From NCBI GenBank assembly GCA_913774665.1, contig CAJYHN010000010.1:186001-250000 (forward strand): a DNA stretch of 64,000 nt, read 5' to 3'. The notes beneath the pieces are model-generated. The model made no database searches and was not told where the DNA came from. It saw only the letters and a program-made list of their open reading frames with translations. The DNA is from an uncultured Microbacterium sp. (lineage in GTDB: Bacteria; Actinomycetota; Actinomycetes; Actinomycetales; Microbacteriaceae). Positions 1 to 64,000 of this stretch are shown here, in pieces. The stretch's first letter is position 1. Every line of letters starts with the position of its first letter. Both the position numbers and the translations under genes were made by a program.

Positions 1-312
1 CGTGACCGCTCCCGCGACGACGTAGCTGTTGATGAAGAAGCGCACCGTCTCGGGGTTGGTGAAGATCGAGACGTACGCGTCGAACGAGAAGGTGTCGGTG
101 ATCAGGCGCGGCGGGAGCTCGAAGATCTGCGTGTTCGATTTGAACGAGCTCGACAGCATCCACAGCACGGGACCCGCGGCGAAGACCGCTCCGATCAGCA
201 GGCCGATCAGCACGCCGACCTGGGCGAGCCGGCGACGCGTGCGGCTGTTCGTCGTGCGCCGGGGCGTGGGTGCTGCCGCGGCGCGCGGCCGCGCGGGGGT
301 GGTCAGGGCCAT
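1..312 (-). CDS. Carbohydrate ABC transporter permease, MalG type (partial)
   Basis: This is the N-terminal 104 residues of an inner-membrane permease; the rest lies beyond the left edge of the window. It begins with a basic cytoplasmic tail rich in Arg and Ala, followed by a first membrane segment (about residues 32-52, ending VLWMLSSSFK). The next segment, with FELPPRL and later NSYVVAGA, is typical of MalG/UgpE-like sugar permeases, where a conserved N-S-x-x-V begins the second helix. The start ATG lies one base after the stop of the upstream permease gene, so the two are co-translated. With the MalF-type permease and lipoprotein upstream it forms a sugar importer; no ATPase is visible, and such systems often share an MsiK-like ATPase encoded elsewhere. 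The substrate cannot be told from the sequence. Confidence 0.9.
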   Translation of the reverse strand, partial: MALTTPARPRAAAAPTPRRTTNSRTRRRLAQVGVLIGLLIGAVFAAGPVLWMLSSSFKSNTQIFELPPRLITDTFSFDAYVSIFTNPETVRFFINSYVVAGAVT

Positions 313-313
313 G

Positions 314-1243
314 TCAGTCCCTCGCCTTCTGGTGGCGGACGTAGAGCACCGCGATGATCATCGACATCGCCAGGACCAACACCGCGGAGGTGGAGGCCAT
401 CGAGAAGTCGTATTTCGCGAACGCGAGCTTGTAGGTGAACGTGCTGAGCATCTCGGTGACGTCGATCGGACCGCCGCCCGTGGTCAGCCAGATGAGGGCG
501 AACTGCTGGGAGGTCCAGATGAGGTCGAGCAGCACGAGGCTGACGATGATCGGGCGCAGCTGCGGGACGGTGACGTTCCAGAACCGTTGGACGGGGCTCG
601 CGCCGTCGACGGTGGCGGCCTCGTACAGATCGCTCGGGATGCCCTGGAGACCCGCGAGCAGGCTCACCATGAAGAAGGGGTAACCGGCCCAGATGTTGAT
701 GAAGGTGACGGTGCCGAGAGCGAGTTGCGGCGAGGCGAGCCACTCGATGTTCGTGTTCAGCAGGAAGTTGACGATGCCGTTGGGGGCGAGCAGCATGCGC
801 CACAGCACCGCGATCACGGCCACCGTGAACAGCCACGGCAGCACGTACAGCCCCCGGAAGATCGCCCGGGGGACGGCGCCGATGAGCCGACTGTTCAGCA
901 GGAGGGCGAAGGAGAGCCCGAGCACGAGGTGCGCCGCGACGCTCGTCAGCGTGAAGAAGAGGGTGTTGCCGGTGGCCTTCCAGAACCCCGGGTCGGTGAG
1001 GATGGCGACGTAGTTGTCGATCCCCACCAGGTCGGGGCTCTTGTTGAGGATCACGTTGTCCTGGAACGAGTACCCGATCACCATGACGATCGGGACGATC
1101 ATCAGGACGAAGAGAAGGATGAGGGTCGGCGAGAGGAAGACGTATGCCTCGCCGGCTTTGCGGAGCTGCCGGGTGCGGCGCGAGGCGGGTCGTCCGGTGA
1201 CGATCAGCTCGGTATCGGGGGGCGTGAGGGTGCGCATGGTCAT
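314..1243 (-). CDS. Carbohydrate ABC transporter permease, MalF type
   Basis: This is an integral membrane permease of about 310 residues, the usual length for MalF/UgpA-like proteins without the extra MalF periplasmic loop. It has about six membrane segments, the first around FLSPTLILLFVLMIVPIVM. The EAA loop that contacts the ATPase is clear (EAATVDGASPVQRFWNVTVP, near residue 220). I chose the MTMRTLTPP start over an upstream ATG because it leaves a normal short cytoplasmic tail; the upstream start adds 11 residues. It lies between the binding-protein gene and the MalG-type permease, all on the minus strand, and ends one base before the next start. Regulation is probably by the divergent DeoR-type protein. 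Confidence 0.93.
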   Translation of the reverse strand: MTMRTLTPPDTELIVTGRPASRRTRQLRKAGEAYVFLSPTLILLFVLMIVPIVMVIGYSFQDNVILNKSPDLVGIDNYVAILTDPGFWKATGNTLFFTLTSVAAHLVLGLSFALLLNSRLIGAVPRAIFRGLYVLPWLFTVAVIAVLWRMLLAPNGIVNFLLNTNIEWLASPQLALGTVTFINIWAGYPFFMVSLLAGLQGIPSDLYEAATVDGASPVQRFWNVTVPQLRPIIVSLVLLDLIWTSQQFALIWLTTGGGPIDVTEMLSTFTYKLAFAKYDFSMASTSAVLVLAMSMIIAVLYVRHQKARD

Positions 1244-1316
1244 GAGGTGCGGCTTTCGCTGAGCGGGATGCCGCACCGCGAGCGGTGGCGGTGCGGCATC
1301 CCGGTTCGGGGTCGGA

Positions 1317-2609
1317 TCAGAACTCCGACGTCCATTCGTCCTGCGTCTTCTTGAGGGCGTCGCTCATCGACTCCTGGCCGTCGAGCGCCGACTGGAACTC
1401 CGTGCCGAACTGGCGCATCAGTTCTTCCGCGACGGGCAGACCCGTGAACTCGTTCGCCGGGTAGCCCTTCTTGTAGATGTCGAAGGCCGTCTTGAACAAC
1501 GCGTCGTCTTCAACGAAGGTCGGCACGCTCTCGGTATTGCCCGGGAAGGCCTTGGCCATCGTGGACAGCTCGCTGTTGACGTCCTTGCCCATCAGGAACT
1601 GCACCAGTTTGAAGGCGGCATCCTTGTGCTCGGAGTTCTCGGCGACGCCGATGCCCCACGAGGCGTAGGGGATCCCGCGCTCGCCGGTGAAGCCGTCCTT
1701 CGCGGGGATCGCCGAGATCGAGAACTTCAGATCCGGGTTGGACTGGCGGATGAGGTTGATGTGCGCGAGCGAGTCGATCATCATTCCGACGCGACCGTTG
1801 GTGAACTCCTCGACCTTGTCCTGTTCCTTCATGGTGAAGGAACCCGGGGCGATGACCTTGTCGTTCCAGAGCTGCTGGATGAAGTCGGTGGCGGAGGACA
1901 CGTCGCTGTTGGTCAGATCGGGCTGGCCGTCTTTGAGCATCGAGCCGCCCGAGGCCCAGACCCACGACATGACGTCGTTCTGCACGCCGTTGGGCGCTTC
2001 GAGCGACAGGGGGAGCACCCAGCCCGACACGTCGCCGCCGAGGGCCGTGATCTTCTTGGCCGCGTCGGCGAACTGGGTACGCGTCGACGGCGGGGCCGAC
2101 ACCCCGGCCTGGGCGAGCAGTCCGTCATTCGTGAACATCGGGTAGACGAAGTTGACCACCGGGATCATGTACGTGCTGCCGTCGACTTTGATCTGGCTGG
2201 CGAGCTGGCTCTCGTCGTAGCCGGAGTCGCTCATCAGCTTCGACAGGTCGGCGATCACTCCCTGCTTGGCGAAGTCGCTCACCCACGCTCCGTCGAGACC
2301 GACGACGTCCGGCATGGTCCCGGATGCCGCGCCGGCGAAGAGCTGCTCCTTGGTGGAGGCGTACGGGCCGCTCACCAGGTCGACCTTGATGCCGGGGTTC
2401 TCCTTCTCGAACTCGTCCATGAGTCCGCGGAATTGTCCGTCGCCGAGTTCGGGCTCCCACCACTGGGCGAACTCGATCGTGACGGTCCCGTCGGAGGACG
2501 TGCCCGAGCTGTTCGACGAGCACCCCGCCATCGCCAGGAGGGTCGTGGCCGCTGCTGCGACACCGACGAGCTTGATGGCGTTCCGACGCCGGCGCCCGCT
2601 GTTGTCCAT
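1317..2609 (-). CDS. Sugar ABC transporter substrate-binding lipoprotein
   Basis: This 430-residue extracellular solute-binding protein (family 1) delivers a sugar to the two downstream permeases. The start at MDNSGRRRR is preceded by a strong ribosome binding site (GAGGAG). A basic n-region (four Arg) and hydrophobic core lead to a lipobox with Cys30 (AMAGC), so the mature protein is lipid-anchored on the outer face of the membrane. The mature part has classic family features: EFAQWWEPELGDG, then an extended binding fold with tryptophan- and aspartate-rich loops. The open frame extends further upstream to 2798, but that extension has no ribosome binding site and would bury the signal peptide. 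It heads the operon and is divergent from the DeoR gene. Confidence 0.94.
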   Translation of the reverse strand: MDNSGRRRRNAIKLVGVAAAATTLLAMAGCSSNSSGTSSDGTVTIEFAQWWEPELGDGQFRGLMDEFEKENPGIKVDLVSGPYASTKEQLFAGAASGTMPDVVGLDGAWVSDFAKQGVIADLSKLMSDSGYDESQLASQIKVDGSTYMIPVVNFVYPMFTNDGLLAQAGVSAPPSTRTQFADAAKKITALGGDVSGWVLPLSLEAPNGVQNDVMSWVWASGGSMLKDGQPDLTNSDVSSATDFIQQLWNDKVIAPGSFTMKEQDKVEEFTNGRVGMMIDSLAHINLIRQSNPDLKFSISAIPAKDGFTGERGIPYASWGIGVAENSEHKDAAFKLVQFLMGKDVNSELSTMAKAFPGNTESVPTFVEDDALFKTAFDIYKKGYPANEFTGLPVAEELMRQFGTEFQSALDGQESMSDALKKTQDEWTSEF

Positions 2610-2670
2610 CGTTTCTCCTCGTTGAGATCTGCCGCATTTCGCGCCGTTCTGCGCGTTCTTGCGTCTTTCA

Positions 2671-2692
2671 GCACGAGTATGCGCTCTCGTGC
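2671..2692. promoter_or_regulatory. Inverted repeat upstream of the sugar operon, candidate operator
   Basis: Arms GCACGAG and CTCGTGC (7 bp, perfect) are separated by 8 bases. The site lies about 60 bases upstream of the lipoprotein start, in the 233-base gap between the divergent lipoprotein and DeoR-type genes, which is where an operator would be expected. Binding by that regulator is inferred only from position. Confidence 0.45.
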
Positions 2693-2728
2693 CCGACCAT
2701 GCAAGCAAGTGATGCAAATTCGTGACAA

Positions 2729-2742
2729 TTAACGCATTAACG
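2729..2742. promoter_or_regulatory. Tandem TTAACG repeats in the divergent promoter region
   Basis: Two copies of TTAACG start 8 bases apart in an AT-rich patch of an otherwise GC-rich gap. They could be part of a promoter or a second regulator site for the divergent sugar operon and DeoR-type gene. The sequence shows only the repeat and the local AT richness. Confidence 0.35.
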
Positions 2743-2842
2743 TGCACCATCTTCCGCAAAACGGCGGGACAAGGTGCGCTTCTCTGCCGTTTTCCCACAG
2801 AATCTGCCGGAAGACGAGCATCCCTGTGCTAGAGATGTCGGC

Positions 2843-3649
2843 ATGGACGCATCCACAGCCACGGTGAAGCGACGCCTCCCGGCCGGCCGCAAGGCAGAGC
2901 TCGCCGCCTACGTCGCCGAGTCGGGTCAGGTGACCGTCGTCGACCTCGCCTCGCACTTCGGCGTCTCGATCGACACGGTCCGCCGCGACCTCGATCAGCT
3001 GGATCGCGAGGGGATCGTCGTGCGCACGCACGGCGGCGCCGTCAGCGCGATGTCCGTCCCCGGTCGCGACCGTGGCCTCGACGTCCGCCTGCAGATGCAG
3101 ATCGCCGAGAAGGAGCGCATCGCCGCGCTCGCCGTCGATCTCATCGAAGACGGCTCCGTCCTCATGCTCAACGCCGGAACGACGACGCTCGCCGTCGCTC
3201 GCGCACTCCGCAATCACCGCGACCTGACCATCGCCACGAACAACCTGCGCATCCCGGCGGAGATCTCGCCCGCGGTGTTCCGCGACCTCTACATCTTCGG
3301 CGGCGCCGTGCGAACGATCACGCAGGCGACGACCGGTCCGGTCACCCTCGCCATGAACTCCCACTCCCCCGATGTCGACATCCGGTGCGACTACGCGCTC
3401 ATCGCCGTCGGCGCCGTGGACGGTTCGGGCTTCTCGACCAGCAATCTCGGCGACGCGACGATGATGACCGAGATGATCCAGAAGGCCGATCGCACCGCGA
3501 TCCTGGCCGACTCCTCGAAACTCGACCGGCGCCTGTTCGCGCAGATCGCTCCTCTCGAGAAGGCGGACTACCTCATCACCGACGCGCCGCCGTCCCCCGA
3601 CCTCGCCGCCGCTCTCGCCGAGGCCGGGGTCACCGTCGTCACCCCCTGA
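2843..3649 (+). CDS. DeoR/GlpR-family transcriptional regulator
   Basis: This is a 268-residue cytoplasmic repressor of the DeoR family. The N-terminal winged helix-turn-helix spans about residues 18-70 and contains the family signature (VTVVDLASHFGVSIDTVRRDL, with GIVVRTHGGAV in the wing). The C-terminal DeoRC sensor domain follows, with NAGTTTLAVARAL (phosphate-binding loop) and DSSKLDRRLFA near the end. Such regulators usually respond to a phosphorylated sugar. The start at MDASTATVK is chosen because the upstream extension is not conserved-looking; no strong ribosome binding site is seen. It is divergent from the sugar ABC operon and most likely controls it. Confidence 0.93.
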   Translation: MDASTATVKRRLPAGRKAELAAYVAESGQVTVVDLASHFGVSIDTVRRDLDQLDREGIVVRTHGGAVSAMSVPGRDRGLDVRLQMQIAEKERIAALAVDLIEDGSVLMLNAGTTTLAVARALRNHRDLTIATNNLRIPAEISPAVFRDLYIFGGAVRTITQATTGPVTLAMNSHSPDVDIRCDYALIAVGAVDGSGFSTSNLGDATMMTEMIQKADRTAILADSSKLDRRLFAQIAPLEKADYLITDAPPSPDLAAALAEAGVTVVTP

Positions 3650-3965
3650 CCGCGGCGCTGCGCGCCCTCCCCGGGGTCTCGGACGGGCGGGGGTACCCAC
3701 CCGGCGCGTCGGCGCGTCACACGCGGAGAGCGCACCCCGGATGCCGCGTGGCGGACCGTGACGTGGGCGAAAGGATCCGGGACCGTTCGGGTGAAGTGCG
3801 GGGTGAACGATCACCTTTCACCAGCCCCGATCGACGCGCGGCGGACCGCGGATCCAATCCCTCACCCCGGAATCCTGCGGGAGTTCTTCCCTCGAGGGAC
3901 CCGATTCGGCTCGCTATACCGGACGAATCCGTCCACCTTCGGCGGAACCCTCTCAAAGGAGCATC
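3650..3965. other. Intergenic region, 316 bases, no gene
   Basis: No coding frame is convincing here. Near the right end lie a small inverted repeat (GGACG-AATC-CGTCC, near 3921-3934) and a TATACC hexamer (3915-3920) that could be a -10 element for the surface-protein gene, but no -35 at proper spacing is evident. The gene's ribosome binding site AAAGGAG sits at the end. Confidence 0.4.
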
Positions 3966-4622
3966 ATGTCCGCACCCTCCTCGCCGAAGCCGACCCGTCG
4001 GCGCCGGCTCGCCCTCCCGGTCGTGCTGGCCGGCAGCATCGCCTCTCTCGTCCTCGCGCTCGGACTCTCGCCCACCGTCGCCGCCTTCACCGCCTCGATC
4101 CAGAACACGGTCGACACCGCGGGCGCCGGCGCGCTGACCATGCAGGAGGCCGACTCCAGCGGCAACGTCGTCTGCAACAGCACCGACGGATCCAACGGCG
4201 TCTCGAGCAACGCCGCCACCTGCTCCTCGATCAACAAGTACGGCGGCAACCTCGCCATGTACCCCGGCCAGACGGTCACGTCGAACGTCACCATCAAGAA
4301 CACCGGGTCGATCGACGCCAAGTCGTTCACGCTGACGCCGGGCACGTGCACGCAGTCGGCGAGCAACGCGACGTTCGGCTCGGCGACCGACCTGTGCTCG
4401 CAGATGACCCTCGTGGTCAAGACCGGCAGTACGACCCTCTACTCGGGGACGGTCGCGGGGTTCACCGCCGCCGTCGACATCCTCAACAAGACCAGCACCA
4501 CCTCGGTGACCGCGGGCACCTCGACCTCCTTCAGCTTCGCCGTCACGCTGCCCTCGTCGGTCGGCCCGACCTACTCGAACCTGAAGGTCTCGCAGCCGCT
4601 GACCTGGCAGTTCACGTCCTGA
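3966..4622 (+). CDS. SipW-cognate exported surface protein (TasA/camelysin-like)
   Basis: This 218-residue exported protein has a basic n-region (TRRRR), a long hydrophobic core and the junction VAAFTASIQNTVDTAGAG. That pattern (AF-S/T-A-S-I-x-N-x-x-D-T-A-G) is typical of signal peptides handled by SipW-type signal peptidases; it recurs in the next gene and, in degenerate form, in the one after. The mature part is Ser/Thr/Asn-rich with a C-T-C pattern and predicted beta structure (NVTIKNTGSIDAKSFTLTPG), like TasA/CalY fibre subunits or other small surface proteins. AAAGGAG precedes the ATG. Its stop lies 13 bases before the start of a SipW-like peptidase gene, so substrate and enzyme appear to form one operon. 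Fibre formation is not shown by sequence. Confidence 0.8.
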   Translation: MSAPSSPKPTRRRRLALPVVLAGSIASLVLALGLSPTVAAFTASIQNTVDTAGAGALTMQEADSSGNVVCNSTDGSNGVSSNAATCSSINKYGGNLAMYPGQTVTSNVTIKNTGSIDAKSFTLTPGTCTQSASNATFGSATDLCSQMTLVVKTGSTTLYSGTVAGFTAAVDILNKTSTTSVTAGTSTSFSFAVTLPSSVGPTYSNLKVSQPLTWQFTS

Positions 4623-4635
4623 ACCCCCTGGTGCC

Positions 4636-6336
4636 GTGAGCGAGCTCTTGGAAGCCCCCGTCCATCGAAGCCGTCGCGGCGCCACCCTCGCGGCAGCGGC
4701 CGCGATCGCGCTCATCGCAATCGCGGCTGCTGCCGCCCTCTGGATCACCGGATCCCGCCTCTTCGTGGTCGAGACCCCGAGCATGGCCGAAGCCGCCCCC
4801 GTCGGCTCCCTCGTCCTCACCTCGCCACGAACCCACTACGACGTCGGCGACATCGTCACCTACACCCAGGACGACCGCACCGTCACTCATCGCGTCGTCG
4901 AGACGTCGGCGGGCGTGATCCACACGCGCGGAGACCTGAACGGCGCCGCCGACCCCTGGGACGTCCAGCCCGACCAGGTCATCGGTGCCGCCACCCTCAT
5001 CGCCCCCGGTCTCGGCTTCTTCCTCAAGGCTCTCCCCTGGCTGGTGCTCGGAGCTGTCGTCGTCGAGGCCCTCGCGCGCATCCGGCCCCACCGCTTCCCC
5101 TGGGTATGGACGGTGCGTCTGAACGGCTGGGCGGTCGTGATCACGGCGCTGACGCTCTGGCTGCGCCCCTGGTTCAACATGGTCCTTCTCGACTTCCGCG
5201 CCGACGACAAGGGCGCCGGGGCTCTGATGCACGTCGTGAACACCGGCATCCTGCCCATCCTCGTCGACGCCACGCGGCTCGTCAGCGGGCAGCAGGCCAC
5301 CGTGCTCGCCACTCACCGATCGGCGTCGGGCGCCTACTCCCTGACTCCGATCCCCGACCCTGAGCTGCCGGTGCGACTCCTGCTCATCGGGCTGTGCCTC
5401 CTGCCCTTCATCGCGTCGCTGATGATCCGTGAGCCCGACGCGATCCCGGAGGGCGGGGGGCGCGTCCGACCCGACCGCCGCGCTCGGACGATCCTCCTTC
5501 CCCTCGCGATCCTCACCGTCCTGGCCGTGATCGCACTCACCTCCCTCACCTCGACGCAGGCGGCTTTCTCCGCGTCCATCCGCAACGCCGCGGACACCGC
5601 CGGATCGGCGAACCAGAACTGCCGCTTCGCGGTCACCAGGATCGCCGCAGCGAACCCGTCCGACGCCTATGCCGCGTTCGCGATGTCTGCCACCTCTCAG
5701 ACGTCCGAGACCGACATCTCGGGCAACGGTCGCACCGGAACGTGGCGGAAACCGCCGACGGCGTCGACCTCGGTGGGCTGTCGTCACGACACGCCGACGC
5801 GGTCCGTGACCTTCGACGGATCGCAGTGCCTGTTCGTGCCGGGCATCGGCAACCCGCAGACCTTCAGCATCGAGGCCTGGTTCTCGACGACCACCGCACC
5901 CAACGGCAAGATCGTCGGCTTCGGGACCGATCCCGAACCCTCGCAAGAGAACCACTGGGACCGGCACATCTACATCGACGCCACCGGGCGACTCGTGTTC
6001 GGTACCTTCCCGGACGACTTCGTGGTGATCGCGACCCCGGCGGGAGTCAACTACGCCGACGGCAGATGGCACGCTGTCGTGGGCACGCTCTCCCGCAGCG
6101 GGATGCAGTTCTACGTCGACGGCAACCTCGTCGGCACGGACGGGAACACCCGCGCCCAGTGGTACGACGGCTATTGGAAGTTCGGCTGCGGGAAGCTGAC
6201 CTTCTGGATGGACCGGACGTCACCGTCGAACAGCACCCCGGCCTTCTTCACCGGCCAGATCCAGTACGGAGCCATCTACAATCGTGTCCTCACCGCGACC
6301 GAGGTGAAGAATCACTGGCTATCGGGCACGTGGTGA
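4636..6336 (+). CDS. SipW-type signal peptidase fused to a LamG domain
   Basis: This 566-residue membrane protein joins two normally separate parts. Residues about 17-150 are a SipW-like S26 peptidase: a membrane anchor, ETPSM with probable catalytic Ser49, GDIVTYTQDDRTVTHRV where His85 replaces the Lys of ordinary signal peptidases, and an HTRGDLN box. Further membrane segments lie near 131-148, 160-178, 245-264 and 284-304. After the last one comes TQAAFSASIRNAADTAG (about 307-323), which resembles the SipW-cognate cleavage junction of the preceding gene. Residues about 380-560 are a LamG/concanavalin-like domain (FSIEAWFSTTT, GRWHAVVGTLS, FYVDGNLVG). The GTG start follows the upstream stop by 13 bases. 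The predicted topology places both the active site and the junction outside the membrane. Self-cleavage is inference. Confidence 0.85.
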   Translation: MSELLEAPVHRSRRGATLAAAAAIALIAIAAAAALWITGSRLFVVETPSMAEAAPVGSLVLTSPRTHYDVGDIVTYTQDDRTVTHRVVETSAGVIHTRGDLNGAADPWDVQPDQVIGAATLIAPGLGFFLKALPWLVLGAVVVEALARIRPHRFPWVWTVRLNGWAVVITALTLWLRPWFNMVLLDFRADDKGAGALMHVVNTGILPILVDATRLVSGQQATVLATHRSASGAYSLTPIPDPELPVRLLLIGLCLLPFIASLMIREPDAIPEGGGRVRPDRRARTILLPLAILTVLAVIALTSLTSTQAAFSASIRNAADTAGSANQNCRFAVTRIAAANPSDAYAAFAMSATSQTSETDISGNGRTGTWRKPPTASTSVGCRHDTPTRSVTFDGSQCLFVPGIGNPQTFSIEAWFSTTTAPNGKIVGFGTDPEPSQENHWDRHIYIDATGRLVFGTFPDDFVVIATPAGVNYADGRWHAVVGTLSRSGMQFYVDGNLVGTDGNTRAQWYDGYWKFGCGKLTFWMDRTSPSNSTPAFFTGQIQYGAIYNRVLTATEVKNHWLSGTW

Positions 6337-6435
6337 CGCGCCGCTCGAGCCACGATCCGGCCGCCGGCTGGCCGAAAGGGGTGGGAGCGCGGTCGAGCCG
6401 CCGCCCGCTCTGTTCTCCTCCTCGGCGCCCTGACG

Positions 6436-7248
6436 GTGCTGGCGGTCGTCGCCCTCACCTCCCCGGATTCGACGCGCGCGACGTTCACGGCGACGATCGC
6501 CAACGGCATCGGCACCGCGGAGTCTGCGGCCCAGGACTGTCGCTTCGCCGTGACGAGCATCGCCGCGTCCGACCCCGCCGCCGTCTTCACCGCGTACGCC
6601 CTCTCGGGGACGTCCGCCTCATCCGAGACGGATTTCTCGGGCAGCGGTCGTGACGGGATCTGGCGCAACCCCCCGACCACCTCGACATCGGTGGCGTGCA
6701 CACACGACAGCCCTGCGCAGTCGGTGACCTTCGACGGATCGCAGTGCCTCTCCGCGCCCCCTCGCATCCGCACGCCCGACACGTTCTCGATCGAGGTGTG
6801 GTCCTCCACCACGACGGCGCCGAACGGCAGGCTCGCCGGCTTCGGCGATGACCTGGATCCGGCCCGGGAGGGCAGCTACGACCGGCACATCTTCATGGAC
6901 GCGTCCGGGCGCCTCTACTTCGGCATCTCCGACGGCGGGTTCGTCGTCATCGCGACCCCCGCGGGAACGAGTTACGCCGACGGGAGATGGCACGCGGTCG
7001 TCGCCACGCTCTCGAGCGCGGGAATGCGCTTCTTCGTCGACGGCTCCGTGGTCGGTACGAGAACCAACACCAGCGCCGCGGGCTACAACGGCTACTGGAA
7101 GTTCGGCTGCGGCAAGACCCGATACTGGCCCAACACACCGAGCAACGCCCCCCGGTTCTTCACCGGCCGTCTGCAGTACGGGGCCGTCTACACCCGCGCA
7201 CTCAGCGCCACCGAGGTGGAGAACCACTGGCTGGCCGGGCGGTGGTGA
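6436..7248 (+). CDS. LamG-domain protein, tandem copy of the preceding C-terminal half
   Basis: The protein (270 residues from a GTG) closely resembles residues about 293-566 of the preceding SipW-LamG protein: TLTVLAVVALTS then ATFTATIAN, then a LamG domain ending NHWLAGRW (the neighbour ends NHWLSGTW). It therefore looks like a tandem duplication of the LamG half. The reading frame is the same as the upstream gene and is open from the upstream stop (6334-6336) to 7248, but no ATG, GTG or TTG occurs in it before 6436, and the GTG has no ribosome binding site and truncates the export segment. A GTG at 6381 with GAAAGG before it lies in another frame and would supply a basic n-region if one indel were corrected. 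The gene may be shifted or use a weak start. Confidence 0.65.
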   Translation: MLAVVALTSPDSTRATFTATIANGIGTAESAAQDCRFAVTSIAASDPAAVFTAYALSGTSASSETDFSGSGRDGIWRNPPTTSTSVACTHDSPAQSVTFDGSQCLSAPPRIRTPDTFSIEVWSSTTTAPNGRLAGFGDDLDPAREGSYDRHIFMDASGRLYFGISDGGFVVIATPAGTSYADGRWHAVVATLSSAGMRFFVDGSVVGTRTNTSAAGYNGYWKFGCGKTRYWPNTPSNAPRFFTGRLQYGAVYTRALSATEVENHWLAGRW

Positions 7249-7326
7249 GGCGAGCACGCGTCACCGCCTCCCCGAGGGCGAGGGGCGGGACCGAGACGGT
7301 CGCGCGCCTCGCCCGCTCGCCTCGCC

Positions 7327-8682
7327 TCAGGCGACCACACGCTCCGGCGCGGGTGCCCCGTCGTCGAACTCCACCTCCGGCGGGCGTCGGCGGAACCCAC
7401 GGGTCAACACCGCGAGCCAGACGATGCCCACGCCGATCCACACGAGTCCGACCGTGAGAGCCAGCCCCGACAGGCTGAACCACAGCCAGGCGGTGAGCGC
7501 GAAGCCGAGGGCCGGCAGCACACCGAAGCGCAGCACGGCCGCCGCTCCCCGACGCCGCTCGTCGAAGAGGAAGTGCTTGATCACGGAGAGGTTGACGAGG
7601 GAGAACGCGGCGAGGGCCCCGAAGCTGATGAGGGATGCCACCGTGTTCAGGTCTGCGAAGAGCGCGGCGAGCGAGACCACGCCGACGAAGATCGCCGCGC
7701 CGATCGGCGTCTGATACCGCCTGCTCAGTCGGGCGAAGAAACGCGGCAGCACACCGTCGCGCCCCATCGCGAAGAGGATGCGCGAGACGCTCGCCTGCGA
7801 GGCGAGGGCCGCCGCGATGCACCCGGCGATGTAGGCGACGAGGAAGAAGACCTCGAGCCAGCGCCCGGCGGCGAGCTCCATGATCTGGTTGGCCGCGGCA
7901 TCCGGATTCTCGATATCGGCCACGTCGGGGATCACCAGAGTCGACACGTACGCGATCACGGTGAAGATGAGTCCGCCGATCACCGTGGTGAGGATGATCG
8001 CGCGGGGCACGGTGCGTTCGGCGTCGCGGGCCTCTTCGGAGAGGGTCGAGATCGCGTCGAAGCCGAGGAACGACAGCGCGAGCATCGCGGCTCCCGCCAG
8101 CAGGCCCGGGAAGGTGAGGCCCGCGTCGTAGAGCGGTTGCAGCAGCGAGACGCCGGGGTTCTGCGCGACGTGCAGCACCGCGCAGACGACGAAGACGGCC
8201 GCGAACACCAGCTGCAGGCCGACCAGGACGAGGTTGGCGTTTCGCACGACCGTGATGCCGACGATGTTGAGACCCGTGATGAGCAGAACGCCGGCGAGCG
8301 CGAACACCCACGGCGGGATGCCGGGCAACTGCGCGTTCAGGTAGATGCCCATCAGCACGTAGTTGATGAGCGGGAGCAACAGGTAGTCGATCATGAGCGA
8401 CCAGCCGGTGAGGAAGCCGACGGTGCCGCCGAAGGCGCGCCGGGCGTAGGTGTAGGCGCTCCCGGCACGCGGGAACGCCTTCACGAGCGCGGCGTAGCTG
8501 AACGCGGTGAACAGCATCGCCACGAGGGTGACGAGGTAGGCCGTCGGCACGTGGCCGCCGGTCGTGACGGCGACGAGGCCGTAGGTGGTGAACACGGTGA
8601 GGGGCACCATGTACGCCAGGCCGAAGATGACGAGGGAGGGGACTCCCATCACCCGCCGCAGCGAGGTGTCGGTTGCGGACAT
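7327..8682 (-). CDS. APC-family amino acid/amine permease
   Basis: This is a 451-residue integral membrane transporter of the amino acid-polyamine-organocation superfamily with about twelve membrane segments. Family features are VFGLAYMVPLTVFTTYG in the first helix, AFPRAGSAYTYARRAFG after the second, and FLGFDAISTLSEEARDAERTVPRA in the helix 6-7 region. The start follows AGGAAA at good spacing. It lies 32 bases after the amidohydrolase gene on the same strand, so the two are probably one transcript that brings in and processes a nitrogen compound. The operator-like site at 10319-10337 lies before the first gene. The substrate is not identifiable; amino acids or amines are likely from the family. 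Confidence 0.92.
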   Translation of the reverse strand: MSATDTSLRRVMGVPSLVIFGLAYMVPLTVFTTYGLVAVTTGGHVPTAYLVTLVAMLFTAFSYAALVKAFPRAGSAYTYARRAFGGTVGFLTGWSLMIDYLLLPLINYVLMGIYLNAQLPGIPPWVFALAGVLLITGLNIVGITVVRNANLVLVGLQLVFAAVFVVCAVLHVAQNPGVSLLQPLYDAGLTFPGLLAGAAMLALSFLGFDAISTLSEEARDAERTVPRAIILTTVIGGLIFTVIAYVSTLVIPDVADIENPDAAANQIMELAAGRWLEVFFLVAYIAGCIAAALASQASVSRILFAMGRDGVLPRFFARLSRRYQTPIGAAIFVGVVSLAALFADLNTVASLISFGALAAFSLVNLSVIKHFLFDERRRGAAAVLRFGVLPALGFALTAWLWFSLSGLALTVGLVWIGVGIVWLAVLTRGFRRRPPEVEFDDGAPAPERVVA

Positions 8683-8714
8683 GCGGTTTCCTGTTCGGGG
8701 TCGGAAAGAGCGGT

Positions 8715-10289
8715 TCAGAAGGTGCGGATGCCGCGTCGCCACGTACCCCGGATGCGGGCGTCGGCGATGCGGTCGGCGGGGCCGCTGCGGATGTCGCGGT
8801 CGAGCCAGACGAGGTCGGCGATCATGCCGGGACGGAGGGTCCCGCGGGTGGCGTGATCGCCGGCCTGGAGGGCCACGCCGCTCGTGGCGGCGTCGATGGC
8901 GTCGGAGAGGGTGAGTCGTTCCTCGGGTTGCCAGCCGCCGGCGGGCAGGCCGTCGGGGTCCTGCCGGGTGACGGCGGTGCGCAGGCCCGCGAGGACGTCG
9001 GGAGAGGTGACGGGCCAGTCGCTGCCGAAGCTCAGGCGGGCCCCGGCGTCGCGGGCCGCCCGCATGCGGTACTGGCGTTCGCGGTGGGGTCCCAGCCGCG
9101 GGAGGGTCAGCTCGGTCATCACGGCGTCGACCATGGCCCACTGGGGCTGGAAGCAGAAGCCGACGTCGAGGTCGCGCAGGCGCGGCAGGTCGGCGGGGTC
9201 GACGACCTGCGCGTGGGCGATGGTCACCCGCCGGCCGCGGCGGAGGCTGTCGCGGATGCCCTCGGCCGCGTCGATCGCGGCGCGCACGGCGGCGTCGCCG
9301 ATGGCGTGCAGGTGCACGTCGAAGCCCGCCGCGTCGCACTGCGCCACGGCCGCGGCCAGCTCCGCGGGTCGCCAGTTCGGCAGGCCGCGGGTGCGGGCGT
9401 CGTGGTAGCACTCGAGCAGATGGGCGGTGTGGTTCTCGAGGATGCCGTCGACGAAGAACTTCACCGTCCGGCAGGTCAGACCGGGTTCGGCCGAGATCCG
9501 CGCGGCGAGGCGTCTCATCTCGTCCACCTGGCCGGGCCAGCGGGTGGGGTCGGCGCGCAGCGCGAGGTCGACGTCGACGGCGAGCCGCCCCGCGCGGGCG
9601 GCCGCGATCCAGGCGGGGACGTCGTGCGGCTCGGTCCACGCCTCCTGCGCCCACGCGATGCCGTGCGTCGCGAGGTGGGCGGTGGCCGCGGCGAGCGCCT
9701 CGACGTCGTCCTCCTCGGCGGGGCGCGGGGCGTGGTCGAGCACGAGGTCGATCGCGGGTCGTTCGATGAGGGTGCCCGACGGCGATCCGTCGGCTCGCCG
9801 GACGATGCGGCCGAGCGCGGGGTCGGGGGTGTCGGCATCCACTCCCGCCGCGCGAAGCGCCGCGGTGTTGGCCCAGGCGGTGTGGTAGTCCCACGCGTGC
9901 AGCACGACGGGGCGGTCGGGGGCGGCCGTATCCAGCCAGCGGGCGTCGAACAAGCCGCCCTCGACGATGGTGGCGTCGTAGCTGCCGCCGACGAGCCATT
10001 CGGCGTCGGAGGCGGCCGCCCACGCGCGGACGCGATCGACGATCTCGTCGACGTCGGCGGCGTCGCGGAGCGCGGGTCCCGTCCGCTCGCGCCCGGCCAG
10101 GAGGGGGTGGGCGTGACCGTCGCGGAACGCGGGGAGCAGGAGCCCGTCCTCGAGGTCGACGTGCGCGGCGTCGGCGGGCACCGGATGCCGCGGCTCGGCG
10201 ATGACGCCGTCGACCACCACGAGCCGGTCGACGTCGGGCGAACGTCCGTCGATCCGGATCGCGCCGCCCGTGAAGACGATGGCAGCCAT
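8715..10289 (-). CDS. Amidohydrolase, YtcJ/LAF3-like (Amidohydro_3)
   Basis: This 524-residue metal-dependent hydrolase shows the usual order of metal ligands: DGHAHP (HxH, near residue 75), a lysine region near TVKFFVDGILENHTA, then HLHAIGDAAVR, TIAHAQVVDPADL and the late Asp in SFGSDWPVTSPD. N- and C-terminal strands form the small beta-sandwich (AAIVFTGGAIRIDG and RPGMIADLVWLDRDI). YtcJ-like enzymes hydrolyse N-acyl or amide bonds; the actual substrate is unknown. The start is set by a near-perfect ribosome binding site (GAGGAGG) 7 bases before the ATG. It is the first gene of a two-gene transcript with an APC permease and diverges from a TetR-family gene. Confidence 0.92.
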   Translation of the reverse strand: MAAIVFTGGAIRIDGRSPDVDRLVVVDGVIAEPRHPVPADAAHVDLEDGLLLPAFRDGHAHPLLAGRERTGPALRDAADVDEIVDRVRAWAAASDAEWLVGGSYDATIVEGGLFDARWLDTAAPDRPVVLHAWDYHTAWANTAALRAAGVDADTPDPALGRIVRRADGSPSGTLIERPAIDLVLDHAPRPAEEDDVEALAAATAHLATHGIAWAQEAWTEPHDVPAWIAAARAGRLAVDVDLALRADPTRWPGQVDEMRRLAARISAEPGLTCRTVKFFVDGILENHTAHLLECYHDARTRGLPNWRPAELAAAVAQCDAAGFDVHLHAIGDAAVRAAIDAAEGIRDSLRRGRRVTIAHAQVVDPADLPRLRDLDVGFCFQPQWAMVDAVMTELTLPRLGPHRERQYRMRAARDAGARLSFGSDWPVTSPDVLAGLRTAVTRQDPDGLPAGGWQPEERLTLSDAIDAATSGVALQAGDHATRGTLRPGMIADLVWLDRDIRSGPADRIADARIRGTWRRGIRTF

Positions 10290-10318
10290 GGAAACCTCCT
10301 CGAATCCCGCGCTGCGAG

Positions 10319-10337
10319 AAACATACAGCGTAGGTTT
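10319..10337. promoter_or_regulatory. Operator-like palindrome, copy 1
   Basis: AAACATAC-AGC-GTAGGTTT: the right arm's reverse complement (AAACCTAC) matches the left arm at 7 of 8 positions. It sits 30 bases upstream of the amidohydrolase start, in the gap shared with the divergent TetR-family gene. A second copy occurs immediately before the amidase gene (12708-12726) with 17 of 19 identical bases. TetR-family operators are usually 15-20 bp palindromes beside the regulator gene, so this is the best candidate. Confidence 0.7.
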
Positions 10338-10460
10338 CAAGAACGCTACGGCTCCTTCGCGCGCATCGTCGGCGGCGTCGATGACTCGTCACGAATGCCT
10401 TACACGGCCGAAACACGCCGCATCGCGTAGCGTGGTCGAACCCCACCGAAAGGCCCCGCC

Positions 10461-11093
10461 GTGCCCCGGCCGACCCAGCCCAAGCTCTCGCGCGACGCGA
10501 TCGCCCGCGCCGCCCTCGCCCTCGTCGACCGCGACGGCAGCGAGGGAGCGAGCATCCGCCGTGTCGCCGATCGCCTGAAGGTGCACCCCACGTCGCTGTA
10601 CAACCACGTCCCCAACCTCGCCGCCCTGATCGAGGACGTGCGCGCGATCGTGTCGTCGCGCATCGACTCCTCGTTCCTGCGCGACCGGGAGTGGGAGGAG
10701 GGACTGCTGCTGTGGGCGCGCTCCTACCGCGACGCGTTCCGCCTGCACCCGCGCGCCATCCCCCTGCTGATGGGCAATCGCGCGTCGGCGCCGCTGCTGA
10801 TGTCGCAGTACGAGGACTTCGCCGTCGCCGCCGAACGCGTGGGATGGACGAGCGACGACATCCTCCCGCTGCTGACGGCGTTCGAGTCGTTCATCCTCGG
10901 CAGCGTCCTCGACGGAAGCGGCCCGACCGTCATCTTCGACCCGACCGGCCAGGAGCAGGACGTGCCGCGGTTCGCCGCGGCCTACGCGGCCCTCGACGCG
11001 CACGATGCGGCCGACCCGGTCGCGACGCGGGCGTTCGAACTGGGCCTGTCGCTGCTGATCGCCGGGGCTCGCCCGCGCACGCGCGCGGACTGA
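10461..11093 (+). CDS. TetR-family transcriptional regulator
   Basis: This 210-residue DNA-binding protein has an N-terminal TetR helix-turn-helix (about residues 10-55: SRDAIARAALALVDRDG, then GASIRRVADRLKVHPTSLYNHV). The C-terminal ligand domain (about 75-205) contains SFILGSVLDGSG, similar to the TetR_C class. The GTG start is preceded by GAAAGG. It is divergent from the amidohydrolase-permease operon, with the palindrome at 10319-10337 between them. The same palindrome before the amidase operon 1.6 kb downstream suggests control of both units. The effector is unknown, probably an amide or amine substrate. Confidence 0.92.
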   Translation: MPRPTQPKLSRDAIARAALALVDRDGSEGASIRRVADRLKVHPTSLYNHVPNLAALIEDVRAIVSSRIDSSFLRDREWEEGLLLWARSYRDAFRLHPRAIPLLMGNRASAPLLMSQYEDFAVAAERVGWTSDDILPLLTAFESFILGSVLDGSGPTVIFDPTGQEQDVPRFAAAYAALDAHDAADPVATRAFELGLSLLIAGARPRTRAD

Positions 11094-11100
11094 ACGAGCC

Positions 11101-11916
11101 TCACATCCGCGCGTAGCACGCGCGGGCGAAGCAGAACAGGCCGTAGACGACGAGGCCGGCGCCCACGAGCCACAACACGAACTGGCCGAAGGGCAGTCCC
11201 GCGAGGGAGCGCAGGGCCGCATCGAGCCCACCCGCCGCGTTCGGATCGTGCGCGAAGGCCGCGACGAGGAACAGGATCCCGGCCACGCCGATCGCGATGC
11301 CCTTCGCGATATAGCCCACCATGCCGAAGATCCGGATGCCGCGCCCGGCGGCGCCTCCGGGAGCGGAGATGTTCTTCATGAACGCCTTCGTGATGCCGCG
11401 AACGACGAAGGCCACGCCGATGGCCGCGACCGCGAGGCCGATGATGACCAGCACGACGAGGCCGCCCGGCGACGCCAGGAGCTGCGCGCTCAACGTGCGC
11501 GACTGATCGGCGGACTCGGATCGCCCGCCCGTGAGGGCGGTCAACGCGGTGACCCCGATGGCCCCGTAGGCGACGGCGGTGCCGACGTACTTCGCGCGGT
11601 GCGCCCAACGCTTCTTCGCGTCGGAGTCGCGCTCCGCCACGGCGTCGGCGATCTGCCACACCGCGAGAGCGGCGAGGCCGATGACGATCACCCACAGCAG
11701 CAGCATGCCCGCGGGAGCGGAGGCCACCTGCTGGACCGCTCCGCTCTGATCCGCGCTCTCACCGCCCCCGCCGGTCGCGATCGAGACGGCGATCGCGCCG
11801 ATGAGCAGGTGCAGCAGGCCCAGGACGACGTAGCCGATCCGGGCCGCGACGCGGAAGGCGGTGGAATCCTGCGCTTTGTCGGCGGCGGCGGAGGCGGAGG
11901 CGGAGGGCGAGGTCAT
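11101..11916 (-). CDS. DUF1206 family membrane protein
   Basis: This 271-residue protein has six membrane segments made of three repeated helix pairs, the organisation of DUF1206. Each unit has a basic-aromatic lead (FRVAARIGYVVLGLLHLLIGA; HRAKYVGTAVAYGAIGVTAL; IRIFGMVGYIAKGIAIGVAG). It contains repeated ESADQS and glycine-rich loops. The function of the family is not established. It ends 7 bases after the TetR gene in convergent orientation, which may give overlapping transcript ends. The PAP2 gene lies upstream on the same strand with a 16-base gap, so the two are probably co-transcribed. Confidence 0.9.
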   Translation of the reverse strand: MTSPSASASAAADKAQDSTAFRVAARIGYVVLGLLHLLIGAIAVSIATGGGGESADQSGAVQQVASAPAGMLLLWVIVIGLAALAVWQIADAVAERDSDAKKRWAHRAKYVGTAVAYGAIGVTALTALTGGRSESADQSRTLSAQLLASPGGLVVLVIIGLAVAAIGVAFVVRGITKAFMKNISAPGGAAGRGIRIFGMVGYIAKGIAIGVAGILFLVAAFAHDPNAAGGLDAALRSLAGLPFGQFVLWLVGAGLVVYGLFCFARACYARM

Positions 11917-11932
11917 CCGAGCACGCTAGCGT

Positions 11933-12613
11933 TCAGCCCTCTTCGCCGACCACCCGTTGCGCGCGACGCACGCGCCACACTTCGATCAACGCCCAGACCA
12001 GCGTCGAGACGGCGACCCCCTCGAGCATCCCGGCCGTCACATCCGAGAGCCAGTGCGCGTGCAGGTACGTGCGGCTCCACATCATCAGCAGCACCCAGAC
12101 GACACCCGCGGCCCAGATCCACCCGCGTCGCAGGATGAGCGCAAGGGTCACCGCGATCGTCGTCGCCACGGCGGTGTGCCCGGAGGGGAACGACGTCGCC
12201 TGGGTCTCCGCGAGGGAGTCGGAGGGGCGCGCGCGGGCGATCACCGCGGCGAGCGGCGCGCCGATGAGGACGACGAGGGCGATCGCGGAGGCGACGTTCA
12301 GCGCGTCCCACGGCCGCTTGACGAGCAGGAAGACGATCGTCGTCGAGACGCCGATCACGATCATGCCGATCGTCCCGCCGACCGTGGCGGGGATCCAGGC
12401 GATGATGACGAGCACGGGGTTCGCCAGGGCGGCCATCGCGTCGTCCCACCACGCGTCGAAGGCGAGGGGCGCGCCGCCGTCGAGGTCGACGGCCAGACGC
12501 AGCGCCACGAAGAGCACCGCGGCGACGACGCCCACGATGAGGGCGAGGGGCCGACGCGCGTCGACCCGCGGACGATCGGGGAGCAGGGCGGGCTCGTCGG
12601 TGGGGGCTTCCAT
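11933..12613 (-). CDS. PAP2-superfamily membrane phosphatase
   Basis: This 226-residue membrane protein carries the three PAP2 signature motifs: the Arg-Pro of the first motif (ARARPSDS), the second motif SFPSGHTAVATTI with the general acid His, and the third motif SRTYLHAHWLSDV with the nucleophile His and its supporting Asp. Five to six membrane segments frame these motifs so that the active site faces outward, as in lipid phosphatases that act on phosphatidic acid, undecaprenyl diphosphate or similar lipids. It overlaps no other gene and probably leads a two-gene transcript with the DUF1206 gene. The exact lipid substrate cannot be read from the sequence. Confidence 0.92.
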   Translation of the reverse strand: MEAPTDEPALLPDRPRVDARRPLALIVGVVAAVLFVALRLAVDLDGGAPLAFDAWWDDAMAALANPVLVIIAWIPATVGGTIGMIVIGVSTTIVFLLVKRPWDALNVASAIALVVLIGAPLAAVIARARPSDSLAETQATSFPSGHTAVATTIAVTLALILRRGWIWAAGVVWVLLMMWSRTYLHAHWLSDVTAGMLEGVAVSTLVWALIEVWRVRRAQRVVGEEG

Positions 12614-12707
12614 CCCCGCATCGTGTCAGGCGCGGACGCGGAAGCGGTACCGGTTGCCGCGAGCGGCGCGAGCACTCCGGTGCCGGAGATTGCCTCTCGC
12701 CCCCGTA

Positions 12708-12726
12708 AAACAAACGGTGTAGGTTT
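12708..12726. promoter_or_regulatory. Operator-like palindrome, copy 2, beside the amidase start
   Basis: AAACAAAC-GGT-GTAGGTTT ends 5 bases before the amidase ATG and shares 17 of 19 positions with the site at 10319-10337. There is no ribosome binding site between it and the ATG. The TAGGTT inside the right arm would be a -10 element if the message is leaderless, with transcription starting at the ATG. A repressor here would then block the promoter directly. No convincing -35 is seen. Confidence 0.65.
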
Positions 12727-12731
12727 TCGCC

Positions 12732-14744
12732 ATGACCACCGAGGCCTTCACCGTCGTCGAAGCCGACATCGACCGACTGCGCTCCGCCCTCGACGCCGGC
12801 GACGTCACCAGTGTCGAGCTCGTCGCCCGCTATCTCAACCGCATCGCGGCCTACGACCGCTCCGGCATCCGGCTGCACAGCGTCCCCGTCCTCGATCCGC
12901 GCGCGTTCTCCCACGCGCGGGAGAGCGACCGGCGTCGCGCCCGCGGCGAGACGATCGGCCCGCTCGACGGCATCCCGTTCACCGCCAAGGACAGCTATCG
13001 CGTCGAGGGTCTGCCCGTGGCATCCGGATCCCCCGCGTTCCGCGACCTCATCGCCGGAGACGACGCCTTCGCGATCGAGCGCCTGCGAGCGGCCGGGGCG
13101 GTCTTCCTCGGCCTGACCACGATGCCCCCGATGGCCGCCGGCGGCATGCAGCGCGGCGTGCACGGACGCGCCGAGTCCCCGTACAACGGCGACTACCTCA
13201 CCTCGGCGTTCGGTTCGGGCTCGTCCAACGGATCGGGCACGGCCACGGCGGCGAGCTTCTGCGCCTTCGGTCTCGGCGAGGAGACGTGGTCGTCGGGGCG
13301 CGCGCCGGCCTCGCACAACGCCCTCGTCGCCTACACCCCCTCGCGCGGCGTCATCTCGGTGCGCGGCAACTGGCCGCTCGTGCCGACGATGGACGTCGTC
13401 GTCCCCCACACCCGCTCGATCGCCGACCTGAAGCACGTGCTGGATGCCGTGGTCGCCGACGACCCGCAGACCGAGGGCGACCTCTGGCGCACGCAGCCGT
13501 TCATCGCCCTGCCGCAGCCGTCCGAGGTGCGCCCCGCATCATTCGCCGACCTGAAGCCGCTCCCCCTGGCCGGACGGCGCTTCGCCGTGCCGCGCATCTA
13601 CATCAACGGCGATCCCGACAACGCCTCGCCGATCGTCACGCGCGAAAGCGTCGTGAGCCTGTGGAACGACCTGCGCGTCGATCTCGAAGCGGCCGGCGCC
13701 GAGGTCGTCGAGACCGACTTCCCGGTCGTCGACCGGTACGAGAAGCTGCACGAGGGCGACGAGGACTTCCTCGACCGCGGATTCGTGACGCGGGAGTTCC
13801 TCGACGACGAGGTCGGCGACCTCGCGGTGTGGGCCATGGACACCTTCCTGCGCACGAACGCGGACCCCGCGCTGCCCCGCCTCGCCGCCGCGGACGCCTC
13901 GCTGATCTTCCCGCACCCGCCCGGGGCGCTCCCCGACCGGTACGGCATCTGGCACTACGACATCTCGTACGACATCGGCGAATACGTCGCCCGCGCTCAG
14001 CAGTGGCGGCCCGACTGGCGCGAGGTCGATAGCCTCGAGAAGGGCCTGCGCGGACTCGAGCACACCCGGCACGTCGATTTCGAGGAGTGGATGGATGCCG
14101 AGGGCATCGACGCCGTCGTCTTCCCCACGCAGTCCGACGTCGGTCCCGCCGATGCCGACGTGAACCCCGCCTCGGCCGACATCGCCTGGCGCAACGGCGT
14201 GTGGGTCTCGAACGGCAACCTCGTGCCGCGCCACCTCGGAATCCCCACGGTCACCGTTCCGATGGGCACGATGTCCGACACCGGGATGCCGGTGGGTCTG
14301 ACGATCGCCGGCCCCGCCTACAGCGACACCCGGCTCGTGCAGCTGGGGGCCGCGATCGCCGGCCTCGGCGCCCGCCGCACCGCCCCCGGCCGCACGCCCG
14401 CCCTGCCCGACGAGGCGCTCTTCGCCGCCCCGCGACCGGCGGGCGAGGGAGAGCTCGACGTGCGCATCGACGAGGTGGTCCACGAGGGCGACACCGTGCG
14501 GTTCGTCGCGTCGATCACCGGCGCGCCCGCCGTCGATCACGCCGCCTACGTCGACGGCGTGCGGGTCGACGTCGAGACCGAGGGCGACCGCCTGACGGGT
14601 GTGGCCCGCATCGCGCCCGACGCGTACGGTGAGCCCGTGAGCGAGTGGGTCGCCCCGTACGGCCCGCTCGTCGTCGTCGCCGTGCGCGACGCCGCCGGAG
14701 CCGTGGCCGGCGCCGTGGGCACGGCATCCGACTCTCCCCTGTGA
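12732..14744 (+). CDS. Amidase (amidase-signature family) with C-terminal extension
   Basis: This is a 670-residue hydrolase of the amidase-signature family. The Ser-cisSer-Lys triad can be placed: Lys86 in FTAKDSY, cis-Ser164 in GSGSSNGSG, and nucleophile Ser188 in ETWSSGRAPA, 24 residues after the cis-Ser as in fatty acid amide hydrolase. The signature deviates from the usual GGS (SSG in place of GGS-I). Residues about 580-670 form an extra beta-rich domain (ELDVRIDEVVHEGDTVRFVA) not found in small amidases. The message may be leaderless, since the ATG follows the operator copy by 5 bases. The stop overlaps a GTG just ahead of the kinase-phospholyase gene, so the two are co-expressed. The substrate is unknown; see the pathway finding. 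Confidence 0.9.
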   Translation: MTTEAFTVVEADIDRLRSALDAGDVTSVELVARYLNRIAAYDRSGIRLHSVPVLDPRAFSHARESDRRRARGETIGPLDGIPFTAKDSYRVEGLPVASGSPAFRDLIAGDDAFAIERLRAAGAVFLGLTTMPPMAAGGMQRGVHGRAESPYNGDYLTSAFGSGSSNGSGTATAASFCAFGLGEETWSSGRAPASHNALVAYTPSRGVISVRGNWPLVPTMDVVVPHTRSIADLKHVLDAVVADDPQTEGDLWRTQPFIALPQPSEVRPASFADLKPLPLAGRRFAVPRIYINGDPDNASPIVTRESVVSLWNDLRVDLEAAGAEVVETDFPVVDRYEKLHEGDEDFLDRGFVTREFLDDEVGDLAVWAMDTFLRTNADPALPRLAAADASLIFPHPPGALPDRYGIWHYDISYDIGEYVARAQQWRPDWREVDSLEKGLRGLEHTRHVDFEEWMDAEGIDAVVFPTQSDVGPADADVNPASADIAWRNGVWVSNGNLVPRHLGIPTVTVPMGTMSDTGMPVGLTIAGPAYSDTRLVQLGAAIAGLGARRTAPGRTPALPDEALFAAPRPAGEGELDVRIDEVVHEGDTVRFVASITGAPAVDHAAYVDGVRVDVETEGDRLTGVARIAPDAYGEPVSEWVAPYGPLVVVAVRDAAGAVAGAVGTASDSPL

Positions 14745-14770
14745 CACCCGAATCACCCGAGGAACAGCCC

Positions 14771-17596
14771 GTGAGCGAAACAGCACCGATCCCGGTCTTC
14801 GACTACTTCAGCCAGGTCGACCTGCCCACCCCGACGCTCTCCGACGACGAGGTGCGCGCGCTCTTCGCCGACGCCTTCGGCGTCGAGATCGACGTGCACG
14901 CGCTCGGCAGCCAGCAGGACCAGAACTTCCGCGTCTTCCGCCGCGGAGAATCGCTCCCGCTGGGCGTGCTGAAACTGAGCAATCCGGCGTTCAGCGAGGC
15001 CGAGATCGACATGCAGGATGCCGCGGCCGCTCTCGTCGCCGACCGCAGCCCGCACGTGCGCATCCCGCGCATCGTGGAGGGGCCCCGCGGCCCCCTCTCG
15101 ACGTGGTGGGAGAGCTCGCAGGGCCGCATCCACGCCCGTGTGATCGAGAACATCGCGGGGAGCACCCTCACGGGCTCGCGGTACCTCTCCCCCGCCGTCG
15201 TCGAGGGGCTCGGCGCCCTCGCCGGCGCGGTGAGCCTCGCGCTCGCCGACTTCGACCACCCCGCGAGCGGTCGCGTGCTGCAGTGGGACCTGCGCCACGC
15301 CGAGGGCGTGATCGACACGCTGCTGCCCCTCGAACCGGACGACGGGGTACGTGAGATCGTTCAGCGCGCGGCCGAGGCCGCTCGCGCCGCGCTCGCCCCG
15401 GTCGCCGACGCCCTGCCGGTGCAGGCCGGCCACTTCGACGTCACCGACGACAACGTGCTGCGCGCCCCCGGTGCGACGGTGCCCGACGCGGTGATCGATT
15501 TCGGCGACGTGTGCGCGTCGTGGCGCGTGGGCGAGATCGCGGTGACGGTGTCGTCGGTGCTGCACCACGACGGCGCGACGCCCGAGAGCGCGCTCCCCGC
15601 CATCCGCGCCTTCGACCGCGTCCGCGACCTCGCCGACGACGAGATCACCGCCCTCTGGCCGCTCGTCGTGCTCCGCGGCGCGGTCCTCGTGCTGAGCGGT
15701 CGTGCGCAGGTGCGCCTCGACGACGCGAACGACTACGCCTCGGGCGCGCTCGATCGGGAGTTCCGCATCCTCGAGCAGGCGGCATCCGTCCCCCTCCCCG
15801 TGCTCGCCGCCGCCACTCGCGCGGCCCTCGGCCGGCCGCGCCGCGACGAGCCCGTCGCGACCGGATCGACGCTCACCGCCCTCGGTCAGCACGTCGAGCT
15901 CGACGCCTCGACCGAGTCGCCCCTCAACGACGCCGGTGCGTGGCTCGACGCCGCGACGCTCGACGCCGCCGCCCTCGCCGCGCTCGACGCGGGCGCCGCC
16001 GTCGTGACGGTGCCCGCCTGGAGCGCGCGCCTGACCGGCACGGTCGACCCGCTCCCCTCGACCGCGCAGACGGTGCCGACCGACATCCTCGTGTGGACGG
16101 CCGAGCCGCTCGCTCCGGACGCCCAGCTCGTGTGGTCCACCGCCGCGGGGGAGCCCGCCGCGGGCGTGCTGCCCGCGCGCGTGCGCCTCTCGGCCCGCCG
16201 GGCGTTCGAGGGACTCGTCCCACCGCCGCGCACCACGCGCGCCCTCGCCGACGCGTGGCGGGAGGTGGCCGGCGATCCCGGTGCGGTCCTCGGCATCCCC
16301 GCGCCTGTTCCCGCGACCGACGACTCGCTGCACCGCCGGCACGAGGTGCTCGCCGAGGTGCAGGAGCACTACTACGGCACCCCGCCGCGCATCGAACGCG
16401 GGTGGAGGGAGTACCTCATCGATGTCGAGGGCCGCGTCTACCTCGACATGGTCAACAACGTCGCCTCGGTCGGTCACGCCCACCCGCACGTCGTCGAGGC
16501 CGGCGCGCGGCAGATGCACCTGCTGAACACCAACTCGCGCTTCCACTACCGCGCGATCGCCGACTTCGCCGACCGCATCGCGGCGACCCTCCCCGAGGGC
16601 TTCGACACCGTGTTCTTCGTCAACTCGGGCTCCGAGGCGACCGACCTCGCGATCCGCCTGGCGATGGCGGCGACCGGCCGCCCCGACATCGTCGCGATGC
16701 GCGAGGCCTACCACGGGTGGACCTACGCGAGCGATGCCGTCTCCACCTCGATCGCCGACAATCCCTTCGCGCTCGAGACCCGCCCCGAGTGGGTGCACAC
16801 CGTCGACGCGGCGAACTCCTACCGGGGGAAGTATCGGGGGGCGGATGCCGCGGGGTACGCCCCCGAAGCCGTCGCGGTGATCGACGGGCTCGCGGCATCC
16901 GGTCGCCCACCGGCGGGGATGATCGCCGAGACGTACTTCGGCAACGCCGGCGGCGTCGCCCTGCCCGACGGATACCTCACCCAGGTGTACGCCGCGATCC
17001 GCCGCCACGGTGGTCTCGCGATCGCCGACGAGGTGCAGGTCGGATACGGGCGCCTGGGCGAGTGGTTCTGGGGCTTCCAGCAGCAGGGCGCGGTGCCCGA
17101 CATCGTCGCGGTCGCGAAGTCGATCGGCGGCGGGCACCCCCTCGGCGCCGTCATCACGCGCCGCGAGATCGCCGATCGCTACCGCACGCAGGGGTACTTC
17201 TTCTCCTCCACCGGCGGCTCCCCCGTGTCGTCGGCCATCGGCATGGCCGTGCTCGACGTGATCGAGCAGGAGGGCCTGCAAGAGAACGCGCGGGTCGTCG
17301 GCGCGCACCTGAAGAGCCGTCTCGAGGAGCTCGGCGGGCGGCATCCGCTCATCGGCACCGTGCACGGATCGGGGCTCTACCTCGGCGTCGAGTTCGTCCG
17401 CGACCGCGAGACGCTGGAGCCGGCCACCGCCGAGACCGCCGCGATCTGCGACCGCCTGCTCGAGCTCGGTGTGATCATGCAGCCCACCGGCGACTTCCAG
17501 AACGTCCTCAAGATCAAACCGCCCCTGGTGGTCACGCGGGCCTCGGTCGACGTCTTCGTCGACGCGCTGGACCGCGTCCTCACCACCGGCCACTGA
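14771..17596 (+). CDS. Fusion of APH-fold kinase and class-III PLP aminotransferase/phospholyase
   Basis: The 941-residue protein has an N-terminal aminoglycoside-phosphotransferase-fold kinase (about 1-330) with catalytic Asp223 and Asn228 (GHFDVTDDN) and metal-binding Asp243 (DFGDV). A linker region (about 380-520) has no peptidase motif. The C-terminal class-III aminotransferase domain (about 530-940) has the PLP lysine Lys783 in [14 protein letters not shown] and the cofactor Asp in [11 protein letters not shown]. The C-terminal half resembles the vertebrate ethanolamine-phosphate and phosphohydroxylysine phospholyases, so the fusion could phosphorylate an amino alcohol and then eliminate phosphate and ammonia. 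I chose the GTG at 14771 (VSETAPIPV) because GAGGA precedes it; a GTG overlapping the amidase stop at 14741 is the alternative. Confidence 0.85.
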
Positions 17597-17623
17597 CCCG
17601 TCCGACCCGAGAAGGAGCACGCC

Positions 17624-18652
17624 ATGTGGCGCATGCCCGCTGAATCCGCCCCGCACGAGCGCACGTGGATGGCCTTCCCCCGCGAGGGCATCACCCTCGG
17701 CGAGGGAGCGGAGTTCCGCGAACAGGGGTACCAGGCCTGGACCGACGTCGCGCACGCCGTGCGGGAGTTCGAGCCGGTCACGATGGTCGTCGACCCCACC
17801 GAGATGACCCGCGCCCGCCGCATGCTCTCGGCGGAGGTCGAGATCGTCGAGGCACCTCTCGACGAATTCTGGATGCGCGACATCGGCCCCACCTTCGTCG
17901 TGGACCCCGACCGCCCGGGTGTCCTCGGTGCGGTCGACTGGATCTTCAACGGCTGGGGCGCCCCCGATTGGGCGGAGTGGCAGAAGTCGGCCGGGATCGC
18001 CCGCGTCGTCGCCGAGCACCTGGGCGCCGAGCGCATCGATTCGCTACTCGTCGCCGAGGGTGGCGGTCTGCACGTCGACGGCACCGGCACGGTGCTTCTC
18101 ACCGAGACCGTGCAGCTCGACCCGCGCCGCAACCCGCACGCCGACCGCGCCCGCGTCGAGGCCGAGATGGCCCGCACGATCGGAGCGACGGATGCCATCT
18201 GGCTTTCGCGCGGCCTGACCCGCGATTACGACGACCTCGGCACCAACGGGCACGTCGACATCGTGGCCACCTTCGCCTCGCCCGAGCACGTCCTCATCCA
18301 CGAGCAGACGGATGCCACCCACCCCGACTTCGCGGTGTCCCAGCTCGTGCGCCGGGAACTGTCCGACGCGTTCGCAGCGCTCGGCCGCGCGGTGACGATC
18401 ACCGGCGTGCCCGCCCCGTCGACGCTGCGCGACGACGAGGGCTGGGTCGACTGGAGCTACATCAACCACCTCGTCACCAACGACGGCGTCGTCCTGTGCG
18501 GCTTCGGCGAAGAAGCGGCGGACGCGCGGGCGCACCAGATCATCGGCGAGGCCTACCCCGGCCGACGCGTGGTGTCGGTCGAGGCCCGTCCGCTGTTCGA
18601 CCGGGGTGGCGGCATCCACTGCATCACGCAACAGCAGCCGACGGTGGGCTGA
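17624..18652 (+). CDS. aguA: Agmatine deiminase family protein
   Basis: This 342-residue enzyme of the peptidyl-arginine/agmatine deiminase family would convert agmatine to N-carbamoylputrescine and ammonia. Conserved elements are WMAFPREG near the start, DEFWMRDIGPTFV (substrate carboxylate/guanidino Asp), EGGGLHVDG, NGHVDIVATF with the catalytic His, and the nucleophile Cys333 in GGGIHCITQQQP. Length is slightly below the usual 360-370. GAAGGAG precedes the ATG. It follows the kinase-phospholyase gene by 27 bases and so belongs to the amidase operon, which is predicted to be controlled by the TetR-family protein. A decayed copy of its 3' end lies at 26,531-26,650. Confidence 0.92.
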   Translation: MWRMPAESAPHERTWMAFPREGITLGEGAEFREQGYQAWTDVAHAVREFEPVTMVVDPTEMTRARRMLSAEVEIVEAPLDEFWMRDIGPTFVVDPDRPGVLGAVDWIFNGWGAPDWAEWQKSAGIARVVAEHLGAERIDSLLVAEGGGLHVDGTGTVLLTETVQLDPRRNPHADRARVEAEMARTIGATDAIWLSRGLTRDYDDLGTNGHVDIVATFASPEHVLIHEQTDATHPDFAVSQLVRRELSDAFAALGRAVTITGVPAPSTLRDDEGWVDWSYINHLVTNDGVVLCGFGEEAADARAHQIIGEAYPGRRVVSVEARPLFDRGGGIHCITQQQPTVG

Positions 18653-18738
18653 GGCGTTCTCGGCCGCGCGTTCGCGGGCCATCGAGCGGGTACGGTGGAG
18701 GTCGGCGAAGCCGCCCGTGAGGGCGCCGCCCCACGCTC

Positions 18739-19539
18739 ATGAACCCGCTTTTCTCCCCTCCTCCGCCGGTCCCGCTCGGACCGATCCTGGTCGTCGGCGA
18801 CGGACGCATGGGTCGCGCTCTCGTCGCCGCCCTCCGCGCCGCCGGCGTCACCGTGCTCGGCCCCGCCGGCCGAGGTGCGACCGGACGCGACGCCCCCGTG
18901 GTGCTGCTGGCCGTGCCCGACGCCGAGATCGCCACAGCGGCGAGCGCGCTCGCGACCGGCCGCACGGTGGGGCACCTCTCGGGAGCCCTCGACCTGTCGG
19001 TGCTGCACCCGCATGAGGCCTTCGGCCTGCATCCCCTCATGACCGTCACGGGCTCCGGCTCGTCGTTCGCCGGTGTCACGGCCGCGGTCGCCGCGACGAC
19101 GCCCGCCGCCCGCGCGATCGCGTCGGGTCTGGCCGACGTCCTCGGGATGACGACGGTGCACGTGAGCGACGAGGATCGGCCCGCGTATCACGCCGCCGCC
19201 TCGGTCGCGGCGAACTTCCTGGTCACGCTCGAGGGCATCGCCGAGCAGCTGGCGGCGACCGCGGGGGTCGAGCGCGCCGCCCTGGTGCCCCTCGTTCGCG
19301 CCGCCGTCGACAACTGGGCCGCGCACGGCGCCGCCGCGGCCCTGACCGGTCCGGTCTCGCGCGGTGACGACGACACCGTCGCCCGTCAGCGCCGAGCCGT
19401 CCAGGACCGCCTGCCCGAACGGCTGGGGCTGTTCGACGCGCTCGTCGACGCGACCCGCGACCTCGCGGCGGCGCCCCGCACCGCGGCGACGCGGCTCGAC
19501 CCCGCCCCGTCCCCCGCCGTCACGGAGGCCCCGTCGTGA
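18739..19539 (+). CDS. Rossmann/DUF2520 protein, candidate ketopantoate reductase (PanG-like)
   Basis: This 266-residue protein has an N-terminal NAD(P)-binding fold (PILVVGDGRMGRALVAALRAAG, near residues 15-36) and a C-terminal helical DUF2520 domain with the conserved HPLMT (near 95) and an AYHAAASVAANFLVTL helix. As I recall, DUF2520 proteins include PanG-type ketopantoate reductases; the stop overlaps the panC start (GTGA), and panB follows, so it plausibly supplies the otherwise missing PanE step. The start at MNPLFSPPPP has no clear ribosome binding site. The operon order DUF2520-panC-panB would cover ketopantoate formation, reduction and condensation with beta-alanine. panD is not in the window. 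Confidence 0.8.
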   Translation: MNPLFSPPPPVPLGPILVVGDGRMGRALVAALRAAGVTVLGPAGRGATGRDAPVVLLAVPDAEIATAASALATGRTVGHLSGALDLSVLHPHEAFGLHPLMTVTGSGSSFAGVTAAVAATTPAARAIASGLADVLGMTTVHVSDEDRPAYHAAASVAANFLVTLEGIAEQLAATAGVERAALVPLVRAAVDNWAAHGAAAALTGPVSRGDDDTVARQRRAVQDRLPERLGLFDALVDATRDLAAAPRTAATRLDPAPSPAVTEAPS

Positions 19540-20423
19540 GCGCACGCATCGTCCGCACGGTCGCCGAGCTGCGCGCCGCCCTCGCCCCGCACCGCGCGGA
19601 CGGCGTCGGGTTCGTCCCCACCATGGGGGCCCTGCACGAGGGGCACCTGTCGCTCGTGCGCACCGCGCGCGCCGAGACCGCGGTCGTGGTGCTGTCGATC
19701 TTCGTCAACCCGACGCAGTTCGGCGAGGCCGCCGACCTCGCCGCCTATCCGCGCACCGAGGACGAGGACGTCGCGCTCGCCTCCGCCGCCGGCGCCGACC
19801 TGGTCTTCGCCCCCTCGGTCGACGAGATGTACCCGACCGGCTTCGCCACGACCGTCTCGGTCGGCGGGGCCCTCACCGCAACCCTCGAGGGGGCCGTGCG
19901 CGGCCGCTCGCACTTCGACGGGGTGGCCACGGTCGTGGCCAAACTCCTCGTCGCCGTGCAACCCGATCGCGCCTACTTCGGGGCGAAGGACGCGCAGCAG
20001 GTGGTCGCGGTGCGCCGCATGGTCGCCGACCTCGGGCTGCCCGTCGCGGTCCACGCACTGCCGACCTCGCGCGACGCCGACGGTCTGGCCCGCTCGAGCC
20101 GCAACGCCCGGCTCTCGCCGGCAGAGCGCGAGCTCGCGTCGGTCGTGCCGCGCGCGCTCCGCCGGGCTCAGGACGCGTTCGCCGACGGCCTCCGCGATCC
20201 CCGACGCCTCGGCGCCGAGGTCGACGCCGAGCTGGCGGCCGCCGGCCTCGCGGCCGAGTACGTCGAGGTCGTCGATGCCGACGATCTCGAGCCCGTCGAT
20301 CGCGTGATTCGAGCGGCACTGCTCGCCGTGGCCGTGCGGGTCGGCCCGGTCCGCCTCATCGACAACGTGACCCTCGTCCCCGGCGTCGACGACCGCATCA
20401 GCATCGAAGGACGCACATCGTGA
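19536..20423 (+). CDS. panC: Pantoate--beta-alanine ligase
   Basis: This cytoplasmic 295-residue enzyme joins pantoate and beta-alanine using ATP to make pantothenate. It is recognised by FVPTMGALHEGHLSLVRTA (ATP-binding HIGH-like motif), SIFVNPTQFG, RGRSHFDGVATVV, and the KMSKS-like region SSRNARLSPAER. The length is normal. The GTG start overlaps the TGA of the upstream DUF2520 gene by 4 bases, and its own stop overlaps the panB start in the same way, so all three are translationally coupled. It completes the pantothenate branch of coenzyme A synthesis with its neighbours. Confidence 0.96.
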   Translation: MSARIVRTVAELRAALAPHRADGVGFVPTMGALHEGHLSLVRTARAETAVVVLSIFVNPTQFGEAADLAAYPRTEDEDVALASAAGADLVFAPSVDEMYPTGFATTVSVGGALTATLEGAVRGRSHFDGVATVVAKLLVAVQPDRAYFGAKDAQQVVAVRRMVADLGLPVAVHALPTSRDADGLARSSRNARLSPAERELASVVPRALRRAQDAFADGLRDPRRLGAEVDAELAAAGLAAEYVEVVDADDLEPVDRVIRAALLAVAVRVGPVRLIDNVTLVPGVDDRISIEGRTS

Positions 20424-21274
20424 CGACTCCACCGGTAACCCTGCGACGCCTGCGCACCCTCGCCGACGAGGGGACGCCGATCGTCATGGTCACGGCGTAC
20501 GACTTCGTCTCGGGCCGCGTCGCCGAACGCGCCGGCGTCGACATCGTGCTCGTCGGCGATTCCGGAGCGCAGGTCGTGCTGGGGCACCCCGACACCACCT
20601 CGGTGACCGTCGACGAGATGCTCGTGTTGACCTCGGCCGTACGCCGCGCGGTGCAGACGCCGCTGCTGCTGTGCGACCTGCCGTTCGGATCGACCGAGGT
20701 CAGCGACGAGCAGGCGGTCGCGACATCGATCCGATTCGTGCGCGAGGGTGGAGCGGATGCCGTCAAGATCGAGGGAGCGAACCCGGCGCGGCTGTCGCGC
20801 CTCCGCGCGATCGTCGAGGCCGGCATCCCCGTGGTCGGTCACGTCGGACTCACGCCTCAGACCGCCACGGCGCTGGGGGGCCTGCGCGCCCAGGGGCGCA
20901 CCACCGACGAGGCCGTCCGCGTCGCGCGAGAGGCTCTCGCCGTGCAGGCGGCGGGAGCGTTCGCCTTGGTCATCGAAGCCGTTCCCGCCGAGGTCGTCGC
21001 TGAGATCCGCCGAGCGCTGGACATCCCCGTCATCGGCATCGGCGCGGGAGCGGCCGAAGGCCAGGTTCTCGTGATGCACGACCTGCTCGGCATCACCGAG
21101 GGTCGCTCTCCCGTCTTCGTCAAGACCTACGCGACCGTCGGCGAGGCGATGGTCGAGGGCGTCCGCGCCTACGCGCAAGAGGTGCGCGACGGCGTCTTCC
21201 CCGGTACCGAACACGTGTACCGGGCCGCTCCCGAGGCGGCCGCCGCGGTTCGCGCGTTCGTCGACGGGCGCTGA
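20420..21274 (+). CDS. panB: 3-methyl-2-oxobutanoate hydroxymethyltransferase
   Basis: This 284-residue enzyme transfers a hydroxymethyl group from methylene-tetrahydrofolate to 2-oxoisovalerate to make ketopantoate. Active-site elements are visible: MVTAYDFVSG, VGDSGAQVVLG with the metal-binding Asp-Ser, LLCDLPFGS, AVKIEG, GHVGLTPQ, the catalytic Glu in VIEAVPAE, and VIGIGAGAAEGQVLVMHD. The loop after DS reads GAQ where most family members have LGM. The GTG start overlaps the panC stop (GTGA). It is the last gene of the pantothenate operon. The length matches the family. Confidence 0.95.
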   Translation: MTTPPVTLRRLRTLADEGTPIVMVTAYDFVSGRVAERAGVDIVLVGDSGAQVVLGHPDTTSVTVDEMLVLTSAVRRAVQTPLLLCDLPFGSTEVSDEQAVATSIRFVREGGADAVKIEGANPARLSRLRAIVEAGIPVVGHVGLTPQTATALGGLRAQGRTTDEAVRVAREALAVQAAGAFALVIEAVPAEVVAEIRRALDIPVIGIGAGAAEGQVLVMHDLLGITEGRSPVFVKTYATVGEAMVEGVRAYAQEVRDGVFPGTEHVYRAAPEAAAAVRAFVDGR

Positions 21275-21336
21275 CGGGTTCTGTAAGGCGCCGCCGTTCA
21301 GATGGCGTCGGCTCGCGCTCCGACGCGTCGGTCGGC

Positions 21337-21746
21337 CTACGGTGCGTAGAGCTTTCTCCGCCGCAAGCCACTGACGCCGAGCGAGAAGACGAAGGGCGCG
21401 CGAACGCTCGCGAGCCGGTGCATCGGCTTCTCGTGTTCGAGACAGAGATCGCCCATCACCCGGGCCGTCAAATAACCGTTCACGAAAGCGATGACGCGGG
21501 CGTCGTTCATGTAGATGGCCCGGGCTTCCAGGGGCCGGACGGTGACGCGGTGATCCTTCGCCAGCAGGAGGAAACCGGACTCGGTCCCCGCCGCGATCCA
21601 TTCCTCGTCTCTCATCCGCTGGGCACGAGCGTCGCCGTACTCCTCGGCGAGCGTACGCGCAACCACCCCGCTCCACGCAACCGCGTGACCAGCGCGCGAC
21701 CTCCCACGGAGCGGTCGAGAAGAAACCGTGCGCGTTCCGACATCAT
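21337..21746 (-). pseudogene. PIN-like toxin gene with a frameshift (VapC45/DUF5615-like)
   Basis: The ATG at 21746 overlaps the antitoxin stop (ATGA) and begins MMSERARFLLDRSVGG, the usual N-terminal strand of PIN-like toxins with the first acidic residue. The frame is lost after about 26 codons. The rest of the toxin continues in another frame from 21666: VVARTLAEEYG, then EEWIAAGTESGFLLLAKDHRV with the second acidic site, ending near RRKLYAP. One added base in a run of four G (minus strand, near 21668-21671) would join the two parts as LRGAG-VVARTLAEEYG. So this is either a disabled toxin or a homopolymer read error. If active, it would be an RNase in a toxin-antitoxin pair. Confidence 0.75.
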
Positions 21747-22417
21747 GCGGCCTGAACGAGCAGCGACGTCAACTCCTCGTCCCGCAACCCGAAGTCCTCG
21801 GCGACCTCGCCCATCGGCTCGCCGGACCGCACCCGACTGAGCACGTCATCGACGCGCACCCCGAGGCGTGCGATCGTCGGTTGCCCCGAGTTCCGCGAGG
21901 GGTCGACGATGACCTCGGCCCGCTCGTACCCGGGTAGCCTGAGAAACTCCACGAACCCGTCCCGGTAGCGGATCGTCTGCAGGTACTGGTCCACCACGTC
22001 GCGAAACACGCCCTGGTGATTGCGGACGACGACCAGGTCCTTATCGCCGTTCTCGATGAGGATCTCGGCTCCGTCGGTTTTGAGCTTCTCGCTCAGCAGC
22101 GCGTTCTCTACGCCGAGCTCGTGACGCAGGACCTCGACGGCGGGACGGATCCGAGCCATCGGCAGTCCCGCGCGGCGGAACGCCTCCACGATGTATCCCT
22201 CGGCCAGAGCGTTGAACGACACGGTGTAGCCGCGGCCGTGTTTCACCCCGCTCAGCAACGGTGCGCTCCACCCCTTCCCCGTGCCGCTCCGCTGGACGAA
22301 CGTGTGTCCGTGCGCCCATCGTCCGAAGGACGACGCCGGGGCCCGGATGATCTGCGATGCCTCGGTGAGGGTGTAGATCGGCGTGGTGTAGACCGCCTCC
22401 GAGATCAGCGTTTGCAT
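21743..22417 (-). CDS. DUF433-domain antitoxin of a toxin-antitoxin pair
   Basis: The 224-residue protein has an N-terminal DNA-binding-like region (about residues 12-60: PIYTLTEASQIIRAPASSFGRW, a MerR/HTH-like start) and a C-terminal DUF433 domain (about 175-222: GQPTIARLGVRVDDVLSRV, then MGEVAEDFGLRDEELTSLL). This arrangement is that of VapB45-like antitoxins that pair with PIN-like toxins. Its stop overlaps the toxin start by 4 bases, which supports the pairing. It probably represses its own promoter and neutralises the toxin. Because the toxin is frameshifted, the antitoxin may be a remnant kept without its partner. Confidence 0.82.
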   Translation of the reverse strand: MQTLISEAVYTTPIYTLTEASQIIRAPASSFGRWAHGHTFVQRSGTGKGWSAPLLSGVKHGRGYTVSFNALAEGYIVEAFRRAGLPMARIRPAVEVLRHELGVENALLSEKLKTDGAEILIENGDKDLVVVRNHQGVFRDVVDQYLQTIRYRDGFVEFLRLPGYERAEVIVDPSRNSGQPTIARLGVRVDDVLSRVRSGEPMGEVAEDFGLRDEELTSLLVQAA

Positions 22418-22462
22418 GCAAACAGCGTACGGTGCGGCGCACCGACCGCATCGACCCCGCCC

Positions 22463-24982
22463 TCACAACCGAGGGTCAAGCGGCTCCGACTCCAGCGCGA
22501 GCACCCCGAACACGGCCTCGTGCACGCGCCACAGCGGCTCACCTGCCGTCACGCGGCGCAGGGCCTCGAGGCCGAGCGCGTACTCCCGCGCGGCGAGAGA
22601 GCGCTTGCGTCCCACGTCGCGATCGCGCAGCCGCGCCAAATTCTCGGGCACGGTGTAATCCGGTCCGTAGACGATGCGCAGGTACTCGCGACCGCGCACT
22701 TTGATCCCCGGCTGCACCAGGCCCTTCTTCGTGCGGGTGAGGCCCGCGAAGGGCTTCACGACCATCCCCTCGCCGCCCTCCGCGGTCAGCTGCTCCCACC
22801 ACCGCGCGGCCTCGACGACGGCGTCGGCGTCGGTGAGGTCGACGCGCAGACGCCGCGTGGGGATCACGAGGTCGGGCGCGGCAGCCGCCAGCCGGTCCGC
22901 GACCGAGAGGTGCCAGCCGTGGTCGCGCGTCTCGAAGGTCGCGTCCCCCGCGGCCAGCACCTGGAACGGCGCGAAGCGCACGGCATCCGCGGTGTCGACG
23001 TACCGACGGTACGCGTCGCGAAAGCGCTCGACGTCCTCGCCGCGGACGCGCATGCGGCCCGCCAGTCCCCGGACGTCGATCCCGGATGCCAGGGCCCGCT
23101 CCAGCACCGCCGACGCCGCCGTGGTGGCCGCGGCCCCCGCCGCCCCCACCGACGCGTAGAGGTCGCGGATGAGATCCCCGGCCTTGGCCGACCAGGGCAC
23201 GATCTCGCCGTCGAGCAGGACCCAGTCCGCGTCGAGCTCGGCCCAGACCCCGGCCCGTTCGAGCGCGTCGTCGAGACGGGCGAGCATCGCCCTTTCGTCG
23301 TCGGGGGCGAAGAACGCGCGGCCGGTGCGGGTGTGGATGACGCCCCGCCACCCGTCGGGCGCGCCGAAGCGGGCCGGATCGCGCGCGACCAGCACCACCG
23401 CCCGTGATCCCATGTGCTTCTCTTCGCAGATGACGTCGGTGACGCCGTGGTCGCGGAACGCGGCGAACGCCTCGTCGGGGTGCTCGAGGAACCCTTCGCG
23501 CGCCGAGGTCGCGGGTGGCGACATCGTCGGCGGCAGATAGGTCAACCAGCGCGGGTCGGTCGCCCAGCGGCTCATCGTCTCGAGGCCGCCCGCCATCTGC
23601 TGCTCGGTGATGCTCACGCGGCCGATGGTCCCCGTCTCGACGACCACCTTGCCCCGCACGTCGGCGAGCTGCAGCACACCCGCCGCACGCTCGGGCGCTT
23701 CGGCGACCAGCGGTCGGACGGGTTCGTACCAGACGCGCTCCGCGGGGACCGAGACGACCTCGCGCTCCGGGTAGCGCATGGCGCTCAGCGCTCCACCGAA
23801 CACGCATCCGGTGTCCAGGCACGCGGTGTTGTTGATCCACTCGACGCGCGGCACGGGGGTGTGACCGTAGAGGACGACCGCCGAACCGCGGTAGTCCTCG
23901 GCCCAGGGGTAGCGAACGGGGAGCCCGAACTCGTCGGTCTCGCCCGTGGTCTCGCCGTAGAGCGCGAAGGCGCGGACGCGCCCCGAGGCCCGCCCCTGAT
24001 ACTGCTCCTTGAGCCCCGCGTGCGCGACGACCAGACGCCCGTCGTCGAGCACGAGGTGCGACACCAGGTCGTAGCAGAACGTCGCGACCCGCTCGCGGAA
24101 CTCCTCAGTCTCGTCGGCGAGCTGGGCGAGGGTCTCGGCGAGACCGTGCGTGGGCGTCACCCGCGCGCCGCGCAGCACCCGGACCAGCTTCGCCTCGTGG
24201 TTGCCGGGCACGGCGAGAGCCGATCCGGATGCCACCATCCCCATCGCGAGGCGCAGGACGCCCACGACGTCGGGTCCCCGGTCGACGAGGTCACCGAGGA
24301 AGATCACGCGGCGTCCCTCGGGGTGGCGCGCGTCGACGGCGCGTCCCCGCTCGTCGCGCTCGATCTCGTAGCCGAGCTCACCCAGCAGGGTCTGAAGTTC
24401 GCTCAGGCAGCCGTGCACGTCGCCGATCGCGTCGAACGGGCCGTGCTCGTCGGTGCGGTCGGTCAACAGGCGGGTGCGTTCGATCCGGGCCGCCGCTACC
24501 TCTTCGGCGGAGCGCAGGACGTGCACCTTGCGGAAGCCCTCTTTCGCGAGATGCCGCAGGCTCCGACGCAGCTGGTCGGACTGCCGCTTCACGACCCCCG
24601 GCGGAATGAGTCGGTCCGTGCGCTCGGCGTTGCGCGCGAGGTTCGTCGACTCCGGCAGGTCGAACACGATCGCCACGGGCAGGACGTCGTGCGCCTTGGC
24701 GAGGTCGATCAGCCGGCGTCGGGCCTCGGGCTGGACGCTGGTCGCGTCAACGACCGTAAGAAGCCCGGCGTCCAGACGCTTGCCCGCGACGAACTGCAGC
24801 GCGTCGAAGGCCGCCGGAGTGGCGGACTGGTCCGACTCGTCACCGCCGACGAGACCGCGGAAGACGTCGCTGGACAGCGTTTCGTACGCACCGAAGTGCT
24901 CACGGGCGAAGGTCGACTTACCCGAGCCGGATGCCCCGACGAGAACGACGAGCGAGAGGGCGGGGATGTCGAGCACGCTCAT
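22463..24982 (-). CDS. pnkp: Polynucleotide kinase-phosphatase (bacterial RNA repair)
   Basis: This 839-residue enzyme repairs cut RNA by preparing ends and, with Hen1, sealing them. Three modules are seen in order: an N-terminal kinase with a P-loop (GASGSGKST, residues 16-24), a metallophosphatase with GDVHG (187-191), GDLVDRGPD (230-238) and GNHE (260-263), and a C-terminal adenylyltransferase/ligase-like domain with the AMP-accepting Lys522 in EEKHMGSRAV. The length equals that of the Clostridium enzyme. I start at MSVLDIPAL because its ATG overlaps the Hen1 stop (ATGA); a longer frame upstream is the Hen1 shadow. Pnkp-Hen1 operons repair RNA broken by ribotoxins. Confidence 0.95.
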   Translation of the reverse strand: MSVLDIPALSLVVLVGASGSGKSTFAREHFGAYETLSSDVFRGLVGGDESDQSATPAAFDALQFVAGKRLDAGLLTVVDATSVQPEARRRLIDLAKAHDVLPVAIVFDLPESTNLARNAERTDRLIPPGVVKRQSDQLRRSLRHLAKEGFRKVHVLRSAEEVAAARIERTRLLTDRTDEHGPFDAIGDVHGCLSELQTLLGELGYEIERDERGRAVDARHPEGRRVIFLGDLVDRGPDVVGVLRLAMGMVASGSALAVPGNHEAKLVRVLRGARVTPTHGLAETLAQLADETEEFRERVATFCYDLVSHLVLDDGRLVVAHAGLKEQYQGRASGRVRAFALYGETTGETDEFGLPVRYPWAEDYRGSAVVLYGHTPVPRVEWINNTACLDTGCVFGGALSAMRYPEREVVSVPAERVWYEPVRPLVAEAPERAAGVLQLADVRGKVVVETGTIGRVSITEQQMAGGLETMSRWATDPRWLTYLPPTMSPPATSAREGFLEHPDEAFAAFRDHGVTDVICEEKHMGSRAVVLVARDPARFGAPDGWRGVIHTRTGRAFFAPDDERAMLARLDDALERAGVWAELDADWVLLDGEIVPWSAKAGDLIRDLYASVGAAGAAATTAASAVLERALASGIDVRGLAGRMRVRGEDVERFRDAYRRYVDTADAVRFAPFQVLAAGDATFETRDHGWHLSVADRLAAAAPDLVIPTRRLRVDLTDADAVVEAARWWEQLTAEGGEGMVVKPFAGLTRTKKGLVQPGIKVRGREYLRIVYGPDYTVPENLARLRDRDVGRKRSLAAREYALGLEALRRVTAGEPLWRVHEAVFGVLALESEPLDPRL

Positions 24983-26343
24983 GCGCCTGCCTCCCGGCGC
25001 AGCAGCGCCATCTGCGTGGCGGCGCCGAGGACCGCGTCCTCGACACCGACCGGACGGAACTCCACCGTGTACCCGTGCCGTGCCGCGACCGCCTCGGCCC
25101 ACCCGCGGAACTCCGCACGCGTCCACTCGAAGCGGTGGTCGTCGTGACGCAGGGCCCCGCGCTCCAGGGTGGGGTACAGCACGTTGTACTCGGCGTTGGG
25201 GGTGGTGACGATCACCGCGGCGGGCCGCGCCCCGGCGAACACCGCGTCCTCAAGGGCCGGCAGGCGCGAGGGGTCGACGTGCTCGATCACCTCCATCAGC
25301 ACCATTGCGTCGGCGTCGCGCAGACGCTCGTCGCGGTAGACCACCGATCCGTGGAGCAATTGGATGCGCTCGCGCTCGGCATCCGAGCTCTGGTCCAGAT
25401 GCAGCGAACGCGCCGCCTGCTCCAGCGAACGGGCCGACACATCGACGCCGATGATGCGCGAGAACGATCGGTCCTTCGCCAGACGGCTCAGCAGGGCGCC
25501 CGGACCGCACCCCATGTCGATGACGCTGCGGGCGCGCACGTCCGACAGGGCCGTCAGCACGGCCTCCGCCCGCAGCCCGCTCAACGGCCGGTTCGCAGCC
25601 TCGGCCTGGGCGTCCGAGGCCTGGGCCACCAGCGACCGGTGATGCAGAAGGTAGCGCCGCGTGATGACGTCGCGCTCGGGGTGATCCGCGAGCCACCCCT
25701 CGCCCGCGCGTTCGAGCTTGGACACCTCGTCGTCGCCGACCCAGTAGTGCTTCGCGTCGTCGAGCACGGGGAGCAGCACGTACAGCTGGCGCAGCGCCTC
25801 GGCCAACCGCACGCGGCCCGTGAGCGTCACCGCGCGGAAGCGCGAATCGCCCCACTCCGGGAAAGCGGGGTCGAGCGGGATGCGCTCCTGCGCGACCTCC
25901 CATCCGCACGGGCCGAACAGGCGCTCCACCATGTCGTCGTCGCCGCGCACCGACACCACGGGGATCTCGATGCGCAGGGGCAGTGGCGACGTCGCGAGAT
26001 CGGGATAGGAGTCGCTGCGTCCGGTCATCGCCGTGCGGAAGACGGCGCCGATCGCCACCGAGAGCATGCTCGACGCGACGTATGGCCGATCGTTCACGTA
26101 GTGACCGAGCGCACCCGCATCGCCGCGGAACCGCTTGTTGCGCACCAATCCCACGGGGTCGACCTCGAGGATCATCGCGAACGTGCACCGCTCGCGCGAC
26201 GCCTCGGGGGCGAACACGTGCACGTCGCCGACGGGCGCCGAGAACGTCTGCGCGCGGGCGGGATGCTTGTGCAGGAGGTAGCCGAGCGCGGTGGCATCCG
26301 TCTCGGAGCCGGGGTCGGGTTCGAGGGTGACGGTGATCAGCAT
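24979..26343 (-). CDS. hen1: 3'-terminal RNA 2'-O-methyltransferase Hen1
   Basis: This 454-residue partner of Pnkp has an N-terminal Hen1_L-type ligase-activating domain (about 1-240, with EVDPVGLVRNKRF and HYVNDRPYVASS) and a C-terminal class-I methyltransferase domain. SAM-binding residues lie at 276-284 (DMGCGPGAL), and the metal-binding site is EVIEHVDPSR (351-360). It methylates the 2'-OH at the 3' cut end before sealing, so the repaired RNA resists re-cleavage. The start at MLITVTLEPD is the conserved start of the family, and 59 upstream in-frame residues are ignored. The stop overlaps pnkp. Confidence 0.95.
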   Translation of the reverse strand: MLITVTLEPDPGSETDATALGYLLHKHPARAQTFSAPVGDVHVFAPEASRERCTFAMILEVDPVGLVRNKRFRGDAGALGHYVNDRPYVASSMLSVAIGAVFRTAMTGRSDSYPDLATSPLPLRIEIPVVSVRGDDDMVERLFGPCGWEVAQERIPLDPAFPEWGDSRFRAVTLTGRVRLAEALRQLYVLLPVLDDAKHYWVGDDEVSKLERAGEGWLADHPERDVITRRYLLHHRSLVAQASDAQAEAANRPLSGLRAEAVLTALSDVRARSVIDMGCGPGALLSRLAKDRSFSRIIGVDVSARSLEQAARSLHLDQSSDAERERIQLLHGSVVYRDERLRDADAMVLMEVIEHVDPSRLPALEDAVFAGARPAAVIVTTPNAEYNVLYPTLERGALRHDDHRFEWTRAEFRGWAEAVAARHGYTVEFRPVGVEDAVLGAATQMALLRREAGA

Positions 26344-26530
26344 CGGCGCGGCCTTCGCGTGGACATGCGCCCACTTTAGGGATGCCGCGAGAACGGCGTG
26401 CTCATGTCCGGATGTCGACGAGGGCGGTGGCCGAGACCCAGACCCGCGCATTTCACTCCCCGGGAACCGACCGACTGTCGACAGCGCGTCGGCGATCTCA
26501 CCCGGGAGCTCCTGATTCACCTCGCCCTGG

Positions 26531-26650
26531 CACCGTGCTGATCCCGCTCACACCTTCCCCGGCCGGCGCGTGGTCTCGGTCGACACTCGTCCGCTGTTCG
26601 ACCAGGGTGGCGGCATCCATCGCGCCATGCAGCAGCAGACGCGGGTCTGA
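26531..26650 (+). pseudogene. Decayed C-terminal fragment of agmatine deiminase
   Basis: The frame reads HRADPAH, then FPGRRVVSVDTRPLFDQGGG, then IHRAMQQQTRV and a stop. It matches the end of the agmatine deiminase at 17,624-18,652 (YPGRRVVSVEARPLFDRGGG, IHCITQQQPTVG), with the catalytic Cys replaced by Arg. The upstream part of such a gene is absent, so this is a relic of a second copy. It lies in the 345-base gap between the hen1 start and the 3' end of the MFS gene; the rest of that gap shows nothing else. Confidence 0.8.
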
Positions 26651-26688
26651 GCGCGCGCCGACACAGCTCCGCCGCGACGAGCCCGCGA

Positions 26689-27972
26689 TCAGCGGCGGTG
26701 AACAGGTCCGCCGTGTCGCGCACCGCGCAACGGGGAGAAGGCAATGACCGCGGCCGCGACGACGAAGAACCCGGCGCCCGCGCCGATCGTCGCGGGAAGA
26801 CCGATCACCGTCATGAGCAGCCCCGCCAGCAGCGCCCCGATGAAGAACACCGCGCGGTTCACCGTGCGGATGGTGGAGTTCATCCGCCCCTGGATGCCGT
26901 CGGGTGCGACGGACTGCCGATACGAGATGTCGTTCGTGTCCTCGATCCCCATCGCCAGTCCGCAGACGAATTGGGCGGCGGCGACGACGCCGAGGGTCAC
27001 CCCGATGCCGCTGTCGGGGCCGACCGGCACGAGCGCGAGTGCGGCCCAGGGCAACACGACCAGAACGCGGCCGAGCAGGATCGCGCGCCCCGCCCCGAGG
27101 CGGGCGCCGAGGCGCGGGGCGATGACCGCTCCCACGAAGCCGCCCACTCCCCCGAGCGCGAGGGCGGCCCCGTAGGCCCAGGGCGGCAGCGCGAGTTCCC
27201 GCAGCACGAAGACGACGAATGCCGTCGCCACGATGCTGTTGCCCAGGAACCACACGTGGATCGACAGGGCGAGCGGCCGGAGCGTCGGATGCCGATAGGT
27301 ATAGCGCATGCCCTGGGCGATCTCGTGCCCGACGTGTCGACCGGCGGCTCGCGGCGCGGCCCTCTTCTCTGTCACGACGATGCGCGACTGCAGAACAGCG
27401 GCGACGGCCGCGATGACGGCGTCGATGACGAAGAGGATCGGCGCTCCCACGATCGCGAGAAGCGCACCGCCGATCGCGGGTCCCGCCGTCTGGGCGACGG
27501 TCTGACTCTGGCCGAGTCGAGCGTTGGCGGCGGGAAGCGACGCCCGCGGCACGAGTCGCGGCAGGAGCGGTTGCGCCGCAGAATCCCCGAACAGGGTGAG
27601 CACGCCGAGCACCAGGGTGACCGCCGCCAGTGACCAGAAATCGAGCGCGCCCGTCAGCACCAGGACGGGAACGATAGCGAGCACCACCGCCCGGCCGATC
27701 GTGGTGACCACCAGAGCCCGCTGTCGTCGCCAACGATCCATCCACGCGCCGACGATGAAACCGAGGAACAGGTAGGGGACGACGCTGAGGGCATTCAGGA
27801 TGCCGACCTGCCCGGGCGTCGCGCCGATCACCGTCACGATCAGGACCTGGAAGGCGACTCCGGCGATCGTCGAACCGAAAGCACGCAGCGTGGTCGCGGT
27901 CCAGAAGAAGGCGAACGCCGGGTGGCGGAGGATCTCGCGCGACGGCGCCGCCGACGGTGGGTCCTCGTCCAT
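26689..27972 (-). CDS. MFS transporter (MFS_3/enterobactin-exporter-like)
   Basis: This 427-residue protein has twelve membrane segments and the motifs of the major facilitator superfamily: GAWMDRWRRQRALVV in the loop between helices 2 and 3, and a weaker copy of it (PRLGARLGAGRAILLG) in the second half. The start of the sequence (HPAFAFFWTATTLRAFGSTI) is typical of the MFS_3 exporter group. It stands alone on the minus strand, convergent to the agmatine deiminase relic. The exported compound is unknown; such genes often confer drug or metabolite efflux. Confidence 0.9.
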   Translation of the reverse strand: MDEDPPSAAPSREILRHPAFAFFWTATTLRAFGSTIAGVAFQVLIVTVIGATPGQVGILNALSVVPYLFLGFIVGAWMDRWRRQRALVVTTIGRAVVLAIVPVLVLTGALDFWSLAAVTLVLGVLTLFGDSAAQPLLPRLVPRASLPAANARLGQSQTVAQTAGPAIGGALLAIVGAPILFVIDAVIAAVAAVLQSRIVVTEKRAAPRAAGRHVGHEIAQGMRYTYRHPTLRPLALSIHVWFLGNSIVATAFVVFVLRELALPPWAYGAALALGGVGGFVGAVIAPRLGARLGAGRAILLGRVLVVLPWAALALVPVGPDSGIGVTLGVVAAAQFVCGLAMGIEDTNDISYRQSVAPDGIQGRMNSTIRTVNRAVFFIGALLAGLLMTVIGLPATIGAGAGFFVVAAAVIAFSPLRGARHGGPVHRR

Positions 27973-28017
27973 GCGTCGAGCGTATCCAGGCCGGCGGGGG
28001 ACCGTCCGGCGGCAGGG

Positions 28018-28563
28018 TCACCCCGCGGCGTCGGCGCCCGTGCGGATCCGGAACTCGTCGACCGTTCCGCGGTGGCCGCAGCCGCCCCGGCCTTCGTGGC
28101 ACTGGATGGGGTCTCCGTCCGAGAAGCCGCTCTGCGGGTCGATGACACGAGCGGGGAAGTGCTCCGCCGACGGCTGCCCCGCCGCATCCGGATCCACGCC
28201 GTCGTCGAGCATGACGACGTTCTGGGTGACTTGAACGACGAACGACCGCTCGTGGGCGCACCGCGGGCAGCGGATCCCGGCGAGACGCCCCGTGTTGGAG
28301 CCCGCCTCCTCCGGCACCACGGGCACGACAGGAGCGGGGGCGGGTCGGCGGTGGACGGCGAGCTCGTCCGCGCAGTCGTACGTGAAGTGAGTGATCTGCC
28401 CGTCCGGATGCCGCTCGGTGAGACGACGGGTCCACGGGTTCTCCGCCTCGATTCCGATGATCTCGGAGTCGGTGCCGACCACGACATCCCCCGTCCGCAG
28501 ATCGAACACGGGGAGGGTGAGCACCGGATACGCGCGGTGCTCGCGGGTGGCGGGGGCGGTCAT
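28018..28563 (-). CDS. Hypothetical zinc-ribbon protein
   Basis: I do not recognise this 181-residue protein. It has two Cys pairs that could bind zinc (IRCPRCAHERSF near residue 97 and IQCHEGRGGCGHRG near 155), separated by an acidic stretch. The N-terminal half holds a beta-rich region (VFDLRTGDVVVGTDSEIIGI). The start at MTAPATREH is preferred; the open frame extends 20 residues further. No signal peptide or membrane segment is seen. It lies in its own transcript between the MFS gene and the LRR gene. Function not assigned. Confidence 0.7.
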   Translation of the reverse strand: MTAPATREHRAYPVLTLPVFDLRTGDVVVGTDSEIIGIEAENPWTRRLTERHPDGQITHFTYDCADELAVHRRPAPAPVVPVVPEEAGSNTGRLAGIRCPRCAHERSFVVQVTQNVVMLDDGVDPDAAGQPSAEHFPARVIDPQSGFSDGDPIQCHEGRGGCGHRGTVDEFRIRTGADAAG

Positions 28564-28756
28564 GCGGCGGCTCCGATCGGAACGGGGGCGTGGACGTCGC
28601 GGGTGAGCGGCTTCGTTGACCACCGGGGCGACGGACGGTCCGGCCCTAACTATCGGGGCGACGGCGCGGTGTCGTAACTGCGCATCGCGGGCACGGCCCC
28701 GGCGGTCGCGATCGTCGGCTCGGAGTGGTCACCGGCGTGTTTGGGAGAATCGTCGG

Positions 28757-29335
28757 ATGGCAGACGGGCTGGAAGCACTGGACGACGTGGGGCTCCGAGC
28801 GGCCGTGCGCGAGCAACTGCGTCAGATGCGGCACGGCGCGGACGCGGGGAGCGTGACGGAGCTCGTGGTCGATGAGGCATCCACGCTGGACGGCATCGAG
28901 CAATTCCCCCACATCCGACAGCTCGGCCTCGAGGGCACGGACGTCGTCGATCTCCGTCCACTCGCGGGCCTCCGAGACCTTCGAGAGCTCTGGTTGAACG
29001 ACACGCGCGTGGCTGATCTCGGTCCACTGTCCGCATTACGGGCGCTCACGATTCTAGAGCTGGGCGACACTCCCGTCGCGGATATCGCCCCTCTCCGGTC
29101 GCTCGGGCACCTCCAGAAGCTTTGGCTGAACGGGACGAGCGTCACAGACCTCGACCCAATCCGTTCCCTGAAAGCGCTCGTGACCGTGGGGGTGGCCGGC
29201 GCCCCCATCGAGGATTACTCTCCCTTCGAGGCGCTGGAGGGTCTGCAGACCCTCATCGTTTCGCGGTCCGCCTCCGGGCGACTCGGGTCACTGTCGAGCC
29301 GAACGAACCTTTGCATCCATTTCCTCGACGGGTGA
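28757..29335 (+). CDS. Leucine-rich repeat protein
   Basis: This 192-residue protein has about six tandem 22-residue leucine-rich repeats of the internalin type, e.g. LRELWLNDTRVADLGPLSAL and LQKLWLNGTSVTDLDPIRSL (about residues 45-165). There is no signal peptide or anchor, so it is cytoplasmic or non-classically exported. Such short LRR proteins act in protein binding. The start at MADGLEALDD is chosen within a longer frame. Its 3' end lies 42 bases before the left copy of the 28-bp repeat, so it is the last gene of the ordinary chromosomal part. Partner unknown. Confidence 0.82.
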   Translation: MADGLEALDDVGLRAAVREQLRQMRHGADAGSVTELVVDEASTLDGIEQFPHIRQLGLEGTDVVDLRPLAGLRDLRELWLNDTRVADLGPLSALRALTILELGDTPVADIAPLRSLGHLQKLWLNGTSVTDLDPIRSLKALVTVGVAGAPIEDYSPFEALEGLQTLIVSRSASGRLGSLSSRTNLCIHFLDG

Positions 29336-29344
29336 CCACAGACC

Positions 29345-29404
29345 GAAGACCCCGAATCTCCGCATTCTTGCGGGACTCGGGGCCTTCGTGGTGGCGGTGA
29401 CGGT
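29345..29404. repeat. Left putative attachment site: hairpin plus tRNA-like 3' end
   Basis: The 28 bases at 29377-29404 are identical to 59599-59626. Just before them a hairpin forms (arms around GACCCCGAAT and CTCGGGGCC), which resembles the terminator that follows a tRNA. Read on the minus strand, the bases after the repeat continue as a T-arm (GGTTCGAATCC) then ACCGTCACCGCCACCA, i.e. a tRNA 3' end, but no tRNA body follows. This is what an integration scar at a tRNA 3' end looks like. The gap 29,336-29,697 holds only this and the arm repeat. Confidence 0.7.
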
Positions 29405-29521
29405 CGGATTCGAACCCATCTCGACTGACCGCAAAGAAGACGTCCCGATCCCAGAACGCCGGAAGTACGGGAGCCAGATCCCATCTATTCACATCATCTC
29501 ACTGCGTCTAGCAGGCGTTCC

Positions 29522-29540
29522 GTTACTGCTGCGTTACCGC
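29522..29540. repeat. Putative integrase arm site, left copy
   Basis: GTTACTGCTGCGTTACCGC lies inside the island 118 bases from the left repeat. A copy with one mismatch (59526-59544) lies 55 bases inside the right repeat, in the same orientation. Paired GTTAC-CGC words resemble arm-type binding sites of tyrosine integrases. Confidence 0.55.
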
Positions 29541-29697
29541 CGCAGTTTCAGATGGCGTCGCCCGGCGACGCCAGCAGTTGCGGGATCATCCTCGGCAGGA
29601 GGATGCCGGTTCAACACGGCACTCGGTGCTCCACATCCGCCGGCTCAGGATCCTCCGACTCAGCTGAGGAATCGGATAACGAGGGCGCCCCGCATCG

Positions 29698-30825
29698 TCA
29701 GCAGCCGCAGCTGCCGCGTATGACGAGGCGGGGCTCGAAGACAACGTCGAAAATTCCGCTCGGTGGCGACGATTGGGTAGATCCCGCCAGAATTCGAGCT
29801 GCTGCACGCCCCATAGCTTCCATGGGCTGGCGGATTGTTGTGAGCGGCGGGGTGGTCAACCGCGAGCCGAGCGTGCCGTCGAAACCTGTGACGATGACAT
29901 CCTCCGGCACCCGTACACCCTCTGCCCGCAGTGCGTCGAGGAGCGCGAACGCATTCTGATCCGTTGCGCACACAAACGCGTGTGGCATTCGACCACCATC
30001 GAGAAGGGCTCGAAGCTGCGGTATCAGCTCATCGGGACCGCGCACCGCTGCGTCAAGGACCGCGTCACGAGGGCGGATTCCTCGTTTCCTGAGCTCCTCT
30101 TGCATCGCATTGCGGCGTTCCACCGCGTCCTCAGCCTCCAGGCGTCCTACGAAGGCCAGGTCAGTGGCTCCATGCGCATCAAGGAGATGGGTGACGAGGG
30201 CTCGCATGCCGTGCCCGTTGTCGACGCGGACCCGATGATGATGATCTCCTCCCGGGGCCATGGAAAACAGCACGATGGGGATCGACGGAGAATGTCGAGC
30301 GAGGGTCGGAGCGGTCTGCGGTGAGGGGAAGATTGCCAGCCCATCCACACGGCCGACGGTGTCCGCAACCGAGACATCGGTATCGGATCCGCTGCTCAGC
30401 ATGACGGGGCGCCCGAGCGCCCAGCATTCCAGCTCGAAGCCGCGCTGCACCTCGTCGACGTAGAGCGGGAACGCATGTGGGTCCGACAGCACATCGTCAT
30501 AGGTCTGCTCCCAGGGGATCACTCCCCCGCTGTCGAACGCCGCCGCCTGCATTCCGCTCAGCGGCTGCGCCGACGGGTCGAAGCGCTCGAGGAGGAGATC
30601 AAAGGCGTGAAGGCCGAGTATCCCGGTGCGACCGCGGGCGAGACCGCGGGCGGCACCGCTCGGGGCGTACCCGAGTCGCCGTGCCGCATCGAGGACGCGT
30701 TCGCGAGTGGCGTCGCTCAGCTTGTCGGGCCGTCGGAACGCGAAGGAAACGGACGCGATCGAGACCTTCGCCTCCTGAGCGACGTCATATACCGTCGGTC
30801 GACGCGTCGTCCGCTCTTCCGCCAT
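29698..30825 (-). CDS. LacI-family transcriptional regulator
   Basis: This 375-residue repressor has the LacI helix-turn-helix at the start (PTVYDVAQEAKVSIASVSFA, residues about 10-29), the hinge (LGYAPSGAARGLARGRT), and a periplasmic-binding-like sensor domain (to residue 375) that ends in CGC. It is the last gene of a minus-strand operon: beta-glucosidase stop, 9 bases, then this ATG. LacI repressors at the end of a sugar operon usually repress their own operon and respond to its sugar. Its operator is not identified; the short upstream region of the operon (35,887-35,940) has no obvious palindrome. Confidence 0.93.
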   Translation of the reverse strand: MAEERTTRRPTVYDVAQEAKVSIASVSFAFRRPDKLSDATRERVLDAARRLGYAPSGAARGLARGRTGILGLHAFDLLLERFDPSAQPLSGMQAAAFDSGGVIPWEQTYDDVLSDPHAFPLYVDEVQRGFELECWALGRPVMLSSGSDTDVSVADTVGRVDGLAIFPSPQTAPTLARHSPSIPIVLFSMAPGGDHHHRVRVDNGHGMRALVTHLLDAHGATDLAFVGRLEAEDAVERRNAMQEELRKRGIRPRDAVLDAAVRGPDELIPQLRALLDGGRMPHAFVCATDQNAFALLDALRAEGVRVPEDVIVTGFDGTLGSRLTTPPLTTIRQPMEAMGRAAARILAGSTQSSPPSGIFDVVFEPRLVIRGSCGC

Positions 30826-30834
30826 AGGTCGGCG

Positions 30835-32712
30835 TCATCCCCTCTGCCCCGCCATTGAGTACGTGCCCGCCAGATCGAGCCCGTGGTGCACGGGGAAGAC
30901 GGGGTCACCTGTATCTGACGGTACATCTTCGCGGGAGGAACGAACGGCATCCATCGACCGGGGGATCTCGATCGGCAGGCGACCGCGGGGATTCACTCGG
31001 CCGGTGAGCGCGTCGAGCACAGCCGTCGACGAGCTGCCGTAATCGGCGACGATCGCCGCGGCATGACCCACGAACGGCGTGAGGATCGCGGGCCTGTCGA
31101 GGTTGACGACGATCACCAGGGGGCAGGACGCCGCGATCTGGTTCAGGCGGTAGACCAGGCCGGGGGCGAACTCGAGAGAGCCCTGGTGGAACCACGCCTC
31201 GAGGAACAGGTCGTCGCGCGGGTCGAACGGGGCCCCGATGCGCACCAGAGCGAGATCGGCCTCGGCGGGGTCGGCGACCGTACGCCCCAGTTCGGCGACC
31301 TCGTCGGCGCGGAAGCCCTCCACGTACAGGGCGCCCACGGGCTCGAGCGGAAGGACGGGGCGGCCGTCACGCTCCTCGTTCACGAGCACGGTCAGCGAAC
31401 GGGCCTGCGCCCGCTCCCCGAGGGCTCGGAACTCGGCATTTCCGACGATGCGTTCGGCTTCATCGACGTCGACGTACGGGTCGTCGAACAGTCCGAGCTG
31501 GAACTTCACCCGCAGCAGACGCCGCACCGACTCGTCGATGCGCTCCTCGCTCACTCGGCCCGAGCGCACGAGATCGAGCAGCATGTCGACGCATTCCTCT
31601 CCGCCGAACTGGTCGCTCCCGGCATCCAGGATCTTCTCCATGCGCTCGATCGCGGTCAGGTGCTCGACACCCCACGCGCGGGCGGGCAGCACCTGATCGC
31701 CCACGTGGTTGTCGTTGACAAGCTCCCAGTCGGTGACCACGACGCCGTCATAGCCGAGCTTCTCGCGCAGCAGGCCCGTGACGATCTGGCGGTTGTAGCC
31801 GAAGCCGACCTCTTCGATCCGCTCGCCGTCGACGTCGAGTCCGACCGGCATGCCGTAGTACGGCATCATCGCGGCGGTCCCCCGGCGGATGGCCTCGCGG
31901 AACGGCTCGAGATGGTAGTCGAACATCCCGCCCGGGTACACCTGCTCGCGGCCGTACGGGAAGTGCGCATCCTCACCGCCGAGCTGCGGACCGCCGCCCG
32001 GGAAGTGCTTCGTCGTGCAAGCGACACTGTCGGGCCCGAGCTCGTCACCCTGGAAACCCTGCAGGTACGCCGCGGTGAAGGCCGTGACCCGCTCGGCATC
32101 CTGCCCGAGGGTCTGTGCCTGACGACCCCATCGCGGCTCGGTGGCGAGATCGATCTGCGGATGGAGCGCGGCGCGGATACCCACCGCGACGTACTCCCGG
32201 CGCGCGACCTCGGCGAATTCGCGCACGGTGTCGACGTCATCGAGAGCGGCGAGCCCTAGTCCTTCTGGCCACTGCGAGAAAGGACCGGCCGAGAAGGCCA
32301 CGCCCGTGTTCTCGACGAAGGCGTGTCGCGGGTCGGTGCTGATAGTGACCGGGATGCCGTGGGGCGTCGTCTCGGCGAGCGCCTGGAGGTCGTTGTTCCA
32401 GGTCGCCGCCTGGCGGGCGGTGCGGATCGCGTGCACGTTGAAGTGGTTCATCATCTTGTGCACGACCACCGTGGTCGTGGGGGACTTCGAGATCTTGCCG
32501 GGCGCCTCGAGCACCTCGCCGTCGTCGCCGACCTCGATGACGGTCTGGAACATCAGCCCCGCCTTCTCTTCGAGGCTGAGACGACCGAGCAGGTCGTCGA
32601 CGCGTTCCTCGACGCCGAGCCGCGGATTCTCGTAGGGGTCCATCACGCCGTTGTGGTTGAGGTCGCGGAAACGCGTTCCGTCGGGCGCGGTGAGGAAACG
32701 GGGGGAGGTCAT
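30835..32712 (-). CDS. Glycoside hydrolase family 3 (beta-glucosidase-like)
   Basis: This 625-residue glycosidase has no signal peptide and is likely cytoplasmic. Family-3 features: HGIPVTISTDPRHAF, RWGRQAQTLGQD, the substrate Lys-His in TTKHFPGGGPQ, and the nucleophile Asp in YDGVVVTDWELV. The (alpha/beta)6 domain (about 420-600) follows, with the acid/base region not identifiable by eye. It probably cleaves the short beta-glucoside imported by the adjacent ABC transporter. It lies between the MalG-type permease and the LacI gene in one minus-strand operon. The exact sugar is unknown. Confidence 0.93.
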   Translation of the reverse strand: MTSPRFLTAPDGTRFRDLNHNGVMDPYENPRLGVEERVDDLLGRLSLEEKAGLMFQTVIEVGDDGEVLEAPGKISKSPTTTVVVHKMMNHFNVHAIRTARQAATWNNDLQALAETTPHGIPVTISTDPRHAFVENTGVAFSAGPFSQWPEGLGLAALDDVDTVREFAEVARREYVAVGIRAALHPQIDLATEPRWGRQAQTLGQDAERVTAFTAAYLQGFQGDELGPDSVACTTKHFPGGGPQLGGEDAHFPYGREQVYPGGMFDYHLEPFREAIRRGTAAMMPYYGMPVGLDVDGERIEEVGFGYNRQIVTGLLREKLGYDGVVVTDWELVNDNHVGDQVLPARAWGVEHLTAIERMEKILDAGSDQFGGEECVDMLLDLVRSGRVSEERIDESVRRLLRVKFQLGLFDDPYVDVDEAERIVGNAEFRALGERAQARSLTVLVNEERDGRPVLPLEPVGALYVEGFRADEVAELGRTVADPAEADLALVRIGAPFDPRDDLFLEAWFHQGSLEFAPGLVYRLNQIAASCPLVIVVNLDRPAILTPFVGHAAAIVADYGSSSTAVLDALTGRVNPRGRLPIEIPRSMDAVRSSREDVPSDTGDPVFPVHHGLDLAGTYSMAGQRG

Positions 32713-32763
32713 GGGAGTCCTTTCGAGGGCTCGGGTCTCACGGGAGGGGCGCGCGGCCCCGGA

Positions 32764-33660
32764 TCACTTGAGACCGGTAGAGGCGATGCCCTGGATGAAG
32801 TAGCGCTGAAGGAAGACGAACAGCAGGATGATCGGCGCGATGACCAGCACCGATCCCGCCAGCAGCAGGCCGTAATCGGTGGCGTTCTGACCCGTCGAGT
32901 AGAGCGACAGCGCGACGGGGAGGGTGTACTTCGCCTCGGTCTGGGCAGCCACCAGCGGCCAGAGGAAGTTGTTCCACGAGGCGAGGAAGGTCAGGATGCC
33001 GAGGGTGGCCAGCGGTGGCCCGCACAGGGGCATGACGATGCGCGCGAAGATCCGCAGCTCTCCGGCCCCGTCGATGCGGGCGGCCTCGAGGAGCGGATCC
33101 GGGATGCCGAGCATGAACTGCCGCATGAGGAAGACGCCCAGCGGGGTGGTGACGAAGGGCAGGATGAGCGCGGCGTAACTGTCGACGAGGCCGAGGGACG
33201 ACACCATCACGAACAGCGGCACGAAGGTGACGACGCCCGGGACCATCAGGGTCACCATCACGACGAGGAACAGCGCCTTCTTGCCTGGGAAGTCCATCTT
33301 CGCCAGCGCATAGCCCACCATCGAGCAGAACACGAGGTTGCCGGCAACAGTCACCAACGCCACGAGGACGCTGTTCCCGAAGAACTGCCCGAAGTTCAGC
33401 TGGCCGAACCAGGTCGCGAAGTTGTCCCAGGTGAACTGCTCGGGCCACCACGTCGGCGGGCGCTGCAGGATCTCGCGCTGCGTCTTGACCGAACCCAGCA
33501 GCATCCACGCGAAGGGCAGGATCCAGATGAGCAGGCCGACGAGCAGCACCGTGTAGGTGAGTGCGCGCCCGGGGGTGACGCGCCTCTCAGCGCGGCGGCG
33601 CCGCGGCGGCTCGGGTGCTTCGACGACGGCGGCCGGAGCCGCAGGAGACGTGAGTGTCAT
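32764..33660 (-). CDS. Carbohydrate ABC transporter permease, MalG type
   Basis: This 298-residue membrane protein has six membrane segments and the EAA loop EAARIDGAGELRIFARIVMP near residue 205. The N-terminal tail is Pro/Arg-rich and cytoplasmic. The second helix begins NSVLVALVTVAGNL, as in MalG proteins. GGGAGGATG precedes the ATG. It follows the MalF-type permease by 11 bases and precedes the GH3 gene, so it is part of the sugar operon 35,886-29,698. The transport ATPase is absent here and is probably shared. Confidence 0.95.
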   Translation of the reverse strand: MTLTSPAAPAAVVEAPEPPRRRRAERRVTPGRALTYTVLLVGLLIWILPFAWMLLGSVKTQREILQRPPTWWPEQFTWDNFATWFGQLNFGQFFGNSVLVALVTVAGNLVFCSMVGYALAKMDFPGKKALFLVVMVTLMVPGVVTFVPLFVMVSSLGLVDSYAALILPFVTTPLGVFLMRQFMLGIPDPLLEAARIDGAGELRIFARIVMPLCGPPLATLGILTFLASWNNFLWPLVAAQTEAKYTLPVALSLYSTGQNATDYGLLLAGSVLVIAPIILLFVFLQRYFIQGIASTGLK

Positions 33661-33671
33661 GGCATCCTCCC

Positions 33672-34619
33672 TCAATCCTTCGCGCGCAGCACGCGGAACT
33701 GCACCAGGCTGAGCAGGGCGATCGCGAGGAACAGGAGGTAGCTCGCGGCCGAGGCCGCGCCGTACTGTCCGAAACCGAACTGCTTGAACGTGTAATAGGC
33801 CACCGAGAGGGTGGAGTTGAGCGGCCCGCCCTGCGTCATCACGAAGGCCTCCTCGAAGAACTGGAGGAACCCGACCGAGATGAGCACCGCGCCGAGCAGC
33901 AGGGTGGGGCGCAGCAGCGGGAGCGTCACCGAGGTCAGACGCCGCAACGACGAGGCGCCGTCCATGAGCGCGGCCTCCTTGACGTCGGTGGGGATCGCCT
34001 GGAGCCCGGCGAGGAAGATCACCATGAGCGTGCCCACGTTGCGCCACACCGCCATCGCGATGAGCGAGGGAAGGGCGGTACGGGTGTCGTTCAACCAGTC
34101 GGGACCCTGGATGCCGATGATCGCGAGAGCGGAGTTCAGCAGCCCCTCGGGCTGCAGGATGTACCGCCAGACCACGGCCACGGCCACGATGCTCGTCACG
34201 ACCGGCGCGTAGAAGCCGACGCGGAGCACCGAGACGAAGCGGCCCGTGCTCGCATTCAGTGCGAGGGCGAGGGCGAGAGCCACCGCCATGGTGACCGGGA
34301 TGCCGACGACCACGAAGGTCGCGGTCACACCCAGCGAGGTGAGGAAGACGGGGTCCGAGAGGACACCCGCGTATTGCTCGAGCCCGACGAAGTTCACGGC
34401 GAAGGGCGAGCGGATGTCGCGCGCCGTGAAGTCGGTGAACGACATCGCGAAGGAGCCCACGATCGGCACGACCATGAAGATCGCGAAGACCGCGACGAAG
34501 GGCAGAGCGAAGCCCCACGCGACCCATCCTTGGCGCCGGCGGCGACTCGACGCCCCACCGGCGCGGGCGCGCCCGCACGCACGCCGCGTTCCGGTCGCGC
34601 CCACGACTGCCTGCGTCAC
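33672..34619 (-). CDS. Carbohydrate ABC transporter permease, MalF type
   Basis: This is a 315-residue permease with six membrane segments (first around WGFALPFVAVFAIFMVVP) and the EAA loop EAALMDGASSLRRLTSVTLP near residue 217. I use the GTG that follows the lipoprotein stop by 4 bases (VTQAVVGATG); the open frame extends further into the lipoprotein gene but has no signal for it. The N-terminal tail is very basic. It pairs with the MalG-type permease downstream. Confidence 0.92.
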   Translation of the reverse strand: MTQAVVGATGTRRACGRARAGGASSRRRRQGWVAWGFALPFVAVFAIFMVVPIVGSFAMSFTDFTARDIRSPFAVNFVGLEQYAGVLSDPVFLTSLGVTATFVVVGIPVTMAVALALALALNASTGRFVSVLRVGFYAPVVTSIVAVAVVWRYILQPEGLLNSALAIIGIQGPDWLNDTRTALPSLIAMAVWRNVGTLMVIFLAGLQAIPTDVKEAALMDGASSLRRLTSVTLPLLRPTLLLGAVLISVGFLQFFEEAFVMTQGGPLNSTLSVAYYTFKQFGFGQYGAASAASYLLFLAIALLSLVQFRVLRAKD

Positions 34620-34623
34620 GATC

Positions 34624-35886
34624 TCAGCCCAGACCCAGCTGGTCGGCGGTCGCCTGGAGCTCCTTGAGGCCCTCGGCCGGTGCCTGCTGACCGAGACGGA
34701 TCTTCTCGAGCATCGCGTCACCGGCGGCGGCGACCTGCACCCACGTGGTGACGGCGGGGACCGACTTCGCGGTCTCGAGCTGCGTCCCGAAGGCGGCGAG
34801 CGTCTTGGACGACGAGAGGGCGTCGGCCTTCCACGCGTCCTGGACAGCGGGGAGGTCGCCTGTCGCGTCGTACCACGCCGCCTGCGTCTCGGGCTCGGTC
34901 AACCACTGGACGAGTTTCCACGCGCTGGCGGCGTTGTCGGAGTTGTCGAACACGGCGAGGTTGGCCCCGCCACTGAATGAGGTCGACGACTCCTTCTTCG
35001 GCAGGACGGCGGTGGAGAACTTGTCGCTGAACCCCGCTCCGCCGAGCTCTTCGAGCTGGCCGATGAGGAAGGGCCCATCGATGAGCATCGGCGTCTTGCC
35101 CGAGACGAAGTCCGCCTCCTGCGCTCCCGCCGAACGGTCGGCGGCCGGGTTGGCGATGCCGTCGGTGTAGAAGCTCTGGTAATAGTCGAGCGCCTCGGCC
35201 GTCTCGGGGGTGTCGAGGTTCCATTTCGAGCCGTCCTCCAGCTCGGCGCCGTTCGACCACGGCATCCAGAGATTGCCCTGGAAGGAGTCGTTCCCGGCGG
35301 GGAAGCGGATGCCGTAGTCGGCACCGCCCTTCGACTGCATGTCGGCGGCCATCTTCTTGAGGTCGTCCCAGGTGGCGGGAGCCGTGGTCCAGCCTGCCTG
35401 GGCGGCGATGTCGGTCCGGTAGTAGAGCACGCGGGTGTCGACGTACCAGGGCACGCCGGTCGCGCGGTCGTCGATCATGGTCGAGTCGATCGCCCCCGGG
35501 AAGATGCCGTCGGTCGACAGGTCGGTGGGAACCGTCTGCAGGGCGTCGCCGAAGTCGGCCATCCAGGTCGACCCGACCATCGCGAGGTCGGGGGTGTTCC
35601 CGCCCGCGATGGCGGTCTGGAACTTGCTGTATGCGGCATCCCACGGCACGGGGGTGACCTCGACGGTCACACCCGGGTTGGCCTCTTCGAACTGCTTCAC
35701 GAACGCGGGGAGCGCCTCGCCCTCTGCACCCATCGCCCACATCGTGAGCGTGCCTTGAGCCTTGGCGTCACCGATCGTCGACGCCTCCGCAGGACCTGTG
35801 CCGGTTTCGGAGGTGCGGCCGCAGCCGGTCAAGGCGATTGCCGCGGCGGCGACGACGGCTACCGCACCCCATCGAATGGTCTTCAT
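34624..35886 (-). CDS. Sugar ABC transporter substrate-binding lipoprotein
   Basis: This 420-residue family-1 binding protein leads the operon. Its signal peptide ends in a lipobox with Cys22 (ALTGC), so it is lipid-anchored outside the membrane. Mature features: LTMWAMGAEGEALPAFVKQF, TPDLAMVGSTWMADF, WYVDTRVLYYRTD. GAGGAGG precedes the ATG. Upstream of it lie only 54 bases before the truncated integrase, so the native promoter may have been partly replaced. With the two permeases it imports an oligosaccharide that the GH3 enzyme then cleaves. It is not closely similar to the first binding protein of the window. Confidence 0.94.
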   Translation of the reverse strand: MKTIRWGAVAVVAAAAIALTGCGRTSETGTGPAEASTIGDAKAQGTLTMWAMGAEGEALPAFVKQFEEANPGVTVEVTPVPWDAAYSKFQTAIAGGNTPDLAMVGSTWMADFGDALQTVPTDLSTDGIFPGAIDSTMIDDRATGVPWYVDTRVLYYRTDIAAQAGWTTAPATWDDLKKMAADMQSKGGADYGIRFPAGNDSFQGNLWMPWSNGAELEDGSKWNLDTPETAEALDYYQSFYTDGIANPAADRSAGAQEADFVSGKTPMLIDGPFLIGQLEELGGAGFSDKFSTAVLPKKESSTSFSGGANLAVFDNSDNAASAWKLVQWLTEPETQAAWYDATGDLPAVQDAWKADALSSSKTLAAFGTQLETAKSVPAVTTWVQVAAAGDAMLEKIRLGQQAPAEGLKELQATADQLGLG

Positions 35887-35940
35887 CTACGTTCCTCCTC
35901 GAACACACGTGCCAGCAGGGGTCGTGCTGCAGGCCCGCGG

Positions 35941-36543
35941 TTATTTAAGCGCATAACTCCTGCGATCGCAAGCGAGGAAGCGGACGAGGTCGGGATAGTG
36001 AGATGCCGTTGCGAGCCGTTCGACCTGCTGATGCGTGAGGTAGGCCCTCTGCTTCCGGACCTTGCGCGGGGTCTTCACCTCGCGTGCAGGATTCGACTGG
36101 AGCCGGCGATCGCGCACAGCCCCGTCAAGGATCGATGCGAGAACGCCGTGGCACCGCTTCACGGTGGTCGCGGAGCGCTCAGCACTCAGCTCGGCGATCC
36201 ACGCCGCGACCTCCGTGTGCCGGATCGTGCCGACACGGCGTCGACCCCAGGCTGGCTCGACATGGACCCGCCACGCACTCTCGTCGCTATGGAAGGTGGA
36301 CGGCTTGACAGCGATCGCGTGAGCGGTCAGCCAGGAAGTACCCAGTTCTCCGACGGTGACTCGAGACTCCCCCGGTGCGATGTACGCGCCCTGAAGCTTC
36401 GCCGACTCCACCGAAGTGATGTAGGCCTCAGCATCCCGCTTGCGCGTGAAGCCGCCCTTGCGGGCGGTCTTCCCATCTGGCTTGCGATATCGCGCTTCCC
36501 AACGCTTGCCGTTCTTCGTGTCGTAGGAGTACGCGCTGCCCAT
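35941..36543 (-). pseudogene. Truncated tyrosine integrase
   Basis: 200 residues of a tyrosine recombinase remain: an AP2-like arm-binding domain (about 1-50: YSYDTKNGKRWEARYRKPDG, then GGFTRKRDAEAYI) and the helical core-binding domain (about 60-160: TVGELGTSWLTAHAIAVKPS). The catalytic domain starts (HQQVERLATASHYPDLVRFL) but breaks off near 35,970 before the first catalytic Arg and runs into foreign codons and a stop. GAGGAGG precedes the ATG, which overlaps the xis stop (ATGA). The sugar operon begins immediately beyond the break. The element can no longer excise by this protein alone. Confidence 0.85.
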
Positions 36544-36771
36544 CAGGCGGCCTCCTCGGACGTGCTCGCGTGCTCCTGAGCAAGCAGCCATTCGTCGACA
36601 GCCTCCGGACGGTAGCGGGGGCTGCGGCCAACCCGGATGAACTTCGGCCCGCGTCCCGTAATGCGCCATTCGCTGAGGTTGCGCTCGGTCGTGCCGAGGC
36701 GTTCAGCGAGCGTTGCCGGGCGTGATCAACGAGTCCAGCAGACTGGTGCTCGCGAGGGTGGAAAAAGGCAT
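36543..36771 (-). pseudogene. Excisionase-like gene with a frameshift
   Basis: The ATG at 36771 is preceded by GGGAG and reads MPFSTLASTSLLDSLITPGN. A shift near 36,715-36,720 is needed to continue as ATLAERLGTTERNLSEWRIT, then KFIRVGRSPRYRPEAVDEWL, the MerR-type helix-turn-helix of Xis/helix-turn-helix_17 proteins, up to a stop that overlaps the integrase start. The second part has no start codon of its own in frame. Gene order and overlap are those of a normal xis-int pair. It is inactive as written, unless the shift is a sequence error. Confidence 0.75.
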
Positions 36772-36779
36772 GAATCTCC

Positions 36780-36800
36780 CTTGGAAGTCAAACTTCCAAG
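36780..36800. promoter_or_regulatory. Perfect palindrome before xis
   Basis: Arms CTTGGAAGT and ACTTCCAAG (9 bp, perfect) are separated by CAA. The site lies 8 bases upstream of the xis start, covering its ribosome binding region. Such a site would suit a repressor that controls excision. The binding protein is unknown. Confidence 0.55.
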
Positions 36801-37728
36801 AGGACCTCGTAGCCGAACCCGTTAGCGGTTGCTTGGCGTATCCAATTGGTCGGACCGTCGACGGCCCTGCCCTTTTAGTGTCATTCAGGCTTGCCCACGA
36901 CTGTACACAGGACGTCAGACATCTTGCGATGAACGAGCTCCCAAGGGAAAAAGCTCTCCGAAGCGTAAATGCGAGCGTGTACCTAGTGATCCGCGATCGA
37001 GCCCTCCCGTGATCCCGTCGGTGGCGACCGAGCGAAGCGCAGCGCAGCGCGGTCGTCAGCGGTAGCAACCTGAGAAGGCCCCGGTGGGGCGTTCACAGGC
37101 GAGCAGCGCCAGCTGCGAAGTGAGGGCCGACGAAGCGCAGCGAAGACGGCGAGGGAAGCCTCAAGACAGAGCGAAGCGACAGTTGAGAGGCGGACCGAGG
37201 AGGCGTCGGCTATGCCGACCAGCGGTCGAGTTTCGGGCGAGCGAAGCGAGGTGAGAAACGCAGCCCGGTGCCACCTCCCCTTATGCTCTTTTCTTTACCC
37301 CCGAGCATCCGGAGCTTCAGCGGAGGATCGCCGTGTACCTGGCCGTACCGCTCGAGGTTGCGCGGCGGCGAGGGGTGTCAGCGACACGTCTGCAGAGGCA
37401 TTACGCCCAGGGGCCTCCTAGACGAAGCAAAATCCCCGAACCGGGGCGCGCCAGGTCTCGCAAAACCGCCACGCAGCTCACCGCGCGTTCTGCGCTCACC
37501 GAGCGCGTGAATTTCGCGCGACGCCGTCATAGAACACCGGGCGAGGAGTCTTTCCCTAGATGTCCGTCGTTTCGCGCTTCGCGCTTCTAGACATCTACCC
37601 CAGACCGATGTCAGGGCGATCCTCCGCAGAGGATGCCTCGGCCGCGTCAGGGCGTATTCGTTCGGAGGGTTCAACGCTCTCGACTGCCGCACTCGGTGCG
37701 CAGTAGCAGCATTCGGAAGGGAAAGATA
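36801..37728. other. Noncoding stretch with repeated GAGCGAAGCG words
   Basis: No convincing gene is found in 0.9 kb. GAGCGAAGCG or close variants recur near 37030, 37129-37145, 37169 and 37239; a hairpin GTCGGC-TAT-GCCGAC lies at 37204-37218, and an 8-bp inverted repeat (TAGATGTC ... GACATCTA) near 37,557-37,597. Such repeats occur at plasmid or element replication/transfer regions, but no replication gene is near. A frame at 37,333-37,590 (85 residues, Arg-rich) is not convincing. Confidence 0.4.
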
Positions 37729-40563
37729 ATGATCGGCCAGAACAAACGAAGAGGCCGTGTCGCGCCCGGCAATGGCACACCCGGGAGCATGGTGCGCACG
37801 GCAAAAGTAAAGGCGTGGCAGCCAAGGCTGTTGGTGAGCGCTCTTTTGACAGTCCTTATGAGCACATCCATGGTCGGAGTGAATCTCCTCGCAGCTGGCC
37901 CCGCCCACGCGGCCGTGCCGGCTTTCGACCCTGCGAGGCCGCTCGTGTTTCTATCCCAGAATGCCCCGACGCGGCTTTACGAGGGGCAAATCAACGAAGG
38001 GAATGTGGCCTTCAACCCGGTCGGAGAGCCGCGTTCTGTCACGTACAACGCGATCTCCTACAACACGGCGGACAACTTTTTGTATGGCGTCATCGTCGCT
38101 GGTGTCACGTCCATGCCAAGGGGAACGGTCATCCGTATCGGCAGCGACGGCGCTATCGAGCCGGTCGGCAACACGCCCCTCGCGGCGACCATAAGAGTTG
38201 GCGGGTTTGGTCCCGGCAATAACCTGTATCTGACCAACCCGCGGGACCCCAATATGACTGTGGTGAGTCCGCTCACCGGAAGTGTGGTCCGGACAGTCAC
38301 CCTCAGCAGGACTATCCCCTTCGGAGACTGGTCGTTCGCAGACGGTTTCTTTTGGGGCGTTCAAGGGGATTTTATCTACCGAGTAGATCCGACTTCGGGG
38401 AAAGTCGATGCCCTGGCCTCACCAATCCCGAATGGAACGTACGGAGCGGCTTGGACATACGGAAACGGCAACCTCGGCTTCCTCAACAACGACACGGGTG
38501 CTGTCTTTCAGGTCGCGGTAAATAACGCCGGCACCGCACCAGCGTTCACCGCGTTCGCGGCCGGTTCTGGCCCGACGACTCGCGAGAACGACGGTGCCGC
38601 ATCGCCAGGCCGCCCGACGGATCTGTCTATCTCCAAGACGGGGCCAGCGACCCTCATCCCAGGCGGGACGGTCACGTACAAGTTCACGGTCGAGAACAAC
38701 GGCCCCAACGACTCGAACGGCTTCCTCGTCTCCGACAAGCTGCCGGAGCCTCTCTCTAACGCGCGCTTCGACGGCATCACCTGCAAAGCAACGGGAAACG
38801 ATGTCACGTGTAGTAGTGGCCCGCTCGCCGCGGGGGCTTCGACTACCTTCACCATCACCGCCGACGTCCCGTCGTCGCTGAATGCTGCCGTAACAAACTC
38901 GGCCACAGTCATCGCCAACGAAGAAGATGTAGATCCCTCGAACAACACATCGTCCACGACCGGGCTCCCGGGTCGGGTCGGCATCGAGACGAGCGCTGCT
39001 ACCTCGAGCGACCGGAACGGCAACGGCATCACCGACGCTGGCGACCAGATCCAGTTTTCTTACCGCATCACGAACGGGGGGCAGCTCCCGCTCACGGATG
39101 TCCGCGCAGAAAATCCCAAGCTCGACACCGTCAGTTGCCCAGTTACCGAGCTTCCCATCGGAGCGTCGACAACGTGCTCGGCGACTTACACGGTGACCAC
39201 GGCTGATATCGCGGCGGGCACCGTCGAAAACACCGTCACAGCCAACGGCGCGACTCCGAGCGGCGCCGTCGTGACTTCCGCCCCGTCATCGACAACGACT
39301 CCCCTCACCGCCCCCGCTCCCCAATTGAACCTGGAGCAGTCGGCGGACGTAAGCACCGTCGCAGCGCCAGGCGACCGAGTCACTTACTCGTACACGGTCA
39401 AGAACACCGGCAACGTCCCTGTCACAGACGTCGGAGTTGCGAGCTTCGGCGGACAAGAAGGCGACCCTGCAGTCTCCTGTCCCTCTGGGCCACTCGCCGT
39501 CGGCGCCTCGGCGACGTGTACACACACCTACACCGCCAAGCAGGCGGACATCGATGCGGGCGCGATCGATGTCACGGCAGTCGCCTCCGGAACCGCGGTC
39601 GGCGGGGGCCGCGTGCAGTCCGAACTTTCCTCGACCACGACCACCGCTACGCAGTCCCCTGGCCTGACAGTAGTGAAGTCCGCAGAACCGATCACGACGG
39701 CCTCACCCGGAACCAAAGTCCAATTCTCTTTCGTCGCGACCAACACTGGTAACGTCACGCTCGATAACGTCCGGATCAAGGAAACAGCGTTTTCCGGCAA
39801 GGGCGACGCTCCGAAGGTCAGCTGCCCCGCCATTCAAACCGACAGCCTCACTCCCGGCGGGGAGGTGACCTGCACAGCGACATACACGCTCGTGCAGGCC
39901 GACATCGATGCGGGTGAGCTGCGCAATACCGCGACGGCAAATGGCAATCCGCCCGTGAGCACCCCCGCGGAAAAGGTGACCTCGCAGCCCTCCAGCGTGG
40001 TCCTCCCGATGTCGAAAAACGCGTCACTGAGTCTTTCAAGTGTCGCAGTGAGCGCACCGATCGTGCGCGCAAGTCAAGAAGTGACCATCACGTTCCGTGT
40101 GGAGAATTCCGGGAACGTTAGTATCGCGGACCCACGGGTCACGATTTCCGCGTTCTCGGGTACCGGCCGGATCTCTGCAATCGTGTGCCCTGCTGAACCG
40201 GTTCTCCCAGGTCAGCAAGTTGACTGCACCGCGACGTACACAGTGACGCAGGCTGACCTCGACGTAGGAGGCCTTGCGTTCACGGGGTCCGCCATTGGCA
40301 CCGCACCCGACGGCTCAACGACCGAGCAAAATCGACCGCTCAGTTCGACAATCGCTACGGCCACTGCGTCAGCAACTGCCTCAACTAGCAATGATGGTGT
40401 CCTTGTGCCCCCGGGGGACGCTGACGGCCATGGCGGCAGCAGTGCTCCCGCGCTAGCGTCCACTGGAGCAAATCCTGGGCTGCCGATCGGGATCGCGATC
40501 CCACTCCTTCTCGCCGGTTCCGCGATCTACGCGGCGCGGAGGTTCCGTCGGGAAGCTAAGTAA
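37729..40563 (+). CDS. LAxTG-anchored surface protein with DUF11/DUF7507 repeats
   Basis: This 944-residue exported protein has a signal peptide (about 1-62, ending PAHAA), a DUF6923-like beta-propeller-like region (about 65-300, VTYNAISYNTADNFLYGVI), then five conserved-fold repeats from about 315 to 890. Each repeat starts with a strand such as LTVVKSAEPITTASPGTKVQ and contains a Asn-Thr-Gly (NTGN) turn and a C-T-A-TYT Cys pair. The C-terminus has ALASTG, a hydrophobic span and a basic tail (ARRFRREAK), the LAxTG signal used by class-E sortases. It is therefore covalently wall-linked. AAGGGAAAG precedes the ATG. A strong terminator follows. Its ligand is unknown. Confidence 0.88.
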   Translation: MIGQNKRRGRVAPGNGTPGSMVRTAKVKAWQPRLLVSALLTVLMSTSMVGVNLLAAGPAHAAVPAFDPARPLVFLSQNAPTRLYEGQINEGNVAFNPVGEPRSVTYNAISYNTADNFLYGVIVAGVTSMPRGTVIRIGSDGAIEPVGNTPLAATIRVGGFGPGNNLYLTNPRDPNMTVVSPLTGSVVRTVTLSRTIPFGDWSFADGFFWGVQGDFIYRVDPTSGKVDALASPIPNGTYGAAWTYGNGNLGFLNNDTGAVFQVAVNNAGTAPAFTAFAAGSGPTTRENDGAASPGRPTDLSISKTGPATLIPGGTVTYKFTVENNGPNDSNGFLVSDKLPEPLSNARFDGITCKATGNDVTCSSGPLAAGASTTFTITADVPSSLNAAVTNSATVIANEEDVDPSNNTSSTTGLPGRVGIETSAATSSDRNGNGITDAGDQIQFSYRITNGGQLPLTDVRAENPKLDTVSCPVTELPIGASTTCSATYTVTTADIAAGTVENTVTANGATPSGAVVTSAPSSTTTPLTAPAPQLNLEQSADVSTVAAPGDRVTYSYTVKNTGNVPVTDVGVASFGGQEGDPAVSCPSGPLAVGASATCTHTYTAKQADIDAGAIDVTAVASGTAVGGGRVQSELSSTTTTATQSPGLTVVKSAEPITTASPGTKVQFSFVATNTGNVTLDNVRIKETAFSGKGDAPKVSCPAIQTDSLTPGGEVTCTATYTLVQADIDAGELRNTATANGNPPVSTPAEKVTSQPSSVVLPMSKNASLSLSSVAVSAPIVRASQEVTITFRVENSGNVSIADPRVTISAFSGTGRISAIVCPAEPVLPGQQVDCTATYTVTQADLDVGGLAFTGSAIGTAPDGSTTEQNRPLSSTIATATASATASTSNDGVLVPPGDADGHGGSSAPALASTGANPGLPIGIAIPLLLAGSAIYAARRFRREAK

Positions 40564-40571
40564 CCACCCCA

Positions 40572-40602
40572 GGGGGGGTGAGCGCTATCCGCTCACTCCC
40601 CC
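40572..40602 (+). terminator. Rho-independent-like hairpin after the surface protein
   Basis: GTGAGCG and CGCTCAC form a 7-bp stem around CTATC, extended by G and C runs. It starts 8 bases after the stop of the upstream gene. There is no T-run, as is common in GC-rich actinobacteria. Confidence 0.6.
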
Positions 40603-41950
40603 ATGAGTCCAGTTGGCCTGGATAATTCCAGATCACATGAGGAGCCGGCGAGATCCCAGCCGAGGGGCGAGTGTCTACGGGTTTGACCACGGCAGGAACG
40701 GAGCGCCTCGCTGGAGCACAGAGCCTCACGTAGGTTGGAGTGCTCCGAAGCAACTGACGGTCGAATATTTCCGCGATGCGGCTATCGGAGTGGTGCGGAC
40801 GCCCTTCCAACGTTCCGCGCAGGGCGCCGGGAAGCCCTCGCAGACCGACCATGTGAGCGGCCGTGGACGACATCGAAACGGACGGAACCTCTCAGCCGTC
40901 ACACCGGAACGATCGCCTTGAGCAGAGGTCGCCGTCGCTGAATCAAGTTTCCTTGACGCGCGTGCGCTTGTCCGCGAGACACGTCGAAGGCCCTGCTGGA
41001 GCGGCAGAGCGTATCGGTGTGGACCCGGCGGCGCTACCCGCCTCGCAACGTCGGCTTGACGGGCACTCCCGAATATTTACCAGCGAAGGCTGTCACCCTC
41101 GGGCTGCCTTCTGCTACAGCTCCCGCGGCGCGCACGATTATGAACCGGAAGTCAAAGAACCCGCTGAATTGGAAACTGGCATGTAGCACTACCGTCTATG
41201 AAATACAGGTTCTATGCCCCCTATCCGCGCACGCTGCAATCTGCCTTCGGCAAGAGACGCCGCTACCGTGAGCAGGTTGTCTAGCTTCGACCGCCAGGGA
41301 CAGGGGCGCCCGCTGGCGGGCCGAATCGGGCAGCGCAACACTTCGATACTCCGAATGAGACGCCGCAGTCGGGCGCTCAGACCAGAGTCTCTCCCCGGAT
41401 CCATTACGTTCCTTGATGCCCTCACGCTCGGTGCCGATATGAGGAGCCAGTAAATCGAAGCCGCCTCGGAGGCCAGTAGCGCCCGCTTGACGTTGCAGCA
41501 GAAAAAAGCCCGGGAACTGCGGGGCAGATCAGGCCTATGCCACAGAGGGCGACAAGAACCACGCAACCCGACCTGAACAACTACAGGCGAGTGCGTCCTG
41601 CCTCGTCGAGGGCCCGCCTGAACTGTTCCCTCACCCGGATGGGAACGCTAGACCGGTTGGCTTCGCGACGTTTTGACCGTGACGTGTTGCCGTCCCGCCA
41701 GCGGGACGGCCATGGGGACCCGACCCCTTACAGTCGAGTCACCCATGACCGTCAGGCGTTAGTTCGCAACGGTGAGGTCACTGCTGCGTCTACGCCCGTG
41801 AGGAAGAAACCCGAAAGCAGGCGGGTGGCATCTCCCTACTCTTGAAGACCGCACGTCGATCAACTCATGACGCCATATGTAAATCATCGTCGTCGAGGCT
41901 CCGCCGGGCAGGGGGACCGGGGCCCGGCCTGATGCAAGAAACTCCTGTCG
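40603..41950. other. Noncoding stretch, 1.35 kb, with a perfect 22-bp palindrome
   Basis: Small frames on both strands have no ribosome binding site, unlikely composition and no recognisable motif, so I call none. The notable item is a perfect inverted repeat at 41689-41710 (arms GCCGTCCCGC and GCGGGACGGC, 2-base loop). It could be a terminator or a recombination or replication signal. The rest appears to be degenerate DNA. Confidence 0.4.
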
Positions 41951-42202
41951 TCAGGGCGCGAGCCGACACGAATGCGGAGCTGCGGCGCGCGTGCGTGCCG
42001 CGCCAGGGCATGCCGCAGAGCCTAAGCTCCAATCAGAGTTTGGTACGTCGAAGTCCTGAATAGCTTTTTGGATGAATGCCGCCTGCGCGGCAAGCAACGT
42101 CACTCTGCGGTTTAGCTTCGCGCGAACTAAGGTTTCGATCGCATTCTCAAGAAGTCCACCTTGAACAGAAATTGTGGCGGACAGCATGGATATGAAGGTC
42201 AT
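41951..42202 (-). CDS. Hypothetical small protein
   Basis: This 83-residue frame starts at MTFISMLSATISVQ after a good ribosome binding site (GGAGAGG). The first 60 residues look like a protein (ETLVRAKLNRRVTLLAAQAAF), while the C-terminus is Ala/Pro/Arg-rich and less plausible. It follows the 42,245-42,571 frame by 42 bases on the same strand. I do not recognise it. No membrane segment is clear. Confidence 0.4.
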   Translation of the reverse strand: MTFISMLSATISVQGGLLENAIETLVRAKLNRRVTLLAAQAAFIQKAIQDFDVPNSDWSLGSAACPGAARTRAAAPHSCRLAP

Positions 42203-42244
42203 ACAGATCCTCTCCACACGTTTTCCGACGTAAGACGGGGCAGA

Positions 42245-42571
42245 TCACCATCGATCTCTAGGCCGTCGTCTCTTCGAATTTTCCGCTAGACGACGAGCAT
42301 TTTCGGTGGTTGTGGAGAATCTCGCGAGAGCGTCGGATAAGACGTCGAGTCGGAGTTCCACCGGCTGGTAGTGGTGCGTGAAGCCGTTTTCGTCAAGAAC
42401 CGTGATCGTCACGATGGCGTGTCCACGAGATGGGAGGAACTTCTCCGCCTGAGGCGAGTGCCACATCACTCGGCAGGTCGCATCAGTCGCGCAGCACGGG
42501 CGGAAAACGTTGGCGTCAAACGCATCGAGAATCTCCAAATCTGCGCCCCAAAACGAACCGAGCGGGCGCAC
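42245..42571 (-). CDS. Hypothetical protein
   Basis: This 108-residue frame from a GTG has sensible composition: LGSFWGADLEILDAF, VFRPCCATDATCRV with three Cys, and a terminal basic helix (ARRLAENSKRRRPRDRW). There is no ribosome binding site before the GTG, so the start is uncertain. It could form an operon with the next frame. Function is not known. Confidence 0.45.
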   Translation of the reverse strand: MRPLGSFWGADLEILDAFDANVFRPCCATDATCRVMWHSPQAEKFLPSRGHAIVTITVLDENGFTHHYQPVELRLDVLSDALARFSTTTENARRLAENSKRRRPRDRW

Positions 42572-42662
42572 TGATTGAAGGAACCCCCCACAGCGTCAAA
42601 ATGACGCGGACTGCACAGCCAACTCCGACTGTCTGAGTCAAGTTCCTCACGGCTCGGTGCGG

Positions 42663-42722
42663 CGGGCCTGAGCGCTTGTCGAGACGGTCGCTCAGGGCCC
42701 GGGCCGAGCGGCTGGCCGCTCG
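42663..42722. other. Two adjacent strong hairpins in a noncoding gap
   Basis: First hairpin: GGGCCTGAGCG (42663-42673) with CGCTCAGGGCCC (42688-42699), one bulge. Second: CCGAGCGGC-TG-GCCGCTCGG (42703-42722), a perfect 9-bp stem. They lie in the 557-base gap 42,572-43,128, which contains no credible gene. They may terminate transcription from either side or be structured RNA or DNA signals. Confidence 0.45.
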
Positions 42723-43128
42723 GACGCGCTTGCTACGAACTACAGGATTGTCTGCTGTGCGTCGCGACGCACGCTTTCGCTCCGAACTCGGGAAAAAATG
42801 AAACTGTGATGCGGATGGTCGAACGGGTGGGCAGAGTCAGATGCGGTCCAGCGCCTCAGGCAACGGCGGAGGAAGGAAGCGTCTTCGATGATTGGAACGG
42901 ATTGCCAGGTCGTTGGCGTGCGATGTCTGAGGGGGCCACGAGGGGGCCTACTGATGCTCTAGAGATGGAGACATCTGGGCATCACCTCGGCTTCGTTGTC
43001 GTGCTCACGGCCGTATTGGTTGCGCTCTGCGCGGCGCCTTGTTAGAGAGCGCCAGAGGAACCAGCCGCGAATAGTTGAGAGGTGCCTGCTGAGCTGATAA
43101 GTAGGCCGCCGCCACCTTGTACACGTGG

Positions 43129-45003
43129 TCAAAAGTCTCGTACGGTGAGTGTGCCTCGCGTGCCCCAGGGCACCGTGGCCCGCCACCGCCCACGGACATC
43201 TGCGATAGCTCTCGCCAAGATGTTGTCGTCGCTCCAAATAGTTAGGGCGCGTCCTGGCTCCGTGGTGCCGCCGATTACGACGGGGTCTCCGGTGGGTTCG
43301 ATCGTATCGATGAGAGGTGTCGAGGTGTCCAGAACGGGCAGGACATCGACCTGCCACGGACGATCGAATACTCGCAGGACACCCGCATCCGAAAGAAAAC
43401 GCAGCTGCGCCGATCCAGCGAGCGTTCTGGTCTCCACGTCATCGTCGACAGCAACCTTGAGGTAGACCCTGCGTGTATCGCCCGAGGCCCACATCCAGCC
43501 CGTGTTCGCCGATGGGGTGGTGTCGGCCGCCACAACGTCACATCGAAGGACATGAGCGTGGTCGGCGGTGGCGCAGCTGCTGAACTCGACAGCCGACTTG
43601 GAGCGGGCATAGCCTGCATATTCGTAGTCATTCACGAGGCGGTCCTGCGGTTCGAAGGTGAGCCCGGGCGGTGCGACGAACAGGGCAGAAGAGCCGCGCA
43701 TCGACTCAGCGTTCTGAATGAGGGAGTCACCGTCGTTCACGATTTCAACGATGGCGGTACCGGTGTTTCCCGGACTGATTGAGAGCAGTGTGAAATTGAG
43801 CACGCCCGGCGCCTGGGTGAGTTCGATATTCGGGACGACTTTGTCTTCAGGCACTAGATCGCGCACCGCGGGCGACCCAAAGTACTCACCGACACGCGGC
43901 AGCGGTCCTGAGTTGCTGGCCGGAGGAGTAAGGGTAGGCGTCGGGTCAGATGAAGCTAGAGGGGTCGGTCGTTCGTCCTGTGGTTCGTCTGTTGGAGCGG
44001 GGAATGCTGGGGCTTGGAAGACGGAAGAAGTGTCCGGCATCGACCTGAAAGGCGTGAAGTCGTCAACGGTTCTGACAACTGCCACGGCGCCGATAGCGAT
44101 GACACCAGTCGCCAGTGCAACCAGGCCGATAGAGGTCGTCGGCACCCGGGTGAAGCTGGCCGCGGCGTGACGCAGACGAACGCCGAGACGAGCGGAGAGG
44201 GCCAGGGGCTTGTCTCCGGTCACGCCGACAACGGGCGCAGCTACACCGCCAAATGGAAGAAGAAGCGCGAGGACCCCAACGGGCAGGATGGACAGGTGCT
44301 TCGCGTCCCGGATGAGGAGATCGCAACGCTCGCAGACATCGAGGTGGGCTTGGAATCGGTGTCTCTGTCTGTTGGTGAGCGCGTGGTAGACGTAACGCCC
44401 CGCGCGCTCGCGTACCCATCGGTGCTCGCCGTCGCCGAGGTCATCTCCCATGTGCACCTGAACCCACGCATGCCGCAATGCCTCTCGTGCACGGTACGCG
44501 AGGGCCGCGACGCTGTTGGGCTGGAGGCCTAGCGTGGGCGCCAACTCTGCCGGGCGTTGACCCTTGACCTCAGTAGCCCAGAGGATGTGTTGCCACTGCG
44601 CCGGGAGGGAGCCCAACGCGTCCTGCAGCTTCTGGCGGTCTGCCGCCTGCATCAGCGCACCGCCCAGGTCGACGTCATAGGCGGGCTCGTCGATCTCTTC
44701 CAGAGATCGAACCCCAGGTTGCTTTGCCCATTTGATCGCGATATTTCGAATGGTCACGAACAGATAAGGGCGCAACGCCTCGCCCGGTCCGCCACCACTT
44801 CTCAGAGCTGAGAACACTCGGAGAAACGCCTCAGACACCAGATCGTCTGCATCGAATCTACGTGTCAGCGCAGAGGCGTAACGGTGCGCAGCGCGATGAT
44901 GCTGACGCCAGAGCTCTCGGAAGGCGTCGGCAGAACCCGCGCGAGCCGCCTCGAGAAGAGCGCGATCTTGGAGCGCGGGGCCCTCGTGCACGTCGAAGCT
45001 CAC
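43129..45003 (-). CDS. Membrane-bound ECF sigma factor with fused zinc-finger anti-sigma and ectodomain
   Basis: This protein of about 624 residues begins with an ECF sigma factor: region 2 (about 26-95, LLEAARAGSADAFRELW, DADDLVSEAFLRVF) and region 4 (about 125-180, LPAQWQHILWATEVKG then LGLQPNSVAALAYRAREAL). A ZAS-like zinc motif follows (H220-x3-C224-x2-C227), then hydrophobic segments near 239-260 and 292-311, a Pro/Thr-rich linker (about 325-370), and an outer beta-rich domain to the end. Sigma, anti-sigma and sensor are therefore one chain. I chose the GTG giving VSFDVHEG; further start codons up to 45,045 are possible. It is divergent from the Lrp-like gene. The target promoters are unknown. 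Confidence 0.82.
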   Translation of the reverse strand: MSFDVHEGPALQDRALLEAARAGSADAFRELWRQHHRAAHRYASALTRRFDADDLVSEAFLRVFSALRSGGGPGEALRPYLFVTIRNIAIKWAKQPGVRSLEEIDEPAYDVDLGGALMQAADRQKLQDALGSLPAQWQHILWATEVKGQRPAELAPTLGLQPNSVAALAYRAREALRHAWVQVHMGDDLGDGEHRWVRERAGRYVYHALTNRQRHRFQAHLDVCERCDLLIRDAKHLSILPVGVLALLLPFGGVAAPVVGVTGDKPLALSARLGVRLRHAAASFTRVPTTSIGLVALATGVIAIGAVAVVRTVDDFTPFRSMPDTSSVFQAPAFPAPTDEPQDERPTPLASSDPTPTLTPPASNSGPLPRVGEYFGSPAVRDLVPEDKVVPNIELTQAPGVLNFTLLSISPGNTGTAIVEIVNDGDSLIQNAESMRGSSALFVAPPGLTFEPQDRLVNDYEYAGYARSKSAVEFSSCATADHAHVLRCDVVAADTTPSANTGWMWASGDTRRVYLKVAVDDDVETRTLAGSAQLRFLSDAGVLRVFDRPWQVDVLPVLDTSTPLIDTIEPTGDPVVIGGTTEPGRALTIWSDDNILARAIADVRGRWRATVPWGTRGTLTVRDF

Positions 45004-45247
45004 AAAGCACCGGCCACGACACTCGCGTCCCCCTGGCGACACCAATGGCCACCGGGCTTAGCACGGCCCACCAACCCGGCGGACTGGTCGAGCGCGTGCG
45101 ACATGCGGCACGGGCGCAGAAGGGCAGATCGGTATTCGGGCATTCGGCAGGGCTCCTCCGGCCGTTTCGGGTGCGGCCAGCCGCAATGCTCACGGATAGT
45201 TGAGCTGGACGACAGAACTGCAGTATTCCTTCAGGCAGACTCGCTGC

Positions 45248-46270
45248 ATGCAGTTATCTACCAACCTCGACGAGCTCGACCTAGCAATTTTTCACGCTCT
45301 GGAACTGGCCCCTCGCGCACCTTGGTCGACAGTGGGGCGTGCGGTAGGTGTCGATCCTGTGACCGCGACTCGACGGTGGAACGTCATGCAGGAGGCACGT
45401 CTCGCGTGGGTGACGTGCTATCCGCTGCTGATGCGGCAAATGACCGCCGTGTTCCTACAGATCAGCTGCAAGGCCACCTGCGTTCGAGCTGTTGCCGCGC
45501 GCATCGCTCAGCTCCCGAATGGCGTGACAGTCGAGATTGTCAGCGGGAGTTCAGATATCTTCATGTTCGCTTGCGCCGCCAGCCAGCAGGATCTGAGCGA
45601 ACTCCTCCTAAATACACTTCCAAAAATCCCGGGCGTAGAGAAAATCTCGTCTCAGCCTTCGGTAGCGACGCACCTTGACCGCGGTTTTATCGGGGCAGGG
45701 ACTCTGGAACCCGCTTCACGAATTTCCCTCCCCCCGGAGCGACGGGGCACGCTAATTCCCTCTGCCGGACGGATCGACGACTTGGACTGGGCTATTTGCC
45801 TCGAGCTAAGCCGCGACGGACGGGCCTCTAACACCGCTCTCGCGCGGGCCGTAGAAGCATCAGAGTCCACTGTTGCGCGACGGGTCACGAAGCTCATCGC
45901 CGACGGCGCCTTGCACCTGAGAGCGGCGCTCGCACCCGCCGCTGCTGCGCCGGCAACGATCGTTTGGCTAGGAATGCGGGTGCCTGCCGGCGACATCAGC
46001 GAAGCCATTTCGTTAATAAGCCGACTCGCCGGCATGACCTACCTCGGCTTGGCCGCGGGTCCCACCAATCTTCAGGTAAGGGTCGCGCTACCCCACCTTG
46101 CCGCACTTGAGGCGTTCGAAGCCAAGATCTACCAAATCAACCCAGAAATCGACATCGAAAGCCGAATGGTAGTGCTCGAAACCGTACGACAAGTGTCTCG
46201 AGTATTCGACAAATACGGAAATGTCACCGATGTGGCATCTATCGACATACGTGAAGGCCACGGATCGTAG
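45248..46270 (+). CDS. Lrp/AsnC-family regulator with two HTH-ligand units
   Basis: The 340-residue protein contains two Lrp/AsnC-type helix-turn-helix modules, near residues 8-55 (LDELDLAIFHALELAPRAPW, RAVGVDPVTATRRW) and 180-230 (IDDLDWAICLELSRDGRASN, ALARAVEASESTVARRV), each followed by a sensor-like alpha-beta region. Duplicated Lrp proteins of this type occur in actinobacteria. It lies divergent from the fused sigma-factor gene. No ribosome binding site is strong (the ATG follows TCGCTGC). Ligand is probably an amino acid but cannot be shown. Confidence 0.82.
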   Translation: MQLSTNLDELDLAIFHALELAPRAPWSTVGRAVGVDPVTATRRWNVMQEARLAWVTCYPLLMRQMTAVFLQISCKATCVRAVAARIAQLPNGVTVEIVSGSSDIFMFACAASQQDLSELLLNTLPKIPGVEKISSQPSVATHLDRGFIGAGTLEPASRISLPPERRGTLIPSAGRIDDLDWAICLELSRDGRASNTALARAVEASESTVARRVTKLIADGALHLRAALAPAAAAPATIVWLGMRVPAGDISEAISLISRLAGMTYLGLAAGPTNLQVRVALPHLAALEAFEAKIYQINPEIDIESRMVVLETVRQVSRVFDKYGNVTDVASIDIREGHGS

Positions 46271-46842
46271 CACACGGCTCTACGGTTTGCGCATCTTAGA
46301 AATCGTCTCGTCATCTTCGACGCCGTCGGAACTCCCCCGCACGAGGCACCAATGTGGGGCGTCTCTTGAACCATAGAGGGACAACAAAATGCAAGCAAAG
46401 ACCGATCGCAGGCTCGATGAGAACCTCAAACATCGCAACCCGTGAGCTGAGTGTCATGCGCCGAAACGTCCGCCGTCGCAGCACCTTCCGACACCAACCG
46501 TCCGCCCGCGAGGAGCTCGCAGGACACCTGCGAGGAGAGCGCGCCCTCCTTCTCTTGTGCAAATTTCAGATGGTTGGATTGACCGTTGAAATCTGCCTAC
46601 TCCTTGTTCTCGCCCTGGAGAAACGCTAGGGGCCCAGAAAGTGAGCAGAGCGCGACAGCCACGATTGCACCATCAGAAAAGCGGCAACATATAAAAATAC
46701 TGAATAATTCTTCAACAAGGTCGGCGCATGATCGGTTTTTCTCCTCCGCAACAGCCGAGACGTGTCCACGTTACGCCCACGGACACCAGAACCACTTCTC
46801 CAACACAATTCTAGACCTCGCGGCTTCTCGAAGCCTCTAATC
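46271..46842. other. Noncoding stretch, 0.57 kb
   Basis: No gene is supported. A 91-residue frame (46,354-46,629) ends in a hydrophobic stretch (LLLLCKFQMVGLTVEICLLL) but has an implausible Arg-rich first half. The AT content is higher than in the left part of the window. No clear repeat or hairpin is seen. Confidence 0.35.
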
Positions 46843-47739
46843 TCAAGTTGGCCGCACCGTATCGCGCGGATATTCTCCAAATTGTTGCTTGTAGTAGAAG
46901 GAAAATCGACCACTGTTGCTGAAATGCCATCGAGTCGCGATGGCGGAGGTGGAGATGACGGATGCGGGAGTGGACTGCATCTGCCGCCGAACCCCGTTCA
47001 ACCGCGTCCGACGAACGTACTCGAGGGGCGTGCAGCCGCAATCTTCGAGAAAGTGATACTGCAGGGTGCGACTTGAGACTCCCACAGCGTTCGCTATATC
47101 GGCGACCTTCACGTCCCCTATGGCGTGCGCAACGATGAAACTTATTGCCGCCGAGACGGTCGATCGCGTCTGACTGCTTGGTTCCTCCTGCGGTGGCCGC
47201 ACAAAGGTTGCCACTGCCGCGCAGGACAACAAGTTCGCGAGCGTATCCTCAACACCCAACGCCCCCACCGGTCCGGCTGCCATATCTCGGCTGTAAGTGA
47301 AAGTACGTTGCCAGAATTGTCCCGCCTCCGCGCTCACGGGAGTGGTGCGAAGTGATGTTCGAATAGAAACCCGCTTTCCATGAACGCGCCTCGCCGCCTC
47401 CTTCAGGTCGACCGAGGGAAGCGAAATAAAATCGCATCTGAGTCGCCCGCGTGCGCCCACGAGGAACAGGTCTGATTTCACTGCGAAGGGCTCGTCCTCA
47501 GGAAGCGTATATCCGTCGTGCTTCAGGCGAACGTCATCACCAGAGACACGTCCGAATATGACAGAGTTTGTTGGTTTGAATTTGAGAACTACAGGCTCAT
47601 CGATAGCCATTTTCAAAAAGGAGACGGATCGTAGCTTACAAACCGATGCAAAGAAAGTGGGGGACGCGACCGCGGTCGTCTGCAACTCAAGGCCTGGCAG
47701 AACAGCAGATAATCTTTCGTGTGCGGCTCGCGCGCCCAA
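46843..47739 (-). CDS. AraC-family transcriptional regulator
   Basis: This 298-residue regulator has the AraC DNA-binding domain at the C-terminus (about 200-298): VKVADIANAVGVSSRTLQYHF, then PLEYVRRTRLNGVRRQMQS, WHFSNSGRFSFYYKQQFGEY, the family's second helix-turn-helix. The N-terminal half (about 20-170) is a ligand-binding or dimer domain of the cupin type without recognised motifs. The start is a TTG; no better start codon exists in the frame after a stop upstream, so the exact start is uncertain. It is a single gene near the glycosyltransferase operon on the same strand. Target genes not known; neighbouring surface genes are candidates. Confidence 0.82.
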   Translation of the reverse strand: MGARAAHERLSAVLPGLELQTTAVASPTFFASVCKLRSVSFLKMAIDEPVVLKFKPTNSVIFGRVSGDDVRLKHDGYTLPEDEPFAVKSDLFLVGARGRLRCDFISLPSVDLKEAARRVHGKRVSIRTSLRTTPVSAEAGQFWQRTFTYSRDMAAGPVGALGVEDTLANLLSCAAVATFVRPPQEEPSSQTRSTVSAAISFIVAHAIGDVKVADIANAVGVSSRTLQYHFLEDCGCTPLEYVRRTRLNGVRRQMQSTPASVISTSAIATRWHFSNSGRFSFYYKQQFGEYPRDTVRPT

Positions 47740-47891
47740 CGCCTCCCACGCGGTGCGTTGAATCAGAATTCACCCACTTTGCTTGGCGCCCTCACGGAAA
47801 TCACGGCCATACTCAAAGCCCGGCACCAAATACTCTCTCGCACAGAGACGCGAGCACAGACAAATACCGCGTTTGCGGTACCGCGTCCTCA

Positions 47892-49166
47892 CTAAAACTC
47901 AGGTTGGGACGTGAGAAGGGGTCCACCATTTCGAGGCACCCCGCTTTTAATCGCAATAAGATTCACAAACGCGTAGGAAACTTCTCTGATCTTATGCCAT
48001 TCGCTTGGGAATGTTGTAACTGATCGCGAAATTTGAAAGCGAGCCGCGAGTCCAGGCACCCGTTTCCGGTAAACATCCTCCGTGTAGTACCAAAAAGAGT
48101 TCTCGTTCCAAGCCGATCGAGCGAGCGGGTCCTGAAAACCACCTCTTCCCTCACTACTCGGCGTGATGGTGATCAAGACGCCGCCCGGGGCGAGCACACG
48201 ATACAGCTCGTTCATGAGACTTGCTGGGTCAGCAGTCAGGGGCAGCGTCTCTTGAGCACGGATAACACCGACAGAGCCGTCGGGAATATGACTCAGGTCC
48301 CATGTGTGAGAACTAGGCTCCGTTGCATCGAAAAGCGTGCGATAGCCTGCCGTAGCAACGTTGTCGCGTCGCGCTTCGAGGGCATCTAATCCGCTCCTCC
48401 TAGCCCAGGCCAATGCGGCCCTCTCGAAGTACCTGTCGTACATCTGCACTGTACCCGCTTGAATCTGCGCATTCACCTCGCGATCACGGTGAGTGTTTCC
48501 GTCATGCATGCGTTGCAAATATAGGCACTCATCGATTCGTATGAATTCCCCCAGCTCGTAGAGTCGCGCCATAAGGTCCTGGTCGTCCAAAATATCAAGA
48601 CTTGAGTCGTAGCCGCCGACCCGCATATAGGCGGACCTTCGGAAAGAGCGCACGTGATTCGGGGCGTACCAGATGTACGACACGTTGTGAGGAGTAGATT
48701 CCAACGCCAAAGCGTGCTTCATGGGAAGCCCCAGATATTCCCAGGTGGCATATTCCCAGCCGAATTCGGCTGCGAATTCTGTGAGATCCGGAGATCCGTC
48801 TCCGTTAATCTGGGCCCAATGACTGTATGCGAACACAGCGCTGCTGTTCTGATCGAACGCGCGACCGATACGACTCAGAGCGCCCGGCAGGAGAATGTCG
48901 TCATGATCTAATTCGACCAATATTTCACCGCCTGCCCATTCGCAAGCCAGTCTTTTTGCCTCCCCCACGCCCATATTGCGTCCTGCGCGAATTACCTTGA
49001 CCAGCCCCTCACTGTCCGGCGGCGACCAATCCGCCTCGCCATTTAGAACAACCACCCACTCCCAATCTTTCACACTCTGTTGCGTGAGACTTCGGTAGCA
49101 CTCGTCGAGCCATCGAGGATCGTGGCTGGGCGTGAATACCGAAAACCGAGGACCACTGCTAAGCAT
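47892..49166 (-). CDS. GT2 glycosyltransferase fused to a methyltransferase-like domain
   Basis: The 424-residue protein has an N-terminal family-2 glycosyltransferase (about 8-235: FSVFTPSHDPRWLDECYRSL, VVLNGE, RNMGVGEAKRLACEWAGGE, and the metal-binding ELDHDD), then a class-I SAM-methyltransferase-like part (about 245-400: HIPDGSVGVIRAQETLPLTA, NELYRVLAPGGVLITITPSS). The SAM-binding glycine loop is weak. Its start lies 13 bases after the stop of the collagen-like gene on the same strand, so it probably modifies that protein. Similar transferases glycosylate bacterial collagen-like proteins. No membrane segment is seen, so it acts in the cytoplasm. Confidence 0.82.
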   Translation of the reverse strand: MLSSGPRFSVFTPSHDPRWLDECYRSLTQQSVKDWEWVVVLNGEADWSPPDSEGLVKVIRAGRNMGVGEAKRLACEWAGGEILVELDHDDILLPGALSRIGRAFDQNSSAVFAYSHWAQINGDGSPDLTEFAAEFGWEYATWEYLGLPMKHALALESTPHNVSYIWYAPNHVRSFRRSAYMRVGGYDSSLDILDDQDLMARLYELGEFIRIDECLYLQRMHDGNTHRDREVNAQIQAGTVQMYDRYFERAALAWARRSGLDALEARRDNVATAGYRTLFDATEPSSHTWDLSHIPDGSVGVIRAQETLPLTADPASLMNELYRVLAPGGVLITITPSSEGRGGFQDPLARSAWNENSFWYYTEDVYRKRVPGLAARFQISRSVTTFPSEWHKIREVSYAFVNLIAIKSGVPRNGGPLLTSQPEF

Positions 49167-49179
49167 GTTTCCTACTCAC

Positions 49180-50733
49180 TCAGACCTTGGCACACAGGGC
49201 ATAGGAAAGAATCTCGATAGTTACGCTCGAAGAATTGGTGTTGTTGATGAAGTAGCTCCAGGTATTGGGGTTCGTCTCGTTGGGAAACGATCCGATCGTA
49301 GCTATTCCCGAATAGCTGCTCGTCGTAGTGGTGTTCGTCGTTCGGCCACCGCCGCCGACGAGTACGGAACCGGCGGGGCAGGAGGCGCTGACGCTCGCGT
49401 TCTGAGTTGCGGCAACGACAATCGGCCCCGAAGCGACGCGAATAGTCTGAACGTTCGTGACACCGTTGGCCCCCTGGGGCCCGCTTGCACCCTGCGAGCC
49501 GGTCGCCCCTTGAGGACCCGCCGAGCCTTGCAAACCTGCCGCACCCTGCGGACCGGCAGGCCCCGTCGCACCCTGCGGGCCGGGCGCCCCCTGGGAACCA
49601 ACGGCGCCGCTGCCCCCAGTAGATCCTGTCGGCCCCTGTGGACCAACAGCCCCCTGAGGTCCGATAGGGCCTTGTGCCCCCTGGACACCTCTCGCGCCAG
49701 TCGCACCCTGAGCACCGGATGCCCCCTGAGCGCCGTCAGCCCCCTGAGGTCCGTTAGCGCCGGCCGCGCCCTGAGCACCCGTCGTACCGTTAGCCCCCTG
49801 CGCACCGGTCGCACCCTGCGGACCAATCGGACCCTGAGCACCCGTCGCCCCCTGAGCGCCCGTCGCCCCCTGAGCGCCCGTCGCACCCTGAGCTCCGTCA
49901 GCACCCTGAGCACCGTTGGCCCCCTGAGCACCTTTAGCGCCAGCCGCGCCCTGAGCGCCAGCCGCGCCCTGAGCGCCCGTCGCGCCTTGAGCACCGGTCG
50001 CACCCTGCGGACCAATCGGACCCTGAGCACCCGTCGCCCCCTGAGCGCCCGTTGCCCCCTGAGCGCCGGCAGCGCCGGTCGCGCCCTGCGCACCGGTCGC
50101 ACCCTGCGGACCAATCGGACCCTGAGCACCGTTAGCGCCAGCCGCGCCCTGAGCGCCGGCCGCGCCCGACGCACCCTGAGCGCCCGTCGCACCCTGAGCT
50201 CCGTTAGCCCCCTGAGCGCCGGCAGCACCCTGAGCACCGTTGGCTCCCTGAGCACCGTTAGCGCCAGCCGCGCCCTGTGCGCCCGTCGCGCCTTGAGCAC
50301 CGGTCGCACCCTGCGGACCCTGAGCACCCGTCGCACCCTGAGCACCCTGAGCACCGTCAGCACCCTGAGCTCCGTTAGCCCCTTGAGCACCGTTAGCCCC
50401 CTGAGCGCCCGTCGCACCCTGAGCACCCGTCGCACCCTTAACACCGTTCGCGCCCGCGACCCCCATCGAACCGGCGGGGCCTTGCGGGCCCATCGCACCC
50501 TGCGGGCCCGTGACGACTGGCGGGCGGACACCATTGGCGAAGTCCGTCGACCTGCTCTGCTTCGACCCGTAGAGAGCGCCGAATAGCCCGGGCCGAATTG
50601 TCTGAGCTTTCGTATACGATGGCGCCGCAGGACCATCGGGGGCCGCCGTGTCTGCCGAAGGAACCGCCGGGTTTGCAAGCGTTGCGATCGCGGTCGAAAC
50701 CGAAAGTGCTGCCAGAATCTTATCGTTGATCAC
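49180..50733 (-). CDS. Collagen-like repeat protein
   Basis: This 517-residue protein has a hydrophobic N-terminal segment (about 1-30) that may be an export signal, a linker, and about 116 uninterrupted G-x-y triplets (about residues 76-424), mostly GAQ, GAT and GAN with few prolines. A 93-residue C-terminal domain follows ([17 protein letters not shown], then [17 protein letters not shown]) with two Cys and a beta-rich Ser/Thr/Asn composition. There is no wall-sorting motif. Bacterial collagen-like proteins form trimeric rods on the surface. It lies between a membrane-anchored protein and a glycosyltransferase in one minus-strand operon. Thr-rich triplets offer O-glycan sites. Confidence 0.9.
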
Positions 50734-50741
50734 AAGCCATC

Positions 50742-51350
50742 TCAGTTCTCAAGCAGGCGGATAGCACCATCAAGCACCATCTGTTTGGACTCGTCTGGCG
50801 TAGGGGAAAAAACCTCTACCTGAAACGACGCGTCAGGGAAAGAAAAGTAAGTACTCAGCGGCGCATTCGGGTTAACAACAACTAGAGCGTTTGACTTGGT
50901 CGTCTGGGAACCCATGTCCTGTTCGGCGGAGGCATCTTGCAAACGCTTGAAACCCTGCTGTTCGGGGTAGGTCGCCACAGTCAAAAATTCTTCCTGGGAT
51001 CCTGCAGACTCAGACTTCGGGACGTACCGAACAAACGTTGATCCCGATGACGCCTCCGTGATCTCGTAGTTGACATCCTCCATAGGACCCGCCCAGTACA
51101 CCGGGGCGTGGGACGCGCCGTAACCCCTCAGCTCAGTCTCGGAGAGAAACTTCGGCTGCCCCACAGTCACGCCGAGATCTTCCGACCGAGCTTGCGCACC
51201 CCAGAGCCCTGCCGCAAACGCCCATGCGATCACGGCGATCGCGATCGAGATCATCGCGGCCGTGGCAATGATCCATATCTTCCAACGTCGGGACGGCCGC
51301 CCTAGCGACCTGCGCCCCTCGACCGTCGTTGTGTCAGCGTCCATGATCAT
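50742..51350 (-). CDS. Single-pass membrane protein at the head of the collagen operon
   Basis: This 202-residue protein has a cytoplasmic tail (about 1-24), one membrane segment (about 25-50: [20 protein letters not shown]) and an outer domain (about 60-200) with no known motif. GGAGAGG precedes the ATG (MIMDADTTT); the longer open frame upstream has none. The stop is 8 bases before the collagen-like gene start, so the three genes 51,350-47,892 are one operon. The outer domain may help anchor, secrete or assemble the collagen-like protein; that is inference from position. Confidence 0.75.
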
Positions 51351-51545
51351 GGCCCTCTCCGAAGTCTCAGCGGACTTCCCCGACGATGCGATCCACGCAG
51401 ACGTGAGCATCCGTTCGGCAAGTGTCAACGAGCGTCGGCCAGGCCCGACGCCACGTCCCCGATACGGCACGCAGACGACCTGCACACTTTCGGGGCAGAT
51501 CAGATAGTGCTTGCGCACAGTGCACTGTGTCAATCTGATTGGCAA

Positions 51546-51582
51546 TTCGTCTTACGAAACGACAGTGTTTTTGTCTTACAAA
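51546..51582. promoter_or_regulatory. Two phased palindromes, candidate operators of the collagen operon
   Basis: TTCGT-CTT-ACGAA (51546-51558) and TTTGT-CTT-ACAAA (51570-51582) are both perfect 13-bp inverted repeats with the same spacer, 24 bp centre to centre (about two and a third helical turns). They are in the 384-base gap between the divergent membrane-protein gene (start 51,350) and the 51,735 gene, about 200 bases upstream of the former. Nothing else coding is in the gap. A dimeric repressor or activator would fit. Confidence 0.6.
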
Positions 51583-51734
51583 AGACACAATGCCCATGTG
51601 TGCCCGCCTGCGTCATAGCACCCCGCCCCCCTCGTCCTCCTTAGAAGGGGTAACTCCTCAGCTGCGACGAACAACAGGCGGATGGAACCTCGGAGAGAGC
51701 CCATGCCGCCGGCAGCCATTCCTGGAACGAGCAG

Positions 51735-52127
51735 ATGAAGCCATCAAGCGATCACATGACCACCCGTGACCCATACGTAGCGACCCGGCAAGAACTAAGG
51801 GAGTTTTTGTCGAGCGCCTCAAGCGTGGCGCTGTTCTCCGGGGGGCCGGCTAGCGCGAGAACAATCGTTGCGACCGAGGTCATCGAAACGGCGGTTCGCT
51901 GGCTTCGAGTCGCGGCACCTTCCCGAGAACACGCGCACCTCGCTCTCGACCTGCACGCGGACGGCGTCATCTTTCTCGACAAGATCGACCGTGCACATGT
52001 CTTCGAGGTTATCGAGAGGACGATCAGGGAAGCTCAGGAAGGAAGCACTAGGCGCGTCATAATTTCAGGATCGTTTGACGAGTCCTCGATTGACTGTCCC
52101 GTAACGCGGGTACGCCTGTCGCTTTGA
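51735..52127 (+). CDS. Hypothetical protein
   Basis: This 130-residue protein is of unknown family. It contains VALFSGGPASARTIVATEVI, which resembles a nucleotide-binding loop but lacks the Walker Lys, and LDLHADGVIFLDKIDRAHVF, followed by a likely beta-strand (RRVIISGSFDES). The ATG follows GGAACGAG; a second ATG eight codons later is possible. It is followed by a ribbon-helix-helix gene with a 53-base gap. Both may be part of the mobile element. No membrane segment is seen. Confidence 0.55.
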   Translation: MKPSSDHMTTRDPYVATRQELREFLSSASSVALFSGGPASARTIVATEVIETAVRWLRVAAPSREHAHLALDLHADGVIFLDKIDRAHVFEVIERTIREAQEGSTRRVIISGSFDESSIDCPVTRVRLSL

Positions 52128-52180
52128 GATGGTCGACATGAACGTCGTGAATGAACACGATTCGAGCTACTGGATCGTCG

Positions 52181-52414
52181 ATGAGTGACACGGATGGGGA
52201 TAATCCTTCTCGCGCAAGGGGGCGCCCTCTGAGAGGAAAACGACCGTCCGTAGTAGTCAGCATCCGGCTGACGCACGAGGAATTGAGCGCGGTAATGGCG
52301 CGTGGGCGCGCCGACAGCCTGACCGTCTCCGAGTCAATCCGGGCAGCTTTGAACGAGTGGACGGGAGACCACGGCACCCGCTGGTCAAAACACACCTCTT
52401 CGAGACAGGATTAG
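52181..52414 (+). CDS. Ribbon-helix-helix-like small DNA-binding protein
   Basis: This 77-residue protein has a basic N-terminus (ARGRPLRGKRPS) and a ribbon-helix-helix pattern: VVVSIRLTHEELSAVMARGR then SLTVSESIRAALNEW. Such proteins are antitoxins, plasmid partition or MobC-like relaxosome accessory proteins, or repressors. A weak ribosome binding site precedes the ATG. It may bind the paired palindromes 600 bases upstream, but this is only a proximity argument. No toxin partner is seen next to it. Confidence 0.65.
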   Translation: MSDTDGDNPSRARGRPLRGKRPSVVVSIRLTHEELSAVMARGRADSLTVSESIRAALNEWTGDHGTRWSKHTSSRQD

Positions 52415-53453
52415 AAACGGTCCAGAGGTTTTCATAAACAGCGCCATGATATCCACCGGATTGTCGCGCAGCGAGCGGCGCGTGCAAGGCGGTGGCTCAG
52501 GTTGACCTTCGAGCCATCCGCTGCGCCTTTGACGGCGCCCGAATGAGGTCGCCATGCCCGTTCCGAACCGTTCCCTCGATCGCCAGCGACTTCACTTCCC
52601 TCCGCTCACTGTCACCGCGGAAATGAGTGCGCCCGCTTAGATCGGCAGAGGAAGGGAAAACTTACTTCCGGATTCGCTGGCACTTTTGGTCACTCCGGGA
52701 GCGCTTCAAAGCGGAGGAGCCTCGACGTGGCGCCTTCCGCTTTTTCCCCTTCGGCGACATCGGACGTCGTCAGGCTGCCGACGAAGCGATCGCCGCTTCG
52801 GATTGCCGGGGCAAGCCAGCGCGACAGAGATAAATCCGCTCGGTGCATCTTGTCACCTCACTGACGCGGTTCACATCAGGGGGTTTCAACCTGTGTGTTC
52901 GGGGCTAATCGACCGTGTGGGGCTATCACAATGCGCAGCGGTCAGAATCCAGATACTGCCGTATCCGCGCGCAGCGAAGGAAATAAGCGCGCAGGCCTGG
53001 GCTTGCCGCCCTTGAGAGACCTGCGACCGCAGCGGTTGTGGCGCAGTATGGGCGCCCAGTTCTCCCGCAATCGAAATTTTCACACCGACCCTGCGCCACT
53101 GAACCAAGCCCCTTGCTCGACGTGCGAAGGGACCTTGAGAATGCCTGCATCGAGCTAGTCAGTCGCATCGCGTAACTGCTTCATTCGTCGCTTCAAGTGA
53201 TTTCTGGCCCCGAGTGAATAGAAAGATTCGTGACCGCGCCCCACGCCAATCACCGGACCCGACACCACCGTCGGAGCCCGACCCTGCAACCGTCACCCGG
53301 GACAAATCAACTTGCCTCTCATGTCCGTTCCAGTTGCATTGCAGCGGTCGCGTCATATCGCAGGGCGCCGCAGGTCCCCGCTGTTGGCGGGCGAAATGGA
53401 TGCCTCGCTTCCCCGCAGACGCAATTCTCCTCTGTGGGCATCCCGACCTGAAA
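52415..53453. other. Noncoding stretch, about 1.0 kb
   Basis: Several short frames exist but none has both a ribosome binding site and protein-like composition. The last part precedes the surface-protein gene; a longer frame from 53,214 runs into that gene but its first 80 residues are Arg/Pro/Ser-rich and lack a signal peptide, so I consider them leader DNA. Confidence 0.35.
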
Positions 53454-56400
53454 ATGGACGTCAACTTGAGACAAAGCATCTGGCACAGCCCGAGCAACGG
53501 CGGCCGACGACGCCGATGGCGCCACCTCGTGGCCATCATCATGTCGATAAGCTTCTTCGCAGCAATGGCAGCGGGAAATGCGGCCGCTCCGGCGGTCGCC
53601 GCAACGACAGTGGATGTCACCACAAATGTCAGTGGTCCGACGGATGCCGTCGCGGGTGCTGCTTTCACGTACACCGTCACCGTTGGGAACAACTCGCTTA
53701 CGCCGGCCGACGGCACCACGGTTTCCGTCAGCATGCCTGACGGCGCCGCCAACGTCACGGCGACTTGCTCCCCCTCATCCGGGGCCGCCTGTCCCGCCCC
53801 CTTGGACGTCAGCAACAGCGCAATTTCGGGTGTCGTTGCCGCACTCCCGCATCTCGGTCTGGTGACGCTGACAATCACTGGTAACTTCTCCCCTGCTTCT
53901 TCCTCCAGCGTGACGGCGAGTTCGCGTGTGGATCCGGCGCCCGGTGTCACCGACAGTGATCCGACCTCGAACGTCAGCAGCGTCAGCACAGCGATCGACA
54001 CCAGCGCTGACCTGGCCGTTTTGGCATCGTCATCTGCGACCAGCATGTCTCCCGGGGCGCCCATCACCTGGACGGTGACCTACACGAACAACGGACCAGC
54101 ACCAGCGGACGGCGCGAGTATCAACGAGTTCTTCTTCTGGTCGGGGCAAGCGATCTCCACCCTGACCAACAGAATCCAGTCGTGCACCGCAACAAGCGGG
54201 GCGACGTGTCCAACATTCATTAGGGACTCCACCACCTCGAGCTTCCAGAGCCTGTGGACCGGCAGGGTTGAGAAGTTTCCTTCGGGTGCGTCGATTCAGG
54301 TGGTCTTCACCTCGACCCCGAGTTACGTATGCGGATCGGCTGAAGTCACCTCATCCACCTCAATTTTTGCCCCGTCGTCCGTGAGCGACCCTGACTCGCG
54401 GAACAATTCCACCAACGTGAAGGTGATGGCCAAAGGTCTCGCATGCAAGTCCACGGAGCTCACGGCCACCAAGACTCAGACACCCGGCACGGCGACTCCC
54501 ACGACCCCGATCACCTATACCGTCACGTACGCCAACAACGGGCCGATCGCGGCGGACAACGCCGCGATCCGCGACTTGATGTACTGGACGGGCAACATGG
54601 TCGGGCCCGCACTGAGTATCGACGTCAAGTCCTGCGTCGGCACGGGTGGAGCTGCCTGTCCCACCTTCGTGAAAGACACCAGCGTCTTCTCGTTCGGCGA
54701 GGTCTGGTCCGGGCAGGTTGGGGCTTTCCCCGTCGGCGCGACGCTTACGATCACCTACACAGCGACTTTCACGTTCACCAGTTGCGGCACGGGAACCGTC
54801 ACCAACGAAACGACCATCAGAACCCCCGCAGGGATCGACAACACCGCGGGTGACCGTTCGCGAGCTCAGGTGAACGGCGTGTTAGATGGCGGGGACTGTG
54901 CGCAAGCGGATGTCGGCGTGACTATGTCACAGTCGGCGGTCGCGGAGAACGACCAGGTGCCGACCGTCTATACGGTCATTTACACGAACAATGGGCCGTC
55001 GGCCGCCAATGGGTCCAGCATCAAGGCGCAAGCGTTCTGGAGCGAGAGCACCATAACCCGGATGAAGGCGACGATCTTGTCATGCGCGACGACAGGGGGG
55101 GCGGTCTGCCCGCCCCTCGCCGATTCCACGGTCTTCTCGTTTGCCTCTCTATTCGATCGCCCCGTGGCGACATATCCGAGCGGTTCGTCGATCACAGTGA
55201 AATACACCCTCGTTCCGGTCATTAGCACATGTGGTCCGGCCGCGAACGTCACCTCGGTATACGAGACGTCGACACCCGTCGGCATGACCGATCCCGTCAA
55301 ATCGAACAACAGAGCCCAGTCCGCGACCAAGGTCACCTGCGCGGACATTTCCGTCAACAAACTCGTCACCCCGCGCGATGCTCGCGCCAACGAGCCTGTG
55401 AGCTTCAGCATTACCTTGACGAACTCCAGTCCGAATACAGCCAAATCCATCCAGTTCTCGGACCCGCTGCCTTCTGGCTTCATCTACGGTTCGACCACCT
55501 GCGCCGCCTCGACCGGTTCCGTGTGCGGCCCGGTCTCGTATGATCCCAACTCACGGACAGTCAGCTCAGCAATCTCAACCATCGGGGCCGGGGCAGGCTT
55601 TGTGAAAATCATCGTTCAGGGGTCGGCCGGACTAATCCCGGGCACCTACAAGAACACGGCAACCGTCAAATCGAGCGCGGGCCCGGATGCCATCTTCGAT
55701 CCGAACCCAACGTCGAACTCCAGCACGGTGTCGTTGCAGCTGTTCAACACCCTCTCGACCATCAGCGTCACCAAGTTGATTACTGGTCTGCCACCGGCGG
55801 GTCTACCTGCGGATCAGACTTTCTCCGGCGCGGTCCTCTGCACCGGGCAGCCGTCGCAACAGTGGAGTGTCACCGTCCCAGCAGGAATCACCAAGGCGAC
55901 TGGCAGCCCAATCGAATTCTGGGACGGCGGGTCCTGCGCTATTGAGGAAGACCCGCCCCCCACCCCGCCGAGTTCTTTCTCTTACTCCGGACCCGCGAAA
56001 TTCACGCCGGACTCGATCGCAACGCTCGGCCACACACAGAGACTGACTTTCATCAGCACCACGTCCACGACACTCGCCTCTGACCCGATCGCCGTGGACG
56101 ACGACGCCCAGACCATCCAGGGCGAACCGGTGACCGTGGATGCCATCGCAAACGACACAGGAACCAGAATTTCGGTCACCTCGGTGACGCCAAACCTGGA
56201 TGGAACCGGTGAAATTACCGCTGATGGAAGTGTGCGGTTCACACCAAACACAAGCTTCTCAGGGACGACCGTTCTGTCCTACACGATCATCGACGAGTTG
56301 GGGCGCACCGCGACCGCGAACATCACCGTGCGCGTGATCCCGAAGGAGGCGAATGCACCTACGCCGGAGCCGACTCCCACGCCGGGGCCAATCGTCACGT

Positions 56401-56603
56401 CCGATCCTCCAACCCGGGCTCCGTATTCGACTTCGACCCCTGAATCGGCTGCTGCACCGTCTTCAATCACTGACGCACCGACCGGCAAACTCGCCAGTAC
56501 GGGCCAGACATTGTCGGTGTCGGCCGCAATCGTCAGCGTTGCATTGCTCGGGCTGGGCCTCGGCGCTCTTCTGCTGGCGCGTAGGCAGCGCCGTAAGAAC
56601 TGA
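53454..56603 (+). CDS. Large LAxTG-anchored surface protein, DUF11 repeats plus CshA/Ig-like domain
   Basis: This protein of about 1,049 residues has an export signal (about 1-48, basic RRRRWRH then a hydrophobic core ending AVAA), four or five DUF11-type repeats (about 55-760, each with TYTVTYTNNGP-like strands and paired Cys), a DUF5979-like region (TLSTISVTKLITGLPPAG), and a CshA/Big-like domain (about 875-960: DDDAQTIQGEPVTVDAIAND). The tail has a Pro/Thr/Ser-rich spacer, KLASTG, a hydrophobic span and ARRQRRKN, i.e. LAxTG sortase-E sorting. The ATG at 53454 (MDVNLRQS) is the best start. A terminator hairpin follows. Likely an adhesin or wall structural protein. Confidence 0.87.
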   Translation: MDVNLRQSIWHSPSNGGRRRRWRHLVAIIMSISFFAAMAAGNAAAPAVAATTVDVTTNVSGPTDAVAGAAFTYTVTVGNNSLTPADGTTVSVSMPDGAANVTATCSPSSGAACPAPLDVSNSAISGVVAALPHLGLVTLTITGNFSPASSSSVTASSRVDPAPGVTDSDPTSNVSSVSTAIDTSADLAVLASSSATSMSPGAPITWTVTYTNNGPAPADGASINEFFFWSGQAISTLTNRIQSCTATSGATCPTFIRDSTTSSFQSLWTGRVEKFPSGASIQVVFTSTPSYVCGSAEVTSSTSIFAPSSVSDPDSRNNSTNVKVMAKGLACKSTELTATKTQTPGTATPTTPITYTVTYANNGPIAADNAAIRDLMYWTGNMVGPALSIDVKSCVGTGGAACPTFVKDTSVFSFGEVWSGQVGAFPVGATLTITYTATFTFTSCGTGTVTNETTIRTPAGIDNTAGDRSRAQVNGVLDGGDCAQADVGVTMSQSAVAENDQVPTVYTVIYTNNGPSAANGSSIKAQAFWSESTITRMKATILSCATTGGAVCPPLADSTVFSFASLFDRPVATYPSGSSITVKYTLVPVISTCGPAANVTSVYETSTPVGMTDPVKSNNRAQSATKVTCADISVNKLVTPRDARANEPVSFSITLTNSSPNTAKSIQFSDPLPSGFIYGSTTCAASTGSVCGPVSYDPNSRTVSSAISTIGAGAGFVKIIVQGSAGLIPGTYKNTATVKSSAGPDAIFDPNPTSNSSTVSLQLFNTLSTISVTKLITGLPPAGLPADQTFSGAVLCTGQPSQQWSVTVPAGITKATGSPIEFWDGGSCAIEEDPPPTPPSSFSYSGPAKFTPDSIATLGHTQRLTFISTTSTTLASDPIAVDDDAQTIQGEPVTVDAIANDTGTRISVTSVTPNLDGTGEITADGSVRFTPNTSFSGTTVLSYTIIDELGRTATANITVRVIPKEANAPTPEPTPTPGPIVTSDPPTRAPYSTSTPESAAAPSSITDAPTGKLASTGQTLSVSAAIVSVALLGLGLGALLLARRQRRKN

Positions 56604-56623
56604 AAAACCACGTCAAATAATCG

Positions 56624-56681
56624 CTCCTCCCTCCCCGCCAAGCATGTCTCGATGAGTCGGCGCGGCGGGGAGGGTCGGAGC
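56624..56681 (+). terminator. Long GC hairpin after the large surface protein
   Basis: CTCCCTCCCCGCC pairs with GGCGGGGAGGG plus GGAG after a loop of about 24 bases. It begins about 20 bases after the stop. It is a terminator by position and structure. The remaining gap to 56,943 holds no gene other than the next gene's ribosome binding site. Confidence 0.6.
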
Positions 56682-56943
56682 TCCCTCAACGCGAAGAGAA
56701 TTGAGGCTTTGCTCCCCGGTCGCTGCCACAAGTCCAAGCCATACGAAGACGAGTCTGCAGGGACATCGGCGTAGGCGCCCGCGCCGTATGCCGTCGATAC
56801 GACCATCAAGCGGCCGATTCTGAAAGACGAAGTACTCGGAGCGCGGCACTGCGAAGGTGCTGCGGGGTCGACCGCACTAAAGAGACTTTCAGCTCTTCCC
56901 GACCTATCCCGGATGCACGCAACGCTCACCCTCAAGGAGCTCC

Positions 56944-58164
56944 ATGCTTTACATACCGCCACGACCCGACCGCAAGCGGTCATTCTCCCCGCTGTTGACC
57001 ACGAGTATCGCGCTCATATTCGCCTTTTCCGCCGCAAGCCCCGCTGCGTTGGCGGACACGAGGCCGGAAGTTATCTGGGAGGCTCAGTCAAACGACTGCT
57101 ATTTCTCGTGGCAGGACACCAACCCAGACAGTTCGGTTGCCTACGGCATCGTCGAGGCCCCCGCGGAATCGGACCACCGTTGCGAACTGACACTCACGGG
57201 TCCCGGTCAATTCACGACGGCACAGATCACGGTCACGGCGGGACCCGGTGTCGCATATCTGGCAGAAGCTGGCACGTATCAGTACCGCCTCGTCGACACC
57301 ATCACACGTTCAACATCAGATGGAACCATCCTTGTCACCGGAGCGCCCGCTCTTCCCACTCCGGGCCCCGGTTCGATGACAGGATCTGAGTGCATCCGGT
57401 CGTTCGAGAATCGCACTGTCGCTGGTCATCTCGCTGTCTACAACACCGGCTGGAACGTTGTCACCGCCGCCCCCGCAGCCACCTGCGGGTCTACAGCCAC
57501 CGCAAACAGCGCACCCTACGCGGCGGAATCGACGGGGGTACAGACGCAGGTCGCTCTCGTCGAGCCGTTCGGCCTCACACTCACGAAAGTCGCGACGAAA
57601 AATGAGGAGGCAGTCACGTCAGCACTCGTCGGCGACGAAATCGTCTACCTCTTCACGCTCGCTAACACCGGATCTGTCCCCTGGACCGTGGTGATCAATG
57701 ATCCATTACCCGGCCTTGGCCCTGTTGTCTGTCCAGCGGACGTTCTCGATCCCGCCACAAAAATGATCTGCTCCGCGGACTACATCGTGTCCGCCGCGGA
57801 TGCCGACTCCTCGAAGCTGACTAACACCGCTTTCGCGGTGGGTACCGACACCGCGCGCTCGACTGCCACGGGAGCGTCATGGTCGAGCATCGAGCAGAGC
57901 GTCACGATCGACATCGTCCGCCCCGTTGCCGCTGAGCCGCCACCTACCTCGCTCACAGCTACAGCATCTCCGACTACCCCTCCCGCACCCGCTACTCCGG
58001 AGCGCGATCTGCCAACCTCCACGGGTACGACAGGTGCACTGGCCAAGACAGGAACGGACGTACGCCTCGCAACCACGATTTGGGCGATCGCGGGCGTCTT
58101 GGTCGGGTGCGCGTTCATGATCACGGCCCTTCGACGAAGAAACCTACCGCTCGATGACGAATGA
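56944..58164 (+). CDS. LAxTG-anchored surface protein with one DUF7507-like repeat
   Basis: This 406-residue exported protein has a signal peptide (about 1-38, ending AALA), a beta-rich N-terminal domain with a few Cys (EVIWEAQSNDCYFSWQDTNP), a DUF7507-like repeat (about 210-320: LTLTKVATKNEEAVTSALVG, LANTGSVPWTVV, CSADYIVSAADAD), a Pro/Thr-rich spacer and ALAKTG followed by a hydrophobic span and ALRRRN. The LAKTG fits the sortase-E LAxTG pattern. AAGGAG precedes the ATG. It resembles a shorter relative of the 37,729 protein in its repeat type. Confidence 0.87.
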   Translation: MLYIPPRPDRKRSFSPLLTTSIALIFAFSAASPAALADTRPEVIWEAQSNDCYFSWQDTNPDSSVAYGIVEAPAESDHRCELTLTGPGQFTTAQITVTAGPGVAYLAEAGTYQYRLVDTITRSTSDGTILVTGAPALPTPGPGSMTGSECIRSFENRTVAGHLAVYNTGWNVVTAAPAATCGSTATANSAPYAAESTGVQTQVALVEPFGLTLTKVATKNEEAVTSALVGDEIVYLFTLANTGSVPWTVVINDPLPGLGPVVCPADVLDPATKMICSADYIVSAADADSSKLTNTAFAVGTDTARSTATGASWSSIEQSVTIDIVRPVAAEPPPTSLTATASPTTPPAPATPERDLPTSTGTTGALAKTGTDVRLATTIWAIAGVLVGCAFMITALRRRNLPLDDE

Positions 58165-58556
58165 CAACACAACGTCTGCCAGGCATGACCGGCGGCACCC
58201 GCTCAGCATTCATTCGAAATTGATGCGGACACTGTAGGGGAATGACACACTCAGCTACGGCAAAACGCGCGCCACGATGTGCATCTCGCAGTCGACAAGA
58301 TCAGACGGTCGCCGGCCCTCTGAGCGCACCACGCCGGGGCGCCTACGCGATGCGCGCGAGCAGGCCGACCGCGGTTGGATGAGACGGCCGCTTGCTGCGG
58401 CGCGCCACGCAAGAGGCCGAACAGCAATGTACAGACCTGCCACCGGGCCAGACTCCTGCAGTCGACACCGCAGGGCCGCTGGGTTTGGTCGGGCTTCTCC
58501 TACTCGGACGAGCTGGCGGGCTCAGCCGGGGCCGAACTATTTCCACCCCAAGCATC
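58165..58556. other. Noncoding gap, 0.39 kb
   Basis: No gene is supported on either strand. The frames that exist are Arg/Pro-rich and overlap one another in several phases. No hairpin or repeat stands out. Confidence 0.3.
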
Positions 58557-58808
58557 ATGATCGCGTCAGACTGGCGTCCTGCCGAAGGAGGAGCCCAACC
58601 AAAAAACGGCTCCGAGGACGGAGCGAAAGTGCGCAATCTCAGAGAATGTACTGAGTCCGCGCCTGGGCGAGATCTCAAACGAGAACGCGAAGACGCCCTC
58701 GACCTGTTCCGGGGGATTGGCATCGCGGCAGCCGTATCGCTTTCTATCTGGGGCGGGGTCGTACTCGTAGCACTGCAGATCTGTCAGATCGTAGCCACGG
58801 TGCTCTAG
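58557..58808 (+). CDS. Hypothetical small membrane protein
   Basis: This 83-residue frame starts MIASDWRPAEGG, has a charged middle (PGRDLKREREDALDLFRG) and a C-terminal membrane segment (about 60-83: IAAAVSLSIWGGVVLVALQI). No ribosome binding site is clear. The frame is open further upstream (to 58,392) but that part is less protein-like. It could be a tail-anchored protein. Not recognised. Confidence 0.4.
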   Translation: MIASDWRPAEGGAQPKNGSEDGAKVRNLRECTESAPGRDLKREREDALDLFRGIGIAAAVSLSIWGGVVLVALQICQIVATVL

Positions 58809-59525
58809 GCGCGAGCGGCCTGCAAACGTAGACCCGCGGCGATTAAACCGCCCCCTCAGCGCCGTCGCAACCAACGGGATCCGCAGCCAGCGCGATGGGG
58901 ACGCGAGACCCTTGCGGTGGGTGTTCTTGTCGGGGCACCCTGCGAAAAGGATCCCTCCCGAGTCATGAAGCCGCCGGGGTCTCGGAAGTGCGACACATTC
59001 GGGTCCTATCGCGCTGTCCCGCCTGAGGCGGACGTGCTCGAACCCCGTCGGATCCAAAGGGTGTCTGGCGGCGTTCGACACCTGTGGCGCATCATCGTCC
59101 GGGTTCGAGACAAGGATCGAGCTGCCCGCCGCCTCCCACCGGGACCGCACGAGACGACGCCGAGCCACAGAAGCCGGACGCGCCTCAGGAATGGGCCGAG
59201 TGAACCTTCGGATCACGAAGGATGGCTTCTCGGTGGATCTCAACCCACCCTGACTGCAGGACGCCCGGGCACAACCTGACCGGGCGTCAATCCAGGCGAC
59301 GTGGGATTCGGGAGGGGAATCCGATCGAGCTGGGGGCAGCTCCAGGAAAGCGGGAGGAGCGCGGCTCTAGGCTCGAGAAGCTCACCGCTCGGCGATCATC
59401 CACACGACCGAGTTACGGGCTGGCGAACGTAGGGGCGTGCGTCATCTGCAAATCTAGGCGTTATACGACACTTCGAGCGCCGCCTTCAAATCTCCCCTGC
59501 CACGGTAGACGGGCTTGTCGAAGCG
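58809..59525. other. Noncoding stretch at the island edge
   Basis: About 0.7 kb without a supported gene. Frames on either strand are Arg/Pro/Ser-rich and lack ribosome binding sites. This region leads into the right arm-like site and the attachment repeat. Confidence 0.35.
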
Positions 59526-59544
59526 GTTACTGCGGCGTTACCGC
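59526..59544. repeat. Putative integrase arm site, right copy
   Basis: GTTACTGCGGCGTTACCGC matches the site at 29522-29540 in 18 of 19 bases and in the same orientation. It lies 55 bases to the left of the right 28-bp repeat, again on the inner side of the island. Confidence 0.55.
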
Positions 59545-59565
59545 GGATGAAAGAACGGAAGAGAA

Positions 59566-59626
59566 GAAGGCCCCGAATCCCAGCAATTTTGCGGGAATTC
59601 GGGGCCTTCGTGGTGGCGGTGACGGT
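59566..59626. repeat. Right putative attachment site: hairpin plus tRNA-like 3' end
   Basis: Bases 59599-59626 equal 29377-29404. A strong hairpin (GGCCCCGAAT ... ATTCGGGGCC) comes first, then the minus-strand tRNA-like 3' end (CCCACCGTCACCGCCACCA), here with a decayed T-arm. No tRNA body follows on the right. It may be a junction between two integrated elements. The gap from 59,627 to the SIR2 gene at 60,011 holds nothing else recognisable. Confidence 0.7.
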
Positions 59627-60010
59627 GGGATTTTGAAGTCCAGCGCTAGAACCGCGTAATCACGGGGAAAAGAGCCGCGTGACGGTTAAGTGATCAACTC
59701 AACGATCAACAAAAAAGGTCATCTCTGGAATACGACAAACAAGGAGCCCCATCGCTCGTACTCATCGAGTGTACCGCTCGCCGACCACATGACCAGCGGT
59801 CGCGGCTGACAGCGTGGGCAAGTCTCACGTCGAGAGGTCGGTTCCATGCGTCACCTTTGCGAAACTCGCTGAGAGCGTCAGCTACGGTCGCGACATCACC
59901 ATGAAGTCGCCGCATGACCCTCCGATCGCCAACCCGCCGAATGCTGAGTCCGCCCGCTCGCCGATGGCGACCCTAGAGTGTGGGTATCCACGGACGGTAA
60001 TCGAGGAAGA

Positions 60011-61147
60011 ATGCCAGCGACTCACAGTGCAGCGATTCTCGTGGGCAACGGGCTGTCCATCGCATTCAACTCCGAGCTCAATCTTCAGACCATCACCGAA
60101 GAGGTGATGCGAAGGATCGAGGACGCAGACGGCGACGATGTGGTCGCCGCGATGAAGGAGATAGCTGAACGGGCACTCCCTGACGGCGTAACAAGCGCAG
60201 AGGACTTCGAACAGTTGGTCGGTGCGTTCGGAGCCGAATCACGCACCCTCAGTACCCTTGAGACCCTCGCAAGCCTCACCAGCCCGACGGACCGCAAGCT
60301 GCGTCGAGCCATACGCCGCGTGGCGTCCTTTGCTGAACAGGTCCGCGACAACGGCATCTCGCACGTGCTTGAGGTTATCTGCGAGCGATCCCACGCATAC
60401 CATGACGACGCGGCAGACCTCCACGCACTCGTCTCAGCGATCTTGGACAGCTTCGACGGACGAGTGGTCTTCGGCAACTTGAACTACGACACGCTCCTGC
60501 TTGCCGCCCTCATGCACGTCTGCCGTAGCGGGGATCTGGCCGACATGGCCGATGGACGAACCAGAGTGACCGTCACCGTGAATGATGAGGAAGAGCGCGA
60601 AGTTCCGGCTTTGAGGGCTACAGCGGGTGACTTTCCGGCTGGTCGCAGAGTCCGCCTTCTCCACCTGCATGGGTCACTGACGTACTGGGCGAACAAGGGC
60701 CGCACGATCTACGCCAAGCTACCGAAGGATCTTCTGGACGACGGCGATCAGTGGAAAGCAGTTCGCGAGCGGACGACGAACGTTCGTCCCGCTGTTGTAC
60801 TCGCGAACCCGAAGGACAAAGCACAGCACGTAAGCGAGTATCCATTCAGCCTTGCGTACAAGATGTTTAAGCACGCGCTTAAGCGATCAGACCATTGGGT
60901 AGTGATCGGCTATTCGTTCAAAGACGCTCCAGTGAATCAGATGCTCGCAAGCGTGTTCCTCGAGTATGAGGAAAAGCCTTCAGTTCTGGTTTGCACATAC
61001 GGCGACCAGCCATCGCGAGAAGAAGTCGAGCGGGCGCTCGGCTGGGGCGCCGATGACGGGGACTCGAAGGACTGGCTGACGTTCAGTCGCCGCGGAGCCA
61101 ATGGGCTCCAAGACACTAGGCAGTGGGAGAGATTTATCCCGCAGTAG
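60011..61147 (+). CDS. SIR2-like domain protein, candidate phage defence effector
   Basis: This 378-residue protein has a SIR2-like fold: a nucleotide-binding start (AAILVGNGLSIAFN, residues 8-21), VVFGNLNYDTLLLAALM (about 160), RLLHLHGSLTYW (about 225) and VVIGYSFKDAPVNQML (about 305). SIR2-like proteins of this kind often act as NAD-degrading effectors in phage defence; others are deacylase-like. GAGGAAGA precedes the ATG. It stands alone and no partner gene of a known defence system (Argonaute, STAND NTPase, TIR sensor) is next to it. Position just inside a putative mobile element supports the defence reading. Enzyme activity is inferred only. Confidence 0.75.
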   Translation: MPATHSAAILVGNGLSIAFNSELNLQTITEEVMRRIEDADGDDVVAAMKEIAERALPDGVTSAEDFEQLVGAFGAESRTLSTLETLASLTSPTDRKLRRAIRRVASFAEQVRDNGISHVLEVICERSHAYHDDAADLHALVSAILDSFDGRVVFGNLNYDTLLLAALMHVCRSGDLADMADGRTRVTVTVNDEEEREVPALRATAGDFPAGRRVRLLHLHGSLTYWANKGRTIYAKLPKDLLDDGDQWKAVRERTTNVRPAVVLANPKDKAQHVSEYPFSLAYKMFKHALKRSDHWVVIGYSFKDAPVNQMLASVFLEYEEKPSVLVCTYGDQPSREEVERALGWGADDGDSKDWLTFSRRGANGLQDTRQWERFIPQ

Positions 61148-61209
61148 TAGCCGCCTGCCGGTGCGAGCAGCGCTGAAGCCCAAGCCGACACGGCGCGGGT
61201 ATCTACGGG

Positions 61210-62292
61210 TCAGCGATAGCTCTTGAGCGCCATCAAGCCACCTCTCAACGGGAAGCGAGATTGCGAGTCGCGATCCCGTGACCACAGGAACTGTCCGATG
61301 GCTTCAGCGCCCCGTGAACCAGCATCGATGGAGAGGAGCGAGCGCAATGACGCACCAATCGTCAGGCCGAGGAAGCTTGCGATCAGTTTGTCCAGCACAG
61401 AGGTGATGAGGTTGGAGGAGGCGAGGGCGAGAGCGAGAGACTCGCCCACCCCTTGGAAACGCTCAGTGAGTGTGTTTCCCGCGACATGGGCGCTGAACCC
61501 GTCGAACACAATCGCTGTGATGGGTACGGCCACGAGCGTGCAGACGACGGCGACGAGGATGCTCAGAGCCAGGAACCGCGCTGGCGTTCGACCGAGCTTC
61601 CACCGATGGATGCCATAGCCCCAGACCAAAGCGCCCACGACGGCGACAGGTGTGTAGGGGAGACCAACAGCACTTTGGTGGAGCGCCGCCCCCGTGAGTT
61701 GCGTGGCAATGGCAGTCGCGACGGCGTACCACGGGCCGAAAGCGAAGGCGACAGCTGCCGTGCCGATCATGTCGAGGTAGAGCGGCAGGTCCAACCAGAG
61801 GACGAGCTGCCCACCGAAGACGTTGAGAGCCACAGCTACCAACATGACGGCCGCAGCGACCAATGGCCGCCTCGAAAGGGGCATACGGGGCTGGCGCTCT
61901 TGAGCCGCAGAGGGCACAACCGCTGGAACGCACGTGGGGCCGGAAGCGGGCGACTCACGGCTGGGGTGGCGAGGTGATGCTGAGCGTGCGGAGATGCAGC
62001 GTTGACGCAACTCATCGATCTCTTCTGCGCTCGCTCCGAGACCCGACGCGATGTCGGCTACGAGGCTTGGATCCAGCCTCCTCCTGTCCGGGCGGAAGGC
62101 GTCATAGACCGTGGAGCGAGACACCTCAACCTCTGGTCGCCCTGAACGTTCTGAACGCAGGCGCGTGATCCTTGAGGCGATCTCGGCATAGGTCACACCG
62201 CCAGCCCTCCGTCTCAGGGCCTGAAGGCATTCCGGGACAGATTGAGCCTGGTCGTCGCCCTGCCCTTGCCGAGCGGCATCCGCGCCGTTCAC
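61210..62292 (-). CDS. HTH domain fused to an ECF-transporter-S-like membrane domain
   Basis: The 360-residue protein starts with a helix-turn-helix of the XRE-like type (about 17-95: VTYAEIASRITRLRSERSG, VSRSTVYDAFRPDRRRLD, VADIASGLGASAEEIDELR). A Pro/Ser-rich linker (about 96-145) leads to five or six membrane segments (about 147-345) whose start (LDLPLYLDMIGTAAVAFAFG, ATQLTGAAL) is like substrate-binding S-components of ECF vitamin transporters. The GTG is preceded by GGGAGGGGAG. No ECF ATPase or T-component is nearby. It may be a membrane-tethered regulator that senses a small ligand. Divergent from the next gene. Confidence 0.72.
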   Translation of the reverse strand: MNGADAARQGQGDDQAQSVPECLQALRRRAGGVTYAEIASRITRLRSERSGRPEVEVSRSTVYDAFRPDRRRLDPSLVADIASGLGASAEEIDELRQRCISARSASPRHPSRESPASGPTCVPAVVPSAAQERQPRMPLSRRPLVAAAVMLVAVALNVFGGQLVLWLDLPLYLDMIGTAAVAFAFGPWYAVATAIATQLTGAALHQSAVGLPYTPVAVVGALVWGYGIHRWKLGRTPARFLALSILVAVVCTLVAVPITAIVFDGFSAHVAGNTLTERFQGVGESLALALASSNLITSVLDKLIASFLGLTIGASLRSLLSIDAGSRGAEAIGQFLWSRDRDSQSRFPLRGGLMALKSYR

Positions 62293-62492
62293 TGCTTCTC
62301 CCCTCCCTTGGTCAGGCACATTGTCGCGCAGGGGCGCAGGGTCAACCAACTCCACTCAGCTTGTGCGGAGTTGTGCGGGTTTCAACATCCCGGCGATCTC
62401 CCCAGGAACTCGGCTCTAGCGTCAATTTCGTTTGCAGCGCAGGGCTCCCTAGCTCTGCACCGACCACCACAGCCGATCAAGGAGTACTACTC

Positions 62493-62963
62493 GTGACGAT
62501 CTTCCATGCCTACCCCAACGACCCGACGGCGGACTACTACTCACTGACGTCGGTGCGCGAGCCGGTCGAGGACAAGATCCGAGCTTTCAAGAACTGGGAC
62601 AAGCTCGACGAGGACGTGAAACAGCTTCAAATCAGCAAGTGGCAGACGTCCGAGAGCGACGAGAAGCAGGTCGCCGCATCGATCGAGCTGGTGCAAACGC
62701 AGACTGCCCTCATCACCGCTCTCAAACTTCGAGTGAATCGCACCAGCGACGCTCGCGAGGAGACCGTGCGTCTGGTTCTGTCGGGCGCGTTCGACCAGGG
62801 GAAGGTGGACAAAGTTCGCAAGGCCGCCGGGATCGCGTGGGGGACGCTGGCCGGATGGCTCAAGGACGCAGAGGGCATTGATGCGGCGACCAAGAAGTAT
62901 GTCGCCGAGGAAGCGGACAAGGTGCGCGAGAAGAACAACGTCGATAAGGCCGCGGTCGCTTGA
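62493..62963 (+). CDS. Hypothetical protein, mobile-element type
   Basis: This 156-residue protein starts at a GTG after AAGGAG. It is charged and helical: RAFKNWDKLDEDVKQLQISK, then a middle helix (SIELVQTQTALITALKLRVN) and a C-terminal helix-turn-helix-like part (KVRKAAGIAWGTLAGWLKDA). It could bind DNA but no family is recognised. It is divergent from the HTH-membrane fusion gene and followed in the same frame by a second open segment. Confidence 0.6.
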   Translation: MTIFHAYPNDPTADYYSLTSVREPVEDKIRAFKNWDKLDEDVKQLQISKWQTSESDEKQVAASIELVQTQTALITALKLRVNRTSDAREETVRLVLSGAFDQGKVDKVRKAAGIAWGTLAGWLKDAEGIDAATKKYVAEEADKVREKNNVDKAAVA

Positions 62964-63053
62964 AGAGCTGCGGCTCGATCCACACGCTGGCGACAGCTAA
63001 GCGAGGAGATCGGGCGGCTATCCCAGGCATACACGGATGCCCACTTCGGCGAG

Positions 63054-63287
63054 GTGTACCGATTCGGCGACGATGACGACATCGACGGGCTCCATGAGAC
63101 CCGCTGGGCACTCGTGTACGACCACGCAGACGGCTCCACGGAAGAGGACTACCGGCAGACGATGGAACTCCTCATCGAACGGGTGAACAACGCGCGCGAC
63201 ACGCTCAGATACCCCAACGTCAAGAACCGCCTCACTACCCACCAACGCCGCACGAGGGGTCTGTCCGATACGCGGCGGGTGACGTAG
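63054..63287 (+). CDS. Hypothetical protein, N-terminus uncertain
   Basis: From a GTG this gives 77 residues (YRFGDDDDIDGLHETRWALV, then EEDYRQTMELLIERVNNARD). The frame is open and protein-like further upstream to 62,964 (RWRQLSEEIGRLSQAYTDAH), directly after the stop of the preceding gene in the same frame, but without a start codon. So either the gene starts at the internal GTG, or the stop at 62,961 splits one longer gene. Not recognised. Confidence 0.5.
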   Translation: MYRFGDDDDIDGLHETRWALVYDHADGSTEEDYRQTMELLIERVNNARDTLRYPNVKNRLTTHQRRTRGLSDTRRVT

Positions 63288-63307
63288 ATGTCGGTTCGCC
63301 GCGCGCA

Positions 63308-63349
63308 CCAGGAGAGCCCCCGATGCAAACGTGCGCATCGCGGGCTCTC
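63308..63349. terminator. Bidirectional terminator hairpin
   Basis: AGGAGAGCCC-CCGATGC pairs with GCATCG-C-GGGCTCTCCT, a nearly perfect stem of about 16 bp with an 8-base loop. It lies between two convergent genes (stops at 63,287 and 63,363), so it can end both transcripts. Confidence 0.8.
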
Positions 63350-63362
63350 CTGTTCGCCAGAG

Positions 63363-63587
63363 TCAAGCGGTCATCTTGATCCGATTGAGGGAAGCCGCGA
63401 ACTCATCGAGCGCCTTGAGCGCGGCCTTGGCCTTGGCCTCGGCCTCCCGAACAGAGGGAGCGTAGAACGGGCGCTTGCGGTGGGCGTCAGCGACCACCTC
63501 AGCGATCTCGTGCTTCACGAGGGAGAGCACACGCGTCGCCTCGGCGCGGTCGATGGCGGGGGTGGCGGCGGGCTTGATATCGGCCAT
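63363..63587 (-). CDS. Hypothetical small basic protein
   Basis: This 74-residue protein starts MADIKPAATPAIDRAEATRV after AAAGAAG. It is helical and Ala/Lys-rich (REAEAKAKAALKALDEFAAS), with no membrane segment. Size, composition and place suggest a small phage or plasmid protein, such as a structural or regulatory factor. Family not recognised. Confidence 0.6.
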   Translation of the reverse strand: MADIKPAATPAIDRAEATRVLSLVKHEIAEVVADAHRKRPFYAPSVREAEAKAKAALKALDEFAASLNRIKMTA

Positions 63588-63662
63588 GATCAGCTTCTTT
63601 CTGTGGAGAGGAGTGGTTCTGACGGCCAACGTAATGGGACTACTAGCTCTGTCAACTTGCTC

Positions 63663-64000
63663 TCAAACTTTGGCCGAGACGGGCATGGAACGGGCCGCCT
63701 CCCACTCGAGGATGTCGTCCAGATCGGTGGAGGGAATGAGCCGAAAGTGAGAGTTGGCGATCTGGTACCGAATCGAATGGCGGTGTACCTGAACGCGACT
63801 CACCTCCACTGCCATGACAGGCACCACTGAATCGCGGACGGCATCAGCGATGCTCTGGATGAGACGCCAGCGCGCGTGATCATGCGTCGAACCGGACACG
63901 GTCGACTCGCGGACGTCCGGGGCATCGAGCATCTCCCACGCCAGCGCCTGGACAGCCACTGGCAACCCCAACGCTTTGAACTCCTGCCGCAGCGCGAGCA
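63663..64000 (-). CDS. Hypothetical protein, 5' end beyond the window
   Basis: The visible part (112 codons) reads LALRQEFKALGLPVAVQALA at the window end and finishes FRLIPSTDLDDILEWEAARS, then MPVSAKV. The frame is open through the window edge, so the true start is outside. The middle contains SIADAVRDSVVPVMAVEVSR. No known family is evident. It is on the same strand as, and upstream of, the small basic gene 63,363-63,587. Confidence 0.55.
   Translation of the reverse strand, partial: LALRQEFKALGLPVAVQALAWEMLDAPDVRESTVSGSTHDHARWRLIQSIADAVRDSVVPVMAVEVSRVQVHRHSIRYQIANSHFRLIPSTDLDDILEWEAARSMPVSAKV

What the first reader, a model, noticed from the sequence alone, without database searches (positions are those of the whole stretch)
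4636..6336. A SipW signal peptidase that carries its own LamG cargo and cleavage site
The peptidase motifs (Ser49, His85, HTRGDLN) and a LamG domain are in one chain, joined by a membrane segment and the same AFSASIxN-DTAG junction that marks the substrate encoded 13 bases upstream. The predicted topology places the active site and the junction both outside the membrane. A peptidase that releases its own extracellular lectin-like domain, alongside a separate fibre-like substrate, would be a compact secretion-and-assembly unit. SipW peptidases and their substrates are known; the LamG fusion and the self-processing idea are my inference.
Basis: partly seen in the sequence, partly recalled or inferred. 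Interest (0 to 1): 0.8.

Follow-up and report, generated by a model that had tools for sequence, protein, structure and literature searches.

The report
Signal peptidase fused to its cargo
One bacterial protein joins a secretion protease to the surface protein that it probably cuts free; relatives suggest that the freed part starts or caps an extracellular fibre, although neither the cutting nor the fibre has been seen.

Summary
In detail: 4636-6336 is one 566-aa chain with an ER/SipW-type signal peptidase (Ser49, His85, Asp100), further membrane segments, a TQA|AFSASIRN junction and a LamG domain; the substrate-like gene (SUB) ends 13 bases upstream. The architecture is conserved: 15 uninterrupted fusions in 14 of 295 genomes of the genus, and 27 clean fusions in 80 named loci, including Propionibacteriaceae and Saccharibacteria. 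In 51 other named copies LamG is a separate gene whose start overlaps the peptidase stop by 4 nt (GTGA/ATGA) and which has its own SipW-type signal peptide. So LamG is most likely an exported substrate, not a cytoplasmic tail. The junction resembles SUB's for about 15 residues past the cut; a profile of SUB tags from other genera hits only SUB and this junction in the whole genome. In Bacillus the same place is the donor strand of TasA fibres and of their initiator TapA, whose gene also overlaps sipW. Best reading: a TapA-like fibre initiator or tip fused to its own peptidase and freed by self-cutting. Cutting and fibres are inferred, not shown. A second, different peptidase-cargo fusion lies in the same genome. 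New variant of a known kind.

The parts
3966..4622 (+). SUB: 218-aa exported protein, candidate fibre subunit, with signal peptide and TVA|AFTASIQNTVDTAG
   Evidence: ORF; upstream of 77 of 85 peptidase rows in 80 named loci; weak, colinear profile match to TasA 5of1/8aur, E 0.27/0.33
4074..4127 (+). SUB cut site and putative donor strand, T37 to aa 54, predicted cut between A39 and A40
   Evidence: alignment A4, position counts
4636..6336 (+). Peptidase-LamG fusion, 566 aa, GTG start
4684..4749 (+). Transmembrane segment 1 (aa 17-38)
   Evidence: hydropathy peak 2.44
4780..4782 (+). Ser49 codon, predicted nucleophile
   Evidence: invariant in 15 of 15 fusions, 55 of 55 peptidase rows
4888..4890 (+). 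His85 codon, predicted general base
   Evidence: invariant in 15 of 15, 55 of 55
4933..4935 (+). Asp100 codon, predicted third catalytic residue
   Evidence: invariant in 15 of 15, 55 of 55
5164..5361 (+). Conserved region between membrane segments 3 and 4 (aa 177-242, VVNTG motif), probably outside, function unknown
   Evidence: alignment A5; no detectable relation to SUB; best solved-structure match E 0.47
5491..5556 (+). Transmembrane segment 5 (aa 286-307), aligned with the signal peptide of the free-standing LamG genes
5554..5607 (+). Junction T307 to S324, predicted cut between A309 and A310, then putative donor strand
5854..6309 (+). LamG (Laminin_G_3) domain, aa 407-558
   Evidence: Pfam PF13385 61 bits
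6436..7248 (+). Second LamG copy with a membrane segment and TRA|TFTATIANG junction; frame open back to 6337, directly after the fusion's TGA, but without ATG/GTG/TTG before 6436
   Evidence: 64% identical to the fused LamG; in genome G203 the copy starts at a GTG that overlaps the fusion's stop

Best explanation
The locus is a dedicated export and fibre module. The peptidase, of the ER/archaeal (SipW-like) type, cuts the signal peptides of two substrates with the same private tag: SUB, the candidate fibre subunit, and LamG, which in this lineage is fused to the peptidase's own C-terminus. After Sec insertion the chain sits with about five membrane segments, active site and LamG junction both outside; the peptidase cuts at TQA|AF (in cis or in a neighbouring molecule), frees LamG and exposes its new N-terminus AFSASIRNAADTAG. 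That strand, almost the same as SUB's, is a donor strand: it complements a first SUB subunit, so LamG starts or caps the SUB fibre as TapA does for TasA, while its LamG domain binds a surface ligand, perhaps a polysaccharide. Fusion fixes LamG at one copy per peptidase, a minor component, made where SUB is processed. Shown by sequence: architecture, conservation, shared private tag, 4-nt gene overlap in unfused relatives. Inferred: cutting, cis action, donor-strand role, fibres, ligand.
For: Fusion conserved: 15 uninterrupted ORFs in 14 of 295 genus genomes. Of 85 peptidase rows in 80 named loci, 27 are clean fusions, 51 have LamG as a separate gene that starts at an xTGA overlap (36 GTGA, 15 ATGA), 2 rows are the pieces of one split fusion (L104), 1 (L128) has LamG in another frame without that overlap, 4 have no LamG within my limit; start codons make up 22 of 1530 codons (1.4%) of the same frame nearby. 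A relaxed junction pattern is in the first 75 aa of 51 of 51 separate LamG genes. SUB upstream in 77 of 85 rows. Cut-site residues are kept in fused copies: P3 T/S, P1 A/S/G, P2' F/L/Y each 28 of 28, P4' A 26, P6' I/V/L 28, P8' N 24. A SUB matrix of P1'-P15' ranks the junction first in 28 of 28 fused and 27 of 27 separate chains. A profile of 15 SUB tags from other genera gives in the whole own genome two hits at E<=10 among 50 candidates: SUB 6.4e-12 and the fused junction 0.004. Same-locus SUB and LamG tags are more alike than re-paired ones, 8.20 against 7.39 of 15 within class, 0 of 2000 (54 pairs). TasA is cut at TWA-AFND by ER-type SipW and poorly by LepB (PMC10269814); TasA residues 28-38 are the donor strand and TapA's N-terminus resembles it (PMC9674648); TapA donates its N-terminus, is about 100 times rarer than TasA, and tapA and sipW overlap at stop and start (PMC10151520). 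The peptidase profile matches human SEC11A/C, E 2.3e-5 and 4.6e-5.
Against: No processed form was seen; all is sequence. SUB's relation to TasA is not significant (E 0.27, with an antibody chain at 0.24) and the window SUB has no Pfam hit above cut-off. The long shared tag could serve recognition by the peptidase instead of strand donation. P2' is F in only 21 of 28 fused copies. With P1'-P8' alone the junction ranks first in 22 of 28 fused and 22 of 27 separate chains. Membrane segment 3 is weak (mean peak 1.47, lowest 0.78) and aa 194-212 is a borderline further segment (1.42), so parity of crossings from hydropathy is not safe; the loop 264-286 is rich in K+R but nearly neutral on balance (+0.7). 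dN/dS of the 17 junction codons is 0.71 in the one pair tested. The pairing test does not correct for kinship. LamG is not homologous to TapA.
Confidence: 0.55

Rival explanations
1. Cut but not fibre-bound: the peptidase releases LamG as an ordinary secreted carbohydrate-binding protein, and the stretch shared with SUB is only the peptidase's recognition sequence.
For: LamG/ConA-like folds often bind sugars (family knowledge, recalled); two other cargo-bearing peptidases of the genus carry a CBM2-like domain (L196, E 8.5e-5, 23.3 bits under a cut-off of 24) or long repeats (L197) behind a similar junction.
Against: Signal peptidases usually read few residues past the cut (recalled), while here P4' A, P6' I/V/L and P8' N are kept in both substrates, the alternation expected of a strand; SUB lies just upstream in 77 of 85 rows.
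Confidence: 0.25
2. Uncut anchor: segment 5 stays and the peptidase displays LamG on the cell surface, holding the enzyme near the wall or near a ligand.
For: A fused membrane segment needs no cutting to display LamG; no processed form is known.
Against: P3, P1 and P2' of the cut site fit in 28 of 28 fused copies, which an anchor would not need; the same segment is an N-terminal signal peptide in 51 separate genes.
Confidence: 0.15
3. Fusion cut in trans by another peptidase of the cell, with no self-processing; the genome holds three further relatives of this peptidase.
For: Three other peptidase places in the genome (C10:407 kb, C12:20.7 kb, C8:26.6 kb).
Against: The tag profile finds only SUB, the fusion and the second LamG copy at E below 0.01; two of the other three peptidases have substrate-like genes beside them with other junctions.
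Confidence: 0.05

Closest known systems
Bacillus subtilis tapA-sipW-tasA
   Same: Dedicated ER-type peptidase with two substrates, a major fibre protein and a rare initiator; TasA cut at T-x-A|A-F; initiator and fibre protein have similar N-terminal strands; initiator and peptidase genes overlap (PMC9674648, PMC10151520, PMC10269814; passages seen).
   Different: Here the initiator-like protein is LamG, follows the peptidase instead of preceding it, and is fused to it; gene order is SUB-peptidase-LamG; SUB is only weakly like TasA.
Bacillus cereus sipW-tasA, calY and capP
   Same: TasA, CalY and CapP are all said to be processed by SipW, and CapP acts as assembly chaperone (PMC13082335; abstract and passages seen).
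   Different: CapP is a separate DUF4047 protein; no LamG or fusion in what I saw.
Clostridium perfringens sipW-bsaABCRSD
   Same: SipW needed for extracellular localisation and polymerisation of BsaA (PMC7395162; passages seen). 17 of 72 SUB rows match the BsaA family weakly, best E 0.017.
   Different: Separate genes; no LamG in the passages seen.
Streptococcus pyogenes SipA
   Same: Signal peptidase-like protein essential for pilus polymerisation (PMC4049620; title and start of abstract in a search listing only).
   Different: Sortase-built pili; no cargo fusion in the listing.

Membership tests
ER/archaeal-type signal peptidase I (SipW/SEC11 kind) | Ser-His(-Asp) active site in place of Ser-Lys | tested here: met
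   S49, H85, D100 invariant in 15 of 15 and 55 of 55. Ser-His for the ER type is stated in PMC10269814; the Asp role is recalled.
ER/archaeal-type signal peptidase I (SipW/SEC11 kind) | Significant profile match to a proven member | tested here: met
   A3 profile to SEC11A E 2.3e-5, SEC11C 4.6e-5; the window chain alone finds nothing at E<=1
ER/archaeal-type signal peptidase I (SipW/SEC11 kind) | Curated cut-off of NCBIfam TIGR02228 | tested here: not met
   Window chain 46.2 against 51.85 bits; 18 of the 82 members of A3 (55 of them hold a peptidase) match at E<=1e-13
SipW equivalog of Bacillus (NF046067) | Curated cut-off | tested here: not met
   31.9 against 190 bits: works like SipW, not filed as SipW
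TasA/camelysin fibre proteins (for SUB) | Cut site T-x-A|A-F with a strand-like N-terminus | tested here: met
   P3 T/S 71 of 72, P1 A/S 72, P2' F 67, P4' A 72, P6' I 72 of 72; P1' is G in 48 of 72
TasA/camelysin fibre proteins (for SUB) | Profile or fold match to TasA | tested here: inconclusive
   TasA 5of1 E 0.27, colinear, level with an antibody chain; no PF12389 hit for the window SUB at E<=1
TasA/camelysin fibre proteins (for SUB) | Polymerises by donor-strand exchange | not testable with these tools
   needs structure or microscopy
TapA-like initiator (for LamG) | Gene overlaps that of the peptidase at stop and start | tested here: met
   51 of 53 rows called separate; order reversed with respect to tapA-sipW
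TapA-like initiator (for LamG) | N-terminal strand like that of the fibre protein | tested here: met
TapA-like initiator (for LamG) | Homology to TapA (V-set Ig fold) | tested here: not met
   The domain is Laminin_G_3: works like TapA at most, is not TapA
Laminin_G_3 / LamG | Pfam gathering score | tested here: met
   61 against 27.6 bits

The most novel reading that the evidence does not exclude
A whole class of actinobacterial and saccharibacterial signal peptidases carry their own substrate. In this one the enzyme cuts itself to create a donor strand and so plants the first subunit of an extracellular fibre where the subunits are processed: peptidase, initiator and adhesin in one chain, a donor-strand fibre system without usher or sortase. 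Other members of the class in the same genus carry an unassigned domain of about 110 residues, a CBM2-like domain or long repeats instead of LamG.
Probability: 0.35. Interest if true: 0.85.

Novelty: new variant of a known kind. Interest (0 to 1): 0.68.

Why it matters
If true, Actinobacteria and Saccharibacteria have TasA-like donor-strand fibres with a built-in initiator, made by a protease that releases part of itself. It gives a simple test of how such fibres start and of how a signal peptidase is matched to private substrates, since one genome here holds several peptidase-substrate sets with different tags. The two states (fused, or overlapping by 4 nt) are also a clear natural series for gene fusion between an enzyme and its substrate.

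Tried and rejected
Artefact of one assembly: rejected, 14 other ORFs of the genus and the named relatives keep the frame. LamG inside the cell: made unlikely by the separate genes. The VVNTG region as a degenerate SUB domain: hhalign probability 0.3%. UGA readthrough into the second LamG copy: possible in the window, where the frame is continuous but for one TGA, but not conserved, since in G203 the copy lies in another frame behind its own overlapping GTG. Promoter and terminator scan at 3600-7400: no promoter-like site, one terminator-like site on the other strand against 1.0 by chance.

Literature. In the library searched, no paper holds both SipW and LamG: 9 papers hold at least two of camelysin, SipW, LamG, and LamG is 0 in all 9. 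'SipW-dependent' with Microbacterium gives 0 papers. 'Signal peptidase I, self-cleavage, C-terminal, Gram-positive' gives 3, and none of the three listings describes a cargo fusion. Searches gave no such fusion in their listings either; of the 25 papers only 15 were listed. Only open-licence PubMed Central was searched, and a cargo fusion may be described in other words. Recalled, from no call: that some signal peptidases cut themselves; LamG ligands; how far past the cut signal peptidases read.

Limits of the counts. The named scan kept the best 80 of 119 relatives and needs one of two peptide patterns. The genome search scored at most 4 candidates per genome, 5, so copies may have been missed. 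My profiles for peptidase and LamG were built from 15 genus sequences and for SUB from 12, window included. A3 holds 82 rows: 28 fusions (window included) and 27 of the 51 clean separate loci as peptidase and LamG rows; 24 Curtobacterium, Clavibacter and other Microbacteriaceae loci were left out by eye to thin the set. The 72 SUB tags hold 43 different ones. In one search one split fusion (L104) counts as two rows, one 'fused' and one 'separate'; in L111, one of the 4 rows without LamG, a LamG match lies further downstream than my limit. The tree is a quick one with long branches; two fused rows (Actinomycetospora, Sinomonas) sit with the separate ones, two changes in all, one forced by starred branches.

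Full report
What is there. 4636-6336 encodes one 566-aa chain. Residues 23-130 are a signal peptidase of the ER/archaeal kind: NCBIfam TIGR02228 at 46.2 bits and SipW NF046067 at 31.9 bits, both under their cut-offs; a profile of 82 rows (55 with a peptidase) matches human SEC11A and SEC11C at 2.3e-5 and 4.6e-5. Ser49, His85 and Asp100 are invariant in 15 of 15 genus fusions and 55 of 55 peptidase rows. Residues 407-558 are a Laminin_G_3 domain (61 bits). Between them lie further membrane segments, a conserved region with a VVNTG motif (aa 177-242), a basic loop, and a last segment ending in TQA|AFSASIRNAADTAG. The gene upstream (3966-4622, SUB) ends 13 bases before and has TVA|AFTASIQNTVDTAG.

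Conservation. In the genus, 143 of 295 genomes have some match at E<=1e-5; in the rows listed, most are matches of LamG parts to other, larger open frames. Fourteen genomes (own included) hold 15 uninterrupted full-length fusions, the relatives at 44-80% identity. One further copy (G233) is split between two frames, and in G083 peptidase and LamG match in two overlapping frames, that is as two genes. In 398 genomes of the family, 210 match the 304-position peptidase profile at E<=1e-10; by my count from the table 43 of them (own included) have a match of 140 bits or more, which runs through the VVNTG region. In 396 genomes of the phylum, 25 match at E<=1e-15, and 23 of these matches end by model position 168, before the VVNTG region. 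A scan of named genomes gave 119 relatives, of which the best 80 were kept.

Fused and separate states. In the 80 named loci I found 85 peptidase rows. Twenty-seven are clean fusions. In 51 LamG is a separate gene with an in-frame start that overlaps the peptidase stop as GTGA (36) or ATGA (15); start codons make up 1.4% of the same frame nearby (22 of 1530). Two rows are the two pieces of one split fusion (L104); one (L128) has LamG in another frame without the overlap; four have no LamG within my limit (L100, L111, L158 twice). A relaxed junction pattern occurs in the first 75 residues of 51 of 51 separate LamG genes. SUB lies upstream in 77 of 85; of the eight without, three are second copies in tandem arrays, three lie at the start of the fetched stretch, one is L104's second piece, and only L101 has room upstream and no SUB found. 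L095, L097 and L098 (Propionibacteriaceae) hold three SUB genes and two fusions each. Fused copies occur in Microbacterium, Propionibacteriaceae, an unplaced actinomycete MAG, Saccharibacteria, Actinomycetospora and Sinomonas; separate ones in Curtobacterium, Clavibacter, Subtercola, Frondihabitans, Leifsonia, Arthrobacter and Actinokineospora. On a quick tree of 55 peptidases 26 of 28 fused ones form one side of a branch with support 100; two changes of state suffice. The five saccharibacterial loci have the base composition of their stretches (GC 0.38-0.54 outside and 0.40-0.54 inside the fusion, against 0.60-0.71 in three propionibacterial or actinomycete MAG loci), so they do not look like contamination by those.

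The junction. Position by position, SUB (72 rows), fused LamG (28) and separate LamG (27) share [TS]-x-[ASG]|[AG]-[FYL]-x-A-x-[IVL]-x-N-x-x-[ND]-[TS]-A as a majority pattern. A matrix made from SUB alone, mature residues P1'-P15' only, ranks the junction first among all windows in 28 of 28 fused and 27 of 27 separate chains; with P1'-P8' only it is first in 22 of 28 and 22 of 27, so the longer stretch carries the signal. In the window chain the junction scores 27.3 bits and the next best place -2.9. Over the whole own genome a 35-column profile of SUB and LamG tags (47 rows, 2 of them from the window) has three hits under E 0.01: SUB, the fusion and the second LamG copy; the fourth, at 0.57, is elsewhere. 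In 13 related genomes its hits under 0.01 are 30, two for each of 15 loci; the second copy of G203 follows at 0.017 and places outside the loci begin at 0.023. To avoid circularity I made a profile from 15 SUB tags of other genera: two hits at E<=10 in the own genome, SUB (6.4e-12) and the fused junction (0.004).

What it works like. In Bacillus subtilis TasA is cut at TWA-AFND by SipW, an ER-type peptidase, a site that LepB of Escherichia coli processes poorly (PMC10269814, passages). The residues after the cut, 28-38 with F29 and I32, are the donor strand that joins TasA subunits, and TapA's N-terminus resembles it (PMC9674648, passages). TapA gives this strand to TasA, is about 100 times rarer, and its gene overlaps sipW at stop and start (PMC10151520, passages). 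Here the same features recur with LamG in TapA's place: overlap with the peptidase gene, a cut site of the same form, and an N-terminus like that of the neighbouring fibre candidate. Fusion is then a natural end of the overlap: one initiator for one peptidase. This is inference from anatomy; neither cutting nor fibres were observed. SUB's own relation to TasA is only suggestive (E 0.27; BsaA family weakly in 17 of 72 rows).

Topology. In the fused set five segments have mean hydropathy peaks of 2.5, 2.0, 1.5, 2.5 and 2.6, and the loops at 140-160 and 264-286 hold 14.9% and 17.7% K+R against 7.5%, 6.1% and 6.8% for the catalytic part, the VVNTG region and LamG. That puts active site, VVNTG region and LamG outside. 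Segment 3 is weak and aa 194-212 is borderline in the window chain, so I lean on the separate LamG genes, where the last segment is an N-terminal signal peptide.

A wider theme. The own genome has three more peptidase places. At C12:20.7 kb a gene with a weak camelysin match (PF12389, 19.5 bits under a cut-off of 22.5) precedes a peptidase that again carries a last membrane segment, a SASF junction and about 110 further residues in one chain, without a Pfam hit at E<=0.01; matches to this second fusion are found in 22 of 198 genus genomes at E<=1e-10, over most of its length in G149, G063, G007, G083, G070 and G103 besides the own genome. Two more distant ones carry a CBM2-like domain (L196, just under cut-off) or long repeats (L197) behind an AAF junction. 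At C8:26.6 kb the cargo-like protein, with its own GAYFTAQK junction, is a separate gene. Cargo-bearing peptidases thus seem to be a recurrent design, with different tags.

The second LamG copy. 6436-7248 is 64% identical to the fused LamG. Its frame is open from directly after the fusion's TGA, yet has no ATG, GTG or TTG before 6436, which would cut off most of the signal peptide. In G203 the copy begins at a GTG overlapping the fusion's stop, the same arrangement as in the separate lineages. Between the two genomes it is under some constraint (dN/dS 0.33). Whether the window's copy uses a rare start, is frame-broken, or holds a sequencing error is open.

Verdict. Observation confirmed; interpretation partly supported and extended. 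New variant of a known kind (SipW-TasA-TapA-like fibre export), with a self-carrying peptidase that I did not find described in the papers I could search.

Noticed in passing
window 6337-7248: Second LamG copy in frame behind the fusion's TGA without a usual start before 6436; a copy with an overlapping GTG start exists in genome G203.
   Followed up: partly
L004 (own genome C12:19192-22620): A second, different SipW-like peptidase with its own last membrane segment, SASF junction and about 110 further residues in one chain, behind a weakly camelysin-like gene; conserved in some genomes of the genus.
   Followed up: partly
L005 (own genome C8:25082-28372): SUB-like gene, SipW-like peptidase and a separate repeat protein (YVTN-like repeats by eye, no family search) with the junction GAYFTAQKTLPDN: the unfused form of the same plan.
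   Followed up: no
L101, L102, L105, L108, L109: The fusion occurs in Saccharibacteria contigs with matching base composition, which suggests old transfer between these and Actinobacteria.
   Followed up: partly
L095, L097, L098: Propionibacteriaceae arrays with three SUB genes and two tandem peptidase-LamG fusions, perhaps mixed fibres with two initiators.
   Followed up: no
window 5164-5361: Conserved RPW...VVNTG...P region between membrane segments 3 and 4 of the peptidase, without a known relative; found in both fused and separate lineages.
   Followed up: partly
L196 and L197: SipW-like peptidases of the genus that carry a CBM2-like domain or long repeats behind an AAF junction.
   Followed up: partly
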